A stretch of DNA of 64,000 bases, from the NCBI RefSeq assembly GCF_029961155.1, contig NZ_JASBRH010000001.1, positions 124,001-188,000 on the forward strand. Reading direction: 5' to 3'. Source of the DNA: Pontibacterium granulatum (GTDB lineage Bacteria > Pseudomonadota > Gammaproteobacteria > Pseudomonadales > Balneatricaceae). Under the pieces are notes generated by a model. That model made no database searches. It was not told where the DNA came from and saw nothing but the letters and a program-made list of their open reading frames with translations. This document shows, in pieces, positions 1-64,000 of this stretch (within the stretch, counting starts at the first letter, position 1; each line of letters begins with the position of its first letter). Both the position numbers and the translations under genes were made by a program.

Positions 1-495
1 TGGTGAAGCGGCTACCGCTGCCGCTGCGACAGGCGCCGGTTGCGGCGTTAGCGAAGCCGGTACTGGTGCGGATGCGGATGCGGGTGCTGCAGCTGGTGCA
101 GGTGCTGTGCCGCTGGTATACGCGATCAACTGGTTAATCAACCCAGGATCAGCGGGTTCAGGGGTCAAGCCCTCTCGCACAGCCTCGAACATGACGTTAA
201 CCGCATCCAGTGCCTGAAGAACCACGTCCATGAGTTCAGGGGAGATAGCGAGTTCGCCGTTTCGCAGCTGGTCAAACAGGTTTTCCGCCTTATGGCAACA
301 CTCAACCATTGCCTCCAGCTGCAGAAAACCTGCACCGCCTTTAACCGTGTGAAAACCGCGAAAAATCGCATTAAGAAGGTCACGGTCATCCGGACGCTGC
401 TCGAGATCCACTAGCTGTTCAGATAGCAGCTCAAGAATCTCTCCGGCTTCTACAAGAAAGTCTTCCAGAATTTCCTGATCAACATCTAAACTCAT
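1..495 (-). CDS. cheA: Chemotaxis histidine kinase CheA (N-terminal part, cut by window edge)
   Basis: Histidine autokinase that phosphorylates CheY and takes input from chemoreceptors through CheW. Only about 165 N-terminal residues are in the window. They form an HPt domain (roughly residues 1-105) with the phospho-accepting histidine in FHTVKGGAGFL at residue 49. An Ala/Pro-rich linker follows, encoded by repetitive gct/gcg/gca codons. The ATG at 493-495 lies just after cheZ, 13 bases from its stop codon, so the two genes are probably co-transcribed. The kinase, dimerisation and CheW-like domains must lie beyond position 1. The HPt motif is seen directly; the remaining architecture is inferred from the family. 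Confidence 0.93.
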   Translation of the reverse strand, partial: MSLDVDQEILEDFLVEAGEILELLSEQLVDLEQRPDDRDLLNAIFRGFHTVKGGAGFLQLEAMVECCHKAENLFDQLRNGELAISPELMDVVLQALDAVNVMFEAVREGLTPEPADPGLINQLIAYTSGTAPAPAAAPASASAPVPASLTPQPAPVAAAAVAASP

Positions 496-508
496 GAAGC
501 GCTCCTAA

Positions 509-1222
509 TTAAAACCCGAGACTGGACAGTAGCTCGTCAACATCGTCCTGTTCAGTCACAACATCGGGGGAATCTTTAGCTCTGATCTGAGGTCCTTCGG
601 CGGCGATGGCTTTTTCTTTAGCCTGTTCGTCAGACAAGTTTGTCTGTGCCACCTTGGATGCGCCACCCAGTCGCTCTACCGTTGCCGCCGTATCCATCAG
701 TTGCACCAGGTGCATCTCGACATTACTGAGCAACATCATAACCTTACGAATCAATTGACCGGCGACATCCTGATATTCCTGGGCCACCATAATCTCGGTC
801 AATTCCAAGCGCAGGTTCGCGACGTTTTTTAGTGCGCTATCGCTCTGACCTTCCTCTTCCAACTCAACAAGAATAGAGAGGGCACGATCAACCCGGTCAA
901 GGGTCTGATGAGCATTCTTTTCTGTTAGCCCGACAACATGGTCAAGGCTTGCAGACGCATCGGTGAGGTCCAGATGTTCGCCTTCGGTATGGATAGAATC
1001 CTGAACATCTTTACCAAACGCTTTCAGGGCTTCGTGGAGACCGCGGGTCAGGGTACCCACTTCCTGATAGAACATCTGATGGCGGAACTCATAAAGGTCC
1101 TGGATCTGGTCCAGTGCGGAGGGAATATCTCCCTGCTGTAACACGTCGACCAGTTTGTCAGCCTTCTGTTTCAGCAGGCTTTCCAAATGTTCAATTCCGT
1201 GGAGATTTTCTGCACCGGCCAT
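509..1222 (-). CDS. cheZ: Protein phosphatase CheZ
   Basis: Dephosphorylates CheY-P to end the motor-switching signal. The 237-residue protein is mostly helical. It carries the phosphatase motif QEYQDVAGQLI, in which D152 and Q156 correspond to the catalytic acidic residue and the water-positioning glutamine of the family. It ends in DVDELLSSLGF, a typical C-terminal CheY-binding tail joined by a variable linker. It sits between cheY (18 bases upstream) and cheA (13 bases downstream). CheZ in this position is typical of beta/gammaproteobacterial polar-flagellum clusters. Confidence 0.97.
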   Translation of the reverse strand: MAGAENLHGIEHLESLLKQKADKLVDVLQQGDIPSALDQIQDLYEFRHQMFYQEVGTLTRGLHEALKAFGKDVQDSIHTEGEHLDLTDASASLDHVVGLTEKNAHQTLDRVDRALSILVELEEEGQSDSALKNVANLRLELTEIMVAQEYQDVAGQLIRKVMMLLSNVEMHLVQLMDTAATVERLGGASKVAQTNLSDEQAKEKAIAAEGPQIRAKDSPDVVTEQDDVDELLSSLGF

Positions 1223-1239
1223 AACCTACCTTTGTAAAA

Positions 1240-1632
1240 TCAGCCTTCGAGACGCTCGAAAATCTTGTCGATTTTCTCTTTCAGCGTTACGGCCGTAAAT
1301 GGCTTAACAACATACCCGTTAACGCCAGCCTGCGCTGCCGCGATAATCTGCTCTCGCTTAGCTTCTGCAGTTACCATCAACACAGGAATGCTGCTTAGGT
1401 TAGGATCAGAGCGGACATGCTTGAGCAGGTCAATACCGCTCATATTCGGCATATTCCAGTCAGTGATGAGGAACTCGATCCCACCCTGCTTCAGAATAGG
1501 AAGCGCAGTGGCACCGTCGTCAGCCTCAATAACATTTGTTAAACCCAGCTCTTTCAACAGGTTTTTGATAATGCGCCTCATTGTAGAAAAATCGTCTACA
1601 ACGAGTATTTTGATGTCTTTTTTCAACACCAT
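1240..1632 (-). CDS. cheY: Chemotaxis response regulator CheY
   Basis: Single-domain receiver that binds FliM/FliN when phosphorylated and switches motor rotation. The acidic pocket is in VVDDFS, the phospho-acceptor is D58 in [13 protein letters not shown], and the conserved switch Thr/Lys are in VTAEAK and VVKPF. The start is set at the ATG at 1630-1632, which gives about 130 residues, the usual length. A longer frame to 1674 would add 14 residues with no family counterpart. A GGGAG lies very close to this ATG, so the adjacent GTG (1627-1629) is also possible. Follows fliA in the same direction. Confidence 0.96.
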
Positions 1633-1726
1633 TCTCCCATGACATACTTGCATCGCATTCGAGCCGAATGCCAATTACTGCAAATTTAGACGTGCTTGGT
1701 CAACAAGAAATTGTAGCCCCGGCTTT

Positions 1727-2437
1727 TTATCGCCACTCACCCAAACGAGACCGCAATCGCAGTGCCGCCTGGCTGTGAATCTGACTTACGCGAGATTCAC
1801 TAACACCCAGTACTTGTCCTATCTCCTTGAGATTCAGCTCTTCATCATAATAAAGCGCAAGCACAAGCTTTTCCCTTTCGGGCAAATTATCGATCTCTGT
1901 TACCAGGGCAGAAACAAATGCCTGCTCTTCAACCCGGGCATTCGGTCCCTCTCCGGCAGCGACAACCTGCTCACCCGGATACTCGTCGTCCGGATTCAAT
2001 AGTTCGTCCAGACTGAAAAGGCGACTATCCACGGAATCTTTTAACAAACTATGATATTCATCGATCGATACGCCCATTTCTTTAGCAACTTCTGCATCGG
2101 ACGCATCACGACCGGTTCGAGCTTCGACCTGTTGAATAGCTTCAGACACTCGCCTGCCGTTTCGGTGAACGGATCTTGGGGTCCAATCGCCACGTCGAAC
2201 TTCATCAATAATCGAACCACGGATGCGAATACCCGCGTACGTTTCGAAGCTTGCACCTTTGGAGGGATCGTATTTGGAGGCCGCTTCCAGCAAGCCGATC
2301 ATGCCAGACTGGATCAGATCATCCAGTACGACAGTAGAGGGAAGTCGAGCCATGAGGTGATGCGCAATGCGTTTAACCAGTGGTGCATACTGCTGTATCA
2401 ACTCTTCACTTGACGTGAATTGAAGCTGGTTATACAT
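1727..2437 (-). CDS. fliA: Flagellar sigma factor FliA (sigma-28)
   Basis: RNA polymerase sigma factor for late flagellar genes. 236 residues, the family length. Region 2 includes LDDLIQSGMIGLLEAASKYD and the FETYAGIRIRGSIIDE segment. Region 4 is a C-terminal helix-turn-helix in LKEIGQVLGVSESRVSQIHS. Probable targets inside this window are the TAAA-N15-GCCGATA-type elements upstream of fliC and of the maf glycosylation operon. It sits between fleN and cheY, as in Pseudomonas. Its anti-sigma factor FlgM is not in the window. Confidence 0.97.
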   Translation of the reverse strand: MYNQLQFTSSEELIQQYAPLVKRIAHHLMARLPSTVVLDDLIQSGMIGLLEAASKYDPSKGASFETYAGIRIRGSIIDEVRRGDWTPRSVHRNGRRVSEAIQQVEARTGRDASDAEVAKEMGVSIDEYHSLLKDSVDSRLFSLDELLNPDDEYPGEQVVAAGEGPNARVEEQAFVSALVTEIDNLPEREKLVLALYYDEELNLKEIGQVLGVSESRVSQIHSQAALRLRSRLGEWR

Positions 2438-2461
2438 GCCACCCCTTAATTAACTCAATGG

Positions 2462-3274
2462 CTAATTTCCGCGCACCAGACGCTCAACAAAAAACTCAAG
2501 ATGGCCACGCGGCGTATTCAACACCGGCCAGGCTTCCACTTTCGCAGCCAACTGACGATACGCAAGAGCTGCCTTACTCTTCGGAAATGCTTCTAAAACA
2601 GCAGCTTGCCGCTGTACTGCTTTGCGCACCGATTCATCATAAGGTATTGCCCCCACATATTGAAGTGTTACCTCGAGAAACCTATCGGTGACGGTTTGCA
2701 GCTTGGAAAACATATTCCGGCCTTCCTGTTCTGACCTTACCATATTTGCCAGCACACGGAAGCGCGTCGTATGGTAATCTCGATTCAAAAGCTTGATCAG
2801 CGCATACGCATCCGTGATGGAGGTTGGTTCATCGCACACCACCACCAGCACTTCCTGAGCCGCACGTACAAAGCTCACCACCGATTCAGAGATACCTGCC
2901 GCCGTATCAATCACCAGCACATCGATATCATCTGCAAATTCGCTAAAGGCATGAATCAGCTCGGCGTGCTCATGCACACTCAGCGTGGTCATTTCCTGGG
3001 TGCCGGATGATGCCGGCACTATGCCAAAGTATTCGTTGACCGGAATCAAAACATCACGCAATCCACAATTTCCCGCCAACACATCCGCGATATTCATCTT
3101 GGGACTGAGCCCCATCATGACATCCACATTAGCCAGACCCAGGTCCGCATCCATCAGAACAACGCGGCGCTCCAGCTTGCTGAGTGCCAACGCAAGGTTC
3201 ACAGAAACGTTCGTTTTACCAACGCCACCTTTCCCCCCTGTTACAGCAATAACTTTTACAGGCCTAGCACTCAT
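2462..3274 (-). CDS. fleN: Flagellar number regulator FleN (FlhG), MinD-like ATPase
   Basis: ParA/MinD-type ATPase that limits flagellar number, in known systems by antagonising FleQ and acting with FlhF at the pole. The deviant Walker A is KGGVGKTN near the N terminus. The A' segment is LMDADLGLANVDVMMG and the Walker B segment is DVLVIDTAAGIS. About 270 residues. The start is placed at ATG 3272-3274 with an AGGA element nine bases upstream; an in-frame TTG lies two codons earlier. It lies between flhF and fliA, the canonical order. Confidence 0.96.
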   Translation of the reverse strand: MSARPVKVIAVTGGKGGVGKTNVSVNLALALSKLERRVVLMDADLGLANVDVMMGLSPKMNIADVLAGNCGLRDVLIPVNEYFGIVPASSGTQEMTTLSVHEHAELIHAFSEFADDIDVLVIDTAAGISESVVSFVRAAQEVLVVVCDEPTSITDAYALIKLLNRDYHTTRFRVLANMVRSEQEGRNMFSKLQTVTDRFLEVTLQYVGAIPYDESVRKAVQRQAAVLEAFPKSKAALAYRQLAAKVEAWPVLNTPRGHLEFFVERLVRGN

Positions 3275-3298
3275 ATCCAATCATCCTAACTTCAACTC

Positions 3299-4744
3299 TC
3301 AGCCTGCATTAAACAGAGGGGCAACATTATCGTTTCGTCCCCCCAAGGTTGCTTCAGACTGTGACTCCTGGGCAGTCAACACCGCCCGACTTACGAGATC
3401 ACGCTTATTACCCACTCCGATATCATCCGGGATGCGCTGACCGTCAGCCGCGTAGGCAACTGACAAATTTTTCTCGACCACAAACGAGAGAGCCTCACCC
3501 AGACTGCCGGATTCATCCATCTTGCTCAGCACACAGCCATTAAGCCCGAGCCCTTTGTACGCCTCGTAACCTTTTTCGATCACCTGACGCTGACTGGAAC
3601 AGGAGACAACCAACAGCTTTTTCATCCGCACAGTGACACTTTCCAGCATCTCCAGTTGTTGTCGGCTATGGGGGTCTTTATCACTCAGACCGGCGGTATC
3701 GATCAGTACCAAACGTTTATTGCGCAGCGACTGTAAAACCTGCTCCAGACTGTTGCTGTCGTCTACCACGCGCACCGGCACATCCAGAATTCGACCAAAG
3801 GTTTTAAGCTGCTCATGCGCGGCAATACGGTAGGTATCGGTAGTTACCAGCGCGACACTGGAACTGCCGTACTTCAGTACGTAGCGGGCGGCCAGCTTAC
3901 CGATGGTAGTGGTCTTCCCCACCCCGGTTGGTCCCACAAAGGCGATCATGCCGCCCCGATCGGTAAACTCCTCCCCCATCACCGGCACCGATTCCGCGAG
4001 GCGGGCCAAAACATTCTGCCAAGCCTTATCCGGTGCCGTACCCAGCTCTACCCCCGCCATTAGATGCTTTTGCAAACGCGGACTTAACCCCAATGCATTC
4101 AGCTTGCGTTCCAACGGTGATGCGGGCTGCTCCATCTGTGCAGACAGCTGCGATTGTTGCTGCAGCATCGCTTTCAGCTGATGGATCTCCTGCTGCATCT
4201 CCTGCAGCGCACCGCGCTCCGGCGCAGGACCTGGCGCTATAACGGGCTCAGGACGGGACGTATACTCCGGTTCATAGCCGGAGAACGAAGACTCGGGATC
4301 TGCCTGTGGCGGTGCGGATTGCGGAGGGACTTGAGCGCGAGCACGCTGACGCTGTTTCAGCGACGCCAGAATGGTCTCCAGATCATCATCCGCTTCAATC
4401 TGCTGGTTTCGATTACCAGTAATGGCTGAAGGCACTTCATCGTCCCGTTGTGCTTCGGCGATACGGGCGCGCGCCCTCTCTTTCTCTTCAGCCAAATGAC
4501 CAGAGACAGGCACACCGCCTTTTCCAGTCAGAAGGCGGATCTGTTCGTCACGGCGTTTCTTGCGTGCACGCTCACGCTTAAACTCCGCCTGAGCTGCTTC
4601 ATATTCGTGTTCGTGGGCGGCAACGACCTCTACACCACCGGCGACGCGACGGTTAGACACGATTACCGCATCCGGACCTATCTCCTCACGTACCCGCGCC
4701 ATCGCCTGACGCATATCGGGTGCAAAAAATCGTTTAACTTTCAT
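3299..4744 (-). CDS. flhF: Flagellar placement GTPase FlhF
   Basis: SRP-family GTPase that determines the polar site of flagellum assembly. It has an N-terminal basic B domain and a charged, Gln/Pro-rich linker around residues 100-200. The NG domain carries the P-loop VGPTGVGKTTTIGKLA, then the DTYRIAAHEQL, LIDTAGLSDKD and LSKMDESGSLGE motifs. 481 residues, within the variable family range. Downstream of flhA by 38 bases and upstream of fleN; the FlhF/FleN pair sets the position and number of the polar flagellum. Confidence 0.96.
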   Translation of the reverse strand: MKVKRFFAPDMRQAMARVREEIGPDAVIVSNRRVAGGVEVVAAHEHEYEAAQAEFKRERARKKRRDEQIRLLTGKGGVPVSGHLAEEKERARARIAEAQRDDEVPSAITGNRNQQIEADDDLETILASLKQRQRARAQVPPQSAPPQADPESSFSGYEPEYTSRPEPVIAPGPAPERGALQEMQQEIHQLKAMLQQQSQLSAQMEQPASPLERKLNALGLSPRLQKHLMAGVELGTAPDKAWQNVLARLAESVPVMGEEFTDRGGMIAFVGPTGVGKTTTIGKLAARYVLKYGSSSVALVTTDTYRIAAHEQLKTFGRILDVPVRVVDDSNSLEQVLQSLRNKRLVLIDTAGLSDKDPHSRQQLEMLESVTVRMKKLLVVSCSSQRQVIEKGYEAYKGLGLNGCVLSKMDESGSLGEALSFVVEKNLSVAYAADGQRIPDDIGVGNKRDLVSRAVLTAQESQSEATLGGRNDNVAPLFNAG

Positions 4745-4781
4745 AACCCACCTTTCGTACAGCTGCGCTTAGCGATTTAGC

Positions 4782-6902
4782 CTAAGCACCTTGCTGCCCT
4801 CCTACCGTCGCCACAATCGTCACCCGTTTATTTTCCGGGACCTCCTGATACGACAGCACATGAATATGGTGATCTCCATAGCGAACAAACTTCGCCATCA
4901 GCGGCCTTACCGGCGCCGCAACCAACAGGATCGATGGACGACCGTTCATCTCTTGCTGCGCCGCCGTAGCAGCCAGCGACGCCTGCAAACGCTCGGCCAT
5001 ACCCGGCTCAAGCACCAGGCCACCATCTTCGCCCTGCTGCTGTACCGATGACAGCAACAACTGCTCAAGCTGGGAATCGAGCGTAATCACCGGCAGTTCC
5101 AGCTCCGCTCCGTTGATTGTCTGCACAATCAGCTTGGCCAGCGATACACGCACGGCGGCGGTCAGCGCAACCGGATCCTGCGTTCTGCCAGTGGCATCTG
5201 CTAATGTTTCGGCAATTGTGCGGAAATCTTTCAGCGGAACCTGCTCCATCAGCAGATTCTGCAGCACTTTCAGTAGTACGCTGACCGACAATTTAGCCGG
5301 TATCAACTCCTCAACCAACTTCGGCGATCCTTTGGACAGCATATCCAGTAGCTGTTGCACCTCTTCATGCCCCAGTAGTTCGTGGGCATTGTTTTGTAAC
5401 AGCTGGTTGAGATGTGTCGCCACCACCGTGGACGCATCTACCACGGTATAACCCAGCGACTGGGCATGCTCTTTCTGCGTCGGTTCAATCCACACCGCAT
5501 CCAGACCAAAGGCCGGATCCTTGACCTCGATCCCCTGCAACGGACCAAATACCTGCCCCGGATCAATCGCCAGCTCGCGGTCTGGGTAGATTTCTGCCTC
5601 ACCGACAACAACGCCCATCAGCGTGATCCGATAAGCGCCGGGCAATAGATCCAGGTTATCCCGGATATGCACCGAGGGCACCAGAAAGCCCAGGTCCTGA
5701 GAAAGTTTTTTGCGCACCCCCTTGATACGGCTCAATAGCTGACCACCCTGCATCTTATCCACCATTGGGATAAGGCGGTAACCAACCTCAAGACCGACCA
5801 TATCCACGGGCATCACATCATCCCAATCGAGCTCTTTCTGCTCTTCTGCGGCATCCACTGCATCCATGTCAGATTTCTGACTCTCCTCAGCGCGCTGCAC
5901 CTCCTCTTGTTCCTGTTTTTGTTGATGCTTGTAGATATACCATGCACCTACACCCGCAGCGATCGCCAAAGACAAGAATGCAAAATGCGGCATCCCCGGC
6001 ACGATTCCCATCACCCCAAGGATGGTTGCAGTCACAGCAAGAGACTTGGGCGATGCAAATAACTGCCCCACCACCTGCCGCCCCATATCATGAGACGCGT
6101 TCTGACGGGTTACCATGATCGCCGCGGCTGTTGACAGCAGCAACGATGGAATCTGAGCCACCAAACCATCACCGATGGTCAACAACGTGTAGTATTCCAC
6201 CGCAACCGACGCGTCCAAGTCGTGCTGCAGAATACCGACCGAAAATCCACCCAGAATGTTGATCACCAGAATCAGGATACCTGCAACCGCATCACCCCGA
6301 ACAAACTTTGAAGCACCATCCATCGAACCGTAAAAGTCGGCTTCTTGCGTAACCTCTTCACGACGGGAACGCGCTGTATCCTGATCGATCAAACCGGCAT
6401 TCAGGTCCGCATCGATTGCCATCTGCTTACCCGGCATAGCATCCAGAGTAAAGCGAGCACTTACTTCCGAAATACGCCCGGCGCCTTTGGTCACCACTAC
6501 AAAGTTGATGATAACCAGAATCAGGAACACCACCAGACCGACAACGTAGTTGCCGCCGATCACCACGGCACCGAAGGCTTCGATCACTTTACCCGCAGCG
6601 TCACCACCTTCATGACCATACAACAACACCACACGGGTAGAGGCCACATTCAGCGCCAGCCTCATCAGCGTAGCCACCAGCAGAATGCTCGGAAACACTG
6701 CAAACTCGAGCGGTCGCATCGCATACACGCTTACCAGCAACACCACGATCGACAGTGCAATATTAAACGTAAAGAGCACGTCCAGCAGGAAAGGCGGCAT
6801 CGGCAACGTAACCATTGCCAGGATGATCAGCAGCAGGAAAGGAACCCCCAGATTCCCCTGACCGAGACTGCGAAGATTTGTCAGGATTTCCGTTCTATCC
6901 AC
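4782..6902 (-). CDS. flhA: Flagellar export apparatus protein FlhA
   Basis: Large inner-membrane component of the flagellar type III export gate. 706 residues, close to the family norm. The N-terminal half holds about eight hydrophobic segments and the conserved FHIPEP-type region with DAMPGKQMAIDADLNAG. The C-terminal cytoplasmic half would bind chaperone-substrate complexes. It is separated from flhB by about 148 bases that hold a sigma-54-like promoter, so it probably heads its own unit with flhF-fleN-fliA-cheYZA. Confidence 0.98.
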   Translation of the reverse strand: MDRTEILTNLRSLGQGNLGVPFLLLIILAMVTLPMPPFLLDVLFTFNIALSIVVLLVSVYAMRPLEFAVFPSILLVATLMRLALNVASTRVVLLYGHEGGDAAGKVIEAFGAVVIGGNYVVGLVVFLILVIINFVVVTKGAGRISEVSARFTLDAMPGKQMAIDADLNAGLIDQDTARSRREEVTQEADFYGSMDGASKFVRGDAVAGILILVINILGGFSVGILQHDLDASVAVEYYTLLTIGDGLVAQIPSLLLSTAAAIMVTRQNASHDMGRQVVGQLFASPKSLAVTATILGVMGIVPGMPHFAFLSLAIAAGVGAWYIYKHQQKQEQEEVQRAEESQKSDMDAVDAAEEQKELDWDDVMPVDMVGLEVGYRLIPMVDKMQGGQLLSRIKGVRKKLSQDLGFLVPSVHIRDNLDLLPGAYRITLMGVVVGEAEIYPDRELAIDPGQVFGPLQGIEVKDPAFGLDAVWIEPTQKEHAQSLGYTVVDASTVVATHLNQLLQNNAHELLGHEEVQQLLDMLSKGSPKLVEELIPAKLSVSVLLKVLQNLLMEQVPLKDFRTIAETLADATGRTQDPVALTAAVRVSLAKLIVQTINGAELELPVITLDSQLEQLLLSSVQQQGEDGGLVLEPGMAERLQASLAATAAQQEMNGRPSILLVAAPVRPLMAKFVRYGDHHIHVLSYQEVPENKRVTIVATVGGQQGA

Positions 6903-7031
6903 TCAACCTACCAACGTCAATATTATGACACCTTATAAACAACACACGCCCCTGCACTTTAACAAAAAGCGATACTAACAAACCGATAAAGACAATATTT
7001 TGACGATCCGCACGGGCGCAGCCAATAACCC

Positions 7032-7047
7032 TGCAATTAATACGCCA
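7032..7047 (-). promoter_or_regulatory. Sigma-54-type promoter upstream of flhA
   Basis: On the minus strand the sequence reads TGGCGTATTAATTGCA, which keeps the GG and GC of the -24/-12 consensus exactly 10 bases apart and a perfect TTGCA. It begins right after the flhB stop codon and would give a leader of about 115-120 bases for flhA. FleQ/sigma-54 control of flhA is known in Pseudomonas. Assignment here is by motif only. Confidence 0.6.
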
Positions 7048-7049
7048 GA

Positions 7050-8189
7050 TTATTCGTCGCGCCGGTACTCATCAGGAATCTGCAGATCTTTTTCTGACGG
7101 GGGATAGGGTTTCTGGGCCTGATAGATTTTGTAGTTCCGCAACTGATACACGTATGCCAGTACCTGGGCCACTGCGGTATAGAGCCCCGCCGGAATCTCC
7201 TCATTAACTTCTGAAGCATAATAGAGGGCTCGCGCAAGAGGCGCCGCAGCGACAAGCGGAATATCATTTTCACGCGCAATCTCACGTATTTTCAGCGCAA
7301 CAAAATCTGCCCCCATAGCCACTACATACGGTGCCCCACCGCGCTCTTCGTCGTACTTAAGCGCAACAGAGAAGTGAGTCGGGTTGGTGATCACCACATC
7401 GGCAGCAGGAACTTCCTTCATCATCTGCCGCTGAGCGATCTCACGCTGCAACTGACGGATGCGACCTTTTACCTCGGGCTTACCCTCAGTGTTTTTCATC
7501 TCATCCTTGATCTCCTGCATCGTCATCTTCAACTTCTTGGAGTAGGAGTACATCTGAAAGGGGACATCGATCGCGGCGATGATGATCAGGCTGGCACTGA
7601 GCATCAGGAATACCCAAATCACCAGCTCAACGGCATCAGACGCGGCCGTTTGAGGCGTTCCGTGCCCCAGCGCCAGCAAGTCTGCCTTGATACTCCAAAG
7701 CACACCGATCGCCACCGCCGCAACCACCGAGAACTTGCCCAGCGCTTTTATGAGCTCCACCAACGCGTTCATGGAGAACATACGCTTGATACCCGACAGC
7801 GGATTCAGGCGACTCCCCTTCGGAGCAAACGCCTGCGAACTGAAGTTCCACCCCCCCAGCGCAATCGGCCCCACCAGCGCAGCCAACATCACCAGCGCAA
7901 AGAAACCGATTAACCCGTTAAATGAATCAAACAGAGCCACCCCCAGGAAGATAGCCATCTGATTCACGTCAAAGATCACATCCCGCTCCAACTCGTAACT
8001 GAACTTGATGACATTCATCATATGCTCAGCCAGGATGCCGCCAAACATCAAAGCCGCCGCGGACGATGCCAGCAGCACCGCCATGGTAACCAGTTCTCGC
8101 GATCGGGGAACGTCGCCCTTTTCCCGCGCCTCACTTAATCGTTTGGCCGTGGGTTCTTCGGTTTTTTCCTGACCGGATTCTTCTGCCAT
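7050..8189 (-). CDS. flhB: Flagellar export switch protein FlhB
   Basis: Inner-membrane export component that switches substrate specificity from rod/hook to filament after FliK signals hook completion. 379 residues. Four hydrophobic segments in the N-terminal half are followed by a cytoplasmic domain with the autocleavage motif NPTH at about residue 266. The N terminus (EESGQEKTEEPTAKRLSEAR) is family-typical. It starts 5 bases after fliR and ends the fliK-to-flhB run. Confidence 0.98.
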   Translation of the reverse strand: MAEESGQEKTEEPTAKRLSEAREKGDVPRSRELVTMAVLLASSAAALMFGGILAEHMMNVIKFSYELERDVIFDVNQMAIFLGVALFDSFNGLIGFFALVMLAALVGPIALGGWNFSSQAFAPKGSRLNPLSGIKRMFSMNALVELIKALGKFSVVAAVAIGVLWSIKADLLALGHGTPQTAASDAVELVIWVFLMLSASLIIIAAIDVPFQMYSYSKKLKMTMQEIKDEMKNTEGKPEVKGRIRQLQREIAQRQMMKEVPAADVVITNPTHFSVALKYDEERGGAPYVVAMGADFVALKIREIARENDIPLVAAAPLARALYYASEVNEEIPAGLYTAVAQVLAYVYQLRNYKIYQAQKPYPPSEKDLQIPDEYRRDE

Positions 8190-8194
8190 CGCAG

Positions 8195-8971
8195 TTACTC
8201 CGTCACCATTAAGCCACGCAGGTATTCCAGCGCGAACTCGGTCATGTTGTAGTAGTGGCCCAACAGGTCACTCATAGATACCCACACAATCAGCAACCCC
8301 ATCAGCATGGTAAACGGGAAACCGATCGCAAAGATGTTCAGCTGTGGCGCTGCACGGGTCATCACACCAAAGGCGAAGTTCACGACCAGCAGCGCCGTTA
8401 CGGCGGGCAACGCGATCATCATGGCACCTGAAAACATCCAACTCCCCGTCAGTGCCATCTTCCAGAAGGAGTCCATCGCGATGGGAGTCCCTACCGGAAT
8501 CAAGGCAAAGCTCTCCGCCATCACCTCAATCATGATCAAATGAGCATTGGATGCCAGGAACAGCATCATCACAATCATCAGATAGTACTGTCCCAGTATC
8601 ACCACCGAGACACCGTTTGCCGGATCGGAGGTCGACGCAAAACCCAGACCCATCTGCATTGCTGTAATCTGGGCGCCCAAGGCGAATACCTGAAACAACA
8701 CGTGAACAATAAACCCCATCACCGCACCTATCAGGATCTGCTGCCCGATGACCTTCACATTGGCAAATGACAATCCGTCGTAGAGCGGCATTTCCGGGAC
8801 CACCGGCAGCAGCAGTACAACCACCGCGATCGCCAAACCAAGGCGGATACGGATCGGCACCATCTGCGAACCAATCATCGGAATCGCCATAAAAAACGAC
8901 GCAATACGAAAGAACGGCCAAAGAAAGGATGAGACCATCCGTTCCAACTGCGCAGGATCCAGTTCCAGCAC
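8195..8971 (-). CDS. fliR: Flagellar export protein FliR
   Basis: Inner-membrane subunit of the FliPQR export-gate core complex. 258 residues with about six hydrophobic segments, including the conserved region around QMGLGFASTSDPANG. Located between fliQ (4-base gap) and flhB (5-base gap), the standard order. Tight spacing implies translational coupling. Confidence 0.97.
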   Translation of the reverse strand: MLELDPAQLERMVSSFLWPFFRIASFFMAIPMIGSQMVPIRIRLGLAIAVVVLLLPVVPEMPLYDGLSFANVKVIGQQILIGAVMGFIVHVLFQVFALGAQITAMQMGLGFASTSDPANGVSVVILGQYYLMIVMMLFLASNAHLIMIEVMAESFALIPVGTPIAMDSFWKMALTGSWMFSGAMMIALPAVTALLVVNFAFGVMTRAAPQLNIFAIGFPFTMLMGLLIVWVSMSDLLGHYYNMTEFALEYLRGLMVTE

Positions 8972-8975
8972 CGGA

Positions 8976-9245
8976 TTACCCTATGAGGTAGGGGATGTTG
9001 TGAAACAGGAAGGAGAAGAGATCTTTGATCTTGCCGACAATCCAGGGCCCCATCGCCATAATGACCAGCAACGTGATAATCAGACGCGGCAAAAAGGAGA
9101 GGGTCTGTTCGTTGATCTGGGTAGCCGCCTGAAACATGGAGATGATCAAACCCACAATCAGACTGGGCGTAATGATCACACCCACCAGAGTCACGATGAG
9201 CATAAACGCTTCACCGTAAACATCGAGCACCACGTCGGTCGACAT
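8976..9245 (-). CDS. fliQ: Flagellar export protein FliQ
   Basis: Small inner-membrane subunit of the export gate. 89 residues with two hydrophobic hairpin segments and the conserved stretch FQAATQINEQTLSFLPRL. Length and neighbours (fliP, fliR) are exactly as expected. Eleven bases separate it from fliP. Confidence 0.97.
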   Translation of the reverse strand: MSTDVVLDVYGEAFMLIVTLVGVIITPSLIVGLIISMFQAATQINEQTLSFLPRLIITLLVIMAMGPWIVGKIKDLFSFLFHNIPYLIG

Positions 9246-9256
9246 AACGAAGCCCT

Positions 9257-9997
9257 CTATATTCCGAAGCTAGCTGCGAGTGTACCCACCACCATGGCCC
9301 AGCCATCAGCCAATACAAACAGCATGATCTTAAACGGCAGCGAGATAATCACCGGCGACAGCATCATCATACCCATCGCCATCAGGACACTGGCTACCAC
9401 CATATCAATTACCAGAAACGGGATAAACAGCATAAACCCGATCTGGAATGCTGTTTTCAGTTCACTGGTCACAAAGGCAGGCACCAACACCGTAAACGGA
9501 ATCTCCTCCGCACCACTCACCTTGGGCGTTTTAGAGATCTTCATAAACATTTCCAGATCGGTCTCACGGGTTTGCTTCAGCATAAACTCGCGAAACGGTC
9601 CACTGGCTGTTTCCAACGCCTGCACCACACCGATCTGCTCATCGAGATAGGGCTGAACAGCCTGCTGATTCACCTTCTCCAGCACCGGCATCATAATAAA
9701 CAGACTAAGAAACATTGCCAGCCCCACCATCACCTGATTGGACGGCGTTTGTTGCAAGCCCAACGCCTGACGCAGTATCGCAAACACGACGATAATGCGG
9801 GTAAAGGACGTCATCATCATGACCATCGCTGGCAGGAATGTCAGCATGGTCATCAGGATGAGGATCTGTAGCGTTACACTGTAGTTTTCAGCTCCACCCT
9901 CACCGGTGGTCACACTGACCGCCGGTATTCCCACATCAGCGGCGAAAACAGGAGCCGCCCAGCCCAACAAGACCAGAAGCGTAAGCAGAATTCTCAC
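9257..9997 (-). CDS. fliP: Flagellar export protein FliP
   Basis: Core pore subunit of the flagellar type III export gate. 246 residues with an N-terminal signal peptide ([19 protein letters not shown]), as in most FliP proteins. It then has the conserved [18 protein letters not shown] and [18 protein letters not shown] segments. Its start overlaps the fliO stop by 4 bases (ATGA-type coupling). Confidence 0.98.
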
Positions 9998-10458
9998 TTT
10001 TCCGCGCCCCTTTGCAGCACTTCCGCCAAACGCTGCCCAAACACGTTATTAGGCTGCGAACTGCTATCGACCACCGGTTCATCAAAACGGGTAATAAGGT
10101 TCACACGCCCCGGCGCGACGCCCAGCAACATCTGCTCTTTGCCTACTTCAACCAGCACCACCTTCTCCCGCGCCCCCAATGGCAGACCGGCAACCACCCG
10201 CATATGTTGCCCCCCTTGGGCAGCCCCCATGGTACGGCGTGCAAACCACGCCAAAGCCAGAATCAGCGCAATGATAAAAAACAGGACCAGTACGAGCTGA
10301 AGCACCGCTTCAGTTGAGAAGGGGTCAGAGACAGGGGCAGCAGCGGTGGGCACCGCTGCGACGGGTACAGCAGCCGCCACATCTTCGGCCGCCACTGCAT
10401 TCAAAGACATTAAACCGGCGAGCAGGGCACAAAAAAAGTATGTGATACGGCTGGTCAT
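9994..10458 (-). CDS. fliO: Flagellar biosynthesis protein FliO
   Basis: Single-pass membrane protein that assists assembly and stability of the FliP ring. It has an N-terminal signal-like segment, an Ala/Val/Pro-rich periplasmic stretch and a strong hydrophobic segment ([18 protein letters not shown]). A small cytoplasmic domain with the family-typical [20 protein letters not shown] follows. The start is set at ATG 10456-10458 after AAGGTGG; an upstream in-frame GTG (10464) would place the start within this ribosome-binding site. Overlaps fliP. Confidence 0.93.
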
Positions 10459-10465
10459 AACCACC

Positions 10466-10882
10466 TTATTTCAGGCGCTTGATGCGCTCCTGCGGACTGA
10501 TGACATCCGTCAGACGGATTCCGTATCGATCGTTCACGACAACGACCTCACCGTGTGCGATCAGAGTGCCGTTTACCTTGACATCCAGCGGTTCACCGGC
10601 CACACGGTTCAGCTCGATAACCGAGCCCTGATTGAGCTGCAGCAGGTTGCGGATAGCGATATCGGTTTCACCCACTTCCATGGACAGGGTCACCGGAATA
10701 TCCAGGATCACATCCAGTTTAGGATCATCGACCGGAACCGCTTCATCTCGCAACTCATCCAACTCTACCGACTCGCCAGCCGCAGGAGCACCCTCATCCG
10801 CTTCAGAGGTTAACTGCTCCTCCATCGCGGCCGCCCACTCATCAGCCATTGCTTGTTGGTCTACCTGGTTCTCATCGCTCAT
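10466..10882 (-). CDS. fliN: Flagellar motor switch protein FliN
   Basis: C-ring component that binds CheY-P and export cargo. 138 residues. An acidic N-terminal extension precedes a SpoA/surface-presentation domain with the conserved LDIPVTLSMEVGETDIAIRN and GEVVVVNDRYGIRLTDVISP segments. Located between fliM and fliO as in other gammaproteobacteria. Confidence 0.97.
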   Translation of the reverse strand: MSDENQVDQQAMADEWAAAMEEQLTSEADEGAPAAGESVELDELRDEAVPVDDPKLDVILDIPVTLSMEVGETDIAIRNLLQLNQGSVIELNRVAGEPLDVKVNGTLIAHGEVVVVNDRYGIRLTDVISPQERIKRLK

Positions 10883-10909
10883 TTAATCACGCTCTCCAAC
10901 CACAATCCG

Positions 10910-11902
10910 TTACTTATCCAGACGCAGTTCTTCTTTAACTTGTCCGGTAAGCTTAATCGCCAGGTTACCCCGCGATACCCCCAGCTTACCTTCGAACACG
11001 GGTACTTTATTCACTTTCAGACGCAGATTTTCCGGAATCTCCACCGGGATCACATCGCCTGCCTCCAGCTCCAGCACATCACGCAGTGTCAGCTTCTTTT
11101 CTGCCAGAGTAATCTGCAGATTCAAACGCGCCATCATGATGTCACGCTGCATCGCTATCTGCCATCGCTCGTCGGAGTGGTCCTCAGCATTCTGTACGCC
11201 CGCTACCAGTTTATCGCGGATCGGCTCTAACATGGAGTAAGGCATGGCGACGTGAAACTCCCCGCTGCCATTATCCATATCGACCTGAAAGCTGCTGATC
11301 ACGATCACATCGCCGGGATTGATCACGTTTGCCATCGCCGGGTTCACTTCATGACCGACATATTCAAAGTCGATATCCATCACCGGCGTCCAGGCATCTC
11401 GCAGATCATGGAAAAACTGGGCAATAACCTTGTGCACCAACCTGGTTTCAGTCGGCGTAAACTCGCGTCCCTCAATTTTGGCATGACGGCCATCACCACC
11501 AAAAAAGTTATCCACCAGCTTGAACACCAGTTTGGCATCCATAATAAACAACGCAGTACCACGCAAAGGTTTGATACGTACAAGGTTTATACTGGTCGGA
11601 ACATAAAGGGTATGAACGTAGTCGCTGTATTTCATCACCTGAATACCACCCACCGCAACATCAGCGGTACGCCGTAACAGGTTAAACAGACTTAAGCGGG
11701 TGTGACGGGCAAAACGCTCGTTGATCATCTCGAGCGTAGGCATGCGACCACGAACAACACGGTCGTGGCTCGCCAGATCATACGGACGAACTTCCTCATC
11801 GGATTCCGCCTCGACGTCCTCCGATGTCTCTACGTCGCCATCATCAACACCATGCAGCAACGCATCGATTTCGTCCTGTGAGAGAAGATCTTTTACCGAC
11901 AT
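10910..11902 (-). CDS. fliM: Flagellar motor switch protein FliM
   Basis: C-ring protein linking FliG to FliN and the primary docking point for CheY-P. 330 residues. The N-terminal CheY-binding peptide LLSQDEIDALLHGV is intact. The middle CheC-like domain and a C-terminal SpoA domain follow. It starts 7 bases after the fliL stop codon. Confidence 0.98.
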   Translation of the reverse strand: MSVKDLLSQDEIDALLHGVDDGDVETSEDVEAESDEEVRPYDLASHDRVVRGRMPTLEMINERFARHTRLSLFNLLRRTADVAVGGIQVMKYSDYVHTLYVPTSINLVRIKPLRGTALFIMDAKLVFKLVDNFFGGDGRHAKIEGREFTPTETRLVHKVIAQFFHDLRDAWTPVMDIDFEYVGHEVNPAMANVINPGDVIVISSFQVDMDNGSGEFHVAMPYSMLEPIRDKLVAGVQNAEDHSDERWQIAMQRDIMMARLNLQITLAEKKLTLRDVLELEAGDVIPVEIPENLRLKVNKVPVFEGKLGVSRGNLAIKLTGQVKEELRLDK

Positions 11903-11909
11903 TCAGTAA

Positions 11910-12461
11910 TCACTGCATCACAAAATTGGTAAAGAGAACCGTTTCTACACCAGGTCTTCCAATTTTTTCCATCATCACCTCACGCACCTCATCAACCGCG
12001 TTCTGTCGCAGCGCGCTGCGTCCCTCTTTAGTCTGCAGGACTTCAAACTCCTGCGAAGAGAACATCTTGTTCAGTCGGGATACAACCACGGGCATATGCA
12101 GCTTCAGCGCCGCTTCCACTTCTGGGTCTCGAGTCTTGGCTTCTACATATGCCTGCATGTAATGACCACGCCCGGCCCGCATTTTCTCTTTACTGCGTAG
12201 TGGTACGACAAACATAGGTCGCCCTTCCAGAGAACGCACCTTGACGTAAATAGCGGGACCACGCGCAGGTTCAACCGGCTCAGCCTCTTCTGCAACTTCC
12301 TCAGCCGGAGGATCGGCTAGGAAAAAGAAATACCCTGCGGCACCACCGCCACCAAGAATCAACAGAGCAACGACCGCGATAATAATAAGTTTGAGTTTGG
12401 ACTTCTTCTTTCCGCCCTCTTCTTCACTGTTTTCCGCTTCTGCTGCCTGATCATCAGCCAT
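11910..12461 (-). CDS. fliL: Flagellar basal body-associated protein FliL
   Basis: Stator-associated membrane protein. 183 residues with a lysine-rich cytoplasmic N terminus (EEGGKKKSKLKL) and one transmembrane helix (LIIIAVVALLILGGGGAAGY). A Glu/Pro-rich linker and a periplasmic FliL domain end in VLFTNFVMQ. It is about 100 bases downstream of fliK, further than other gaps in this operon. No sigma-54 element was found in that gap. Confidence 0.96.
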   Translation of the reverse strand: MADDQAAEAENSEEEGGKKKSKLKLIIIAVVALLILGGGGAAGYFFFLADPPAEEVAEEAEPVEPARGPAIYVKVRSLEGRPMFVVPLRSKEKMRAGRGHYMQAYVEAKTRDPEVEAALKLHMPVVVSRLNKMFSSQEFEVLQTKEGRSALRQNAVDEVREVMMEKIGRPGVETVLFTNFVMQ

Positions 12462-12559
12462 TATCAGTCTCCTGCGCCAAGGTACCGAAAGGTTAATCCG
12501 GGCTCGCCCCGGTGACTTCAGCGCTAACTATAACACACTGATTTTCAGGCTGAAGCTAC

Positions 12560-14443
12560 TCAGGCGTAGTAATCCACAAGCGACAAGGCCTCTCCGCTTA
12601 CCGGAGCGGAAACAGCCTCCTCAGAACCAACAGGACCTTCTGCATCATTTTGCGAAGCAAAACGCTGACGTCCGCCATCTTCACCGGATTCAGAGGACTG
12701 ATCATTCACCGAGGATTCGCCCAGATTCAGCCCCTGCTGCTCCATCATTTCGCGCAGTCGCGGCATGCCCTGCTCAACCGCGTCACGCACTGAAGCATGT
12801 GGCGAAGTAAAGCTTACGCTGACCTGATCCTGACCGACATGCAGGCGCACTTTCAATGAACCCAGTTCTGGCGGATCAAGCTGGATCTCGGCGATCTGAT
12901 TGTTTTGGGCTGTCATCACCATCACCCGCTCATTCAGCGCCTGGTTCCAGGCCGGTGATCCCATCTGCCCTTTCCCCGCCAACGTGAAAGCAGCCTGGGA
13001 CGGTGTCATGCGCGACAGGTTATCCACAGCAGCATTCGCTTGTCTTGCCACACCCGTTTCAGCCCGCTGCCACCCCTCAGCGTCATCTTCAGCACCCAAC
13101 GCCGCTTCACTGTCGACGGACTCCTGACGAGCCGCCGTTGCATCTGCCGCTGTACTGGATCGACTTTCCGGTTGCACACTATCCTGCATCAAAGTCTGCC
13201 CGGGTGGGGCCTGCATCGTCGCAGGCGAGGCCTGCACTTGTCCCGGCGTGTTTAAAGGCGTGACTGCCGCACCCAAATTAGACGCATCTTTAGCGGACGC
13301 CGATCCCGCTACCGTATCCGATGCCGCCGCACCCTGTGCGCTATCAGCCTTTCTGGCCGGCTGGTTTGTCCGCATAACAGCAGCAGCGGCACCCTGACTA
13401 TCAACTATCGGGCTTTCCCCTGCAGATTGTGTCATAGCGGCCTGCACTGCCGTTCGCTTGATGCTCAGATCTTCCTGTAACACCACCTGTTCATCGGCTG
13501 ATTGAGATGCATTGACTAAGGGGTCACGCTGGGTCGACTTGCGCCCTTCCGGCAATCCAACCAACTCAGGACGCTCGGACTCTGGCGATAGCTCTGCCGG
13601 AGCCATTGGATTTTGCGCTACCCGCGCAGGTGCCATCGCATTCATAACCTCGTCGTCCTGCTGGAGCGCTTTAGCTTCCGTTTCCGAATTAACCAGCGGT
13701 CCCGGCATCTGCTCAGGCGTGTGATACTCATCAGCAACAGCTGCCAGCAACGCTTCGCCATCTGGAGTCTGCAAATGGTCCGGCAGCACTACCGCCACAT
13801 CCCCCATGGTTTCAGGAACCTCCGGCGAGAGATTTTCATTTAACGGAGCAGGGCTTTTATCAGGCACCAAGGCAATTGGACCTTGTCCGGACGCCGACGC
13901 CAATGAAGCAACGCTTTCGTCAACCGCTAAGGGAGCGGGCGGCTGCATTGCCCCCATCGCTTCACTTAATCGCTGCTGCGCATCATCATGACCTTCAAAC
14001 GCACGCTGCATCAAGGCCACAATCTCGGGCGAATCCAGTGACAGCTCGGATGATTCCGGCAATACACCCGGCCACTGAGGCTCCATCACTACGCCATCGC
14101 GCAACGACTGGTTTTCCGTCAACAACATCGCCCGCAGATCAGGATCAGAGGATTCTGCAAGCAACTGCGACAACTCCGGTGCGCGGGCTTTAGCATCGAT
14201 CTGCGCTTGCATCTGTGCCAGCATCTCGGCTGATGGAGGCAAAATACCGCCTGATTGCGGCAATGACTGGCCGTTTGCATCCAACGGAACGGGATTAAAA
14301 CCGGCTCCCTGCGCTTGCATAATCGCACCAAACGGCAATACGCCGCCCGCTGGCGCAGCTCCACTCTGCCCGGTGGCAGCAGGCGCAGCACCCAGCATAG
14401 CAAGCAGCCCGGAAACACCGGTGTTGGTCAGTTGCTCACTCAT
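12560..14443 (-). CDS. fliK: Flagellar hook-length control protein FliK
   Basis: Secreted molecular ruler that triggers the FlhB specificity switch. 627 residues, longer than the roughly 400-residue enterobacterial form. The N-terminal and central part is low-complexity and Ala/Pro/Gln/Ser-rich, as expected for a ruler. The C-terminal hook-length-control domain (about residues 500-600) carries NNQIAEIQLDPPELGSLKVR and SVSFTSPHASVRDAVE. A sigma-54-like promoter lies just upstream, so fliK probably heads the fliKLMNOPQR-flhB run. The long ruler fits the enlarged hook protein in this cluster. Confidence 0.94.
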   Translation of the reverse strand: MSEQLTNTGVSGLLAMLGAAPAATGQSGAAPAGGVLPFGAIMQAQGAGFNPVPLDANGQSLPQSGGILPPSAEMLAQMQAQIDAKARAPELSQLLAESSDPDLRAMLLTENQSLRDGVVMEPQWPGVLPESSELSLDSPEIVALMQRAFEGHDDAQQRLSEAMGAMQPPAPLAVDESVASLASASGQGPIALVPDKSPAPLNENLSPEVPETMGDVAVVLPDHLQTPDGEALLAAVADEYHTPEQMPGPLVNSETEAKALQQDDEVMNAMAPARVAQNPMAPAELSPESERPELVGLPEGRKSTQRDPLVNASQSADEQVVLQEDLSIKRTAVQAAMTQSAGESPIVDSQGAAAAVMRTNQPARKADSAQGAAASDTVAGSASAKDASNLGAAVTPLNTPGQVQASPATMQAPPGQTLMQDSVQPESRSSTAADATAARQESVDSEAALGAEDDAEGWQRAETGVARQANAAVDNLSRMTPSQAAFTLAGKGQMGSPAWNQALNERVMVMTAQNNQIAEIQLDPPELGSLKVRLHVGQDQVSVSFTSPHASVRDAVEQGMPRLREMMEQQGLNLGESSVNDQSSESGEDGGRQRFASQNDAEGPVGSEEAVSAPVSGEALSLVDYYA

Positions 14444-14485
14444 CTATCACTCCCGGTCGGAAAAAGCCCGAGTACTTTTGAAATA

Positions 14486-14503
14486 TTGCTTACGGATAAG
14501 CAA
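14486..14503. repeat. Perfect palindrome in fliK leader
   Basis: Arms TTGCTTA and TAAGCAA separated by CGGA form a perfect 7-bp inverted repeat. It overlaps the -12 element of the sigma-54-like promoter and spans the predicted start-site region of fliK. It could be a protein-binding site or a weak hairpin for the end of fliJ transcripts; no T-tract follows. Confidence 0.4.
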
Positions 14504-14514
14504 AAGTGAGGCCA
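14499..14514 (-). promoter_or_regulatory. Sigma-54-type promoter upstream of fliK
   Basis: The minus strand reads TGGCCTCACTTTTGCT, with GG and GC separated by 10 bases and a good TTGCT -12 block. It lies directly behind the fliJ stop codon and about 55 bases before fliK. It would split the fliE-J and fliK-flhB runs into two units. Motif-based call. Confidence 0.6.
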
Positions 14515-14516
14515 AC

Positions 14517-14960
14517 TCAGATAAAGTTGGTTTTGATCAGTTGCGAGCGCTCATCCAGTTGCTGCTGAAGCTTTTTGTCTTCCGCCTGCTGCTCTTGGGT
14601 TCGCGCCTTATCGACAAGCTTGTCCATCGCCACCGCCTGGCCGTAACACTGGGTCCAGTGACGCTCGACAATTTTTAGTTCGTTCCGGTTCATCTCCAGC
14701 GCTTTTTCCTGCTGCTGAAGTGCGGCAGAGATCTTTCGGATAAATGACTGGTAAACCTCCAGGCGGGCAATGCCAACCCCCTGCCGCCCGGCATCTTCGT
14801 ACTGACGCTGATAGTCCGCTAAAAACGCTTTCAGTTGCTCAATCGCCTGCAGATCTTTCTCCACGCGCACGCGACTGGCAGCCAACAGCTGATCAGCCTG
14901 TTTCTTCTTGCGCTCCGCGAGATCAAGCACAACTTTTAGACGCTGGGAGCGTTTTGCCAT
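14517..14960 (-). CDS. fliJ: Flagellar export protein FliJ
   Basis: Soluble coiled-coil protein that forms the stalk of the FliI ATPase and promotes chaperone recycling. 147 residues, almost wholly predicted alpha-helical with heptad-rich Lys/Glu/Gln sequence (AERKKKQADQLLAASRVRVE). It starts directly at the end of fliI, as is typical. Confidence 0.95.
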   Translation of the reverse strand: MAKRSQRLKVVLDLAERKKKQADQLLAASRVRVEKDLQAIEQLKAFLADYQRQYEDAGRQGVGIARLEVYQSFIRKISAALQQQEKALEMNRNELKIVERHWTQCYGQAVAMDKLVDKARTQEQQAEDKKLQQQLDERSQLIKTNFI

Positions 14961-16328
14961 TTACTGCACCACAGCAGAAGTTTTATTCGGGTTATTACGC
15001 GGCATCGGTGTCAGCACCATCGCCAATTGCTGAACACATTGCTGGAGCGGCATCGGATCGGTCATCGATTGCCGCAACATTTCGTTCATCACCGGCATTC
15101 GCTCCATGGCAAAGTCCGTATCGGGATCACTGCCCTTCACGTAAGCCCCCACAGATATCAGATCTTCACTCTGCCGATATTTAGAATATAGCTGCTTAAA
15201 TCGCAAAGCCGTTTGCAAATGCTCTGGCGAGATAATCTGTGGCATCGCACGGCTGATGGAGGCCTCAATATCGATGGCTGGATAGTGCCCCTGCTCGGCC
15301 AAACGCCGGGAAAGCACCACGTGACCATCCAGAATCGCACGTGCAGAGTCAGCAACCGGATCCTGCTGATCGTCCCCTTCGGTTAATACGGTATAGAAAG
15401 CAGTGATGGAACCTTCACCCGGCAAGCCATTACCGGCACGCTCCACCAGCTTGGGGATCTTGGCAAATACCGATGGCGGATACCCCTTGGTCGCCGGTGG
15501 CTCACCGACAGCCAGGGCTATCTCACGCTGTGCCTGGGCATACCGCGTTAGAGAATCCATTAACAGCAGCACGTTTTTACCCTGATCGCGGAAATATTCT
15601 GCAATCCGGGTGGTGAGCTGTGCGGCCCGCAAACGCATTAAAGGCGAGTCATCCGCAGGCGAAGCCACAACCACGGATCGCTTCAAACCTTCGGATCCCA
15701 GACTGTGCTCGATAAACTCTTTTACTTCCCGGCCTCGCTCACCGACCAGGCCAACAACCACGATTTCAGCTTCGGTAAAACGGGTCATCATACCCAGCAA
15801 TACTGACTTACCCACGCCACTGCCGGCAAACAGACCCAAACGCTGCCCTCGGCCAACGGTCAGCAGTGAGTTGATGGCACGGATACCTACGTCCAGCGTT
15901 TCTTTGATCGGGTCACGGGAAAGAGGGTTAATGATGTCGCCAGCCAGGGATACTTCGGCAACCCCCTGCAGCTCACCCAATCCATCAATTGGGTTGCCGA
16001 TTCCGTTGATAACCCGTCCCAGCAGGGACTCGCCAACCGGAACCTGGCCGGAATCTGCCAGCGGATACACCTTTGCCCCCTGCTTAAGTCCCTCAATAGG
16101 ATAGAGCGGCATCAGGTAAAGACGGTCACCGGAAAAACCCACCACCTCGGCTTCAACCACACTGGTATCCGACAACACAATACGGCAGCAATCGCCCACA
16201 GCGGCCTGAATACCCACAGCCTCCAGGGTCAAACCGATCATACGGGTGATACGCCCTTCAGCGACGATTTTTTGACGCTTGAGTGGCGTTTCGCCACAAC
16301 GGGATAGTCGGGCAATAAGCTGAGACAT
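14961..16328 (-). CDS. fliI: Flagellum-specific ATPase FliI
   Basis: Hexameric ATPase energising flagellar type III export, homologous to F1-beta. 455 residues. Walker A is [17 protein letters not shown], and Walker B lies in [20 protein letters not shown]. The N-terminal beta-barrel and C-terminal helical regions are present. The start overlaps the fliH stop by one base. Confidence 0.98.
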
Positions 16329-17128
16329 TACGCCTCCGGTTCTTGTGGTGCGAGTGCTCCGAACAACTGCTCGGCCAGAGCCCGGAACTGCTGCTGAATA
16401 TCGGATTCGATCAGGCTGTCGCTGGTCTGGAGACGGAAACTTCCCGGAGAAATGGTCCCTTCCGCCACCACTGTCACGGGAAATGACAACCGACTGGCGA
16501 TCGGCTCTATGTGCGGATGATCTGCCGGTGAAACTTCAATCGTGAGGGCGCTTCCGCCTTGTGGCAGCTGCTGCAAGGCATCACGGATAGCCGACTGGAT
16601 CAACTCGGGACGGGAACGCAATTCTGCATCCACAACAGCACTGGCCAGCTTCACCACCAGGCCAGTCAAAACCCCTTCCAGCTGCGCTTCCTGATCGGCA
16701 ATAGGTCGTTGCAGAGCCGTCAGCATCTGCGCCAGGTTAGCCTGGATCTGTGCTATCTCAGCTTGCCCTTGCGTCAGCGCTTCCTGATATCCTTTTTCTC
16801 GCCCTTCGGCCAAACCTTTCTCAAGACCCTCGGGGTAACCCTGCTCCCGCCCCTCAACAAGCCCCTGCAGCAATCCCTCCTGATACGCCGCTTCACGGAT
16901 GGATTCGGCCTCATCAACGGTGACAACGTCTTTCGGTTTTTCAGGTTGTAACGCCAAACCAACACTCGGCAGATCATCCAGCGGCAGCGGTTGCTTTTTT
17001 CTGGGCTGCTTCTTGGTTTCAAGCGCTACCAGATGCGAGCCGCTAACTTCAGGCAACGACCATGTTGCCAGGCTGGCGGCATCCACGGATCGGATGCGGA
17101 TATCATCACCATCTTGCTTGCCACTCAT
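16328..17128 (-). CDS. fliH: Flagellar assembly protein FliH
   Basis: Negative regulator and C-ring tether of FliI. 266 residues. A coiled-coil centre contains the glycine-spaced repeats characteristic of FliH ([20 protein letters not shown], then [16 protein letters not shown]). These are GxxxG-like helix-packing repeats. The C-terminal domain resembles the V-type ATPase E subunit. It overlaps both neighbours, fliG and fliI, by one base. Confidence 0.96.
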
Positions 17129-18141
17129 CAGAGCATCTCTTCTCCGCCACCGCCGAGGATAATTTCACCCTCATCGGCCAAGCGACGTGCCGTGGACAGA
17201 ACATCACGCTGCGCTTCCTCCACTTCGCTGACACGCACCGGACCTTTAGCCTCAAGGTCGTCACGCAGCAGCTCAGCAGCACGCTTGGACATATTGCGGA
17301 ATATCTTTTCCTGCAGGGATGTATCGGCACCTTTCAATGCCAACACCAACACATCGGTAGACACCTCTCGCAAAATCGCCTGAATACCACGATCTTCCAC
17401 GTCAATAAGGTTGTCGAACACGAACATCTTGTCGGCGATTTTGCCTGCCATGAGCTCATCAACCTCTTTGATGCCTTCCATCACCTCAGCTTCGATATTA
17501 CTGTCGATGAAGTTCATGATGCCAGCGGCAGCTTCGATCCCCCCCAGATTGGAAACGCTGTTGGTACCGCCACCGCCTGTAAGTTGACGCTCAAGAATAT
17601 CATTCAGTTCCTGCAGTGCGACAGGCTGGATACTGTCGAGGGATGCGACACGCATCACAATATCCAGACGTACTTTCTCATCAAAATAAGACAGCACGGC
17701 CGCCGCCACATCGGGCTCGAGGTAGGAGATGATCACCGCCTGAATCTGGGGGTGTTCGTAGTGGATAATTTCCGCAATCTGTCGTGGATCCATCCAGCGC
17801 AACGTATCCAATCCAGAGGTATTCTTACTGATCAGGATACGATCAAGCAGAGTCTTCGCTTTCTCTTCGCCCAGCGCTTCGTTCAGCATAGCGCGGATAT
17901 AGGCGTCGTTGTTGATACCAATACCAGTCTGATCACCCAGCATCCCAAGAAAATCGCCCACGACGGACTCAACCTTGCTTTGCGGAATATTATCGAGCGC
18001 AGCCATCGCCTGACCGATACGCTGCACCTGCTTCGGCCCCAGGTGTTTTAGAATCTCTGCAGCATCCGATTCCCCCAGACTGATCAGCAGGATCGCCGCT
18101 TTGTCCAGATTCGTCAGCTCGCCGTCATTTTCTTCACTCAT
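17128..18141 (-). CDS. fliG: Flagellar motor switch protein FliG
   Basis: C-ring rotor protein that contacts FliF and the stators and generates torque. 337 residues. It has the N-terminal FliF-binding domain, the middle-domain EHPQ motif (IIHYEHPQIQAVIISYLEP) and a C-terminal torque helix rich in charged residues (KGADTSLQEKIFRNMSKRAA). It overlaps the fliF end by 8 bases. Confidence 0.98.
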   Translation of the reverse strand: MSEENDGELTNLDKAAILLISLGESDAAEILKHLGPKQVQRIGQAMAALDNIPQSKVESVVGDFLGMLGDQTGIGINNDAYIRAMLNEALGEEKAKTLLDRILISKNTSGLDTLRWMDPRQIAEIIHYEHPQIQAVIISYLEPDVAAAVLSYFDEKVRLDIVMRVASLDSIQPVALQELNDILERQLTGGGGTNSVSNLGGIEAAAGIMNFIDSNIEAEVMEGIKEVDELMAGKIADKMFVFDNLIDVEDRGIQAILREVSTDVLVLALKGADTSLQEKIFRNMSKRAAELLRDDLEAKGPVRVSEVEEAQRDVLSTARRLADEGEIILGGGGEEML

Positions 18142-19810
18142 CTTCCGCGATCCACTGTCTTACCGCCTGCGCTACTTTGGCCGGGTCTTCCGCCACCATA
18201 CTACGAATGGCGTTCACCTGATAATCAAAGCTTTCATTTGGCGTTGGCAAAAGCTCATCGTCTGAACCAAAGGTCACCTGATCCCCTGCCATACCGGCGG
18301 CATCCAGCCCCTCCAGCTCAGCAGCCACTTCACCGGCCGCACCTAAACCTGCAACCGTACTGGCAGAACCCGTATCCGCTAAATTACGCAGTATCGGCCG
18401 CAAAATACCAAACACCAACAACAGTACAAACAGCGCTGCCAGAACTTGCTTTACGATCTCCCAGACCCAGTCCTGCTTCCAGATTGGCACCTCTTCGGTC
18501 TCAAACTTATCAGCCGCGACAAAGGGTGAGTTGATCACGTTGACACTGTCACCACGACGGGCAGAGAAACCCACCGCATCCTGAACCAGAAGACGTAGAC
18601 GCTCCAGCTCGTTTTCGCTCCACGGGCTACGGCTTGGTTTGCCGGTAGCCGGATCAATCACCGCCAGATCATCAACCACTACCGCAACACTCAAGCGGCG
18701 TACCCGCCCCTGCTGATGACGCGTATAGCTGATCGAGCGATCCAACTCGTAGTTTCGCGTAGCCTGATTTCGGCTACTGCCTGGCTGCTGGGCGTTTCGA
18801 TTAACAACACCTTCACCGGCTGCCTCTTCCGGCACCGCCGTTGGCCCCGGCGGCTGGTTAGACAGCGCACCCGGAATTCCCATGGCAGCCAACGCGCCGA
18901 CACGGGTCTCCTCGTTAGTCTGTTCACTACGCAATGCCGGCAGATCCGGATTGTAGATCTCATCGGTCTGTTCAACGGCAGTGAAGTCGATATCTGCAGA
19001 CACCTCCGCTCGGAACCGGTCCGTGCCGACCACCGGTAGCAGGATGCTGTTGACACGGTTCAGCAGGCGCTCTTCAACCTTTTGTGTGTACTCCAGCTGT
19101 TTTGCCGCCAGTACAGAGTCCGTATCCATCTCCCGACTGTTGAGCAAACGGCCGCGCTGATCCACCACCGTCACGTCTTCAAACTTCAATTCAGGGATAC
19201 TGGATGCCACCAGATTGGCGATCGCAGACACCTGGTCACGTTCCAGCTTTCTGCCGGCAAACAGCTCAATAAATACAGATGCGGACGGTTTACGTTCGTC
19301 GCGGATAAACACAGAATCTTTTGGTATCGCCAGGTGCACACGCGCATTACGCACCGCAATCATACTGGCAATCGTACGGGACAACTCACCCTCGAGACCT
19401 CGACGGTAACGGGTGGTTTCCATGAATTGACTGCTGCCGATCCCTTGGTCCTTATCAAGCAGCTCAAAGCCCACGGTTTTATCGGCAGTAAAGCCTTCGG
19501 CAGCCAGTTTCAGACGTGCCTGGTGCACATGTTCTTCGGGTACCAGAATCGCACGGCCGTCGGAATCAAACTTGTATGGGACATTATACAGACGCAGCTG
19601 TTCGATCACCTGGTTGGCATCCGCATACCCCAGATTACTGAACAGCACGCGATAGTCCGGCGCCTGCGACCAGAGCACCACTGCGAAGCCAATAGCAATC
19701 GTCGCCGCGAGCCCGACCATCAGACCGATCTGACGGAAAATGCTCAGGCGATTAAAGCCCAGAACTGTACTACCCTTTTCCATTCCGCTCGCAGTTAAAC
19801 CTTCAGCCAT
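18134..19810 (-). CDS. fliF: Flagellar MS-ring protein FliF
   Basis: Inner-membrane MS ring that nucleates the basal body. 558 residues. It has a first transmembrane helix near residues 28-50 (IGLMVGLAATIAIGFAVVLW) and ring-building domains with YRVLFSNLGYADANQVIEQL. A second transmembrane helix lies near residue 450, and the C-terminal tail (ending VAQAVRQWIAEDE) binds FliG. It follows fliE by 26 bases. Confidence 0.98.
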   Translation of the reverse strand: MAEGLTASGMEKGSTVLGFNRLSIFRQIGLMVGLAATIAIGFAVVLWSQAPDYRVLFSNLGYADANQVIEQLRLYNVPYKFDSDGRAILVPEEHVHQARLKLAAEGFTADKTVGFELLDKDQGIGSSQFMETTRYRRGLEGELSRTIASMIAVRNARVHLAIPKDSVFIRDERKPSASVFIELFAGRKLERDQVSAIANLVASSIPELKFEDVTVVDQRGRLLNSREMDTDSVLAAKQLEYTQKVEERLLNRVNSILLPVVGTDRFRAEVSADIDFTAVEQTDEIYNPDLPALRSEQTNEETRVGALAAMGIPGALSNQPPGPTAVPEEAAGEGVVNRNAQQPGSSRNQATRNYELDRSISYTRHQQGRVRRLSVAVVVDDLAVIDPATGKPSRSPWSENELERLRLLVQDAVGFSARRGDSVNVINSPFVAADKFETEEVPIWKQDWVWEIVKQVLAALFVLLLVFGILRPILRNLADTGSASTVAGLGAAGEVAAELEGLDAAGMAGDQVTFGSDDELLPTPNESFDYQVNAIRSMVAEDPAKVAQAVRQWIAEDE

Positions 19811-19835
19811 AACTTACTTGCCCCCAGAGGGCTTA

Positions 19836-20189
19836 TTAAATAGGCATCTTCATGATGTCTTCATAGGCGCTCACCAGACGGTTTCGCACCTGAGTCATCG
19901 CCTGGAAAGATACAGACGCTTTCTGTGCAGCAATCATCACTTGGGGCAGATCCACGGTTGGATCACCCTTCTCATAAGCGGTTGCCAGTTTTTTGGCGGT
20001 ACCCTGAACTTCATTGACACTGTCGACAGCATTTTTCAGCAGGTCACCAAACCCGGTGCGGTCTGTCTTTAGTTCCGCCTGGTTGGATGCTATCGGCGAC
20101 GGGCCAGATATACCGGCACCGCTCTGGACTTGAGACTGTATCGTCCGCATCTGCATCAGCACACTGTTGATATCAGCTCGCTCGACCAT
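19836..20189 (-). CDS. fliE: Flagellar hook-basal body complex protein FliE
   Basis: MS ring-rod junction protein and early export substrate. 117 residues. The C-terminal half (KGDPTVDLPQVMIAAQKASV and AMTQVRNRLVSAYEDIMKMP) is the conserved FliE domain; the N-terminal third is variable. First gene of the fliEFGHIJ run, with a strong sigma-54-like promoter about 130 bases upstream. Confidence 0.97.
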   Translation of the reverse strand: MVERADINSVLMQMRTIQSQVQSGAGISGPSPIASNQAELKTDRTGFGDLLKNAVDSVNEVQGTAKKLATAYEKGDPTVDLPQVMIAAQKASVSFQAMTQVRNRLVSAYEDIMKMPI

Positions 20190-20318
20190 CTCTTACTCCG
20201 CACTTCGGCAATATATTGACATTATAAGTAACAAAAAACGCCCTTCAATCACTAACGCCAAAATTATGACAATTTATTGGCGTAAATAGTCGTTTCAAGG
20301 ACCAATGCGAAGTATAAA

Positions 20319-20334
20319 TGCAAAAAGCGGGCCA
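20319..20334 (-). promoter_or_regulatory. Near-consensus sigma-54 promoter of the fliE operon
   Basis: The minus strand reads TGGCCCGCTTTTTGCA, matching the consensus TGGCACGNNNNTTGCA at every defined base but one. It would give a leader of roughly 120 bases for fliE. It physically overlaps the right arm and T-tract of the intrinsic terminator of the preceding exonuclease gene, so the two signals share sequence. FleQ/sigma-54 control of fliE is known in polar-flagellate gammaproteobacteria. Confidence 0.72.
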
Positions 20335-20345
20335 TATGCCCGCTT
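20322..20345 (-). terminator. Intrinsic terminator after the exonuclease gene
   Basis: On the minus strand AAGCGGGC, a short loop and GCCCGCTT form an 8-bp GC-rich stem followed by a T5 run. It lies about 25 bases beyond the exonuclease stop codon. The 3' half doubles as the -24/-12 region of the fliE promoter. Confidence 0.8.
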
Positions 20346-20370
20346 AGATTTAAACCTAATGAGATTGTGT

Positions 20371-21000
20371 TTAGCAGTTAACAGCAGGGGGCTCGCCGTG
20401 CTTCAAACGCACATACATCAGCGCCACAGTGATTGCATCACCCAGTGCCGTATGCCTTTCTAGCATCGGGATATCCAAGGATTTTGAGATGGTATCAAAG
20501 CGCAGATCCACATTACCGCCCACAGAACGCCATTTAATGATGTCGTGATAAACATGGGACAACTCTACCGCCTTGTTTGGTAGGCTAAAGCCGTATTTGG
20601 GACGGATAAACTTATCAAGCATGCGGATATCGTAGTTGACGTAATAACCCAGGATGGGCCGGTTACCCACAAACTCCAGCACCTGCTCCAGCGCGTCGTC
20701 CAACTCAATCCCCTCAGTCAAATCACTGGCGCGGATTTTATGAATCTTGATCGAATCGCCGGTTAGGGACTCAGGTGCCTTTAACTTGATGTCCAGTCGG
20801 TCACTGGTCATCACGCGGTTGCCTTTGATGCGCACAGCGCCAATGGAAAGGATCTCGCCCTTTTTGACATCCAGACTGGTTGTCTCACAGTCCAGTGACA
20901 CAACTTCATCCCCGTCATACGCCTCAAAAAGGTGGGCATGAGGACCGTTCTTGTGATTGTACTTTTCTTTTAATCTTCTTATTGTTCTTGGGATAATCAT
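20371..21000 (-). CDS. DnaQ-like 3'-5' exonuclease (DEDD family)
   Basis: Predicted 3'-5' exonuclease of the DNA polymerase III epsilon-like superfamily. 209 residues. Exo I is VSLDCETTSLD (D37 and E39), Exo II lies around ILGYYVNYDIRMLDK, and Exo III is in ERHTALGDAITVALMY. The last keeps the catalytic His and Asp of the DEDDh type. It starts 3 bases after the DUF294 protein, so the pair are coupled. This exonuclease-DUF294-symporter association recurs in gammaproteobacteria (family knowledge). Substrate and role are unknown, and it is not the replicative epsilon subunit. Confidence 0.85.
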   Translation of the reverse strand: MIIPRTIRRLKEKYNHKNGPHAHLFEAYDGDEVVSLDCETTSLDVKKGEILSIGAVRIKGNRVMTSDRLDIKLKAPESLTGDSIKIHKIRASDLTEGIELDDALEQVLEFVGNRPILGYYVNYDIRMLDKFIRPKYGFSLPNKAVELSHVYHDIIKWRSVGGNVDLRFDTISKSLDIPMLERHTALGDAITVALMYVRLKHGEPPAVNC

Positions 21001-21003
21001 CGC

Positions 21004-22836
21004 CTAGCTCCCAAGGTGGTAGCGTAATGTCAGGTGTTTCTTAAAGCCTTTCACGATATGCAGCGCATCTCGCAACAGGTCACGCTCCATTTTATCCAAA
21101 CCCGCCAGCTCAATGATATTAGGCGTTTGGTCTACGCCGCTCTCGGACTGCTCCATACGCTTGATCTGCTGACGCAAACGCAACTGAATAAACAAGCTCA
21201 GCGCCTCGCTCATCTCACGGCCATGTTTTTCCTGTATTTGCCCGGCGGCAACCAGCGCTTCAATTCGCTTGAAGGTGTTGGTCACCTTGATACGATGCTC
21301 AAGCGCCAAAGTTCTGACACCGTGCACGATTGGGAAAATCCCTCCCTTCTTGATATCCAGCTCACCTTTCTCCTTCAGGTTTCCAAAGAATGTCAGCGGC
21401 GTATCAAACTCAATGGACGCACGGGCGAAGTGAGAGAAGAACACATCATTGTTGCGCAGGTAACGCATAAACCAATTGCGACTTGCCTTAAAGATCGCTG
21501 GGTTACCCGCTACCGGCTTGGCGTCAACAGCGATTGCCAGATTCATCAAGGCTTCACCATCGCAGGTTTCCGCCCAGTCACTTAGCATCTGCGTCCAGTC
21601 ACCCAAGGATTTAACCCAGTCGGGGTTGGATACCATAATGTTGCCCGGGCATGGCGGGAAACCAAACTCAATCAGCGTTTTGCTGAACTCATTCAGGCGT
21701 TCCTGCATCTCCGGCCATACTAGGCCATCGCGATGGATAATTGCGTTGTCCTGATCGGTCTTCATGATCTGCTCGCCACGGCCTTCAGAGCCCATCACCA
21801 CCAGGCATACGTGTGGCTGCATATCCGCCGGAATCATGATATCGAACAGCTTGGCCATGATACGACCATTCATGGCCGCCAGCAGGTCCATCGCGAAACG
21901 GGTTTTTACGCCATGGGAGACCAAAGCCTTGATCAGATCATCCAGACCGGAAGCCGCCTCATGCAGGTCTTCCACGGTCTGTGCTCGCTCAATACGCAAG
22001 CCGATAACATGGGAGTGACTGGAGAAATAACTCAGCACATCGGTCAGCTCGATAATGCCTTCCAGCTGAGCGCCACTCATCACCACAACACGTTCGATAC
22101 GCTGCTGCGTCATGATGATCAGAGCATTGAAGAGGTAGTCTTCGGGATCTATCGTGATCAGACGATAACTGGCCACCTCGGCGATATCTTTATGCAGAGG
22201 CATCTTGTTGATAATGATCGCATCCAGCAGGTCGGTACCGGTGACAATACCGTAACGGTTGCCGCGCTTGACCATCATACAGTCCGCCTTCTGCTCACGC
22301 ATCAGACGGGTCGCTTCATCGATACTGGTGCCTTCCAGGATGATCAGCGGCTCACGGATTACCCCACTGGATACCTTAGCGAGCATAAACTCCGCCATAT
22401 CCTGATCACCACCGTGCTGGGCGACGATTTCGGACTTGGCAGAAAGATTTTGCTGAAAGTAGTCCGCAAACAGGCTGTTCGAGGACATCAGATCCAGCAG
22501 AATCTTGGTTGGCAGGATATGACAGATTGTTTCCTCTTCCGCTATGAAGTTGTGAATCGCGGTACCACGAATAGCAGACCAGGCACCAAAGTAATCTTCA
22601 TTGGTGTAATGCACAAACACATGCAACTGCTGATCTGACTCTCCGCTGTCAGCGGCTTCACTTTCGCTGACCAAACCTTTCAGAATGATGAACACCCCTT
22701 CCGGTTCAGACCCAGCCTCTAACAACTTTTCACCTTTCTGGTAATAGCCGATATCCAGATTCTGACGAAGCAGGTCACGCTCACGCTCATCCAACAAGCT
22801 GAATGGCATGTTCTCCATATTAAAAGATGAAGGCAT
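21004..22836 (-). CDS. cNMP-binding/CBS/DUF294 nucleotidyltransferase-like signalling protein
   Basis: About 610 residues. It has an N-terminal cyclic-nucleotide-binding-like domain (near FNMENMPFSLLDERERDLLR to residue 130), then two CBS repeats (about residues 150-270). A DUF294 nucleotidyltransferase-like domain with MGSEGRGEQIMKTDQDNAII and a DUF294 C-terminal domain follow. The GS-x9-D-x-D pattern resembles GlnD-type nucleotidyltransferases. I place the start at ATG 22834-22836, which has GGGAG seven bases upstream. A longer frame to 22875 would begin inside the terminator of the symporter gene. Probably a metabolic sensor linked to acetate uptake; the target is unknown. Confidence 0.85.
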   Translation of the reverse strand: MPSSFNMENMPFSLLDERERDLLRQNLDIGYYQKGEKLLEAGSEPEGVFIILKGLVSESEAADSGESDQQLHVFVHYTNEDYFGAWSAIRGTAIHNFIAEEETICHILPTKILLDLMSSNSLFADYFQQNLSAKSEIVAQHGGDQDMAEFMLAKVSSGVIREPLIILEGTSIDEATRLMREQKADCMMVKRGNRYGIVTGTDLLDAIIINKMPLHKDIAEVASYRLITIDPEDYLFNALIIMTQQRIERVVVMSGAQLEGIIELTDVLSYFSSHSHVIGLRIERAQTVEDLHEAASGLDDLIKALVSHGVKTRFAMDLLAAMNGRIMAKLFDIMIPADMQPHVCLVVMGSEGRGEQIMKTDQDNAIIHRDGLVWPEMQERLNEFSKTLIEFGFPPCPGNIMVSNPDWVKSLGDWTQMLSDWAETCDGEALMNLAIAVDAKPVAGNPAIFKASRNWFMRYLRNNDVFFSHFARASIEFDTPLTFFGNLKEKGELDIKKGGIFPIVHGVRTLALEHRIKVTNTFKRIEALVAAGQIQEKHGREMSEALSLFIQLRLRQQIKRMEQSESGVDQTPNIIELAGLDKMERDLLRDALHIVKGFKKHLTLRYHLGS

Positions 22837-22856
22837 ATCCTTTCTCCCAACCAAAA

Positions 22857-22893
22857 ATAAAAAAAGGCACACCAACTCGCGTTGATGCGCCTT
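22857..22893 (-). terminator. Intrinsic terminator of the symporter operon
   Basis: On the minus strand a 13-bp stem (AAGGCGCATCAAC / GTTGGTGTGCCTT, two wobble pairs, GCGA loop) is followed by TTTTTATTTTT. It starts 22 bases beyond the symporter stop. Its T-tract runs up to the ribosome-binding site of the next gene. Confidence 0.88.
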
Positions 22894-22915
22894 ACGAAGT
22901 GACTAACTCAGGCTA

Positions 22916-24724
22916 TTAGTGAGCGTGAGCAGTACCTGCGCCGCGAGGGATACGCAGATCTTCTACGATACTCTGCATCTCTTCGGATGGCGGAGGAGTC
23001 ACTTGAGCAACGACTACCGCTACGATGAAGTGCAGGATCATACCAACAGTACCGAAACCACCTGGGGAGATACCCATGAAGTAGTCTGCGGAGCTGCCGC
23101 CACCGAATACGAAGTACCACATGTAGCCAACAGTAGAGATCAGACCTACCAGCATACCTGCGATCGCACCCTGAGTGTTCATGCGCTTGTAGAAGATACC
23201 CAGCATCAGAGTCGGGAATACGGACGCACATGCGATACCGAATGCCAACGCAACCACCTGAGCTACGAAGCCTGGAGGGTTGATACCGAAGTAACCAGCG
23301 ATACAGATCGCTACGATTGCCGCCAGACGTGCGTACATCAACTCCTGCTTATCAGAAATATTCGGGTTGATTGTCTTCTTCATCAAGTCATGCGAGATCG
23401 CTGTGGAGATTACCAGCAGCAGACCCGCCGCAGTAGACAATGCTGCTGCAACCGCACCTGCAGCCACCAGAGCGATTACCCATGCAGGCAGATTCGCGAT
23501 CTCTGGGTTAGCCAGTACCATGATGTCACGGTCAACATATACTTCGTTGGCGAATGGCTGTTTGCTTGCGTCGAAAGAAGCATCAGTCTTAGCGTTGGAG
23601 GTCATACGCTGACCCTCTTCGCCACGCTCTTCGATGAACGCCGGCTTGCCTTTCGCACCATCAAACGCAGCACCTGCAGCGTACTGTACTTTGCCGTCGC
23701 CATTGCGATCGTTCCACGCCAGCAGACCCGCATTTTCCCAGTTCTTGAACCAACCCGGCATCTCAGCGTAAGCAGTACCGGCGTTATCCGGACCGTTTAC
23801 TTCCTGGATCAGGTTTACACGACCGAAACCAGCAACACCAGGAACTGCAGTGTACAGCAGCGCGATGAAGATCAGCGCCCAACCACCGGTAGTACGCGCA
23901 TCTTTTACACGAGGTACTGTGAAGAAACGTACAATTACGTGTGGCAGACCTGCGGTACCGCACATCAGTGCAACGGTCAAGAAGAAGATATCCACGGTGG
24001 ATTTCTTACCTGCGGTGTACTGAGAGAAGCCCAGATCAATCGACAGCTGGTCAAGCGTCGCCAGTACAGACTGACCGCTTTCCAGTGTTGCACCCAGACC
24101 CAGCTGAGGCAGGAAGTGACCGGTAATCTGTGCAGACAGGAAGAATGCTGGAACGGTAAACGCCAGGATCAGTACACAGTACTGTGCAACCTGAGTGTAG
24201 GTAATACCTTTCATACCACCCAGCACAGCGTAGAAGAATACAATCGCCATACCTACGACTACACCGGTGTTGATGTCAACGTGCAGGTATCGGGAGAATA
24301 CGATACCAACACCACGCATCTGACCAGCTACGTAAGTGAAGGAGATTACGATCGTACAAACGACTGCGATGGTACGCGCAAGGTTTGAACCGTAACGGTC
24401 GCCCACGAAATCAGGCACGGTGAACTTACCGAATTTACGCAGGTAAGGAGCCAACAGCAGCGCCAGCAGTACGTATCCACCGGTCCAGCCCATCAGGTAA
24501 GCGGAACCATCACGGCCGATGAAAGAGATCAGACCCGCCAGGGAGATAAAGGATGCTGCAGACATCCAGTCTGCTGCGGTCGCCATACCGTTCGCAATGG
24601 GAGGTACACCACCGCCTGCAACGTAGAATTCTTTGGTAGATCCTGCGCGCGCCCAGATCGCAATACCGATATAAAGCGCGAATGATCCACCAATGAAGAG
24701 GTAAGTAAGTAAATCGAGACTCAT
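22916..24724 (-). CDS. Sodium:solute symporter, acetate permease (ActP)-like
   Basis: SSS-family sodium-coupled transporter. 602 residues with about 13 hydrophobic segments. GMATAADWMSAASFISLAGL in the first third and ALSTAAGLLLVISTAISHDL further on are hallmark ActP/SSS motifs. It has an extra hydrophilic loop of about 80 residues (around residues 330-410). The small DUF4212 gene just upstream marks it as the VC_2705-type subfamily, distinct from the classical DUF485-ActP pair. Acetate or another short carboxylate is the likely substrate, inferred from the nearby acs and CrbS/R-like genes. Confidence 0.9.
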   Translation of the reverse strand: MSLDLLTYLFIGGSFALYIGIAIWARAGSTKEFYVAGGGVPPIANGMATAADWMSAASFISLAGLISFIGRDGSAYLMGWTGGYVLLALLLAPYLRKFGKFTVPDFVGDRYGSNLARTIAVVCTIVISFTYVAGQMRGVGIVFSRYLHVDINTGVVVGMAIVFFYAVLGGMKGITYTQVAQYCVLILAFTVPAFFLSAQITGHFLPQLGLGATLESGQSVLATLDQLSIDLGFSQYTAGKKSTVDIFFLTVALMCGTAGLPHVIVRFFTVPRVKDARTTGGWALIFIALLYTAVPGVAGFGRVNLIQEVNGPDNAGTAYAEMPGWFKNWENAGLLAWNDRNGDGKVQYAAGAAFDGAKGKPAFIEERGEEGQRMTSNAKTDASFDASKQPFANEVYVDRDIMVLANPEIANLPAWVIALVAAGAVAAALSTAAGLLLVISTAISHDLMKKTINPNISDKQELMYARLAAIVAICIAGYFGINPPGFVAQVVALAFGIACASVFPTLMLGIFYKRMNTQGAIAGMLVGLISTVGYMWYFVFGGGSSADYFMGISPGGFGTVGMILHFIVAVVVAQVTPPPSEEMQSIVEDLRIPRGAGTAHAH

Positions 24725-24760
24725 AACAATGCCGTCCTTAATAAATTATTTTTATTTTTG

Positions 24761-25021
24761 TTATTCGTGAACGTCATATTTTTCGTCGAGCTTGTTCATG
24801 GACGAAACGTACATCCAGATCAAGATAACGAAGACGAAGATAGAACCCTGCTGACCAAACCAGAAACCCAGTGGGAATCCGAAGAACTGGATAGCATCCA
24901 ACTGATCAGCAAAAAGGATACCGCAGCCGTAGGAGACTACGAACCAAACGGAAAGATAGGAGACGATTATGCGCAAGTTTTCTTTCCAATACGCTTGCGC
25001 CTGTTCAGGGCTGATAGACAT
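24761..25021 (-). CDS. DUF4212 membrane protein, symporter small subunit
   Basis: 86-residue membrane protein with two hydrophobic segments (IVSYLSVWFVVSYGCGILFA and a second around SIFVFVILIWMYVSSMNKLD). It matches the DUF4212 pattern, including the aromatic-Gly-Phe core FGFPLGFWFGQQGS. It precedes the symporter by 36 bases and is likely its accessory subunit, analogous in layout to DUF485/ActP. First gene of the unit; an operator-like sequence lies about 85 bases upstream. Confidence 0.9.
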   Translation of the reverse strand: MSISPEQAQAYWKENLRIIVSYLSVWFVVSYGCGILFADQLDAIQFFGFPLGFWFGQQGSIFVFVILIWMYVSSMNKLDEKYDVHE

Positions 25022-25104
25022 TGCACCATCCTTATTTTTTTTATGAATTAGGTGGAACTAAAGACAGGATAGAGACTAGCAGAGCGTTGCCCAGTTCAAA
25101 GCCC

Positions 25105-25115
25105 GACTTTGGTCT
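25105..25115. promoter_or_regulatory. Degenerate copy of the acs operator-like motif
   Basis: GACTTTGGTCT differs in one base from the core of the paired AGACATTGGTCT motif upstream of acs. It lies about 85 bases before the DUF4212-symporter start, where a shared regulator such as the LuxR-type protein encoded nearby could act. Only one copy is recognisable and the placement relative to a promoter is uncertain. The rest of 25022-25263 shows no gene. Confidence 0.35.
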
Positions 25116-25263
25116 GATAGGAATGCTTGATTCCTAAAGCAATTTATCGGCCACCCCGCTAAATTCAAGGGCTACAGCCAAATCTAAAAACACCTTTGCG
25201 TTCAACGCTCTATACAAAGGTATAAGACGAGATTGGGCTTATTTAACAGAAGGAGTACACTAC

Positions 25264-25432
25264 GGAAGGTGCGAACAATTCCTGTAGGCACTTAGCATGC
25301 CCGTTGGGTACTGGCTTTCGGGAAGGTTCACAATCAAGGAAGCGCTTTGCAGGAATGTTGCAACCTTGCAAAAAGCGCTGATACCGAGTGTGAAGTTTCC
25401 CGATATCCCCACAGGGCTTATTCACACCTTCC
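25264..25432. repeat. Inverted-terminus palindromic repeat, copy A (169 bp)
   Basis: Bounded by imperfect 22-bp inverted termini (GGAAGGTGCGAACAA at the left, and the complement of GGAAGGTGTGAATAAG at the right). Inside are nested inverted repeats: CGGGAAggTTCACA (25319-25332) against TGTGAAgtTTCCCG (25389-25402), and AGCGCTTTGCA (25341-25351) against TGCAaaAAGCGCT (25367-25379). A second, longer copy lies at 30288-30551. It ends 35 bases before the hybrid kinase start and could place a hairpin in that leader. No transposase is encoded, so it resembles a MITE or REP-like element. Confidence 0.85.
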
Positions 25433-25467
25433 TATCTTTCCTGGACATTTCAAGGAGCAGGCACGCC

Positions 25468-28400
25468 ATGTTGTCAGGCTGGACGGTTATCATGATTTCG
25501 CTCGCTTACGTCGGGCTACTGTTCGCCATCGCCTATTATGGAGATAAAGCCCCTACTCCGAACAGAATTGGCAAGCAGGTTATCTACTCGCTGTCACTTG
25601 CCGTTTACTGCTCTTCCTGGACGTTTTATGGTGCGGTTGGACGTGCCTCCACCAGCGGCTGGGAGTTCCTCGCCACCTATCTGGGTCCAATCCTGGTATT
25701 TATGTTCGGCTGGCAGGTGATCGAGAAGATCGTCCTGATCAGCAAACAGCAAAACATCACCTCCATCTCGGACTTTATCTCGTCCCGCTACGGTAAGAGC
25801 CAGTTGCTCGCGGTCCTGGTAACCCTAATAGCGGTACTGGGCACGATTCCTTATATTGCGATGCAGCTTAAAGCGGTCGCCATCAGCTTCAGCGCAATCA
25901 CGGCAGGAAGCGAAACCTCACTCGGAAAAGGCAGTGATACCGCACTGTTTGTCGCTATGCTGATGGCCGTGTTCGCCATTCTGTTTGGTACCCGCCATAT
26001 CGATGCCACCGAACACCATGAAGGCCTTGTATTAGCGGTCGCCTTTGAATCGATCATCAAGCTGACCGCCTTTATCGCGGTGGGCGTCTTTGTGACCTAC
26101 GAGATCTTCGACGGACCGGCCCCGTTGATAACAAGCATTGGTGAGCAGCTGGATCAGAACCAGAATTTCCAGTCATTACTGCAGGACAGTTTCCTGGTCG
26201 AGACGATACTCGCCTGTGCTGCCGTCATCTGCCTGCCACGGCAGTTTCAGGTCACCATCGTAGAGACCACCGACATCGACAACCTCAAGCTGGCTCGCTG
26301 GCTGTTTCCGCTCTATATGGCCCTGTTGGCATTCTTCGTATTACCGATCTCCACCGCGGGCCTCTCCTACTTCGATGAATACAGCGCAGTGGACGCTGAT
26401 ACCTTTGTACTGATGCTGCCGTTAGCCGAGGGCCAGTTTAACCTGGCCACCTTTGCCTTTATCGGCGGGCTGTCCGCCGCAACCAGCATGGTTATCGTAG
26501 CCGCTATCGCCTTGGCAACCATGGTGTGCAACGACATCATTATGCCGATGCTGTTCCGCATCTCCTGGCTAAACCTTTCCCAGAGCAAAGACCTCGGCGC
26601 ACTGCTGCTCAAAGTCCGTCGCGTCACCATCATGTGCCTGATGCTGCTGGCTTACTTCTACTACCGTATTCTCGGCGACCAAGGCTCACTGGCATCCTTT
26701 GGTCTGCTGGCCTTTGTTGCAGCAATCCAGTTCCTGCCTGCGATTATTGGCGGCCTGTACTGGAAAACCGGCTCACGCAACGGTGTGTTCATCGGCATGA
26801 GCACAGGTTTCCTGCTGTGGCTGTACACCTTGGTGATCCCAACCCTGATGGAAGGTGGGCTGATCGGCGATCACTTCCTCGAAAACGGCTTACTGTCCGT
26901 GAGCTGGCTGAAACCAACTGCCCTGTTTGGCCTGGATCACCTTGATCCGTTGACCCACGGTGTGTTTTGGAGCCTCTCTGCCAACATCGCGCTCTACATT
27001 CTGGTGTCGCGTTACAGCTCCCGCCGCCTGGTAGATCGCATCCAGGCCAGCGCCTTTGTGGATATCTACAACAAGGCCCTGCCGGAAACGTCACGCCATT
27101 ACGAGCACGTGACCGTGGGTGACCTGCAGATGCTGACCGAGCGCTTCCTCGGTATCAGTCGTACCCAGCACTCTTTTACCGGCTTTGCCCTGCAACGGGG
27201 CGAAGAACCGCCCCTATCCGGCGACAAGGCCACCCCGGAACTGATCCAATTCACCGAGCGCCTGCTCGCCGGTGTGATTGGTGCATCCTCTGCCCGCATC
27301 GTCCTCGCCTCTATCCTGCAGGGGCGGGATATGCAGATTGGGGACGTGGTAACCATCGTAGACGAAGCTTCGCAGGCACTGCGCTTTAACCGCTCCCTGC
27401 TGCAATCCACCATCGAGAACATCAGCCTGGGCATAAGCGTAGTGGACCAGCAGATGCGCCTTGTCGCCTGGAACCGACCATACGTGGAGATGTTCGACTA
27501 CCCCGAAGGCCTGATCTGTGTCGGGCGCCCGATCGAGGAGGTATTCCGTCACAACGCAATCAAGGGCGAATACGGCCCCGGGGATATCGAGACCCAGGTA
27601 AAAAAACGCCTGGAAGTGCTGCGCTCCAGCCAGCCGCACAGCTACGAGCGTTTTCGCCCGGATGGCACCGTGCTCGATGTACGCGGCAACCCGATGCCAA
27701 ACGGGGGTTACGTTAACACCTACATGGACATCACCGACCATAAACAGATTGAAGAAGCGCTGCGTGAGAGTGAGCAGAATATCCGTATCTATACCGACAA
27801 CGTTCCGGTACTGATCGCCTATCTGGACCCCAACCGGCGTTACCTATTCGTCAACAAGGCGTACGCCCGCACCTTTGGTCTGGACCGGCACAATATCTCC
27901 GGCCAACCCTGCTACAAAGTATTGCCTGACGACGAATACGAGTTGCGCACCCCGTACATCAGGGAAGTCCTCAGTGGCAAGCGTCAGCGCTTTGAAACCA
28001 TGCTCCCCACCAAGGACGACAGCATCCGTTATGCCGAAGTGACCTACATACCGCATATCGGCGAATACGGTGACGTTCTGGGTTACTTCACCCTCTACCA
28101 GGACATTACTGAACGCCGCCTGGCCGAGCAGGCCCTGCAGGAAACCAACGAAACACTGGAGCAGCGCGTCAAAGAGCGAACCCACGCCCTGTCGGTGGTA
28201 AACAAAGAGTTGCGCAAGGAAAACACCATCCGCGCCCTGATGGAAGATGAGCTTCGCCAAGCAAAATCCGATGCGGACGCGGCCAACCTGGGCAAAACAC
28301 GCTTCCTTGCGGCAGCCAGTCATGACCTGCTGCAACCCCTGAACGCCGCCCGCCTGTTCTCATCAGCCCTGGCTCAACAGAGCCACAGCGACGAGACCCG

Positions 28401-29406
28401 TCAATTAGTTGACAACCTGGACGGCTCCCTTAAAGCTGCCGAAGAGCTGATTACCGCCATTCTGGATATCTCCAAACTGGATGCCGGCGCACTGGAACCG
28501 TCCATTACCGATTTCTCGGTGGATGACCTGTTCAGCAACCTGAGCACCGAGTTCACCGCGATGGCCTCGGACAAGTCGCTCAAATTCCGCTGCCACCCCT
28601 GCAATCTGGTGGTGCGCTCCGATCAGAAATTGCTGCGCCGCATACTGCAAAACTTCCTTTCGAACGCGATTCGGTACACTCAGCAGGGCGGTATCTTGCT
28701 GGGTTGCCGCAAGCGAGGCAACAAGTTGCGTTTTGAGGTCTGGGATACCGGTGTTGGAATCCCGCAAAACAAGTTGAAAGAGGTGTTTGAGGAGTTCCGC
28801 CGCATCGATAACCCCAAACACTCTCAGGTGCAAGGGCTGGGGCTGGGGCTGGCGATCACCGAACGTATCGCCCGCATGCTGGAGCATCGTCTGCAAGTCC
28901 GTTCGTGGCCAACCAAAGGCACAGTCTTCAGCGTTGAAGTACCACTAGGTGAAGCCAAACAGGCCGTGAAGCAGAAACCGGAGAACCGCGGCTGGATCCG
29001 CAGCAAAGGCCTGAACGGCGTCCGGGTACTGGTGATCGATAACGAACCAAAGATCCTGGAAGGCATGAGCGCCCTGCTCGGCGGTTGGTCTTGTGAGGTT
29101 GCAGTGGCGATCTCTGGTAACGAAGCCATCGCCCGGATCCAGGAGGCGCACTTCGAACCGGATATCATCCTGGCCGACTATCACCTCTCAGAGACCGATA
29201 CCGGTGTACGAGCACTTGCAGAGATTCGCACGCTGACCGAACGTGACATTCCCGCTGTTGTGATCACCGCCGACCGCACGGAAGAGGTAAAAGCCGAGAT
29301 CGAAGCCTGCGGCGCACAGCTGCTGACCAAGCCCATTAGACCGGCTGCACTGCGCGCTATTATCAACAAGATGATTGCCAACGCCCGCGCAATGGCCACC
29401 GAATAA
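25468..29406 (+). CDS. SSS-sensor hybrid histidine kinase (CrbS/MxtR-like)
   Basis: About 1312 residues. An N-terminal sodium:solute-symporter-like membrane domain (about residues 1-480, around 13 helices) is followed by PAS-type domains (about 640 and 770) and a short coiled coil. A HisKA domain with the phospho-acceptor in ASHDLLQPLNAAR (about 950), a HATPase domain (WDTGVGIPQ, GLGLGLAI) and a C-terminal receiver with ILADYHLSETDTG follow. The start is ATG 25468 with AAGGAG ten bases upstream. A longer frame to 25297 would read through the palindromic repeat and is rejected. The architecture matches CrbS/MxtR kinases that control acs; its likely partner is the convergent LuxR-type regulator. 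Confidence 0.9.
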   Translation: MLSGWTVIMISLAYVGLLFAIAYYGDKAPTPNRIGKQVIYSLSLAVYCSSWTFYGAVGRASTSGWEFLATYLGPILVFMFGWQVIEKIVLISKQQNITSISDFISSRYGKSQLLAVLVTLIAVLGTIPYIAMQLKAVAISFSAITAGSETSLGKGSDTALFVAMLMAVFAILFGTRHIDATEHHEGLVLAVAFESIIKLTAFIAVGVFVTYEIFDGPAPLITSIGEQLDQNQNFQSLLQDSFLVETILACAAVICLPRQFQVTIVETTDIDNLKLARWLFPLYMALLAFFVLPISTAGLSYFDEYSAVDADTFVLMLPLAEGQFNLATFAFIGGLSAATSMVIVAAIALATMVCNDIIMPMLFRISWLNLSQSKDLGALLLKVRRVTIMCLMLLAYFYYRILGDQGSLASFGLLAFVAAIQFLPAIIGGLYWKTGSRNGVFIGMSTGFLLWLYTLVIPTLMEGGLIGDHFLENGLLSVSWLKPTALFGLDHLDPLTHGVFWSLSANIALYILVSRYSSRRLVDRIQASAFVDIYNKALPETSRHYEHVTVGDLQMLTERFLGISRTQHSFTGFALQRGEEPPLSGDKATPELIQFTERLLAGVIGASSARIVLASILQGRDMQIGDVVTIVDEASQALRFNRSLLQSTIENISLGISVVDQQMRLVAWNRPYVEMFDYPEGLICVGRPIEEVFRHNAIKGEYGPGDIETQVKKRLEVLRSSQPHSYERFRPDGTVLDVRGNPMPNGGYVNTYMDITDHKQIEEALRESEQNIRIYTDNVPVLIAYLDPNRRYLFVNKAYARTFGLDRHNISGQPCYKVLPDDEYELRTPYIREVLSGKRQRFETMLPTKDDSIRYAEVTYIPHIGEYGDVLGYFTLYQDITERRLAEQALQETNETLEQRVKERTHALSVVNKELRKENTIRALMEDELRQAKSDADAANLGKTRFLAAASHDLLQPLNAARLFSSALAQQSHSDETRQLVDNLDGSLKAAEELITAILDISKLDAGALEPSITDFSVDDLFSNLSTEFTAMASDKSLKFRCHPCNLVVRSDQKLLRRILQNFLSNAIRYTQQGGILLGCRKRGNKLRFEVWDTGVGIPQNKLKEVFEEFRRIDNPKHSQVQGLGLGLAITERIARMLEHRLQVRSWPTKGTVFSVEVPLGEAKQAVKQKPENRGWIRSKGLNGVRVLVIDNEPKILEGMSALLGGWSCEVAVAISGNEAIARIQEAHFEPDIILADYHLSETDTGVRALAEIRTLTERDIPAVVITADRTEEVKAEIEACGAQLLTKPIRPAALRAIINKMIANARAMATE

Positions 29407-29424
29407 GTCGGAAATACAGACAAT

Positions 29425-29451
29425 AAAAAAGGTGCCACTGGCACCTTTTTT
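29425..29451. terminator. Bidirectional terminator between the kinase and regulator genes
   Basis: AAAAAA, GGTGCC, ACT, GGCACC and TTTTTT form a perfect hairpin flanked by A6 and T6. It can terminate both the plus-strand kinase transcript (stop at 29406) and the minus-strand regulator transcript (stop at 29498). Confidence 0.93.
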
Positions 29452-29497
29452 ATTAATCGATGACTCTCACCCCTTTCGAGTGAATTCAGCCTCAGAC

Positions 29498-30163
29498 TTA
29501 TTCTACGTCGGTCTTGGGTGGTTCAACGCCGAGACGCTGCGCTGCAATCACCGCCTGGGTACGGCTGTGAACGCCCAGCTTACGCAGGATTGCGGTCACA
29601 TGCGCTTTAATTGTCGCTTCGGAGACATTCAACTCGTAGGCAATCTGCTTGTTAAGCAGACCTTCGGTCAGCATGGTCAGAACACGGAACTGCTGAGGCG
29701 TTAAAGCAGCCAGCGCAGCGGCAAACTTCTGATCCTCTTCGCTCACGTCACCCAGATTGTCAGCAACCTCCTGCGGCAACCACTCTTCACCTTCGAGTAC
29801 AGCTTTAATTGCGTCGGAGATGGTTTCCAGCGGTGCGGACTTAGGAATAAAGCCTGACGCACCGTAATCGATCGCACGTTTCATCACATGCGGCTCTTCG
29901 CTACCGGACACCACAACAACCGGAATCCCCGGGTTTTGACCACGCAGGAATACCAAGCCGGAGAAACCATTGGTACCTGGCATGTGGATATCCAACAACA
30001 CCAGATCTGCATCAGGATTCTGATCTACTGCTTCCTGCACTGCCGCCAGAGAGTCGGCCTCTACAGTTGCAACACCCGGCACCGCCTGTGCCACTGCCTG
30101 CTTCAGCGCTGCACGAAACAGCGGATGATCGTCAGCAATAATAATTTTTTGTGCGAGCTGCAT
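29498..30163 (-). CDS. LuxR/NarL-type response regulator (CrbR/ErdR-like)
   Basis: 221 residues. The receiver domain has an acidic pocket (IIADDHP) and phospho-acceptor D58 in LVLLDIHMPGTNG. The C-terminal LuxR-type helix-turn-helix is LTPQQFRVLTMLTEGLLNKQ and NVSEATIKAHVTAILRKLGV. It converges with the SSS hybrid kinase and lies next to acs. In Vibrio and Pseudomonas, CrbR/ErdR activates acs and acetate transport genes, so that role is likely. The paired AGACATTGGTCT boxes upstream of acs are candidate sites. Confidence 0.88.
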   Translation of the reverse strand: MQLAQKIIIADDHPLFRAALKQAVAQAVPGVATVEADSLAAVQEAVDQNPDADLVLLDIHMPGTNGFSGLVFLRGQNPGIPVVVVSGSEEPHVMKRAIDYGASGFIPKSAPLETISDAIKAVLEGEEWLPQEVADNLGDVSEEDQKFAAALAALTPQQFRVLTMLTEGLLNKQIAYELNVSEATIKAHVTAILRKLGVHSRTQAVIAAQRLGVEPPKTDVE

Positions 30164-30250
30164 GCGTTCACTACCCCCCTCTCACACCAGTTAAGGTGCA
30201 AGTTCCTGTACTGCAACCTAATCCTGGCTCAATCATACCACCGATAATAC

Positions 30251-30282
30251 AAAAACTCCCACCAGGCAAAACCCGGCGGGAG
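30251..30282 (-). terminator. Intrinsic terminator downstream of acs and repeat copy B
   Basis: On the minus strand CTCCCGCCGGG pairs with CCTGGTGGGAG (11 bp plus a wobble closing pair, short T-rich loop), followed by TTTTTG. It lies beyond repeat copy B, so acs transcripts would carry the repeat in their 3' untranslated region before terminating. Confidence 0.82.
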
Positions 30283-30287
30283 CATTA

Positions 30288-30551
30288 GGAAGGTGCGAAC
30301 AAGTCCTGTTAGCACTCTGGCTTTCGGGAAGGTTCACAATCAAGGAAGCACTTTGCAGTAAGGTTGTAACCTTGCAAAAAGTGCTGACACCGAGTGTGGA
30401 TCTTCCCGAAAGCCCCGCAGGGCAAGCCCTTAAGCCCGCATCTGCGGTGTTGCAGTTTTTGTTAAGGACTTGGCCATTAACGGCAAACTGCACCTTGCAT
30501 CTACAGACTTAAGGGCTTGCAGAGCACAAACAGGACTTATTCGTACCTTCC
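30288..30551. repeat. Inverted-terminus palindromic repeat, copy B (264 bp)
   Basis: Same family as the element at 25264-25432: left end GGAAGGTGCGAACAAGTCC, right end the complement of GGAAGGTACGAATAAGTCC. The outer palindrome is CTTTCGGGAAG (30321-30331) against CTTCCCGAAAG (30402-30412); the inner stem is AGCACTTTGCA (30347-30357) against TGCAaaAAGTGCT (30373-30385). Relative to copy A, one stem pair has changed from G-C to A-T on both sides. It has an extra 95-110 bp module with a perfect 12-bp inverted repeat CAAGCCCTTAAG / CTTAAGGGCTTG. It lies in the acs-regulator intergenic gap, which otherwise holds only the acs terminator. Confidence 0.85.
30423..30519. repeat. Extra palindromic arm inside repeat copy B
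   Basis: A perfect 12-bp inverted repeat, CAAGCCCTTAAG (30423-30434) and CTTAAGGGCTTG (30508-30519), encloses a further nested pair (TGCAGTTT / AAACTGCA) and GTTAA/TTAAC. This module is absent from copy A, which suggests the family is modular or that copy A is a deletion derivative. Confidence 0.7.
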
Positions 30552-30580
30552 TTTATCAGGCTAGCAGAACTTGCCGGATA

Positions 30581-32533
30581 TTACTTACGGTTCATGCGGT
30601 TTTCGATCAGATCGTCAACCACGGATGGATCTGCCAGAGTGGAGGTATCACCCAGAGAACCAAAGTCATCCTCAGCGATCTTGCGCAGGATTCGGCGCAT
30701 GATCTTACCGGACCGGGTCTTCGGCATGCCTGGCGCAAACTGAATCAGGTCTGGCGATGCGATTGGACCGATCTCGCTGCGTACCCAAGTGCGCAGCTCT
30801 TTCAGCAGCTCATCGGACTGCTCGTAGCCAGCCTGCAGGGTCACGTACACATAGATACCCTGACCTTTCACATCGTGTGGATAACCAACTACTGCCGACT
30901 CAGCCACTGCTGGATGAGCAACCAGTGCAGATTCAATCTCCGCCGTACCCATGCGGTGACCGGATACGTTGATTACGTCGTCGACACGACCAGTGATCCA
31001 GTAGTATCCATCTTCGTCACGACGCGCGCCGTCACCGGTGGTGTACACACCTTTGTAAGTAGAGAAGTAAGTCTGGATAAAGCGCTCGTGGTCACCCCAG
31101 ATTGAACGGCTCTGACCCGGCCAGGAGTCTTTCAGGACCAGGTTACCGTCGGTCGCACCTTCCAGTTCGTTACCTTCCGCATCCAGCAGCGCTGGCTGTA
31201 CACCGAAAAACGGACGGGTTGCAGAACCTGGCTTGGCATCCGTTGCACCAGGCAAAGGCAGGATCATCATGCCGCCTGTTTCTGTCTGCCACCAGGTATC
31301 AACGATCGGGCAGCGCCCCTGGCCAACTACGCGGTGGTACCATTCCCATGCTTCCGGGTTGATCGGCTCACCGACAGAACCCAGGATACGCAGAGAGGAC
31401 AGATCAGAATCTCCCAGAACATCTTCGCCCTGCTGCATCAGCGCGCGGATTGCAGTTGGCGCAGTGTAGAACTGGTTAACTTTGTGTTTTTCAATTACGC
31501 GACCGAAGCGGCTGTTGTCCGGGTAGCTTGGTACACCTTCGAACATCAGGGAGGTCGCACCGTTTGCCAGCGGACCGTATACGATGTAGCTGTGGCCGGT
31601 TACCCAACCTACGTCCGCAGTACACCAGTAGATGTCACCGTCTTTATAGTCGAACGCGTATTCGTGGGTCATGGATGCATACACCATGTAACCACCGGTG
31701 GTGTGCTTCAGGCCTTTTGGCGCGCCAGTAGAACCGGAGGTGTACAGGATAAACATCGGTGCTTCTGCTTCCATCTCTTCAGGAGCACACTCAGCAGAAG
31801 CTTCAGCAACGATATCTTCGTACCAGACGTCAACGTCGCTGTTCCATTCAACTTCGTCTTCTACACGCTTAACAACAATTACGCTGTCTACACATGCTTT
31901 CGCAGCTTCGTGAGTCAGCGCCTTGTCTACGTTCGCTTTCAGCGGTACAGACTTACCTGCACGCAGCGAGTAGTTGGAGGTGACAACAACCTTAGACTTC
32001 GCGCCTTCGATACGCGCGGCCAGTGCTTCAGGAGAGAAACCACCAAATACGATAGAGTGAACTGCACCGATACGGGTACATGCCAGCATCGCCACAGCTG
32101 CTTCAGGGATCATCGGCATGTAAAGCGTAACCACATCACCCTTTTCAACGCCCTGTGCTTTCAACGCATTGGCAAACTTACATACGCGCTCGTACAGGTC
32201 TCGGTAAGTGATATTTTCAGATTCGCTTGGGTCATCACCTTCCCAGATGATTGCAACTTGGTCACCACGGGTTTCCAGATGACGGTCCAGACAGTTGTAG
32301 GACGCATTCAACGTACCGTCTTCGTACCAGCGAATATCAACGTTGTGCGGGTCAAAAGAGGTGTTTTTAACCTTGGTGTACGGTTTGAACCAATCCAGTC
32401 GCTTACCCGCTTCGCCCCAGAATGCATCCGGGTCGTTGATGGATTGCTCGTACATCGCCAAATATTTTTCGTTGTTGATGTGAGCTTCCGCAGCCAGTTC
32501 AGGAGAAACTGGATATACCTTTTCTTCACTCAT
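30581..32533 (-). CDS. acs: Acetyl-CoA synthetase
   Basis: Activates acetate to acetyl-CoA via acetyl-AMP, allowing growth on acetate and overflow scavenging. 650 residues, the family length. Motifs: the AMP-binding signature [29 protein letters not shown] and [19 protein letters not shown]. The regulatory, acetylatable lysine is in [18 protein letters not shown] 340-base upstream region carries paired operator-like boxes, and the CrbS/R-like system is encoded next door. Together with the symporter it forms an acetate uptake and activation module. Confidence 0.98.
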
Positions 32534-32588
32534 CGTGATGCCCTTAGCTGTATATTGTTTTAATTCTTGGAATCCGTTCGCCCTGATT

Positions 32589-32613
32589 GGACCTGATCAA
32601 AACTGTCAGGTCC
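32589..32613. repeat. Perfect inverted repeat in the acs leader
   Basis: GGACCTGA and TCAGGTCC (8-bp arms, 9-base spacer) lie about 55 bases upstream of the acs start and inside the predicted 5' leader. No T-tract follows, so it is either a protein-binding palindrome or a leader hairpin rather than a terminator. Confidence 0.55.
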
Positions 32614-32661
32614 TTATACTTCTTATTGGGAGGCGTTTCGTGTGTCCGTTAACTGGTAAGT

Positions 32662-32727
32662 TTTATACCCGCCCGGCACTCAACGTCTGAATTAGACATT
32701 GGTCTATCCGACCTAAGACATTGGTCT
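32662..32727 (-). promoter_or_regulatory. acs: acs promoter region with paired operator-like boxes
   Basis: Two identical 12-base boxes AGACATTGGTCT (32694-32705 and 32716-32727) sit 22 bp apart, two helical turns, so a dimer or two dimers would bind the same face. On the minus strand a -10-like TATAAA (32662-32667) lies downstream with no good -35. This puts the boxes near -45 and -67 of the predicted start, the usual place for an activator. The likely ligand is the LuxR-type regulator encoded nearby. No gene is visible elsewhere in 32534-32872. Confidence 0.6.
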
Positions 32728-32872
32728 TGGGTGGATTTTTACACTGCTGTTTCCCTCTGGTGCAAGGTCTGCGAACAGCGCTGATCATGCAACGAAAAGA
32801 CGGCTTAAACGATATATCTGACAATTTTAACGGGTGCATCTAAAGGCAACACTATCGCACCGATATTCACGC

Positions 32873-34249
32873 CTATTTTCGCAACAAGGCTTCCAGATCC
32901 AGACCAGCCTCTCTCATCTTCGCCAGTTTGTAACGTAATGTACGTGGACTAATCCCCAGATTCTCAGCAGCGGTTTTACGACTGCCGCCGGTGGCTTTCA
33001 ATGCATCGATAATCAGCTGGAACTCATGCTGCTGCATCCCTGTCTCCAGCTGACTGGCGTCTTCGGCCTCGACGGCGGGAGCCACCGGATCGATCTGATC
33101 ACAAAGATCCGTCGCCATGGTATCTGGGTTGAGCAACAGGTCTGCTGCACTGATCGCCGTTCCCGCCTGCATGATCAGGGCGCGCTGTACAACGTTATCC
33201 AATTCACGCACATTACCCGGCCAACCGTGCTGACTCAGCGCGTCTTTGGCATCCGGGCTAAACAGCGCGGGCGGTCGATTCATTTTAGAACAGTATTTCG
33301 CCAACAAACGTTCAGCCAGCGGCACAATGTCAGCGCGGCGTTCACGCAACGGTTTCCACTGCAATGGAAATACATTGAGGCGGTAATACAGGTCTTCGCG
33401 GAACTTACCGTCGGCGACGTAGGTTTCCAGCTTGCGGTTACTGGTTGCGAGGACACGCACATCCAACTTGATCAGCTTACGGCTACCCAGGCGCTCCACC
33501 TCCTGCTCCTGCAGCACACGCAGCAGTTTCGCCTGCAATCCCTGATCCATCTCGCTGATCTCATCCAGCAATAGGGTGCCACCATTGGCCTGCTCAAACT
33601 TGCCCGGTGTTGCCGCATAGGCGCCGGTGAATGCCCCTTTTTCATAACCGAACAGCGTGGCCTCCAACATGTTTTCCGGAATTGCAGCACAGTTGATTGC
33701 CACGAACGGTGCACTGAGACGCGAGGAGTGCCGGTGGATGTATTGCGCCAGTACCTCTTTACCAGTACCGGACTCACCGGTGATCATCACGGTCGAGTCG
33801 CTAGCAGCCACACGGCGTGCCAACTGGAACAGCTGCTTACTGCTGGTTTCTTCGGCCACCGGCTCCTCAGCCTCGTCTGCACGGAGTGCACCTTGTGCAT
33901 AACGGCGCACCGCTTCAACCAGCGCCTGCGCCTCAAAAGGCTTCATCAGATAATCCACAGCCCCGGCACGGATCGCATCCACCGCTTTATGCACCTGACC
34001 AAACGCGGTAATCAGCATAACGGGCAATCCCGGTTGCTGTTGTTTAATGCGCTCCAGCAGCTCATGACCGTCAATCCCTGGCATGTTGACGTCGGTCACG
34101 ACCATCTCGACATGGGTATCGGCCAGCAGCTTGAGCGCGGCCTCGCCACTCTCGGCAGCGACATAGTCAAAACCTGCCAGCTCCAGCGTGTCGCACAGCG
34201 CTTCGCGCAACGCATTGTCATCTTCAACGATCAGAATTCGAGCCGTCAT
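32873..34249 (-). CDS. fleR: Sigma-54-dependent flagellar response regulator FleR (FlrC)
   Basis: Activates middle flagellar genes (hook and basal body) with sigma-54. 458 residues. The receiver domain has phospho-acceptor D53 in VVTDVNMPG. The AAA+ domain has Walker [11 protein letters not shown] and the sigma-54-contacting GAFTGA loop. The C-terminal Fis-type helix-turn-helix is around AAENLGISPRTLRYKLAKMR. It follows fleS by about 35 bases. The candidate sigma-54 promoters before flgB and flgF are probable targets. Confidence 0.96.
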   Translation of the reverse strand: MTARILIVEDDNALREALCDTLELAGFDYVAAESGEAALKLLADTHVEMVVTDVNMPGIDGHELLERIKQQQPGLPVMLITAFGQVHKAVDAIRAGAVDYLMKPFEAQALVEAVRRYAQGALRADEAEEPVAEETSSKQLFQLARRVAASDSTVMITGESGTGKEVLAQYIHRHSSRLSAPFVAINCAAIPENMLEATLFGYEKGAFTGAYAATPGKFEQANGGTLLLDEISEMDQGLQAKLLRVLQEQEVERLGSRKLIKLDVRVLATSNRKLETYVADGKFREDLYYRLNVFPLQWKPLRERRADIVPLAERLLAKYCSKMNRPPALFSPDAKDALSQHGWPGNVRELDNVVQRALIMQAGTAISAADLLLNPDTMATDLCDQIDPVAPAVEAEDASQLETGMQQHEFQLIIDALKATGGSRKTAAENLGISPRTLRYKLAKMREAGLDLEALLRK

Positions 34250-34284
34250 ACCTTTTCCGTACTACCTAAAAAACACGTGGTGGA

Positions 34285-35376
34285 TTAATTCGCCGTTCTG
34301 ATCGGCATACTGATGGATGCGGTTGTGCCCCTGCCCAGCTCAGACTGCAGTTCAAACCGGCCGTGGTGCGCCATTGCAACAACCTGAGCGACGGCCAGAC
34401 CAAGACCGGTGCCATGCGATTTGGTGGTGTAAAACGGCTCCATCGCCCGCTGCAGAGTCGCCGGGTCCATTCCCGGCCCCTGATCCTGCACCCGAATACA
34501 AAGATCATTCGCTACCCGGTCCAGCGTCAGTACCAACTCAGCACCTTCGCCACAGGCCTGCAGCGCGTTATCCACAAGGTTGACCAGCGCGCCTAGCAGC
34601 GCGTCTTTATTGCACTGAATCTGCACCCCCGCCGCGTTGTTGGTGCAATCGCAATCCGCATCAAAGGAGGTCAGCGGCACATCAAGTTGATCTTCAATCT
34701 CACTGAGTAGCTGCTCAGCGCTCAGTTGGTCGTCCAGACGTGTTTCAGCGCGTGCAAACACCAGCATGTCACGCACCTGCTTTTCCAGATGCGTGAGCCG
34801 GGACTTCACTTTAGCTGTGAATTTTGAGCGCTGCTCAAGCGACAGGTCTGTGCGTGACAAATGGTCCGTGTAAAGCAACGCCGCAGAAAGCGGTGTACGA
34901 ATCTGATGCGCAAGCGAGGCCATCATCCGCCCCATCTCGGACAAGCGCTGATAATGGGACAGGCGTTCCTGCAGAAGGCGGGTTTCGGTCATATTGCTCA
35001 GCAGGACCAGTTGCCCAGGCTCTTTGTCCATCGCCCTTGTCGCCAGACTGACACGACGTCCATCTTTCAGGGAAACTTCATGGCCGTCGTCACTGCGAGG
35101 AGCGAAACTACGCTGGATCACTGCCAGCCAGCTTTCGCCTTTCAGCGGCGAACCCAGCAGTTCCAGTGCCGCAGGGTTGCAATCAGAGATCACACCGTCA
35201 CCACCGATCTGGATCACACCTGCGGGCAGCAGATCCAGCAACTGCCTCATTTTTGACGCCAGACGATTAGACTCGTCCGACTCGGCCTGCTGTTCAGCAG
35301 CTAACTGTGCCTTGAGTCGACACACTTCCTGCTCAAGCTCAGCCACTCGCGCCTGTGACGCGGCTAACTTATCCAT
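34285..35376 (-). CDS. fleS: Flagellar sensor histidine kinase FleS (FlrB)
   Basis: Cytosolic kinase for FleR. 363 residues. An N-terminal coiled coil (about 1-40) precedes a PAS domain (LDLLPAGVIQIGGDGVISDC). The HisKA motif has its phospho-acceptor in SLAHQIRTPLSAALLYTDHL (about residue 157). The HATPase boxes are NLVDNALQA, VQDQGPGMD and KSHGTGLGLAV. No transmembrane segment is seen, as for its homologues. It begins 6 bases after fleQ. Confidence 0.96.
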   Translation of the reverse strand: MDKLAASQARVAELEQEVCRLKAQLAAEQQAESDESNRLASKMRQLLDLLPAGVIQIGGDGVISDCNPAALELLGSPLKGESWLAVIQRSFAPRSDDGHEVSLKDGRRVSLATRAMDKEPGQLVLLSNMTETRLLQERLSHYQRLSEMGRMMASLAHQIRTPLSAALLYTDHLSRTDLSLEQRSKFTAKVKSRLTHLEKQVRDMLVFARAETRLDDQLSAEQLLSEIEDQLDVPLTSFDADCDCTNNAAGVQIQCNKDALLGALVNLVDNALQACGEGAELVLTLDRVANDLCIRVQDQGPGMDPATLQRAMEPFYTTKSHGTGLGLAVAQVVAMAHHGRFELQSELGRGTTASISMPIRTAN

Positions 35377-35382
35377 TACTTA

Positions 35383-36822
35383 TTACTTCCGTTGCATACC
35401 GTACTTGCGCATTTTTTCCACCAGCGTCGTACGGCGTACCTGTAACTTGTCAGCGGCTCTGGCGACAACCCCTTCACAACTGGAAAGCGCCTGATCAATC
35501 AAAGCGCGTTCCTGCTGCTCAAGATACTCTTTTAAATTGATGCCACTCTCGGGCAACACACACCCATCTGAGCTGGCCACCACGGCCTGTACCGGAGGTG
35601 ATCCGAAGTCCACAGCAGCCTGCGCATCCGCCTGATAACGCGCCGGATCGGGTTCTTCGATATGCTGAAATTTAGCCGGCAGTTCGGATACACCCACCAC
35701 GCCATCGGGGTACATAATCACCAGCCGTTCGACCAGATTGGAGAGCTCCCGCACATTGCCCGGCCATGGGTGCAGCTGCAACGATTTAATGGCGCTGGTA
35801 TGGAAAATGACCTTTCCCAGACCTTGCTCGTCTGTACGGCGCACCATCTCCTCGAGCAGGACAGGAATATCTTCGATACGCTCCCGTAGCGGCGTCATTT
35901 CGATAGGGAAAACATTCAGGCGAAAATAGAGGTCCTCCCGAAACTCGTTAGATTCGATCATCGCCTCAAGGTTCTTATGGGTCGCAGCAATGATGCGCAC
36001 ATCGGCATCCAATGTTTTCGTGCCGCCGACACGTTCGTACTTGCGCTCCTGAATCACGCGCAGGATTTTCACCTGCATATTGAGTGGCATATCACCAATC
36101 TCATCCAGAAACAGCGTGCCCCCCTGCGCAAGCTCAAAACGTCCTGGACGACTACTTACAGCGCCGGTAAATGCCCCTTTTTCGTGCCCGAACAGTTCAC
36201 TTTCAAGCAACTCCGCCGGGATCGCGCCACAATTAATAGGCACAAACGGCCCATTCCGACGAGCAGAGTGATCATGTAGATCCCTTGCGACAACCTCTTT
36301 ACCGGTCCCCGACTCGCCGGTAATCAGGACGCTGACATCCCGCATGGCAACTTTGTTGATCATAGCGCGTACTTGAACCACGGCGTTGGATATACCGAGC
36401 ACACTGCTATCTTTAAGGTTTGTGTTGTGTGGCACAGTATACTGCTGGCAGTACACCTGCGCTTTGTGAAGAAGGTTGGTCAATTCCCCGTGGCTAAACT
36501 CAGGGGATAACTCACCAATGATCATCTTTTTGTGCTCTTTCGGCAGAGCCCCCACCTCATCCCTTGATAGTCCACAGAGCACAACCGGAAGCCCTGCGTT
36601 ATCCTCCGCCAGCTGCACCAACATTCGATCAACCGCGATCGGCGTCTGGCACTTACCGAGGATCAGCAGGGGAAAATCAATATTCTTCAGTTGACCTGAA
36701 CTCTGCAGCCACTGAGGATAGTCAAACATTCTCAGGGGAAGCTTCAGAAAGCTCACACAGGTCGGCAGGTAGTTATCCCCACCGTCATCAACAAAGACCA
36801 GATTGAACGTTGTTGGCGTCAT
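35383..36822 (-). CDS. fleQ: Master flagellar regulator FleQ (FlrA)
   Basis: Sigma-54 enhancer-binding protein at the top of the flagellar cascade and, in known relatives, a c-di-GMP-responsive switch. 479 residues. The receiver-like N-terminal domain lacks an evident phospho-acceptor pocket. The AAA+ domain has Walker [18 protein letters not shown] and the GAFTGA loop. The C-terminal helix-turn-helix is in [20 protein letters not shown]. It heads fleQ-fleS-fleR and is divergent from the glycosylation operon. Upstream 36823-37058 holds its own promoter region and a FliA-type promoter facing the other way. Confidence 0.96.
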
Positions 36823-36905
36823 CTCAGAACAAAAGCGTCAAAAAAACCATTGAAGGAAGTATTTCAGGAACGGGAAGAATGTCAACTTTTTGGCGCACTT
36901 ATCGA

Positions 36906-36932
36906 TAAAGGCTTTCCCATTTCCGCCGATAT
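36906..36932 (+). promoter_or_regulatory. Sigma-28 (FliA)-type promoter of the glycosylation operon
   Basis: TAAA (36906-36909), 15 bases, then GCCGATAT (36925-36932) matches the FliA consensus TAAA-N15-GCCGATAA in all but the last base. It faces the maf-type gene that starts at 37059 and would give a leader of about 120 bases. Co-expression with flagellin would make sense for a flagellin-modifying operon. Confidence 0.65.
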
Positions 36933-37058
36933 CCCTAGTATCGATAGAGAAGCGTCTCGGATAACTGTGTTAGCATCCCGAGACATGTGAGCATGAGCGA
37001 GACCAACAAATGTGCAAGGTCTCGTGGCTTTGGATTTACCTATTCATCAGGTTAAATA

Positions 37059-39128
37059 ATGAATATTGACGAAAAAACCTTTCAAGTCCTCGCTCAACAA
37101 TTACAGCAGCAAATACAATCGCTGTTTATGAAGAACATCCGTTTTTTTCAATCCAAAGCACCAGAATTAGCAAACCGCTTCCAGAAGCATAACGCACAGA
37201 AGATCAGACTCCACCTCACGACGGATGGATATCTGAATCTGGTCAATAGCACGCTGAATAACAAGCCGGTTTACGCATACGATCCACAGCAGTTTTGCCA
37301 AGATTATGTTGATCAGTTTGCCAAAACGCCTCGCACCTATAAGATCAACTTCAAAGCAAAGAACATTCTGGACGAAGAAAACGTCACTTATGTTTCCATT
37401 GCCAACCGTTGTCACGCCTTGTTAGGCAAATTACCAGACCGCCTAAAAGCGCTACCCCTGGAAGACACAACCAACACAATGATCCTTAACGGGATCGGCA
37501 TGGGATACCTGATTCCGCAGCTACTTGACGTCACGGACATTCGGAATCTGATCATCCTTGAACCACACGATGATATTTTTCATGCGTCTTTGCATATTCT
37601 GGACTGGGAACAGGTATTTGCTCACTTTGAACAACCAGACCACTCTATCAAGCTGATCGTAGGGCAAACACCTCGCAACAGCATGGATGAGCTGCGCAAG
37701 CACTTCTACCGCATCGGCCCGCACCACCTGATCAATGCTTACCATATAGAACATCTCAGCAGTAAAGAGATGCAAGATATCATATCCCGTTTCATCGAAA
37801 GCGCCCGATTGGATTTCCTACCCAATGGCTATTTCGATGACGAACAGGTTAGTCTTGCTCATACAGTGCATAACTGGCGCTCACAAATACCTCCATTAAG
37901 AGAGTACTCCCCCCTCAACAATAAATACCTCGATACACCGGTATTCCTCGTTGGCAACGGTCCATCTCTGGATGAGGCCAAGGAGGTATTGATCGAGAAT
38001 CAGGACAAAGCAATTATTGTTTCCTGCGGTACAACGCTTGGCTCATTGAAAAAGATGGGCATTAAACCTGACATACACATTGAAATGGAGCGCACGCGCC
38101 CGGTCGTCGAGTGGATTTCGGCAGCAACCGATGAGGAATACCGTAAGGGCATATTGCTTTTGGCACTGAATACGGTTCATCCTCAGGTATTCGACATGTT
38201 CGATATCCGCGGCATGGGAATGAAAGCAAATGACCTCGGGACTCACTTCTTCAGTCGCTATATTGCCGAGGGAAATAGCGCGATCAATCTGGCATTCTGC
38301 AACCCCACCGTAGGCAACGCCGGTATGGCTTTCAGCGTTGCGCTGGGCTTTAAAAACATCTACATGTTTGGCCTTGATCTGGGCTTCAGCTCTGGAGAGC
38401 AACACCACTCCCAGCTCAGCACCCATTACAATATGGATGAAAAACACCAAAAAGGCCTTCATCTATATTCCGCTAAAGACGATGGCAACAGCATTGCACC
38501 CGGTAATTTCGGTGGTTCTGTCGTCACCACGCACGTTTACCTTGCAGCGAAAGGTTCATTTGAACGACAGATCCGGGCAATCCCTAATCTCAACTGCCAC
38601 AATTCCAGCAACGGTATTTGGATCGAAGGCGCAACACCGACCCCTCTGGAAGAGATCAATCTGGATCAGGTCATAAAAGACAAAAACGGGCTGATTAAGG
38701 CGCTCTACCAACAGCACTTTTACACAGACGGCATTAGACCGATGGAAAACAATGCGACAGTCTGCGCAATGTTCAAGCCGCTAACCAAAGCCCTTAACGC
38801 CATGAAGGCACTGCTGCAAACGCCCCAGTCGAACTGGGACCAAGCACAGCTATCCATCAACACATTGCACAAGCTTTTGCTTTCACTTGGGCTTAATAAT
38901 GACTCCCAATACTGTTACACCTTGATCAAAGGCAGCATCTACGGCTTTAACATTTTCCTGCAACGCGCTCTGTATTATGGAAACAACAAAACGGAAGCAT
39001 TGGGATATTACAACAACGTGCGAGAACTGTTTCTTGAGTTCGTAACACTCTGCCAAGATAAGGCTGATAACGAACTGCTCACCCTGGATGCCAAAACCCG
39101 CAACCTGGATCAAAAAGTAAAAAGGTAA
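37059..39128 (+). CDS. Motility accessory factor Maf-type glycosyltransferase (DUF115)
   Basis: 689 residues, resembling Maf proteins that transfer nonulosonic acids (pseudaminic or legionaminic type) onto flagellin Ser/Thr. The central DUF115 domain contains [20 protein letters not shown] and [20 protein letters not shown], followed by [14 protein letters not shown]- and C-terminal helical regions complete the family length. It is immediately followed (5 bases) by a cytidylyltransferase and then a NeuB-type synthase, the activated-sugar supply genes. Sugar identity cannot be read from the sequence. Confidence 0.9.
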
Positions 39129-39133
39129 GAGAT

Positions 39134-39838
39134 ATGCTCCAGCCAAGCATTCTGGCAATTATTCCTGCCCGTGGTGGCTCCAAAGGAATTCCTCACAAAA
39201 ACGTTAAATCCATGGCAGGAAAACCTTTGATTGGCTGGACAATCGAACACGCTACTCGATGCCCTCTGATTAACCGAACTATCGTTTCCACAGACAGCCA
39301 CGAAATTGCCAGCGTTGCACGAGAGTTTGGAGCAGAAATCCCATTTATCCGCCCCTCGGTCTTGGCGGAAGACACAACGGCTACAGAGCCTGTGATTATT
39401 CATGCGCTTGACTGGCTCAAAAGTGAAGAGGGTTATATTCCGGACCTGGTAGTGCTGCTCCAATGCACATCACCCATCAGGCAGGCCAATGCGTTAGCAA
39501 CAGCTATCCAATCCTTTCTGGAGGGCGGGTATGACTCGATGGTTAGCACAGCTCCATTCTGGCATTTCTTGTGGCGAGATGAACAGCACCCCAAGGCCCT
39601 TTACAACTATCAGAATCGTCCTCGCAGACAAGATATTCCGGCTACCGACATTAAGTACCGTGAGAATGGTTCAATCTACATCACGAAAACAGAGATTTAC
39701 CGTAGCCAAAACAATCGGCTTGGCGGCAATATTGGCATGTTTATCATGAGCGAAGAAGAAAGCTACGAGATAGACACGCCAGTAGACTGGTACGTTAACG
39801 AAGCAATACTCACCAATATGCGGGAGCAGTACTCTTGA
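39134..39838 (+). CDS. CMP-nonulosonate cytidylyltransferase (NeuA/PseF/LegF-like)
   Basis: Activates a nonulosonic acid with CTP to give the CMP-sugar donor. 234 residues. The signature [20 protein letters not shown] lies at the N terminus. It continues with the nucleotide-pocket segment [20 protein letters not shown] and an acidic region ending [15 protein letters not shown]. Its stop codon overlaps the next gene's TTG start. Whether the product is CMP-Neu5Ac, CMP-Leg or CMP-Pse cannot be decided here. Confidence 0.9.
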
Positions 39839-42075
39839 TCATTCTGCGCAAAATTTCCGATTTTATCGTCTACGAATATGAATCCGTATTTCGTGCGCTT
39901 GAGAAGATCAACCAGAACAAGAATCGCATTGTTTTTGTCGTTTCCAGCTCTGGACAACTCGTAGGATCGTTCACAGATGGTGACTTCCGACGCTGGCTGA
40001 TCAACACAGAGGAGTTTGATCTTAAACAAGAGATAAGTCCGCTGGTTCACGATACCGTTCACAGCCTGCCGGTCGATTCCCCCCGCACCCAGATCGAGCA
40101 GAGCTTTACGGGTCCGATCTCCGTTCTGCCTTTGCTGGACGATTCTGGAAGGCCTGTAGCGATAGCGCTGAAAGGCAAAAAAGGGATCTCGTTCGGGGAA
40201 CACCACATACACGAAACCAGCCCTGCATTCATCATTGCGGAAATAGGTAACAACCATAACGGCGACTTGGAACTGGCGAAGCGCTTGGTACGCCTTGCCA
40301 GTGAAGCTGGAGCAGATTGTGTGAAGTTCCAGATGCGCAGCATGGAATCGCTCTATAAACCATCCGCCAGCGGCTCATCCGACCTTGGCGCCGAGTACAC
40401 ACTAGACCTGCTTAAACGCTTTCAACTCTCTGACGAAGAGCTGTTCGACGCGTTCGAGTACTGCAAATCGCTGGGTATGATGCCCCTTTGCACCCCATGG
40501 GATAGCGAATCTCTACGCAAGCTGGAAGCATACGGCATGGAAGCCTATAAAGTAGCTTCCGCAGACCTTACGAATGACAAACTATTAAAAGAACTTGCAG
40601 CAACCGGAAAGCCCCTCATCTGCTCAACAGGTATGTCGAAAGAGTCAGAAATTCAACATGCAATCGACCTGCTGCGCAACAGCGGATCAGAATTTGCCAT
40701 CCTGCACTGTAATTCCACATACCCAACACCATTTAAAGATATCAACCTCAACTATCTGAAAAGACTGAAAGAGATTTCAGGCTCAATCATCGGCTACTCA
40801 GGTCATGAGCGAGGCATCGCTATTCCAGTCGCTGCCGTCGCAATGGGCGCGAAGATAATTGAAAAGCACTTTACGATCGACAAAGAGATGGAAGGCAATG
40901 ACCACAAAGTGTCGTTACTCCCAGATGAGTTTGCGTGCATGGTGTCACAAATACGTGAGCTGGAATCAGCGTTAGGCAGCGACAATACCCGTTCTATGTC
41001 TCAAGGCGAAATGATGAACCGGGAAATTCTTGCCAAAAGCCTGATCGCCAAGCAACCGATCAGGAAGGGTATGACGATCAATCGGGACATGCTGGATATC
41101 AAAAGTCCGGGGCAAGGCCTACAACCTTGCTATCTGGAACAGTTGGTCGGTCTGAGTTGCAAACGCGACATGGAGCCCGGAGACTACTTTTATGATTCTG
41201 ACCTGATCAGCGCAGACCTTTCACCTAAAGCATTCTCCTTCAGCCGCCCCTTTGGGATTCCCGTCCGTTATCACGACTACGGTAAGCTCATTGAAAAATC
41301 AAACATGGACTTTGTAGAGTTCCACCTGAGTTATCAGGACATGGATGTGGATGCCCATTCGATTCTACCCTTACGGGAAGACGGACACGGCTTTGCGGTA
41401 CATGCGCCCGAATTGTTCAAGGGCGATCACATCATGGATCTATCCAGTACAGACACGGACTATTGGCGACATTCGATCAATGAACTGCAACGCGTAATTA
41501 ACATCGCCCGCTCGTTAAAATCAATTTTTCCCCAAAGCCAACGCCCATTTATCATCATTAATGCGGGCGGCTTCAACAGCGCTGGTTTCCTGCCTAAAGA
41601 TAAGCTACCAGCCATGTATGACCGCGTAGCCGAGGCGTTGCGCAAGGTGGACCAAGAGGGTGTAGAAGTCATCATCCAGACGATGCCGCCATTCCCGTGG
41701 CATTTTGGAGGCCAAAGCTATCACAACCTATTCGTATCACCTGATGAAATTCGCGAATTCTGCACAAAGCACAATGTACGCGTTTGTTTTGACGTATCAC
41801 ACTCAATGATGGCCTGTAACTACTACGACTGGGACCTGATCGAGTTCACAAAAGCGATCGGTTCATGCATCGCATACTGCCACATTGTTGATGCCAAAGG
41901 CGTGGACGGTGAAGGTATTCAGATTGGTCAGGGGGATGTGGATTTCAGAGCACTGTCAGAAACCCTGCAACAATGTGCACCACACGCTATGTTTATCCCT
42001 GAGGTCTGGCAAGGCCACAAGAATAACGGCGAAGGATTCTGGCAAGCCCTACACTTTCTTGAAAAGTACTTTTAA
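39835..42075 (+). CDS. CBS-NeuB-SAF-TIM-barrel fusion, nonulosonic acid synthase family
   Basis: 746 residues with four parts. Two CBS-like repeats occupy about residues 1-118 ([20 protein letters not shown]). A NeuB synthase domain (about 128-375) has [45 protein letters not shown] and [17 protein letters not shown]. An SAF/antifreeze-like domain (about 395-455) follows. The C-terminal domain (about 470-746) resembles sugar-phosphate isomerase/AP-endonuclease-2 TIM barrels, with [17 protein letters not shown] and [20 protein letters not shown]. NeuB condenses phosphoenolpyruvate with an amino-sugar. TTG start, overlapping the previous stop. The extra domains are unusual; see findings. Confidence 0.85.
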
Positions 42076-42094
42076 GTTAAGCCCCACCTATGGA

Positions 42095-42134
42095 AATCGG
42101 CGCGTCAGACTCATTCACGCCTGGCGCGCTGATT
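42095..42134. terminator. Hairpin between the convergent synthase and methyltransferase genes
   Basis: 14-bp arms (AATCGGCGCGTCAG, 42095-42108, and CTGGCGCGCTGATT, 42121-42134, two wobble-type pairs) enclose a 12-base loop between two convergent stop codons. No long T-tract follows on either strand, so it may act as a transcript-end hairpin or a weak terminator. Confidence 0.5.
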
Positions 42135-42136
42135 CG

Positions 42137-42901
42137 CTAGCGTTTTACGGCGCTCAGCACCAACGTATCCGTCATATCTAGTTTCCGCAACATCGCCTCG
42201 TATGCGCTGTCGAGTGGTGCGTCTCTCATAAAGTCTAAAGTGATATGCCCACCAGGCGTTCCGTTTGCCAGCCAGTTCAGGTGGTTGGCAACCGGATAAC
42301 GCTGCACACCTTCAACCACAATATTGGAAAATCCAACTTTTCGCACCAGGGTTTCAAGCGTGTATCGCGTGTACAGCACAAGATGCTCACTCCAGAATGT
42401 AAAGTCTTTAAATGCCGGCAGATCAAATTGCCTGATCAACACATCAGATGCGTGAGGCACTTCGACGACAAGACGCCCACCTGCTGTTAATCGATCAAAG
42501 CACTGCTTGAGTACCTCTTCCGGGTATTCGATGTGCTCCAGTACGTGAAACAACGTTATGACGTCAACACCATCAACATCCACCTCTTCCAGACGCCTGA
42601 AGGTCTCGTATCCCAGCTGCTTGAGCGTGCTGGATGCATTCTCCTGTGGCTCCACTGCAGCTGCGCGTTTCGCCAAGGGGGCCAACAGGTCTAACATCGC
42701 CCCGGATCCGGCACCAACATCAAGCCAAGACTTGCCCCGTATAAGATTCGTGAACCGATCGCGACGCCGTAAGCTATCATCGTTGGTATTAACGATGGCA
42801 CGCTTATCCATACCATAGCGATGGGTGGGAGGCTTCTGATCGTAATGGGACATATCCATATGCCCGGTATCTGACAAAAAATCATTCCTGTTTTTAAACA
42901 T
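42137..42901 (-). CDS. SAM-dependent methyltransferase (frameshifted relative to its N terminus)
   Basis: Class I methyltransferase domain. Motif I is SWLDVGAGSGAMLDLL, the post-I acidic residue is in AAAVEPQE, and the motif II region is VITLFHVLEHIEYPEEVL. The domain resembles Methyltransf_23-type sugar or small-molecule methyltransferases. The frame opens at 42901, but its first 7 or so residues look unnatural. A convincing N-terminal segment continues in the -1 neighbouring frame back to a GTG at 43032 (separate entry). The join falls at a T6 tract (42876-42881). It is coupled to the pyruvyl-transferase-like gene upstream, and its substrate may be a flagellin glycan. Confidence 0.78.
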   Translation of the reverse strand: MFKNRNDFLSDTGHMDMSHYDQKPPTHRYGMDKRAIVNTNDDSLRRRDRFTNLIRGKSWLDVGAGSGAMLDLLAPLAKRAAAVEPQENASSTLKQLGYETFRRLEEVDVDGVDVITLFHVLEHIEYPEEVLKQCFDRLTAGGRLVVEVPHASDVLIRQFDLPAFKDFTFWSEHLVLYTRYTLETLVRKVGFSNIVVEGVQRYPVANHLNWLANGTPGGHITLDFMRDAPLDSAYEAMLRKLDMTDTLVLSAVKR

Positions 42902-43032
42902 CGATAAACAGAAATATTTTCGTTATCACGCGTACGATCATGTATCTTCTCGAGCTGTTCGTAGTCACATAGCCCATAGTCACAAAACAGCGCGAAGATA
43001 GGATTGTTGATTATCAAGCTGCCCTTTTGCAC
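42882..43032 (-). pseudogene. N-terminal fragment of the methyltransferase in another frame
   Basis: From GTG 43032 (overlapping the TAG stop of the previous gene by one base) this frame encodes about 50 plausible residues, including IFALFCDYGLCDYEQLEKIH, NISVYRC and LKTGMIF. These resemble the Cys-containing N-terminal region of many class I methyltransferases. At the T6 tract the sensible reading moves to the 42137-42901 frame; one extra T would join them. Either a sequencing error, a real mutation or a slippage-controlled gene. Confidence 0.65.
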
Positions 43033-44186
43033 TACAACATCCCCTTCAATACGGTGATGAACTGCGCCATCTGACGGTCGAGCAACTCCCTAAGCTCGAT
43101 ATTCTCCTGAATGACACGATTAGAATCCGACTTGAAACTTTCCACCAAACTCTCAATATGCTGCACGAAATCAGGTCGTTTTACATCCACTGAGCGCCGG
43201 CACAAACCCAATTCCTTATACAGGTCTGCAATTTTAGGTGAGCTTGATAAGCCAATCGTAGGCACACCCATAGCCATGGCGCACACATTAGTGTGAAATC
43301 GCATCCCCATCACAAGCGAGCACTTCTGGTACAAGCTAAAGAGCTGATCCGCCCCCTGCCATCCATGCAGATAAGGCGCGACGGTAATTCTGTCGCGACA
43401 AAGGCGATCATCCATATACTCCAGCAACTCACCGATGGCTGAAAGATCTTTATAGATATGAGGAAACAGTACCAATTGAAGGTGCGCGGACCTCTCCAAC
43501 TCCAGCGACAAAAATGCAGCGTAGCGTTGCAGAAAACCGCTCCAGCTCAGTGAATTATCACTATCTTCAGGGAAGCGTACGTCCTTCATATCTGAAGCGA
43601 CGTTTATTCCCCAGTAAGTAACATCGTGCTTTGCCTCAAGCAGATTCAATGAACTCTGAGGGCGATAGAAAAAGGCGCCGTCCGGGACCACCAGAATACG
43701 GTCTGCCGATTGATTACCATAACAGGCCAGATAGTTCTGGAAAGAACCATCGTTTCTGAATGTCATCAGCGTACCTGGGCGTTTCTGCAGTCGCTCACTA
43801 AACCTCAGGAAGCGTTCCAGACAGATGTCGGGACAGGGCTTATACGTGTCAAAGCCAACGCCAAAAAATACAACCGGGGATTGAATCTTTTCCAGCACCG
43901 CATCTGCCAGATCAATCGTCGTACCGGTGGAAGATTCCGTTAGCCATGGTTCAAAGAAATTTCCGCCGCCGATAACAACCAAGTCATGCTCATTTGCCAA
44001 GCTTGCAAAGTCGTCATCGAACCGCCAACGGTCGTGCCCCGTGTAGATTCGATAACACTTACGAATCTCGAGTTCGGTAATCTCATGGGGAAGAGGAAAG
44101 GCCTGCGCCAAGCAGGCCCGAAGCCCTTGATGATTTGCATTGTCGCCAACATTACCGACAAAACTAGCCACATGGAGAATTTTCAC
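43032..44186 (-). CDS. Polysaccharide pyruvyl transferase family protein
   Basis: 384 residues of the CsaB/PS_pyruv_trans type. The N terminus is ILHVASFVGNVGDNANHQG. A glycine-rich strand DLVVIGGGNFFEPW and FFGVGFDTYKP follow, and MGMRFHTNVCAMAMGVPTIG in the C-terminal half is the family hallmark. Such enzymes transfer ketal pyruvate to sugars, though some relatives do other glycan reactions. Placed between fliS and the methyltransferase, it may decorate a flagellar or surface glycan (inference). Confidence 0.82.
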   Translation of the reverse strand: MKILHVASFVGNVGDNANHQGLRACLAQAFPLPHEITELEIRKCYRIYTGHDRWRFDDDFASLANEHDLVVIGGGNFFEPWLTESSTGTTIDLADAVLEKIQSPVVFFGVGFDTYKPCPDICLERFLRFSERLQKRPGTLMTFRNDGSFQNYLACYGNQSADRILVVPDGAFFYRPQSSLNLLEAKHDVTYWGINVASDMKDVRFPEDSDNSLSWSGFLQRYAAFLSLELERSAHLQLVLFPHIYKDLSAIGELLEYMDDRLCRDRITVAPYLHGWQGADQLFSLYQKCSLVMGMRFHTNVCAMAMGVPTIGLSSSPKIADLYKELGLCRRSVDVKRPDFVQHIESLVESFKSDSNRVIQENIELRELLDRQMAQFITVLKGML

Positions 44187-44234
44187 AATTTATCTCACAC
44201 GCAAATAACTGAGGGCTAATTACAGCAAGGTGAC

Positions 44235-44630
44235 TTAATTTTTATGCTCGTCAGGCATGCCACTCCAGCCCTGTTTAATCTGGAGCAGAAGGTTCATAAC
44301 TTCCTGAACTTTTTCGGCGCTATTCTCTCGGTTTGCAAGCAGGAGTGTGCGATTCATATAGTCGTACAATGATTCCAGGTTGGCCGCAACCTCCCCGCCT
44401 TTTTCGAAATCCAAAGAGCCTCGTAAACCGACGATAATCTCGTTTGCCTTGTTGAAATGCCGAGTACGATCTTCGACTACGCCGCGCTCGATTGCACCTT
44501 TCGCTTTCGCCATTGCGCCAAGAGCACCATCAATCAACATTTCAATCAATTTATGTGGCGAGGCGGTCTCAGCTGTCGCACGCAGATCGACATTTTGATA
44601 CTGCTTCAATGCATTCAGATTAACACTCAT
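44235..44630 (-). CDS. fliS: Flagellin export chaperone FliS
   Basis: Binds the C-terminal helix of flagellin and keeps it unfolded for export. 131 residues, helical. It has the family-typical ASPHKLIEMLIDGALGAMAKA and the FEKGGEVAANLESLYDYMNR segment. Located directly after fliD, as usual. Confidence 0.97.
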   Translation of the reverse strand: MSVNLNALKQYQNVDLRATAETASPHKLIEMLIDGALGAMAKAKGAIERGVVEDRTRHFNKANEIIVGLRGSLDFEKGGEVAANLESLYDYMNRTLLLANRENSAEKVQEVMNLLLQIKQGWSGMPDEHKN

Positions 44631-44696
44631 TGATACCGATCCAACTAAGTTATGAAAATTAAAGCGTGAGGATCACACCTCACATTACTCTAGGAA

Positions 44697-46739
44697 TTAA
44701 CTACGCTGCGCAGTGAACGGCAGTCGGTCTATGATTCCATCTAATGAACTGCCTGTGGTTTGCAGGGAATTCAGGATGGCTTCCATCGCTTGAAACTGGC
44801 TTTGCAAACGCGCTTCAACCTTAAGCATACGGGCATCCAACGCCTCCTTGTCTTCCTCTATCCCTTCGATCTGATCGTTCAGAGACTCTTCCCGGGAAGA
44901 AATGCCGCCATCACCACTTAACAGGTTATCGATTAGAAGCGACAGCTCCCCGGCTAGACCTCTACCAAAGGTGATGGTGCTGCTGCCCAGGCTCCCTGCC
45001 CCCACTGTCAGGTTGAGTCCGTATGGATCACTGTCCACCTCGGGAAGCAATACGTTCCCTGCACCAAATCCAGATTTTCCATCAATAGTGCCGACTACGT
45101 CTATACCATCAACACCAGATAACGCATCACTAATACCAATATTCGCCATATTCGCACTAGCAGCAGTGAAGCTCACCTTAGAGGAAGAACCATACTCCCG
45201 TGATGTAAACTCAAACTGTCCGTCGGTGCTGTTAAACGCGACATCCAGTGCAATGTTAGCGCCTTTTAAGTTGCTATCGCCATTGATCAGGGACTGCAGC
45301 TCTGCAGCCAAATCGTCCGCCGACGTGTAGTCCGTATCATTTGGTAGCGTAATGCTATTCGATTCAGTACCGTTTACACTAATCGTAAAACTATACGAAT
45401 CCCCACTTCCTGTATTAAGCGGGAATTGAATGCCTTCATCAAAGGTACCTCCGTAGATGTAACCTTTAGCAGGCTCAGTGGTTATCTCAACATCATAGGT
45501 ACCGGAAATTGCCTTGTTGACATATGATCCCGGCGTAACAGAGATGGCGGAGTTGCTGGCAGCGTAGTTGGGTGCAAACAGCTCACCAATCTTATCAAAA
45601 TTATCTTCGATCGCAGCCTCAAAATCGTCTTCAATAATCTCTAGCTTACCGTCTATCTGGGTACGAATTCCCAGGTTAGTTAGCGCACTGAAATCACTGT
45701 CGGATGTACCAGCAACGGAAGCAGTCAATACCTGCCTCAACTGCGAGACCATGCTTTTTGCAGAGCCGTCCGACGACAATGCACCCAACGTCTGGTCTTC
45801 GTCGTCTTCACCGGCAGAAGTGAGACCCGTCAGGTTTTTCATGGTGTCATAAAGCAGGTTGTACGCCTCTACGAAATCACGAATCGCCTGCTCACCGGTT
45901 GACTTATCTTCCGAGATAGTGAAATTGACCGTTTCTCCGACGCTTGCTTTGTTCAGGGTAAACTCCAAACCCTGTACAACATCGTCGATGTCGTTTGACT
46001 CCCGGGATACCTCTAACCCGTTAACCTTCAACGATGCATCCTGACCAGACTGAGTCTGAGTCAGGCTGCTGGAAGTCTCATTAAAGGAGAACTGAGACAA
46101 GGCTGCATCTGCGGTAATTTCTACTGCATTGTTTTTTCCCGAAGGTGTTGTTAGCAGCAGTTGCGATTGTCCATCGTTAACAATGACACTCGCCTGAAGG
46201 CCGCTATCCGCAGCATTGATCTTATCGACAAGATCATTCAGTGAGTCATCGGCATCAAGCTCAATCGTCAACGCGTCCTGATCGGCATTCAATGTGAAGC
46301 CTACCGGGTCATCGGCTGTATAACTGTCCCATGAGCCAAAGCGGAACGTCAGCTCTCCCGCGCCCAGCGCTGCGTCAGCATCTGCGATGGCGCCTGAAGC
46401 CAGGCTTTGGGACTGGGCGATCTCCAGTACTTCAATCTGGTAACTGCCGCTCTGCGCATTCGCACTTAACTCCGTCGGAGTAATGATATCGCTATCGGGA
46501 AAAGCGACAGAACGTGCGTTGAAGGTATCGGAATTAGAAAGGGGCTCCAAAGCGCTTTGAAAAGTACTAAGGCTACTTTTCAAAGTACCATAAGCTGAGA
46601 TTTGGGTTTCCAGTTTAGTCTGGCGGGAGGTTAGTAGCTGCTCTTTGGGGGCTTTTTCCGCGTTCACCAAGCCTTCAACCAGGCTCTTTGTATCAATCCC
46701 TGAACCCGCGTTCAGAGAGGAAATTATATTGCTACCCAT
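44697..46739 (-). CDS. fliD: Flagellar filament cap protein FliD (HAP2)
   Basis: Pentameric cap that folds incoming flagellin at the filament tip. 680 residues, well above the roughly 470 of enterobacteria. The conserved N-terminal domain is NIISSLNAGSGIDTKSLVEG and the C-terminal domain ends in coiled-coil (LNDQIEGIEEDKEALDARML). The middle is expanded, Ser/Asp/Gly-rich and beta-like, with SLKVNGLEVSRESNDIDDVV resembling flagellin hook IN motifs. It lies between flaG and fliS. Confidence 0.96.
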   Translation of the reverse strand: MGSNIISSLNAGSGIDTKSLVEGLVNAEKAPKEQLLTSRQTKLETQISAYGTLKSSLSTFQSALEPLSNSDTFNARSVAFPDSDIITPTELSANAQSGSYQIEVLEIAQSQSLASGAIADADAALGAGELTFRFGSWDSYTADDPVGFTLNADQDALTIELDADDSLNDLVDKINAADSGLQASVIVNDGQSQLLLTTPSGKNNAVEITADAALSQFSFNETSSSLTQTQSGQDASLKVNGLEVSRESNDIDDVVQGLEFTLNKASVGETVNFTISEDKSTGEQAIRDFVEAYNLLYDTMKNLTGLTSAGEDDEDQTLGALSSDGSAKSMVSQLRQVLTASVAGTSDSDFSALTNLGIRTQIDGKLEIIEDDFEAAIEDNFDKIGELFAPNYAASNSAISVTPGSYVNKAISGTYDVEITTEPAKGYIYGGTFDEGIQFPLNTGSGDSYSFTISVNGTESNSITLPNDTDYTSADDLAAELQSLINGDSNLKGANIALDVAFNSTDGQFEFTSREYGSSSKVSFTAASANMANIGISDALSGVDGIDVVGTIDGKSGFGAGNVLLPEVDSDPYGLNLTVGAGSLGSSTITFGRGLAGELSLLIDNLLSGDGGISSREESLNDQIEGIEEDKEALDARMLKVEARLQSQFQAMEAILNSLQTTGSSLDGIIDRLPFTAQRS

Positions 46740-46776
46740 GGCTATCTCCTGACCCGCTCTGCTGGTAATTTATGTG

Positions 46777-47169
46777 TTAAGCACGGTCATTAAAAATCAC
46801 ACCAAGAACGCCTTCAAGGTTCTTGGCAAACTTTAATGCTTCCTCATTTGGTATTTGACGAATGAGCTCTTCGGTTTCAGTGTCTGTCACCTTAATAACA
46901 ACTTCTTCGAGCTCTTTATCAACACTGAAATTCAGTGACCGCTGACCGTCTTTCATCAGCTCATTCAAGCGCTCAATAGCTGCTTCCAAGTCTTCTGCAG
47001 AAACCTGCTCGTTTTCCTGGATAGTGGCTTGAACCCGATCCTTGTTCTGTTCAGTCGGATTCGCCTGCTCCACCTGCTGAGCCTGCTGCGCCTGAACATT
47101 TTGTTGCTGTGAGGCTTGCTGAATTGAGGAGACTACGGTGTTGGCACCACTCGCGGATTCTATAGCCAT
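46777..47169 (-). CDS. flaG: Flagellar protein FlaG
   Basis: 130-residue FlaG-family protein, thought to influence filament length. The N-terminal third is Gln-rich and low-complexity (QQASQQQNVQAQQAQQVEQA). The C-terminal domain carries LNFSVDKELEEVVIKVTDTE and LIRQIPNEEALKFAKNLEG. It sits between fliC and fliD. The fliC terminator lies in the gap upstream, so flaG probably has its own promoter, which I could not identify. Confidence 0.94.
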   Translation of the reverse strand: MAIESASGANTVVSSIQQASQQQNVQAQQAQQVEQANPTEQNKDRVQATIQENEQVSAEDLEAAIERLNELMKDGQRSLNFSVDKELEEVVIKVTDTETEELIRQIPNEEALKFAKNLEGVLGVIFNDRA

Positions 47170-47189
47170 AATGCACCCCCTTTAGATGG

Positions 47190-47219
47190 AAAAACTGCCC
47201 CGCATAAATACAGGGCAGT
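47190..47219 (-). terminator. Intrinsic terminator of fliC
   Basis: On the minus strand AACTGCCC and GGGCAGTT (extendable to about 10 bp) enclose a 12-base loop, followed by a short T-run. It starts about 20 bases after the flagellin stop codon. Confidence 0.75.
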
Positions 47220-47238
47220 TTTAGTTAGGCTGAAAAGA

Positions 47239-49302
47239 TTATTGCAGCAGAGACAGTACCTGCTGCGGTGCAGCGTTAGCCTGTGCCAGCATTGCAGTAC
47301 CTGCCTGCTGCAGCACCTGCGCACGACTCAGGTTTGCGGATTCTGCCGCGAAGTCAGCGTCTTCGATTCGAGACCGCGCTGCAGATGCGTTCTCTGCAAC
47401 ATTGGACAGGTTATTGATAGTGAAGTCCAGACGGTTGTTTACCGCACCCAGCTCGCTTCGAGTATCGTTCACCTGCTCCAGTGCATTGTCGATGATATCA
47501 ATCGCTTTCTGCGCACCATTGGCAGTGGAGATATCGATGGAGTTCACCGCCTGACCAAAGCGCCCTGCAGACGTAGTGTTGGATTCCAGCAGGCCAATCT
47601 CGGCGGCAGTTGCATTGTCACCCAGTTCAACGCTGATTGGGTTACCGTTAGTGGAAGTCAGCTTGATCCCTGCGTCAACAGTAAGATCTGTTGCAGTACC
47701 CGCAGAACCCAGCGCAGTTGTATCTGTAGTGCCATCTGCGTTGAACTCAACCAGGTTTGCATCTTCCAGACCGGTTACAGCAGAAGCAGTGGCGATCTCA
47801 AAATCGATCGCGCCCTGATCAGATTCCAGAATAATGGTATTGCCGTTGGCAGTTGCAACCACACCGGTTTTGCTCTGCTGCGCGTTAATCGCAGTCGCCA
47901 GCGATTCAACATCGGTCGCACCGGAGACTTCTACAGTCACACCGTTGATTTCAAAATCAGAGCCTGCAGCGGCAAATGCACTGGTGATGTTAACATCACC
48001 CAGCTCCAGAGTCGCTGTAGCAAATGCATTCGCGACAACACCGGTCTCGTCGGAAGATGCGTTAATGGCATCGATTTTACCGGTCAGGCTGTCAGTGTCG
48101 GTTTCGTCGATCTGCACACCGTTGATGGTTACATCGCCGACACCCCAAGCAGTCGCGGCCGCTGCACTCTCGATCTGTGCACCTTCAATCTCACCCTGTT
48201 CGTTGGACTCACGGAAGCCCAGGGCATTCAGATCAGCCAGGGTACCAGTAGTACCACGGGTGATCTCGATTGGGTCGCCGTTATCGGAAGACAGTGTCAG
48301 CTGCGCATAAGTGGTAGAACCGTTCAGGCCAGCACCACCAGCACCCGCAGCATCAGTAACACGGATCTCCTGGGCTACGTTGGAAGAGATTACCAGTTGA
48401 CCATCATCATCCAGGGAGGCAGCGATTTCACCACGGCCCTGTTCATTGATCTTATCAACCAGCTCATCCAGATTCTGAGTATCGGACACTTCAATAGAAG
48501 CAGTGGTGCCATCTGTACGGTCGTAAGAGATAGTCATGGACTCAGTACCTTCGAGGATACCATCACCAACATCAGTCGCGCCGGCTTCGATATAGGTACC
48601 TGCAGTTACACCGTTTACGTTGGTATTGATGCTGTCCACCAGATCTTCCAGGTCATCAGTGGAGCCATCAAACTCACCGATATTCTGACCGTTGATCTGA
48701 ATATCACCATCCGACAATGTGTAAGAAGCTGCAGTACCCGCAACAGTAGCGGCCATTTCAGCACCCAGCACATCGGAGCTAGTAGATCCCAGACCCAGGG
48801 TTTTTGCATCCATCGCTTCGATTTCAAAGCTGATAGTCTGATTAGATTCAGAACCCACCTGGAGGCTGGTTTTACCGGAGGAACCATCCAGAATGTTCTG
48901 CCCGTTGAAGCTGGTAGTTTCAGCGATACGGTCCAGTTCAGCCACCAGCTGCTGTACCTCTGCATTCAGAGTGCTACGGTTACCTTCTGTGTAGGTACCG
49001 TTGGCAGACTGTACAGACAGTTCACGCATACGCTGCAGAATATTGGTGGATTCATCCAGCGCACCCTCTGCGGTCTGGATCATGGAGATACCGTCGTTGG
49101 CGTTACGAACTGCCTGATTCAGACCGTTGATCTGAGAGGTCATGCGGCTTGCGATGCCCAGGCCGGCAGCGTCGTCGGCAGCGGAGTTGATGCGCTTACC
49201 GCTGGTCAGACGTTCCATAGCCTGGTTCTGCTGGTTCTGAGCAGATTCCAAGTTACGCTGAGCATTCAGCGACATGATGTTTGAATTGATTACCATTGCC
49301 AT
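47239..49302 (-). CDS. fliC: Flagellin FliC
   Basis: Filament subunit. 687 residues, larger than the common 280-500. The conserved D0/D1 N terminus ([20 protein letters not shown]) and C terminus ([19 protein letters not shown], ending VLSLLQ) are intact. The central region (about 190-580) is Asp/Thr/Gly-rich and contains several flagellin hook IN-type units, for example [20 protein letters not shown] and [20 protein letters not shown]. Many Ser/Thr are available for glycosylation by the nearby Maf system. Two tandem FliA-type promoters lie upstream. Confidence 0.98.
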
Positions 49303-49394
49303 GAGATTTACTCCTCATTATCAGCCTAGTCTGACCGGCTGTTTTGAATTCCTTAATGGGTGAATTTCGTGCACCCAACGAAAACTTATGTAAG

Positions 49395-49421
49395 TTATCG
49401 ACCACCCTTTACTGCGCTTTA
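49395..49421 (-). promoter_or_regulatory. fliC: Sigma-28 promoter P1 of fliC (proximal)
   Basis: On the minus strand TAAA, 15 bases and GTCGATAA match the FliA consensus with one mismatch. The leader to the fliC start would be about 85 bases. Confidence 0.75.
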
Positions 49422-49471
49422 GCACTTTTTTAGTTTTTTTCGGAGGGGTTATGCAAGGTCGTTGCTATTCT

Positions 49472-49498
49472 CTATCGGCAAGCGCAGACTATGGTTTA
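49472..49498 (-). promoter_or_regulatory. fliC: Sigma-28 promoter P2 of fliC (distal)
   Basis: On the minus strand TAAA, 15 bases and GCCGATAG give a second FliA-type element with one mismatch, 77 bases upstream of P1 and pointing the same way. It lies just before the divergent FliT-like gene. Confidence 0.6.
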
Positions 49499-49524
49499 CC
49501 AACAACCTAATACGGACTGGTTAA

Positions 49525-49845
49525 ATGCTTGATCTGGCACAGAAACTTTTAACATTAAGCCAAGAAATGCTGACTCTGGCGGAGCAGAAAGATTGGCAAA
49601 AACTTGCCGAGATACAAGCAAAACGGGAGGCGCTTATCAAAGAACTGGACGCTTTTGACCTCTCATCTCTGAACCAGACGCAGAGTGCGGAATTCTCAAC
49701 GCTGATAATTCAAAGCAGAGAGCTTGAACGACGCTGTAGACGGTTAGCCGAGGCGGGAAGGGATATTTTAACCTCAGAGCATCGTAAAGTATCAAAAGGA
49801 AAGGCCATGCAAAAAGCCTACGGAGCCTATAGAAAACACCGCTAG
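49525..49845 (+). CDS. FliT-like flagellar chaperone
   Basis: 106-residue, highly charged alpha-helical protein (LAEQKDWQKLAEIQAKREAL, RELERRCRRLAEAGRDIL) of the size and style of FliT, the FliD export chaperone. Sequence similarity within this family is weak, so the call rests on length, helical pattern and position beside flagellin. It is divergent from fliC and convergent with flgL, instead of following fliS as in many genomes. FlgN-like or an uncharacterised chaperone is the alternative. Plus-strand promoter not identified. Confidence 0.65.
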   Translation: MLDLAQKLLTLSQEMLTLAEQKDWQKLAEIQAKREALIKELDAFDLSSLNQTQSAEFSTLIIQSRELERRCRRLAEAGRDILTSEHRKVSKGKAMQKAYGAYRKHR

Positions 49846-49872
49846 GCTCCTTCGATTTAATCAGGCTTTTTT
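49812..49872 (+). terminator. Nested hairpin at the end of the FliT-like gene
   Basis: Inner arms GGAGCCTA (49822-49829) and TAGGCTCC (49843-49850) are enclosed by outer arms AAAAGCCT (49812-49819) and AGGCTTTT (49863-49870). A T6 run (49867-49872) follows the stem. It spans the FliT-like stop and reaches the flgL stop codon, fitting a terminator between convergent genes. Confidence 0.55.
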
Positions 49873-51661
49873 ATCGGATAAAGTTAAACAAACTCAGCTC
49901 CTGAATACGAACAAAGCTCGCTTGAGCCGCCTGCAGTATCGCCTCTTCAAGCTGAAGTTCGCTAATCGCTTCAGCGAAATCCACATCTTCAATCGCCGAC
50001 AAGGCCGTTTTCGTAAATAGCTTAAACTCGTTATTGGACGTTTTGGTGCTCTCCAGAGAATTAACCCTGGAACCAATGGTTGTGCGCGCTTCAAGGTTAC
50101 GCTCTTCAACCTGCTTTAGTTTATCCAACGCGCTGCTCAACGCGTCTTTCAGAGCTGTGTGTTGCTCCCCTCCCACCAGGGGCTGTTCCAGCACTTCGGC
50201 CAGTTCCAATGCCACATCCAAAACATTCTGTTTTTGCTCTTCGGGACGCAGTGTTGTCTCTGTTCCGGCAGGAATTTTAAGCTTCACGACATCGCCGGCA
50301 ACCGGACTGTCTACCGTCAACGTGATTCCCAAAGAGGTCCCTGCGGGCGCCTCCAGTGACACACTGGTTGGGGTTGCCGAAAAGTCACCGCCTGACAAAA
50401 TCGTAGTACCGCTGGAATCAACCAAGTCGTATGTGGTTGCCGAGGTAAACTGAACTTCTAGCTCGCCATAACTGTTAGCAGCTGAGGCGTATTCGGTGAT
50501 GTCTGTTACCGCGATATCGTTCACTGGAGACAGATCAGCGAGGGGCAATCCAAATGTTAGCGTCTCGCCATCCTCAGGGGTTCCGATGTCCAGACGAAAA
50601 CCACCAATCACCAGATCACTATCTTCGGTGTAACTAAACGGGTTAGATTGTCCATCGACACTGACTGCGGCCCCATCACCATCCGTGAGGCTGAATTGAT
50701 TGTTTGTTGCATCAAAGGTAAGCGTGATATCACCAACCTGGTTATACAACGCCGTCGCCGCAACAGGATCGGCAACGGTAAGCTCCTTAATACCTGACAC
50801 CTGTTGCTGAATCACAAGATCTGACGACGAAGGCTCCGATAACGTGAACTGCAAACCGTTTAACTCTACGAGCTCACCTGTTGCGATATCTGGCAATGCC
50901 ACAGGCCCTTCAATAACCGCTCCGGAACTATCCTTAAATTGATACTGCCACGCTGGCGTAGCACTGGTTGTATCCAGCTGTACCTCCAGTGCCAGGTCCC
51001 CTTTGCCAGCAGCGTATGACGCAAAGACCTCTTCATTCACCACTTCCAAACTGGAAATAAATCCCTGGCCACTCGGTATCAAATCAACAGCAAGCGTTTC
51101 GCTCGCAGCCTCGAAAAGGAACTCTCCCGAGTCATTCGACGGCACGAGCAGCTCCGGCGCGACTTGTATAAGTCTCTGACCATCATCACCAACATAGTTA
51201 TAGGAACCGTTTGGGCCAAGTACGTATGGCTGATCAAAACCACGACTACCTGCAAACAAATACTCCCCTTGAGCATCCTGGGTATTCATTAAGCTGGCAC
51301 TGTATTCCACCAGCCCGCGAATTTCCGTTGCGATAGTTTTTCGATCCGCATCACTCAAGGTGCCGTTACCCGCCTGGATAGTCAGTTCTCGGATACGAAT
51401 CGTGGCGTTGTTAAGATCCTCCAACACCGTTTCTTCCAGCTCCAGTCGACGCTGTGTAACATCGATATTATCCTGAAACTTTTCGGTCTGAGCCAACTCT
51501 CGGTTAAGCTTCACCACCTGTGCTGCCGCCACAGGGTCGTCAGAGGGCTTATTCAGCTTCTTCCCGGTGGACAACTGGTTCTGCAGATCCGCCAACTTGG
51601 ACTGGGAGTTCTGCATGTTGCTGATCGAGTTAAGAAATGTTTGCCGTGTAGAGATACGCAT
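49871..51661 (-). CDS. flgL: Flagellar hook-filament junction protein FlgL (HAP3)
   Basis: Second junction protein joining hook to filament. 596 residues, nearly twice the enterobacterial 317. The N terminus MRISTRQTFLNSISNMQNSQ and the LSTGKKLNKPSDDPVAAAQV segment are conserved, as is the C-terminal FAEAISELQLEEAILQAAQ. The roughly 250 additional residues lie in the middle and look beta-rich, like the expansions in FliC and FlgK. It follows flgK by 5 bases. Confidence 0.95.
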   Translation of the reverse strand: MRISTRQTFLNSISNMQNSQSKLADLQNQLSTGKKLNKPSDDPVAAAQVVKLNRELAQTEKFQDNIDVTQRRLELEETVLEDLNNATIRIRELTIQAGNGTLSDADRKTIATEIRGLVEYSASLMNTQDAQGEYLFAGSRGFDQPYVLGPNGSYNYVGDDGQRLIQVAPELLVPSNDSGEFLFEAASETLAVDLIPSGQGFISSLEVVNEEVFASYAAGKGDLALEVQLDTTSATPAWQYQFKDSSGAVIEGPVALPDIATGELVELNGLQFTLSEPSSSDLVIQQQVSGIKELTVADPVAATALYNQVGDITLTFDATNNQFSLTDGDGAAVSVDGQSNPFSYTEDSDLVIGGFRLDIGTPEDGETLTFGLPLADLSPVNDIAVTDITEYASAANSYGELEVQFTSATTYDLVDSSGTTILSGGDFSATPTSVSLEAPAGTSLGITLTVDSPVAGDVVKLKIPAGTETTLRPEEQKQNVLDVALELAEVLEQPLVGGEQHTALKDALSSALDKLKQVEERNLEARTTIGSRVNSLESTKTSNNEFKLFTKTALSAIEDVDFAEAISELQLEEAILQAAQASFVRIQELSLFNFIR

Positions 51662-51666
51662 ATCTA

Positions 51667-53712
51667 TTAAGCCCTCACGCTGTTCAGCAGAGTGTCAAAC
51701 AGTGTCTGTGACGTACTGATTAATTGGGCAGACGCCTGATACGCTTGCTGAAACTGCACCAACTTTGCAGCTTCCTCGTCCAGATTCACACCACTCAAAG
51801 ATGCCTTGCTCTCTTGAGTGGATGTCAGCACAGACTCCGCCGCTTGACGACTGACCGTTGCAACACTGGTTTCCGTTCCGACACGTTCGATAAGACGGCC
51901 ATAGATGTCCTGATAAGACCCGCCCTCCAGGGTGTCTTCCAACTGGAGATTCGACATCAGCAAGGCATTGCGATTATCGGATACCCCTCCGGTGTTGTAG
52001 CTGAAACTGAAGCGATCCCCCGCGACCGGCTGATTGACAATAGTGATCTGGTAACCATCCAGTTCGATGGGCTGCCCCGCAGTATAAATCTGGTTTTCCA
52101 ATGGACCGGTACTTTCTAGCTCTAAGGGCACCGGCGCGGAAGGGGTACTCATATCGAAAACGGTAAACGTTGTCGGACTACCGCTGTTGAATACAATATC
52201 TATCGGCGGATTTAGCGCACCTTTAGTGGACTGAAAGGTTGGCGAATTAATATCAGTTATACCGACCTCGACAGCCCCGGTACCCTGGTTATCCGGTGAT
52301 GCACTTATCCTTACCGGCGACGCCATCGCCAACTGGCGCCCCGACGTTAAAACGGTACCAAACTCAGCGGCGCCATTCAGCGTTGGCTGAAGCAAATAGC
52401 GATCGTTCTCTACAAAGCGCCCAGCGACATTCAGCTCCGCGGTAAAACCATCCAGGGAGATGTGCAACGTACCCGAGTCGGGATGAAAGAAATACGTTCT
52501 ATCCTCTGTCAACGCACTTTCTGGCTTAGTTGGATTAGAACCTGAGGCGGCAACCGCCGTCATATCATCCAAGGTGATGCGAGTACCATCACTCAGACGT
52601 TCAATGGTGATTGCGTTATCAACCCCCACATGCACTTCGTAGTCACTAGCTATCAGGTTTTCAACATCGACAATTTTGACGTAGCTGGATTCAAGACTGG
52701 AGACATTTTGTTTGTTAGCCAGTACGCGATTAGCCATCGCACTTGCATCATTCACGTCATTGAACAGCAATCCACCCAGATTTCCGTCCAGATCAATCCC
52801 CTGCTGATGCTGCTGATTCATGGTTTCGGCAAACGCGACGGCGATACGCCCTAATTCATTCCTTGCAGGATCAAGAATATTGTCACGGTACTGCAGGAGC
52901 CCCCCAATCTTACCGCCGCTGATACCACTGGTAACCTCTACTTCATTGCCAGCGATAACCAAGGCAACACCATCCTTAGTAGAATCGGGATCCCCCAGTA
53001 TCGGAACCATCTCATTTGAGGTAATGCCTACGACCAACGGTTGCCCATTGGCAACAAAAACGGAATATTCACCTGAATCCTGCGCCACAACCCGCACATC
53101 AACGAGCTCGGACAATTGCTCAATTAACTGATCCCGTTGGTCTTTCAGTTCATTTCCCGATTTACCCGCTACAGTTTCCAAACGGATTTTGTCGTTCAGG
53201 TCGGCAATATTGTTGCCGATAGTCGTTACCTGTTGCGACAGACTGGAGATATTTTGGTTGATCCTTTCGTTCTGACGCACGACAACGGTATTGAGTTCAT
53301 TAAAGCGTCTCGCCAATGCTTCGGACTCTGCAACAAAAAGCTCTCGGTTAGGAAGCGATGTCGGGTCGTCTACCACATTCTGCAGCGCCTTAAAGTAGTC
53401 GTCCATGGCGGTGGAAATGCTAGTCGTACCAGAGGCCAGCAGATTATCCAGCTCACTGGCCATACTTTCGAAAATATCGCTACTGCTAAAGGTTGCCGTA
53501 TCGGCCCACAATTGCCGAGTAAGGAAGTCGTCGGTGATGCGGCTGATACTATCAACCTCCACCCCGCGCTGGTCCGGCAGCGTCGCCAAATTGGCAACCT
53601 GTCGGTTATACCCCGGCGTGTTAACGTTGGAGATATTCTGGCCAATTACGGATAACGCAGTTTTATTTGCCTGCGCCGCCTGAATACCTAAATTGAGAAG
53701 ACCAAAAGACAT
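51667..53712 (-). CDS. flgK: Flagellar hook-filament junction protein FlgK (HAP1)
   Basis: First junction protein on the hook. 681 residues. The N terminus FGLLNLGIQAAQANKTALSV and VIGQNISNVNTPGYNRQ, and the C terminus VNLDEEAAKLVQFQQAYQAS, are hallmark HAP1 motifs. The central region is expanded compared with the 547-residue enterobacterial protein. The gene is 72 bases downstream of flgJ, and no promoter was recognised in that gap. Confidence 0.97.
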   Translation of the reverse strand: MSFGLLNLGIQAAQANKTALSVIGQNISNVNTPGYNRQVANLATLPDQRGVEVDSISRITDDFLTRQLWADTATFSSSDIFESMASELDNLLASGTTSISTAMDDYFKALQNVVDDPTSLPNRELFVAESEALARRFNELNTVVVRQNERINQNISSLSQQVTTIGNNIADLNDKIRLETVAGKSGNELKDQRDQLIEQLSELVDVRVVAQDSGEYSVFVANGQPLVVGITSNEMVPILGDPDSTKDGVALVIAGNEVEVTSGISGGKIGGLLQYRDNILDPARNELGRIAVAFAETMNQQHQQGIDLDGNLGGLLFNDVNDASAMANRVLANKQNVSSLESSYVKIVDVENLIASDYEVHVGVDNAITIERLSDGTRITLDDMTAVAASGSNPTKPESALTEDRTYFFHPDSGTLHISLDGFTAELNVAGRFVENDRYLLQPTLNGAAEFGTVLTSGRQLAMASPVRISASPDNQGTGAVEVGITDINSPTFQSTKGALNPPIDIVFNSGSPTTFTVFDMSTPSAPVPLELESTGPLENQIYTAGQPIELDGYQITIVNQPVAGDRFSFSYNTGGVSDNRNALLMSNLQLEDTLEGGSYQDIYGRLIERVGTETSVATVSRQAAESVLTSTQESKASLSGVNLDEEAAKLVQFQQAYQASAQLISTSQTLFDTLLNSVRA

Positions 53713-53784
53713 AAATTATCTCCCACCAAAACTGCCTCGCATGAGGTACACACCTCAACCGGACGTCTTGGTAACAATCAACAC

Positions 53785-54867
53785 TTAACCTTCTTTACTG
53801 CCGGATGCTGCATACGCCAACAGATCACCGTCCAATATGCTGGATATTTTTTCCGCATAATTCGGGTCGGTCGCATACCCCGCCTGCTGCAACTGACTCA
53901 GGTATGCATAAGGATCTGCTGCAGACTGCAATGCCACCTGATAACGCGGACTCCCCTTCAAAAAGCCGATATAGTCACGAAAACTCTGCTCGTAATCCTG
54001 ATAGGCCCTGAAGTTGGCGCGCTCACGCTGGGCCACTCCGTCACGGAACTCCAACGTTGAGGTCGTAACCCGATCCCCGCTCCAGCGGTTGTCTGCCTTG
54101 ATATTAAAGAGGTTATAACTACTCCCCCCCTCTGCACGCTGAATGAGATGCTTACCCCAACCAGTCTCCAACGCCGCCTGCGCCAACAAGACCTTGGGAT
54201 CGACGCCGATCTCATCGGCTACCGATTCCGCCAGTGGCATGAGGGTTTTGACAAACTCTGCCGGCGAATCGAAACGCAGCGGATACTGCGCTCCGGCTAT
54301 ATTTGTTGGTGATTGTGCGTCTTCTTCGGCAACAGGATAAGCAGGGCTTAATGCCGCTTTTAGCTCCGTTGGCACTTGGGGTCTTTGCTCGCCGCCTTCA
54401 GTCACCGCATCACTCAGCATGGTTGAGGCGGCAATATTCCCAGTGGTGTCAAAAGCGCGATTCAACATTCGTTCTGCTTTGGACAGCTGAAAATCCTTAT
54501 CCTTGCCAGAAGAATCGCTGTCGCTCTTCACCGGGATATCCAACTGACGAGAGAGCTGCTTTACGAGCACATCCGCCAGCCCCATGCCGCCATTCTGCGC
54601 CAACTCCATCGTCATCTGCTGATCCAGCATCCCCTCATAGAATTGGGTCTGACTACTGTTGAGAAAGTTGTCTTCACCAAAACTCTCGTTGGCCTCACGC
54701 ATACTTTTCATCAGCATGGACATGAAGACCTGCTCAAACTGCTGCGCAACCTGTTTCAACGCGGCTTCATTATCATCCTTGGCCAGCCGGCTGATTTTGT
54801 TCAGCTCGTTCAGCTCGGTATAAAGTGCGTTGTGGTTACCACTACCACCGGTCGGTTTGATATTCAT
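53785..54867 (-). CDS. flgJ: Peptidoglycan hydrolase and rod-assembly protein FlgJ
   Basis: Dual-domain protein. The N-terminal rod-cap domain (about 1-105, FEQVFMSMLMKSMREANESF) is followed by a C-terminal glucosaminidase-type peptidoglycan hydrolase domain (about 200-345). The catalytic Glu lies in AQAALETGWGKHLI (about residue 234) and YNLFNIKADNRWSG is also conserved. It opens the peptidoglycan for the rod. 360 residues; 2 bases after flgI. Confidence 0.96.
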   Translation of the reverse strand: MNIKPTGGSGNHNALYTELNELNKISRLAKDDNEAALKQVAQQFEQVFMSMLMKSMREANESFGEDNFLNSSQTQFYEGMLDQQMTMELAQNGGMGLADVLVKQLSRQLDIPVKSDSDSSGKDKDFQLSKAERMLNRAFDTTGNIAASTMLSDAVTEGGEQRPQVPTELKAALSPAYPVAEEDAQSPTNIAGAQYPLRFDSPAEFVKTLMPLAESVADEIGVDPKVLLAQAALETGWGKHLIQRAEGGSSYNLFNIKADNRWSGDRVTTSTLEFRDGVAQRERANFRAYQDYEQSFRDYIGFLKGSPRYQVALQSAADPYAYLSQLQQAGYATDPNYAEKISSILDGDLLAYAASGSKEG

Positions 54868-54869
54868 GG

Positions 54870-55961
54870 TCAGATCACTATCAGTTCAGCTTTAAGCGCG
54901 CCGGTCTGCTTCAGAGCCTCCAGGATCGCCATCAGGTCGCCCGGTGCGGCCCCCACCTGATTAACAGCCTCAACAATGTCCTGCAGGTTTGTACCCGGTG
55001 AAAACTCGAACATGTGGCCAGAGCCCTCATCCACTTGAATTCCACTACGTGGCGTGACCACAGTCTGACCTCCCGCCAACGGATTGGGCTGATTCACGTC
55101 CTGCTCTTCGGTAATCGATACAGTCAGACCACCATGGGTAATTGCCACCGGAGATACGCGCACGTTTTGCCCAATGACGATGGTGCCGGTACGGGAGTTG
55201 ATGATTACCTTTGCCACCTCTTGGGCGGGAGTGACCTGGAGGTTTTCCAACACGGACACAAAAGATACACGCTGTGCCGGATCGCGTGGTGCACGCACGC
55301 GGATAGAGGTTGCATCTAGCGCATGCGCAACGCCATCTCCCAATAGACCATTGATCTGCTCAGCAACACGACGCGCGGTAGTGAAGTCGGGGTAGTTCAG
55401 GTTAAGCACCATGCTGTCCCCCTGACTAAATGCGTTTGGCACGGCGCGCTCTACAGTGGCACCATTCGGAATACGCCCAACGCTTGGTACGTTCAGCGAG
55501 AGTTTGGATCCATCGGCTCCCTGGACACCGAAACCTGAAACCACCAGATTGCCCTGGGCCACCGCATACACCTGCCCATCTGCACCTTTCAGCGTACTCA
55601 TCAGCAACGTACCACCACGCAGGCTTTTTGAGTTACCCAAGGCTGAAACGGTTACATCGATAGTTTGGCCAGGCTTAGAAAACGGTGGCAGTTCTGCATG
55701 AACGGCAACAGCAGCAATATTCTTGGATTTGGGATCAGTACCCGGTGGCAAAACTAATCCAAAGTTGTTCAACATGTTTCGAAATGTCTGAGAGGTGAAA
55801 CTGGTTTTGTCACCTGTACCATCCAAACCAACGACCAACCCGTACCCCACCAATTGGTTACTTCGCACACCAGCAATACTCACCATATCTTTCAGGCGAT
55901 CGGCCATTACCGGTGCGGATATGAGGTTCAACAACAGAAACAGAGTGACAAGGTGTTTCAT
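54870..55961 (-). CDS. flgI: Flagellar P-ring protein FlgI
   Basis: Periplasmic P-ring subunit. About 363 residues. The start is set at ATG 55959-55961, giving a clean signal peptide ([20 protein letters not shown]) and a GGAGAAGGG ribosome-binding site; the frame extends 18 codons further upstream without family support. Conserved: [20 protein letters not shown] and [20 protein letters not shown]. Confidence 0.97.
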
Positions 55962-55972
55962 TACCCTTCTCC

Positions 55973-56659
55973 TCAGAATGGCCAGAGCGGATTGATAAAG
56001 AAGCGGGCCAACCAACCTGTAGCATTGGTGTCACTTACCGCTCCATTCCCGGCATATTCAATACGTGCATCTGCCAGCTTGGTAGACGGTACAGTGTTGT
56101 CCTGACTGACATCCTGTGGCCTTACCAAGCCACTAACGCGGATATATTCCTCACCCTGATTGAGAGTGAGCCATTTCTCACCACGCACGATCAAACTCCC
56201 ATTTGGCAGCACATCATGAACTGTAACGGTGATATTACCGCTCAGGCTATTGCTCATATCCGACTTGCCTTCACCCTCAAACTCAGTCGATGCTTCTGCT
56301 TGGGCAGCACTGATCGGATTACCAAATGCACTCACCCCATGACCGAACAGGGTTGGCTGCGGCAGATTGAACTCATTGGATTTATCCAGCGATGTCTTGG
56401 CACTTTTCGAAGACTGGGTACTTTCCGTCAACACCACCGTGATAATGTCCCCTATGCGGGTCGCCCGTCCGTCGCCGTAGATATCACGACTGGTTGCGGC
56501 ACTGTATATCGATCCGGTTACTGGTCTCACCTGCTGCAACGCTTGAGGCTGCACCGGCGCATAGTAGGGATTATTCGGTTTAGCCACCTTCTGAACACAA
56601 CCAGTTAGTGAAGCAACCAGCATGGATCCCAAAACGACCTTAGCCAACGTATTCATCAT
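55973..56659 (-). CDS. flgH: Flagellar L-ring lipoprotein FlgH
   Basis: Outer-membrane L-ring lipoprotein. About 228 residues. The signal peptide ends in a lipobox LTGC ([15 protein letters not shown]). The conserved L-ring region has [20 protein letters not shown] and [12 protein letters not shown]. The start is placed at ATG 56657-56659; a GTG two codons upstream is possible but lies closer to the ribosome-binding site. Confidence 0.97.
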
Positions 56660-56681
56660 CCGCACCTGTCTCCGTCATTTA

Positions 56682-57467
56682 TTAGAGCTGCTGACTCACG
56701 AAGGAGAGCATTTCATCCGCTGTGGAAATGACTTTGGAGTTCATTTCATACGCTCGCTGGGTGGTAATCATGGTCACCAACTCTTCGACGGCGTTGACGT
56801 TAGAGGTCTCCAATACCCCTTGGCGTAAAATACCGGAACCCGCATCGCCTGGATTATTGATTGCCGGAGCACCACTGGCCGCCGTTTCCAGAAACAGGTT
56901 CTGCCCCATCGCTTGTAAGCCCGCCGGATTCACAAAGTCAGCCACTTGGATTTGGCCAATTTGTGTTGCCGCAGCACTACCGGCGGTAGTCGCGGTGACT
57001 ACTCCATCAACACCGACGGTGAAGTTGGTCACCTCAGCCGGTAACGTGATCGCAGGTTCCAGCAGGTACCCCTCCGCAGTAACCAGCTCATTGTCCGCAT
57101 TAAGGTGAAACTGTCCGTTGCGGGTATAACCGATTTCACCGGATGGCAAAGTAACCTGAAAAAAACCACGTCCGTTAATCGCCAGATCGAAGCTCTGTTC
57201 GGTGATCTCCAGGTCACCTGTACTGAACAACTTCTGCGTGCCCACGACCTTGACACCACTACCCACCTGTAAACCTGAAGGCAACTGTGACGCTTCTGCT
57301 GACTGAGCCCCTGGCTGACGTCGAATCTGATAAAGCAAGTCCTCAAAGACGGCCCGATCTTTTTTAAAGCCAACGGTAGAAACGTTTGCCAGGTTGTTGG
57401 AAATTACCTTGAGCGATGTATCCTGCGCACTCAAACCTGTTTTTGCTACGAATAAAGCACCATGCAT
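56682..57467 (-). CDS. flgG: Flagellar distal rod protein FlgG
   Basis: Distal rod subunit. 261 residues, the family length. The N terminus has TGLSAQDTSLKVISNNLANV and the C terminus LETSNVNAVEELVTMITTQR, the paired rod/hook motifs. Between flgF (28 bases) and flgH. Confidence 0.98.
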   Translation of the reverse strand: MHGALFVAKTGLSAQDTSLKVISNNLANVSTVGFKKDRAVFEDLLYQIRRQPGAQSAEASQLPSGLQVGSGVKVVGTQKLFSTGDLEITEQSFDLAINGRGFFQVTLPSGEIGYTRNGQFHLNADNELVTAEGYLLEPAITLPAEVTNFTVGVDGVVTATTAGSAAATQIGQIQVADFVNPAGLQAMGQNLFLETAASGAPAINNPGDAGSGILRQGVLETSNVNAVEELVTMITTQRAYEMNSKVISTADEMLSFVSQQL

Positions 57468-57495
57468 CTTTTATTCTCCGGTATCCGTTTCTACA

Positions 57496-58242
57496 TCAGC
57501 TCAGCTGCAAAATTTTGGTTGCAGCGGTTGAATTCTCTTCTGCGGTTTTCATCATCTTGATGTGCATCTCAAACTGGCGCGCAAGCGAAATCATGCTGGT
57601 CAGCTCATGTACCCCATTGACATTACTGGACTCCAGATAACCCGAGCGGATCTCAACGTCCAATGAAGGAGGCAATGGCTGCAGATTCGCCGTACGCATC
57701 AACCCATCGACACCTTTGAATAACGTACCAGGCTCGGGCTTTACCATCTTGATACTGTCGACCAAAATCAGCTCGTTGGCACCTTCACCCTGCTCACGCA
57801 CAGTGATATTGCCGTCGTTGGCAATTTCAATCTGCTCAATTGGCGGCAAAACAATCGGTTCACCGCCATTGCCGATAACCGGCAAACCACTGCCGGTGAC
57901 TACCCGCCCAAGGGAATCAATCTGCAGTTCTCCTGCACGGGTATAACCTTCGGAACCGTCAGGTGCTTGCACGGCAATCCAACCTTCCCCTTGAATTGCC
58001 ACGTCCAACTGGCGACCCGTCTCAATTAAGGTCCCAGATTCAAGATTTGTCGCAGGCCGTTCACTCATAGCGTAAACACGGGATGGATGACCTTCACCAA
58101 ACACCTGCATTGCGCGAGCCTGCGCCAGATCTGACTTAAAGCCCGTCGTTGTGGCGTTGGCAAGGTTGTTGGCATGCGCCTGCTGCGAGAGCATATTCTC
58201 CCGCGCGCCACTCATGCCGATATAAAGTACTTTATCCATCAC
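57496..58242 (-). CDS. flgF: Flagellar proximal rod protein FlgF
   Basis: Proximal rod subunit. 248 residues. The N-terminal motif is LSQQAHANNLANATTTGFKS and the C-terminal motif LESSNVNGVHELTSMISLAR. It heads flgFGHIJKL: a terminator and a sigma-54-like promoter lie immediately upstream, separating it from flgE. Confidence 0.97.
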   Translation of the reverse strand: MMDKVLYIGMSGARENMLSQQAHANNLANATTTGFKSDLAQARAMQVFGEGHPSRVYAMSERPATNLESGTLIETGRQLDVAIQGEGWIAVQAPDGSEGYTRAGELQIDSLGRVVTGSGLPVIGNGGEPIVLPPIEQIEIANDGNITVREQGEGANELILVDSIKMVKPEPGTLFKGVDGLMRTANLQPLPPSLDVEIRSGYLESSNVNGVHELTSMISLARQFEMHIKMMKTAEENSTAATKILQLS

Positions 58243-58280
58243 CTATTCCCATTGTGTCAGCTTTGCCGCATACATAAACA

Positions 58281-58296
58281 AGCAATGAACATGCCA
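58281..58296 (-). promoter_or_regulatory. Sigma-54-type promoter of flgF
   Basis: The minus strand reads TGGCATGTTCATTGCT, with GG-N10-GC spacing and a good -12 block. The leader would be about 25-30 bases. Its first T is the last T of the upstream terminator run. Confidence 0.68.
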
Positions 58297-58320
58297 AAAA
58301 AAAGGAGCCCAAAGGGCTCC
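58296..58320 (-). terminator. Intrinsic terminator of flgBCDE
   Basis: On the minus strand GGAGCCC, a TTT loop and GGGCTCC form a perfect 7-bp stem followed by T8. It starts about 30 bases after the flgE stop codon. Confidence 0.93.
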
Positions 58321-58349
58321 TTTTAAAATTCGAGAACAAGGTAAAAATA

Positions 58350-60803
58350 TCAGATCTGCAAGATGGACTGCGTTACCGCATTTAACGTTTCCAAGGTCTT
58401 AGAGTTAGCCTGATAGTTACGCTGCGCTTCAATCAGACGCACCAATTCTTCAGACAAGTCAACGTTAGACTGCTCCAATGCAGCCGAGCGAAGCGTACCG
58501 TTGAGACCGGTCCCCGGTGGGTTTACCGTTGCATCCCCGGACGCCAGTGTCGCAATCCACTCTGTGTCACCGGACGGTGTGAGACCTGCCTGGTTTTCAA
58601 AGCTAGCGACAGCCACAATCCCCAGCGCCTGCTGCTGCCCATTGGAGAAGCTGGCCACCATTTCACCTGTTTCACTGAACGTCACACCGACCAAATCACC
58701 TTTGGTGTAACCATCCTGTGCACTGGATTTAACAATGGATGCCGATGCAAACTGCGTCGTGCCAGTCAGATCCAGTTCAATTGTTGTAGTCGGGTTAGCT
58801 GGATCCGCTCCTGTGATACTAATCACCGGCGCCGTTGCATTTGGAACGACTGTCTCGCCGTTAATCTCGGACAACAATCCGTTGGTCGAGTTAAATTTAA
58901 TCAGAATCGGACCTGGCTCAGACGGGTTCGACTCATCTCCAAATGACAGAAAGTTTGGCGAGCCCGGATTTACGTCTTTGCCAACATCCAGCAGTTCAGT
59001 GCCATTCAGGTAGGCATACATCCGGTAAACCCCCTGATAACCTCCATCCCCTTCAACGATAGCGGTACGATCCATCAGATCAGGACTTCCGAAATCGATT
59101 TCAAGCTCGGTTTCATCGTTGACATCGCCCAGCTCAGCCTTAAACGTCAACTCAAGCTGACCGCTATTGTTAAAACTCACCTGCTCGAGGCTAGGGTTGG
59201 CATCCAAAATCACCTGCTGATAAGAGGCGATCGTATCTTGAATATCACTGGTTGAAGAGAACTGGTTAAGTGGTATCGATACACCGCCAATTTTAATCGC
59301 ATAATCCGACACCAGTCCGTTAGCATCAAAGACACTGGTGTCATCCGCATTGAACGTGTAGGTGTGAACCTCATTCGCCGCCAACGTGGTGGAGGTGATT
59401 GTGATATCAGTACGCAAAGAGTTGTCAGCAGCGCTACGCACCTGCAAGTCTTCAACATCGGTGGCATCCGCATTAAAACGCACCACCAGGTCATTCGGCG
59501 CACCATCCACAAATCGAACCTGTGCGATACGCGGATCAGTGGTCAAAAGCTCGTCGACTTCAGCACCAACGTCTATCGTGTCACCCAACTCCCAACCGGT
59601 CACACTACCCACAGGAGAGGAGGAAATCACTGTTGCAGTCTGAGTTACGCCACCGTCATCGTCATTGTCGGTAATAGTGACCGCAGCGGGGGCGCTCGCA
59701 GTATTATCAAACTGGAAAATCAGTGTACTGCTATCCTGAGGGTCAACCGCCACCCCAAGCAGCTTAGGCGCAGTACCGGCGGTAACAGCCGCCAGACTGT
59801 TATACTGACTGACAATCGACGACTCTTCTGAACCCGCCAGAAGCGCAGCCAAGTTAACAGACCCTGCCGGTGTGGTATATGCACCACCGGAGTTATCAAT
59901 GTCTGAAATAGTAACGCTGCCTACCGCAAAATCTAACGTTAGAGACTCGGCAGCCGAAGTACTGTTTGCTTCAAGTCCTGCGATGGTAACGCCCTTTACC
60001 TCACCGATATTACCAAACTCAGGCTGCACTCCAATCGACTTCTGCAACACCGTCAGGTTCACTGTCGCGCTGGAGATACTGATATTGGCATCCGCTCGAC
60101 CATCGCTATCCGCATCTGCGGTTGTAGCGAAGTCAGTTCCCAGGAATGAAATAGTTTGCACTTCACGGTGCGCAGGCTGCTCGACGAAATCGTATTTGAT
60201 CGTATGCTCGTTACCCAGGCTGTCAAAGGTCCGAACAGTCGTACTGTAGGTCAGAGAGTTAGGATCGTCCTTGCTGTACGGCTGCGATAGCGTTGAAGCA
60301 TCATCACGGCTGTCTATGTTAAAGGAAAGATCGATATCTTCCGTTGCCTTTGGCGGACTTTCTGTCTGAGTTACGGCCAAATCACCAATCGGCAACTGGT
60401 TACCTTGTGCGTCCAGGCCAAACCCCTGCAAAAACTTGCCGGTTTTTGACACTATATTGCCATCCTTATTCAGCTCAAAAGAACCCGCCCGGGTATAAGT
60501 AACACCACCCTGACCATCATCCAACTGAAAGAAACCTGAACCATTGATCGCCAGGTCCAGGTTATTGTTGGTGAATTCAATGGTGCCCGCCCGGAAGTCC
60601 TGCGCAATATCCGTAATTGTCACGCCAGAACCAGCAACGTTAGCAGCACCCGCGCCCACCACTGCAGTCGCGTAGATATCGCCAAATTCGGTTCGAGACC
60701 CTTTAAAGCCAATGGTACTGGAGTTCGCGATATTGTTACCGGTAACATCCAGATCCGTTTGAGCCGCCTTGATACCTGTAACAGCCGTGTTAAAACCCGC
60801 CAT
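58350..60803 (-). CDS. flgE: Flagellar hook protein FlgE
   Basis: Hook subunit. 817 residues, about twice the enterobacterial 402. The N terminus (FNTAVTGIKAAQTDLDVTGN and NIANSSTIGFKGSRTEF) and C terminus (LEQSNVDLSEELVRLIEAQR) are intact. The expansion is in the surface-exposed middle (about 150-680) and is Asp/Thr/Ser-rich. It ends the flgBCDE unit. Confidence 0.97.
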   Translation of the reverse strand: MAGFNTAVTGIKAAQTDLDVTGNNIANSSTIGFKGSRTEFGDIYATAVVGAGAANVAGSGVTITDIAQDFRAGTIEFTNNNLDLAINGSGFFQLDDGQGGVTYTRAGSFELNKDGNIVSKTGKFLQGFGLDAQGNQLPIGDLAVTQTESPPKATEDIDLSFNIDSRDDASTLSQPYSKDDPNSLTYSTTVRTFDSLGNEHTIKYDFVEQPAHREVQTISFLGTDFATTADADSDGRADANISISSATVNLTVLQKSIGVQPEFGNIGEVKGVTIAGLEANSTSAAESLTLDFAVGSVTISDIDNSGGAYTTPAGSVNLAALLAGSEESSIVSQYNSLAAVTAGTAPKLLGVAVDPQDSSTLIFQFDNTASAPAAVTITDNDDDGGVTQTATVISSSPVGSVTGWELGDTIDVGAEVDELLTTDPRIAQVRFVDGAPNDLVVRFNADATDVEDLQVRSAADNSLRTDITITSTTLAANEVHTYTFNADDTSVFDANGLVSDYAIKIGGVSIPLNQFSSTSDIQDTIASYQQVILDANPSLEQVSFNNSGQLELTFKAELGDVNDETELEIDFGSPDLMDRTAIVEGDGGYQGVYRMYAYLNGTELLDVGKDVNPGSPNFLSFGDESNPSEPGPILIKFNSTNGLLSEINGETVVPNATAPVISITGADPANPTTTIELDLTGTTQFASASIVKSSAQDGYTKGDLVGVTFSETGEMVASFSNGQQQALGIVAVASFENQAGLTPSGDTEWIATLASGDATVNPPGTGLNGTLRSAALEQSNVDLSEELVRLIEAQRNYQANSKTLETLNAVTQSILQI

Positions 60804-60812
60804 TATTCTCTC

Positions 60813-61499
60813 CTACGCCTTACCGAGCTGTTTAACGTCGTTGATGCCAACGGAACCGGCATCGGTATTAATGGTTGTGCCAATGCCGTTTTGGCCAAGA
60901 GTGACACTATTCACGGTGTAACCGATGTAGCTTTGAGCAGTTTCAAACTCATCACCAACTTTCGCCTCTGCAACGATGCGATATTCACCTGGCGGATAGT
61001 CAGTTCCCGCCCATTCAAAATCATGGTCACCGGACACCTTCGGTCCGAGATTAAGCCGGTCAACTAACGTACCCGCCTTATCGTAAACAGAAACCCGCAC
61101 ATCAGACGCACTGGCAGGCAGGGACACCACACCTTCGACGCTGCCGCCTTCACTCAGCATCCCTTTATCCGTACTGATAAAGGCTTTCTGACCAACCATA
61201 GAGGACGCCTGCAACGCAGTCTGGCTCGTCATCAGCGAGTTACTTAGCTGTTCCACGGAGGTGTTCAGGTTGGCAATGCTCTCGACAGAACTCATGCTGG
61301 CAATCTGCTGCATAAAGTCGGTGGTTTCTGCCGGGCTGGTCGGACTTTGGTTCTTCAGCTGAGCAATCATCAGCTGCATAAACATCTCGCTGGTGTCCTG
61401 CGTTTGCGATGTGCCGGACGCCGTTGAATTTTGCTTGTTCTGCGTACTGATTTGCTCAAATATACTGCTTGATTGATTTACGCCATTTATGTCAGCCAT
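60813..61499 (-). CDS. flgD: Flagellar hook cap protein FlgD
   Basis: Scaffold for hook polymerisation. 228 residues. The conserved N-terminal segment is EMFMQLMIAQLKNQSPTSPA and the C-terminal FlgD Ig-like/tudor region includes DHDFEWAGTDYPPGEYRI. Between flgC (27 bases) and flgE (9 bases). Confidence 0.96.
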   Translation of the reverse strand: MADINGVNQSSSIFEQISTQNKQNSTASGTSQTQDTSEMFMQLMIAQLKNQSPTSPAETTDFMQQIASMSSVESIANLNTSVEQLSNSLMTSQTALQASSMVGQKAFISTDKGMLSEGGSVEGVVSLPASASDVRVSVYDKAGTLVDRLNLGPKVSGDHDFEWAGTDYPPGEYRIVAEAKVGDEFETAQSYIGYTVNSVTLGQNGIGTTINTDAGSVGINDVKQLGKA

Positions 61500-61526
61500 G
61501 GCTTGTACCCTCAGTTACGGACTGCA

Positions 61527-61958
61527 TTACTGACCCAGCGACAGCGTACGCTGCACCATCTGCTTGGCAGTATTCATAATCTCTGCATTGATCTGGAATG
61601 AGCGCGATGCCGAGATCATATCTGCCATCTCTTCCACCACATTCACATTCGGGTAGTAAACGTACCCTTCTTCGTCGGCCATCGGGTGGTTGGGGTTATA
61701 CTCCTGTCGCAGCGGCGCTTCGCTTTCAACAATACCCAACACTTCAACACCCTGCGCCTGCACTACATCGTTCTGGGCGAATGGAGCCTCAAGGTCTGCC
61801 GCCTTAAGCGAGAACACTGGTTTCCTGGCACGGTAGGTCTCATCCAGACTGGAACTTATGCTCTCTGCGTTTGCCAGGTTACTCGCCGTGGTATTCAGAC
61901 GGACGGTCTGCGCATTCATCGCAGAGCCGGCAATACCAAAAACATTATTCAGCGACAT
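61527..61958 (-). CDS. flgC: Flagellar proximal rod protein FlgC
   Basis: Rod subunit. 143 residues. The N-terminal rod motif is SAMNAQTVRLNTTASNLANA and the C-terminal motif PNVNVVEEMADMISASRSFQ. It is 2 bases after flgB. Confidence 0.97.
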   Translation of the reverse strand: MSLNNVFGIAGSAMNAQTVRLNTTASNLANAESISSSLDETYRARKPVFSLKAADLEAPFAQNDVVQAQGVEVLGIVESEAPLRQEYNPNHPMADEEGYVYYPNVNVVEEMADMISASRSFQINAEIMNTAKQMVQRTLSLGQ

Positions 61959-61960
61959 GC

Positions 61961-62359
61961 TTACTCACCCTTGATGGCGGTCATCAGACCTTTGAATTTT
62001 TTATCCAGGAAGGTAAAGGACCCTTGGTATGCCAACGCATTCTCAGTGTAGCTTGCCATCTCTTCCTGCACTTCAACGGTATTACCATCTACGGACGCCT
62101 GAGAAGGGATTCGATACATCAAATCAGCTGCCATATCGGGATCAAGAAAACCAGACGCATGCCCTTCATCGGTTTGTGCCATCGTCAGCTTCTGCTCGCT
62201 GGAGACACCCGCAAGAATGCTTTTGAAGTCGATATCACGCGCCAGATAGTTTGGGGTATCCGCGTTCGCTATGTTGTTAGCGATTACTTCAGCACGACGC
62301 GCTCGCACCATCAGCGCGTCGTCATGAATACCAAGTGCATTGTCGAAAGAGATTGCCAT
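61961..62359 (-). CDS. flgB: Flagellar proximal rod protein FlgB
   Basis: Rod subunit. 132 residues. Conserved ANNIANADTPNYLARDIDFK near the N terminus and a C-terminal helix (YTENALAYQGSFTFLDKKFK). First gene of the flgBCDE unit, preceded by a sigma-54-like promoter. Confidence 0.97.
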   Translation of the reverse strand: MAISFDNALGIHDDALMVRARRAEVIANNIANADTPNYLARDIDFKSILAGVSSEQKLTMAQTDEGHASGFLDPDMAADLMYRIPSQASVDGNTVEVQEEMASYTENALAYQGSFTFLDKKFKGLMTAIKGE

Positions 62360-62391
62360 TGCCTTGCCTCTAAACTGGATGCAGAGAATAA

Positions 62392-62407
62392 AGCAATTTA
62401 AATGCCA
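62392..62407 (-). promoter_or_regulatory. Sigma-54-type promoter of flgB
   Basis: The minus strand reads TGGCATTTAAATTGCT, with GG-N10-GC spacing. The predicted leader is about 20-25 bases. Likely FleR-activated, as for flgB in Pseudomonas and Vibrio. Confidence 0.68.
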
Positions 62408-62517
62408 ACTTACGAAAAGCCCGAAATCATGGCAGATTAAGAAATATTAACGAAACAGGGAGAGGAAAATGCGGCAAAGAGATACCGCCCGTTTGCCGCT
62501 ACCGGCAAACGAGAGGA

Positions 62518-63402
62518 TCAGATCGCCTGATAGATTATGCCGGGGCGGCAATGGATCATTTTGTAGCAGTCATTCAAGCCGGATAGGGATTCGGACGCCC
62601 CCAAAAGGAGATAGCCACCCGGCTTAAGTGTTTTATGGATCTTCCGCAAGATTTCAACTTTGCGTTCGGTGGAAAAATAGATCAGCACGTTACGACAGAA
62701 CACAACGTCAAACTGCCCCAATCCAGCATATGAGCCGAGCAGATTAAGGCTGTTAAAACGCACACGTGCCTTTATCTCCGGCTTCACCGCCCAGCAACCA
62801 TCCCCGTGATCAGAGAAATAGCGATGCAAGCGCTCTTTTGACAGGCCACGGCCAATGGCAAGCATCTCGTAGACGCCTCCGCGGGCACGGGACAGCACAT
62901 TACTGGAGATATCGGTTGCAACGATCTCTGCACCCGCCTTGAGCTGGCCAGGGTTGAGCTGCTTGTACTCATCCAGCACCATACTGATCGAGTACGGCTC
63001 CTGACCTGTTGAACAAGCCGCCGACCAGACCCTTAATCGTCCGGCCGAACTCTTTTCATTCCACTCCGGCAGAATTTTATCGCGCAGGATATCGAAGGGA
63101 TGTGCATCGCGAAACCACAAGGTTTCATTAGTGGTCATCGCATCAATAACCCCTTCTTTCAACGAGGCGCCACCAGGAGACGAGAGACGATCTACCAACT
63201 GATTCAGGGTTTCACAGCCCTGATCCTGCATAATCTTGCCCAAGCGACTCTGAACCAGATATTGCTTATGACCAGCCAGCAAGATTCCACAGCTGTCTTC
63301 CAGAAAACGGCTGAAACGCGTGAACTCCTGATCGCTGATCTTAAACTGACGCCGACTAAGCGGAGTCAGAAGGCTATCCTTTTCCACAGGCTCAGATACC
63401 AC
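62518..63402 (-). CDS. cheR: Chemotaxis protein methyltransferase CheR
   Basis: Methylates receptor glutamates using S-adenosylmethionine. 294 residues. The helical N-terminal domain (SDQEFTRFSRFLEDSCGILL) is followed by the catalytic domain with TTNETLWFRD, VWSAACSTGQEPYSISMVL and FDVVFCRNVLIYFS. It overlaps the end of cheV by 11 bases, a pairing also found next to flgBC in Pseudomonas and Vibrio. Confidence 0.97.
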   Translation of the reverse strand: MVSEPVEKDSLLTPLSRRQFKISDQEFTRFSRFLEDSCGILLAGHKQYLVQSRLGKIMQDQGCETLNQLVDRLSSPGGASLKEGVIDAMTTNETLWFRDAHPFDILRDKILPEWNEKSSAGRLRVWSAACSTGQEPYSISMVLDEYKQLNPGQLKAGAEIVATDISSNVLSRARGGVYEMLAIGRGLSKERLHRYFSDHGDGCWAVKPEIKARVRFNSLNLLGSYAGLGQFDVVFCRNVLIYFSTERKVEILRKIHKTLKPGGYLLLGASESLSGLNDCYKMIHCRPGIIYQAI

Positions 63403-64000
63403 CTTCTACCTGTCGGATACGCCTTACAACCACTTCCGCCAATTCGTTCGGATCAAACTTGGCCAAGAAACCATTCGCACCGACCTTCTTCACCATGGAC
63501 ACGTTAAAGCCGCCGGACAGTGAGGTATGCAATACAACGTGAAGGTCTCGGGTACGCTCGTCCTCACGGATCATAGAAGTCAACGTATAACCGTCCATCT
63601 CTGGCATCTCAATATCAGAGATCACCATCAGGAAGGTTTCATTGGGGTCCATACCTTTGTTGACCATGCCTTCCAGCACCCCCCAAGCGATACGGCCGTT
63701 GTTGGCAGAGGTCACTTTGAGACCAAGCCCTTCCAAACTACGGCGCATCTGATTTCGGGCCACGGAGGAATCATCAACAATCAGGATGTGATGCTGCTTG
63801 GCTTGCTCACGCACCTTCTCGTCCGCCACATCGTGGCTGACTTCGGTAGATGTCGGATACAGATCCGCCAGAATCTGCTCCACATCGATGATTTCAATCA
63901 ACTTGCCTTCGTATTCCAGAATCGCCGTCAGGTAGTTTTCCACACCAATCTCCGCCGGAGGCGCGCTGATCTGGTCCCACTGGGTGTTCAGGATGCGATC
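63392..64000 (-). CDS. cheV: Chemotaxis coupling protein CheV (C-terminal part, cut by window edge)
   Basis: CheW-receiver hybrid scaffold. The frame runs off the window end. What is visible is the end of the CheW-like domain (LTAILEYEGKLIEIIDVEQI) and a complete receiver with ILIVDDSSVARNQMRRSLEG, the phospho-acceptor in LMVISDIEMPEMDGYTL, and GANGFLAKFDPNELAE. An internal Met at 63943 is not the start, because in-frame sequence with plausible CheW-domain residues (LNTQWDQISAP) continues to the edge. Confidence 0.94.
   Translation of the reverse strand, partial: DRILNTQWDQISAPPAEIGVENYLTAILEYEGKLIEIIDVEQILADLYPTSTEVSHDVADEKVREQAKQHHILIVDDSSVARNQMRRSLEGLGLKVTSANNGRIAWGVLEGMVNKGMDPNETFLMVISDIEMPEMDGYTLTSMIREDERTRDLHVVLHTSLSGGFNVSMVKKVGANGFLAKFDPNELAEVVVRRIRQVEGGI

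Follow-up and report, generated by a model that had tools for sequence, protein, structure and literature searches.

Introduction

Two copies of a palindromic repeat stand around a sensor kinase gene and a regulator gene of Pontibacterium granulatum, one in the leader of the kinase gene and the other in the 3' region of the acetyl-CoA synthetase gene acs. What are these repeats, and do they matter for the genes between them? A sequence-only reading of the window, that is, of the whole 64-kb stretch of DNA analysed, had credited both copies with common terminal inverted repeats and a core of about 100 bp, had seen no transposase encoded, and had left a MITE, a REP-like family and a structured RNA element as possible identities. 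Here, we follow these copies through the genome and its relatives, analyse the structure of their core, and weigh the explanations for it.

Results

The two copies in the window

Both copies are real and lie where they had been placed (Table 1). They have in common a 29-nt left end (90% identity) and a 107-nt core (89% identity), the latter close to the length first estimated, and in both of them the terminal sequence GGAAGGTGCGAACAA is exact at the left end and carries two mismatches at the right end. The terminal repeat of copy B is 33 nt long with 85% complementarity. By itself a 15-mer of this kind is not rare, as the window holds six that resemble the terminal repeat with up to three mismatches (mean of 1.93 expected). 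Of the two, only copy B contains a second arm, about 100 nt long; copy A has an 18-nt insert (25293-25310) that is also present in the C73 copy. The list of open reading frames shows no transposase in or beside the 264- and 169-bp copies, in line with the earlier observation.

The sites also agree with what had been described. Copy A stops 35 nt upstream of the likely start codon (25468) of the kinase gene, which we take to be crbS, while copy B probably belongs to the acs transcript because it is placed between the acs stop codon and a terminator-like hairpin. The neighbouring regulator is presumably CrbR. The kinase had been called an SSS hybrid kinase; an SSF domain was not found by Pfam at E up to 0.001, where only the four domains given in Table 1 appear.

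Table 1. Position of the genes and repeat features around copies A and B (window coordinates)
Feature	Position	Strand	Remark
Copy A, 169-bp short member	25264..25432		one arm and 18-nt extra insert; crbS leader
Copy A, left terminal repeat	25264..25278	+	GGAAGGTGCGAACAA
Copy A, conserved core	25311..25417	+	left-arm hairpin and part of centre; 89% to 30317-30423
Copy A, right terminal repeat	25418..25432	-	2 mismatches
Sensor hybrid kinase (presumably CrbS)	25468..29406	+	Pfam PAS, HisKA, HATPase_c, Response_reg
LuxR-type response regulator (presumably CrbR)	29498..30163	-	Pfam Response_reg and GerE
Intrinsic-terminator-like hairpin	30255..30283	-	downstream of acs and copy B
Copy B, left terminal inverted repeat	30287..30319	+	
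Copy B, full-length 264-bp member	30288..30551		between acs stop codon and acs terminator
Copy B, left arm	30319..30414	+	putative diverged copy of hairpin motif; missed by model R1
Copy B, central mini-hairpin	30412..30423		GCCC-CGCA-GGGC between arms; read in sequence
Copy B, right arm	30422..30520	-	
Copy B, conserved hairpin motif	30438..30505	-	acs-transcript sense strand; model R1, 66.8 bits, E 7.5e-16
Copy B, right terminal inverted repeat	30520..30552	-	
Acetyl-CoA synthetase acs	30581..32533	-	stop codon at 30581

A dispersed family with IS5-type ends

The outcome that had been held to speak against a repeat family, namely no further copies and no terminal symmetry, did not occur. The P. 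granulatum genome (G000) contains about 30 dispersed copies in all (33 by one listing), 15 of them of full size (263-266 bp), with two terminal-repeat variants. Copy B as query gave eight near-full-length matches (263-266 bp, 87-100% identity), one of them itself, in addition to partial ones, and with the diverged copy C33:71382 its family comprises nine full-size copies. An 18-nt end, allowed up to three mismatches, matches 64 times in the whole genome compared to 10 times for the pattern read backwards; this search also brought to light a second family, with ends GGAACCTGCGAAYAAGTCC, a length of 263-264 bp and six full-size copies. Shorter members occur as well, together with elements of 47-69 bp that are little more than two ends.

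The element ends match those of the IS5 group (GGAANNTGCGAAYAAGTCC). A relative with matching ends is present in the same genome as an IS5-group element of 1163 bp (C66:27488-28650; ends GGAACATGCGAATAAGTCC, flanks CTAG/CTAA), whose transposase gene (DDE_Tnp_1 at 8.4e-34 in Pfam) is broken by one in-frame TAG. This IS5 copy gave no match to the hairpin model R1 described below. In the relative G042, an IS5 element flanked by CTAA and CTAG has the left end GGAAGGTGTGAAGAAGTCC, which resembles the ends of copies A and B, and element ends of the type GGAAGG/GGAACC-TGCGAAYAAGTCC match the IS5 ends of both G000 and G042. Of 57 relatives, the own genome counted among them, 21 have an IS5-type transposase at E up to 1e-20; G036 and G048, where the elements end differently, showed none at this threshold. 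No autonomous partner for ends of the TACTCTTTCAAGG type or for TACTCTTTCAAGGTAATAA was among the matches listed, with sites in four of five genomes and fragmented assemblies.

Comparison with congeners revealed the sites without the element. In G002, G003 and G004 the crbS leader reads AAACTAG at this position and thus holds a YTAR target (CTAG); the leader of G001 is diverged and likewise without element, so that three of four congeners provide a clear empty site for copy A. The site of copy B on the acs side is empty in all three congeners readable there (G001, G003 and G004), the G002 locus stopping short of it. According to the available text of PMC10359306, IS5 elements target YTAR. A 4-bp duplication of such a target, expected of a MITE of this group, is clear in only some copies: TTAG/TTAG flanks copies C3:91139 and C5:69849, and in others the duplication is partial or absent. 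Because congeners have both sites without the element, both window insertions look recent on this lineage. Altogether, the copies, the IS5-type ends, the IS5 relative and the empty sites make the assignment of copies A and B as MITEs of the IS5 group, and their mobility, well supported.

The core is a conserved double hairpin

A full element runs from terminal repeat through arm A, a mini-hairpin (GCCC-NNNN-GGGC) and arm B to the second terminal repeat, with one 69-nt hairpin motif forming both arms in inverted orientation. In 11 full copies, nine from the own genome and two from relatives, 101 pairs are predicted, 33 of which have double changes that keep the pair. The minus-strand RNA of copy B folds 12.6 SD below shuffles (z -12.6) and the whole of copy A has a folding z of -5.8; in the mini-hairpin of copy B the first letters can pair in arm A too, and two of its pairs are predicted. 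Aligned to the reverse complement of arm A, arm B reaches a local score of 36 (null mean 20.3; 5 of 1000 shuffles as good), compared to 22 in direct orientation (215 of 1000). Covariance model R1, built from the motif, did not detect in the window the left arm (arm A) of copy B's family, and in the own genome it matched the second family a single time, at E 0.14. Architecture, length and the position of shared letters, for the left arm also one alignment, suggest that both may be kin of the motif.

The loop pattern of arm B, AAGGRCKANGGCCATTRNCTGC, served as search seed over the genome collection and matched at least 114 stretches; the 80 listed records are all proteobacterial by name, most of them gammaproteobacterial. 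Of these at least 114 loci, 100 entered one further analysis, and 72 loci entered another. The arm sequences read numbered 132 and became 131 after one with N was dropped, 15 loci with broken flanks were excluded, and clustering then left 54 representatives. On the functional strand, the consensus of the motif is GCAAGGCGC[stem]GCAGnnAATGGCCnTAGYCCTTnnCAAG[stem]GCAACGC. In the 54 representatives, 91.9% of cells pair compared to 71.5% in shuffles, and the covariation score is 0.616, against 0.211 +/- 0.014 for shuffled and at most 0.149 for slid sequences; pairs showing a double change (12) are no more numerous than in shuffles (113 of 500). The loops are conserved, the stems differ widely between lineages with loops and spacing kept, and conserved mismatches and a bulge persist inside the arms. 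By covariation and folding, the early suggestion of a structured RNA thus stands in a wider form, as a structured element of RNA or DNA.

Genomes positive for R1 (E up to 1e-4, with the own genome counted) number 51 of 293 in the order, 94 of 369 in the class (about a quarter) and 53 of 398 in the phylum; per-genome copy numbers in these scans are lower bounds. Seven chosen genomes that were scored more fully have 19 to 66 matches each at E up to 0.001. The motif forms a converging inverted pair with 37-38 nt between its members in 57 of 66 pairs. Under the score used, 124 of 180 elements examined gave a terminal repeat and 56 none, and 91 of those 124 elements with settable ends are 260-279 bp long. 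Around the same core we observed the differing ends GGAAGGTGCGAA, GGAACCTGCGAA, GGCACCTCTGATTAA, GGAACCTCTGATTAA, TGGTCCTTCAACATG, TACTCTTTCAAGGTAA, TGTCGTGAGTCATAAATT, AAAAATCAGTTGACC and others, often beside CTAG. Because a constant motif pair and geometry sit behind many types of terminal repeat, the core is conserved while the ends vary, i.e. it is a module that persists while terminal repeats change.

Rfam 15 gave nothing at the gathering (curated) score in the window, and at the curated score only tRNAs in 20 loci that bear the motif. Six sub-gathering matches (E up to 5) were taken as chance: STnc40 and BASRCI153 at the terminator near 29384-29455, MIR5200 (both strands) and SAM-II over arm A, and RAGATH-21 over arm B. 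Three element queries had no match in plasmids, one query had none in phages and one none in E. coli genomes; viral contigs contained no exact match to the loop pattern. The plasmid, phage and viral collections are perhaps poor in host taxa.

Folded strand and genomic sites

If an RNA or a single DNA strand is selected, mismatches on that strand should be G-T rather than A-C. On strand X, the stem-2 cells show 70 A-C and 15 G-T among 786 in the set found without any stem model, and 24 A-C and 6 G-T in the 54 representatives (p 0.0014); from the A-C excess on X it follows that the folded strand is its reverse, Y. In the two families of the own genome, + strand mismatches are G-T 8 and A-C 2 for arm A, and G-T 5 and A-C 17 for arm B (Fisher p 0.005), counted over pairs predicted on both strands since structures predicted on one strand bias such a test. 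As arms A and B show opposite wobble bias, each arm seems to be folded on the strand where it leads, so that from either side of reading the 5' arm would be the folded one. The terminal repeats of the own genome have G-T 8 and A-C 5. In the outer arm stem the bias is small (G-T 57, A-C 39, p 0.08), and 1837 of 1970 pairs are Watson-Crick in a register chosen for such pairs. This weak bias counts against a pure RNA reading of the outer stem, where DNA processes may act. All wobble counts are only partially corrected for relatedness, and counts from the alignment to the covariance model (G-T 426, A-C 30) lean towards the model and were not used as proof.

Among 136 elements with enough flank, from other genomes and our own, four lie inside long open reading frames. 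The flanking genes of the 105 elements that were classed, on crude gene calls, are tandem in 59, divergent in 25 and convergent in 21 cases, compared to 193, 70 and 61 in the background of 324; 27 further elements were left unclassed, 18 for being too far from a neighbour and nine without one. Hence, these 105 elements show no preference for a gene orientation, and gaps between genes of the same direction are not avoided (59/105 vs 193/324). The repeats of P. fluorescens, in contrast, prefer convergent gene ends in the available description, where this is interpreted as avoidance of termination (PMC2718517). The background-like orientation found here weakly favours a non-polar element.

Discussion

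With this in hand, we propose that copies A and B are non-autonomous MITEs that would be moved in trans by IS5-group transposases recognising their terminal repeats and would insert at YTAR/CTAG targets. Their core is a conserved cassette, two inverted copies of a structured hairpin around a small central hairpin, and elements with several types of terminal repeat carry it. Because the two motifs are inverted, transcription from either side would yield the functional hairpin first, as the 5' arm. In the nascent RNA this hairpin could interact with a conserved host component of transcription or RNA processing, so that transcribed spacers, among them the crbS leader and the region from acs to its terminator, could tolerate the element. 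We give this explanation as a whole a probability of roughly 55%. The wobble pairs point to a hairpin of nascent RNA that works in either orientation; single-stranded DNA is the alternative. We put forward more tentatively, as a possibility with the odds against it, that elements with different ends share one such mobile module across Gammaproteobacteria and some neighbours, and that its target is a conserved host machine, on which it might work, e.g., as a signal for antitermination or RNA protection, letting the elements live in transcribed spacers.

The position of the copies invites a local explanation, in which the pair around crbS and crbR, one in the crbS leader and one in the acs 3' region, would be a regulatory device of the acetate switch. 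Yet congeners carry the crbS/crbR/acs region genes without the copies, and in simulated genomes with 9 to 30 random copies two fall within 5.1 kb in 8 to 62% of cases. On the congener loci and this simulation of chance spacing, we reject a functional bracketing of crbS/crbR and regard such a device as very improbable. A broader objection is that these are ordinary fold-back MITEs whose core has no function, where strand switching in replication corrects quasi-palindromes and the conserved letters reflect recent common spread. The mostly Watson-Crick outer stem with its little strand bias, its register notwithstanding, would fit this, and long stem-loops are indeed common in MITE transcripts according to the available part of a review (PMC10969869). 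However, such correction should have removed the mismatches and the bulge that are conserved in the arms, the inner stems show strand-biased wobble, and stems vary widely between lineages where loops and spacing stay, which makes a functionless core unlikely in our view.

We find it about equally doubtful that the hairpin acts as single-stranded DNA, e.g. as a site that a host or transposase protein binds at the replication fork, in the manner of REP hairpins or attC sites. Each strand does bear one motif at its 5' side, the motif travels with mobile elements of different ends, and G-T pairs are tolerated in DNA too. On the other hand, the outer stem, which extrusion would need, is without clear bias, and the element queries and the loop pattern remained unmatched in plasmids, phages and viral contigs, collections perhaps poor in host taxa. 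We keep the nascent-RNA cassette carried by IS5-moved MITEs as our preferred reading. In it, the copy family with its ends and empty sites, the covariation, the constant geometry, the wobble bias of the inner stems and the distribution are observed; that IS5 moves the elements, that the hairpin works as RNA rather than single-stranded DNA, and that it confers tolerance, we infer.

MITEs are usually regarded as decayed leftovers with an irrelevant interior. Here, the interior is strongly conserved and recurs behind different terminal repeats in about a quarter of the genomes sampled from the class (94/369). If this conservation means function, the core would be a widespread RNA or DNA signal that matches no Rfam family, and, if true, would help to explain how small elements persist in transcribed spacers. 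R1 is, moreover, a covariance model that can be used to annotate many intergenic repeats.

Comparison with known systems

With IS5-derived MITEs the elements have in common their small size, the lack of a transposase gene, IS5-type ends, YTAR-like targets, many copies and an IS5 relative in the genome; they differ in that their core is a conserved, covarying double hairpin common to elements with different ends. Like a REPIN, the element pairs hairpins in inverted orientation. REP and REPIN sequences, in the available text of PMC3733652, are also palindromic repeats of many copies, but REPs measure 20-40 bp and have a GTAG or CGTC end tag, whereas here 69-nt motifs lie inside IS-type ends. Here GTAG is confined to the apical loop of some copies; with a 69-nt motif whose consensus has no GTAG/CGTC end tag, the REP-like identity first considered finds no support in its strict sense. 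The CIR elements of Caulobacter and relatives (PMC2229807), as far as their available description goes, likewise have two hairpin arms with a linker, are repeated intergenically and are conserved between species. They are, however, of about 110 bp, with a conserved GANTC and partly MITE-like, while the elements here are of about 265 bp with terminal repeats, and GANTC, the hallmark in the CIR arm loop, is absent from the motif consensus.

The R200/R26 repeats of P. fluorescens, in the available text of PMC2718517, are intergenic as well, 320-352 bp long and from Pseudomonas, a genus with a named match here (L128); they are likened to our element by description, not by sequence. MRSC-65-2 and other candidates for mobile or repeat motifs (PMC11109978) are, in the part of that paper available, multicopy, covarying structured repeats of bacteria for which DNA or RNA is undecided. 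MRSC-65-2 is set apart by its description as one long stem with a UYCCGG repeat, and we reject it as the same motif, since the elements here are two-armed and their consensus lacks this hexamer. In PMC11109978 such candidates number 250, for the most part given in supplements alone, and an earlier paper of this kind exists (PMC8632094). The core may already be among these 250, with which it was compared by published descriptions only. In the open-licence literature searched we found no description of it. The MITE is of a known kind, and its double-hairpin core is the less ordinary part.

Results and discussion

In the P. granulatum genome, some very small elements measure 47–69 bp and comprise scarcely more than the two terminal repeats (Table), and end pairs lie likewise close together in two other genomes, G529 and G382. 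At four loci of other genomes (L281, L283, L238 and L240), one arm alone scores well for the 69-nt hairpin motif while the second has apparently diverged strongly, a pattern which these loci share with the window's own family. The two arms of an element may specialise. In some elements, small additional palindromic inserts lie within or next to an arm (window positions 25293–25310; loci L126, L171 and L099), looking as if smaller palindromes were nested in the elements.

The genome's IS5-group transposase was found there in a single copy at E values up to 1e-20. Mobile as the elements are, the few queries run against plasmid, phage, viral and E. coli collections, which are possibly poor in host taxa, yielded no match. 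In a phylum-wide sample, the motif also occurs outside the inferred Gammaproteobacteria, in 20 genomes of one family (f246).

Coordinates of the features
Feature	Location	Remark
Very small element	C2:124680-124748	
Very small element	C3:91139-91191	
Very small element	C3:39311-39362	
Very small element	C74:47423-47469	
IS5-group element	L046 1989-3151	transposase gene interrupted by one in-frame TAG
SSF symporter gene, hybrid kinase, LuxR regulator, acs	window 22916-32533	grouped in one region

C2, C3 and C74, contigs of P. granulatum; L046, a locus of the same genome.

Congeners show the same order of these genes, for those parts of the order read there, and this grouping is the usual layout of the acetate switch.
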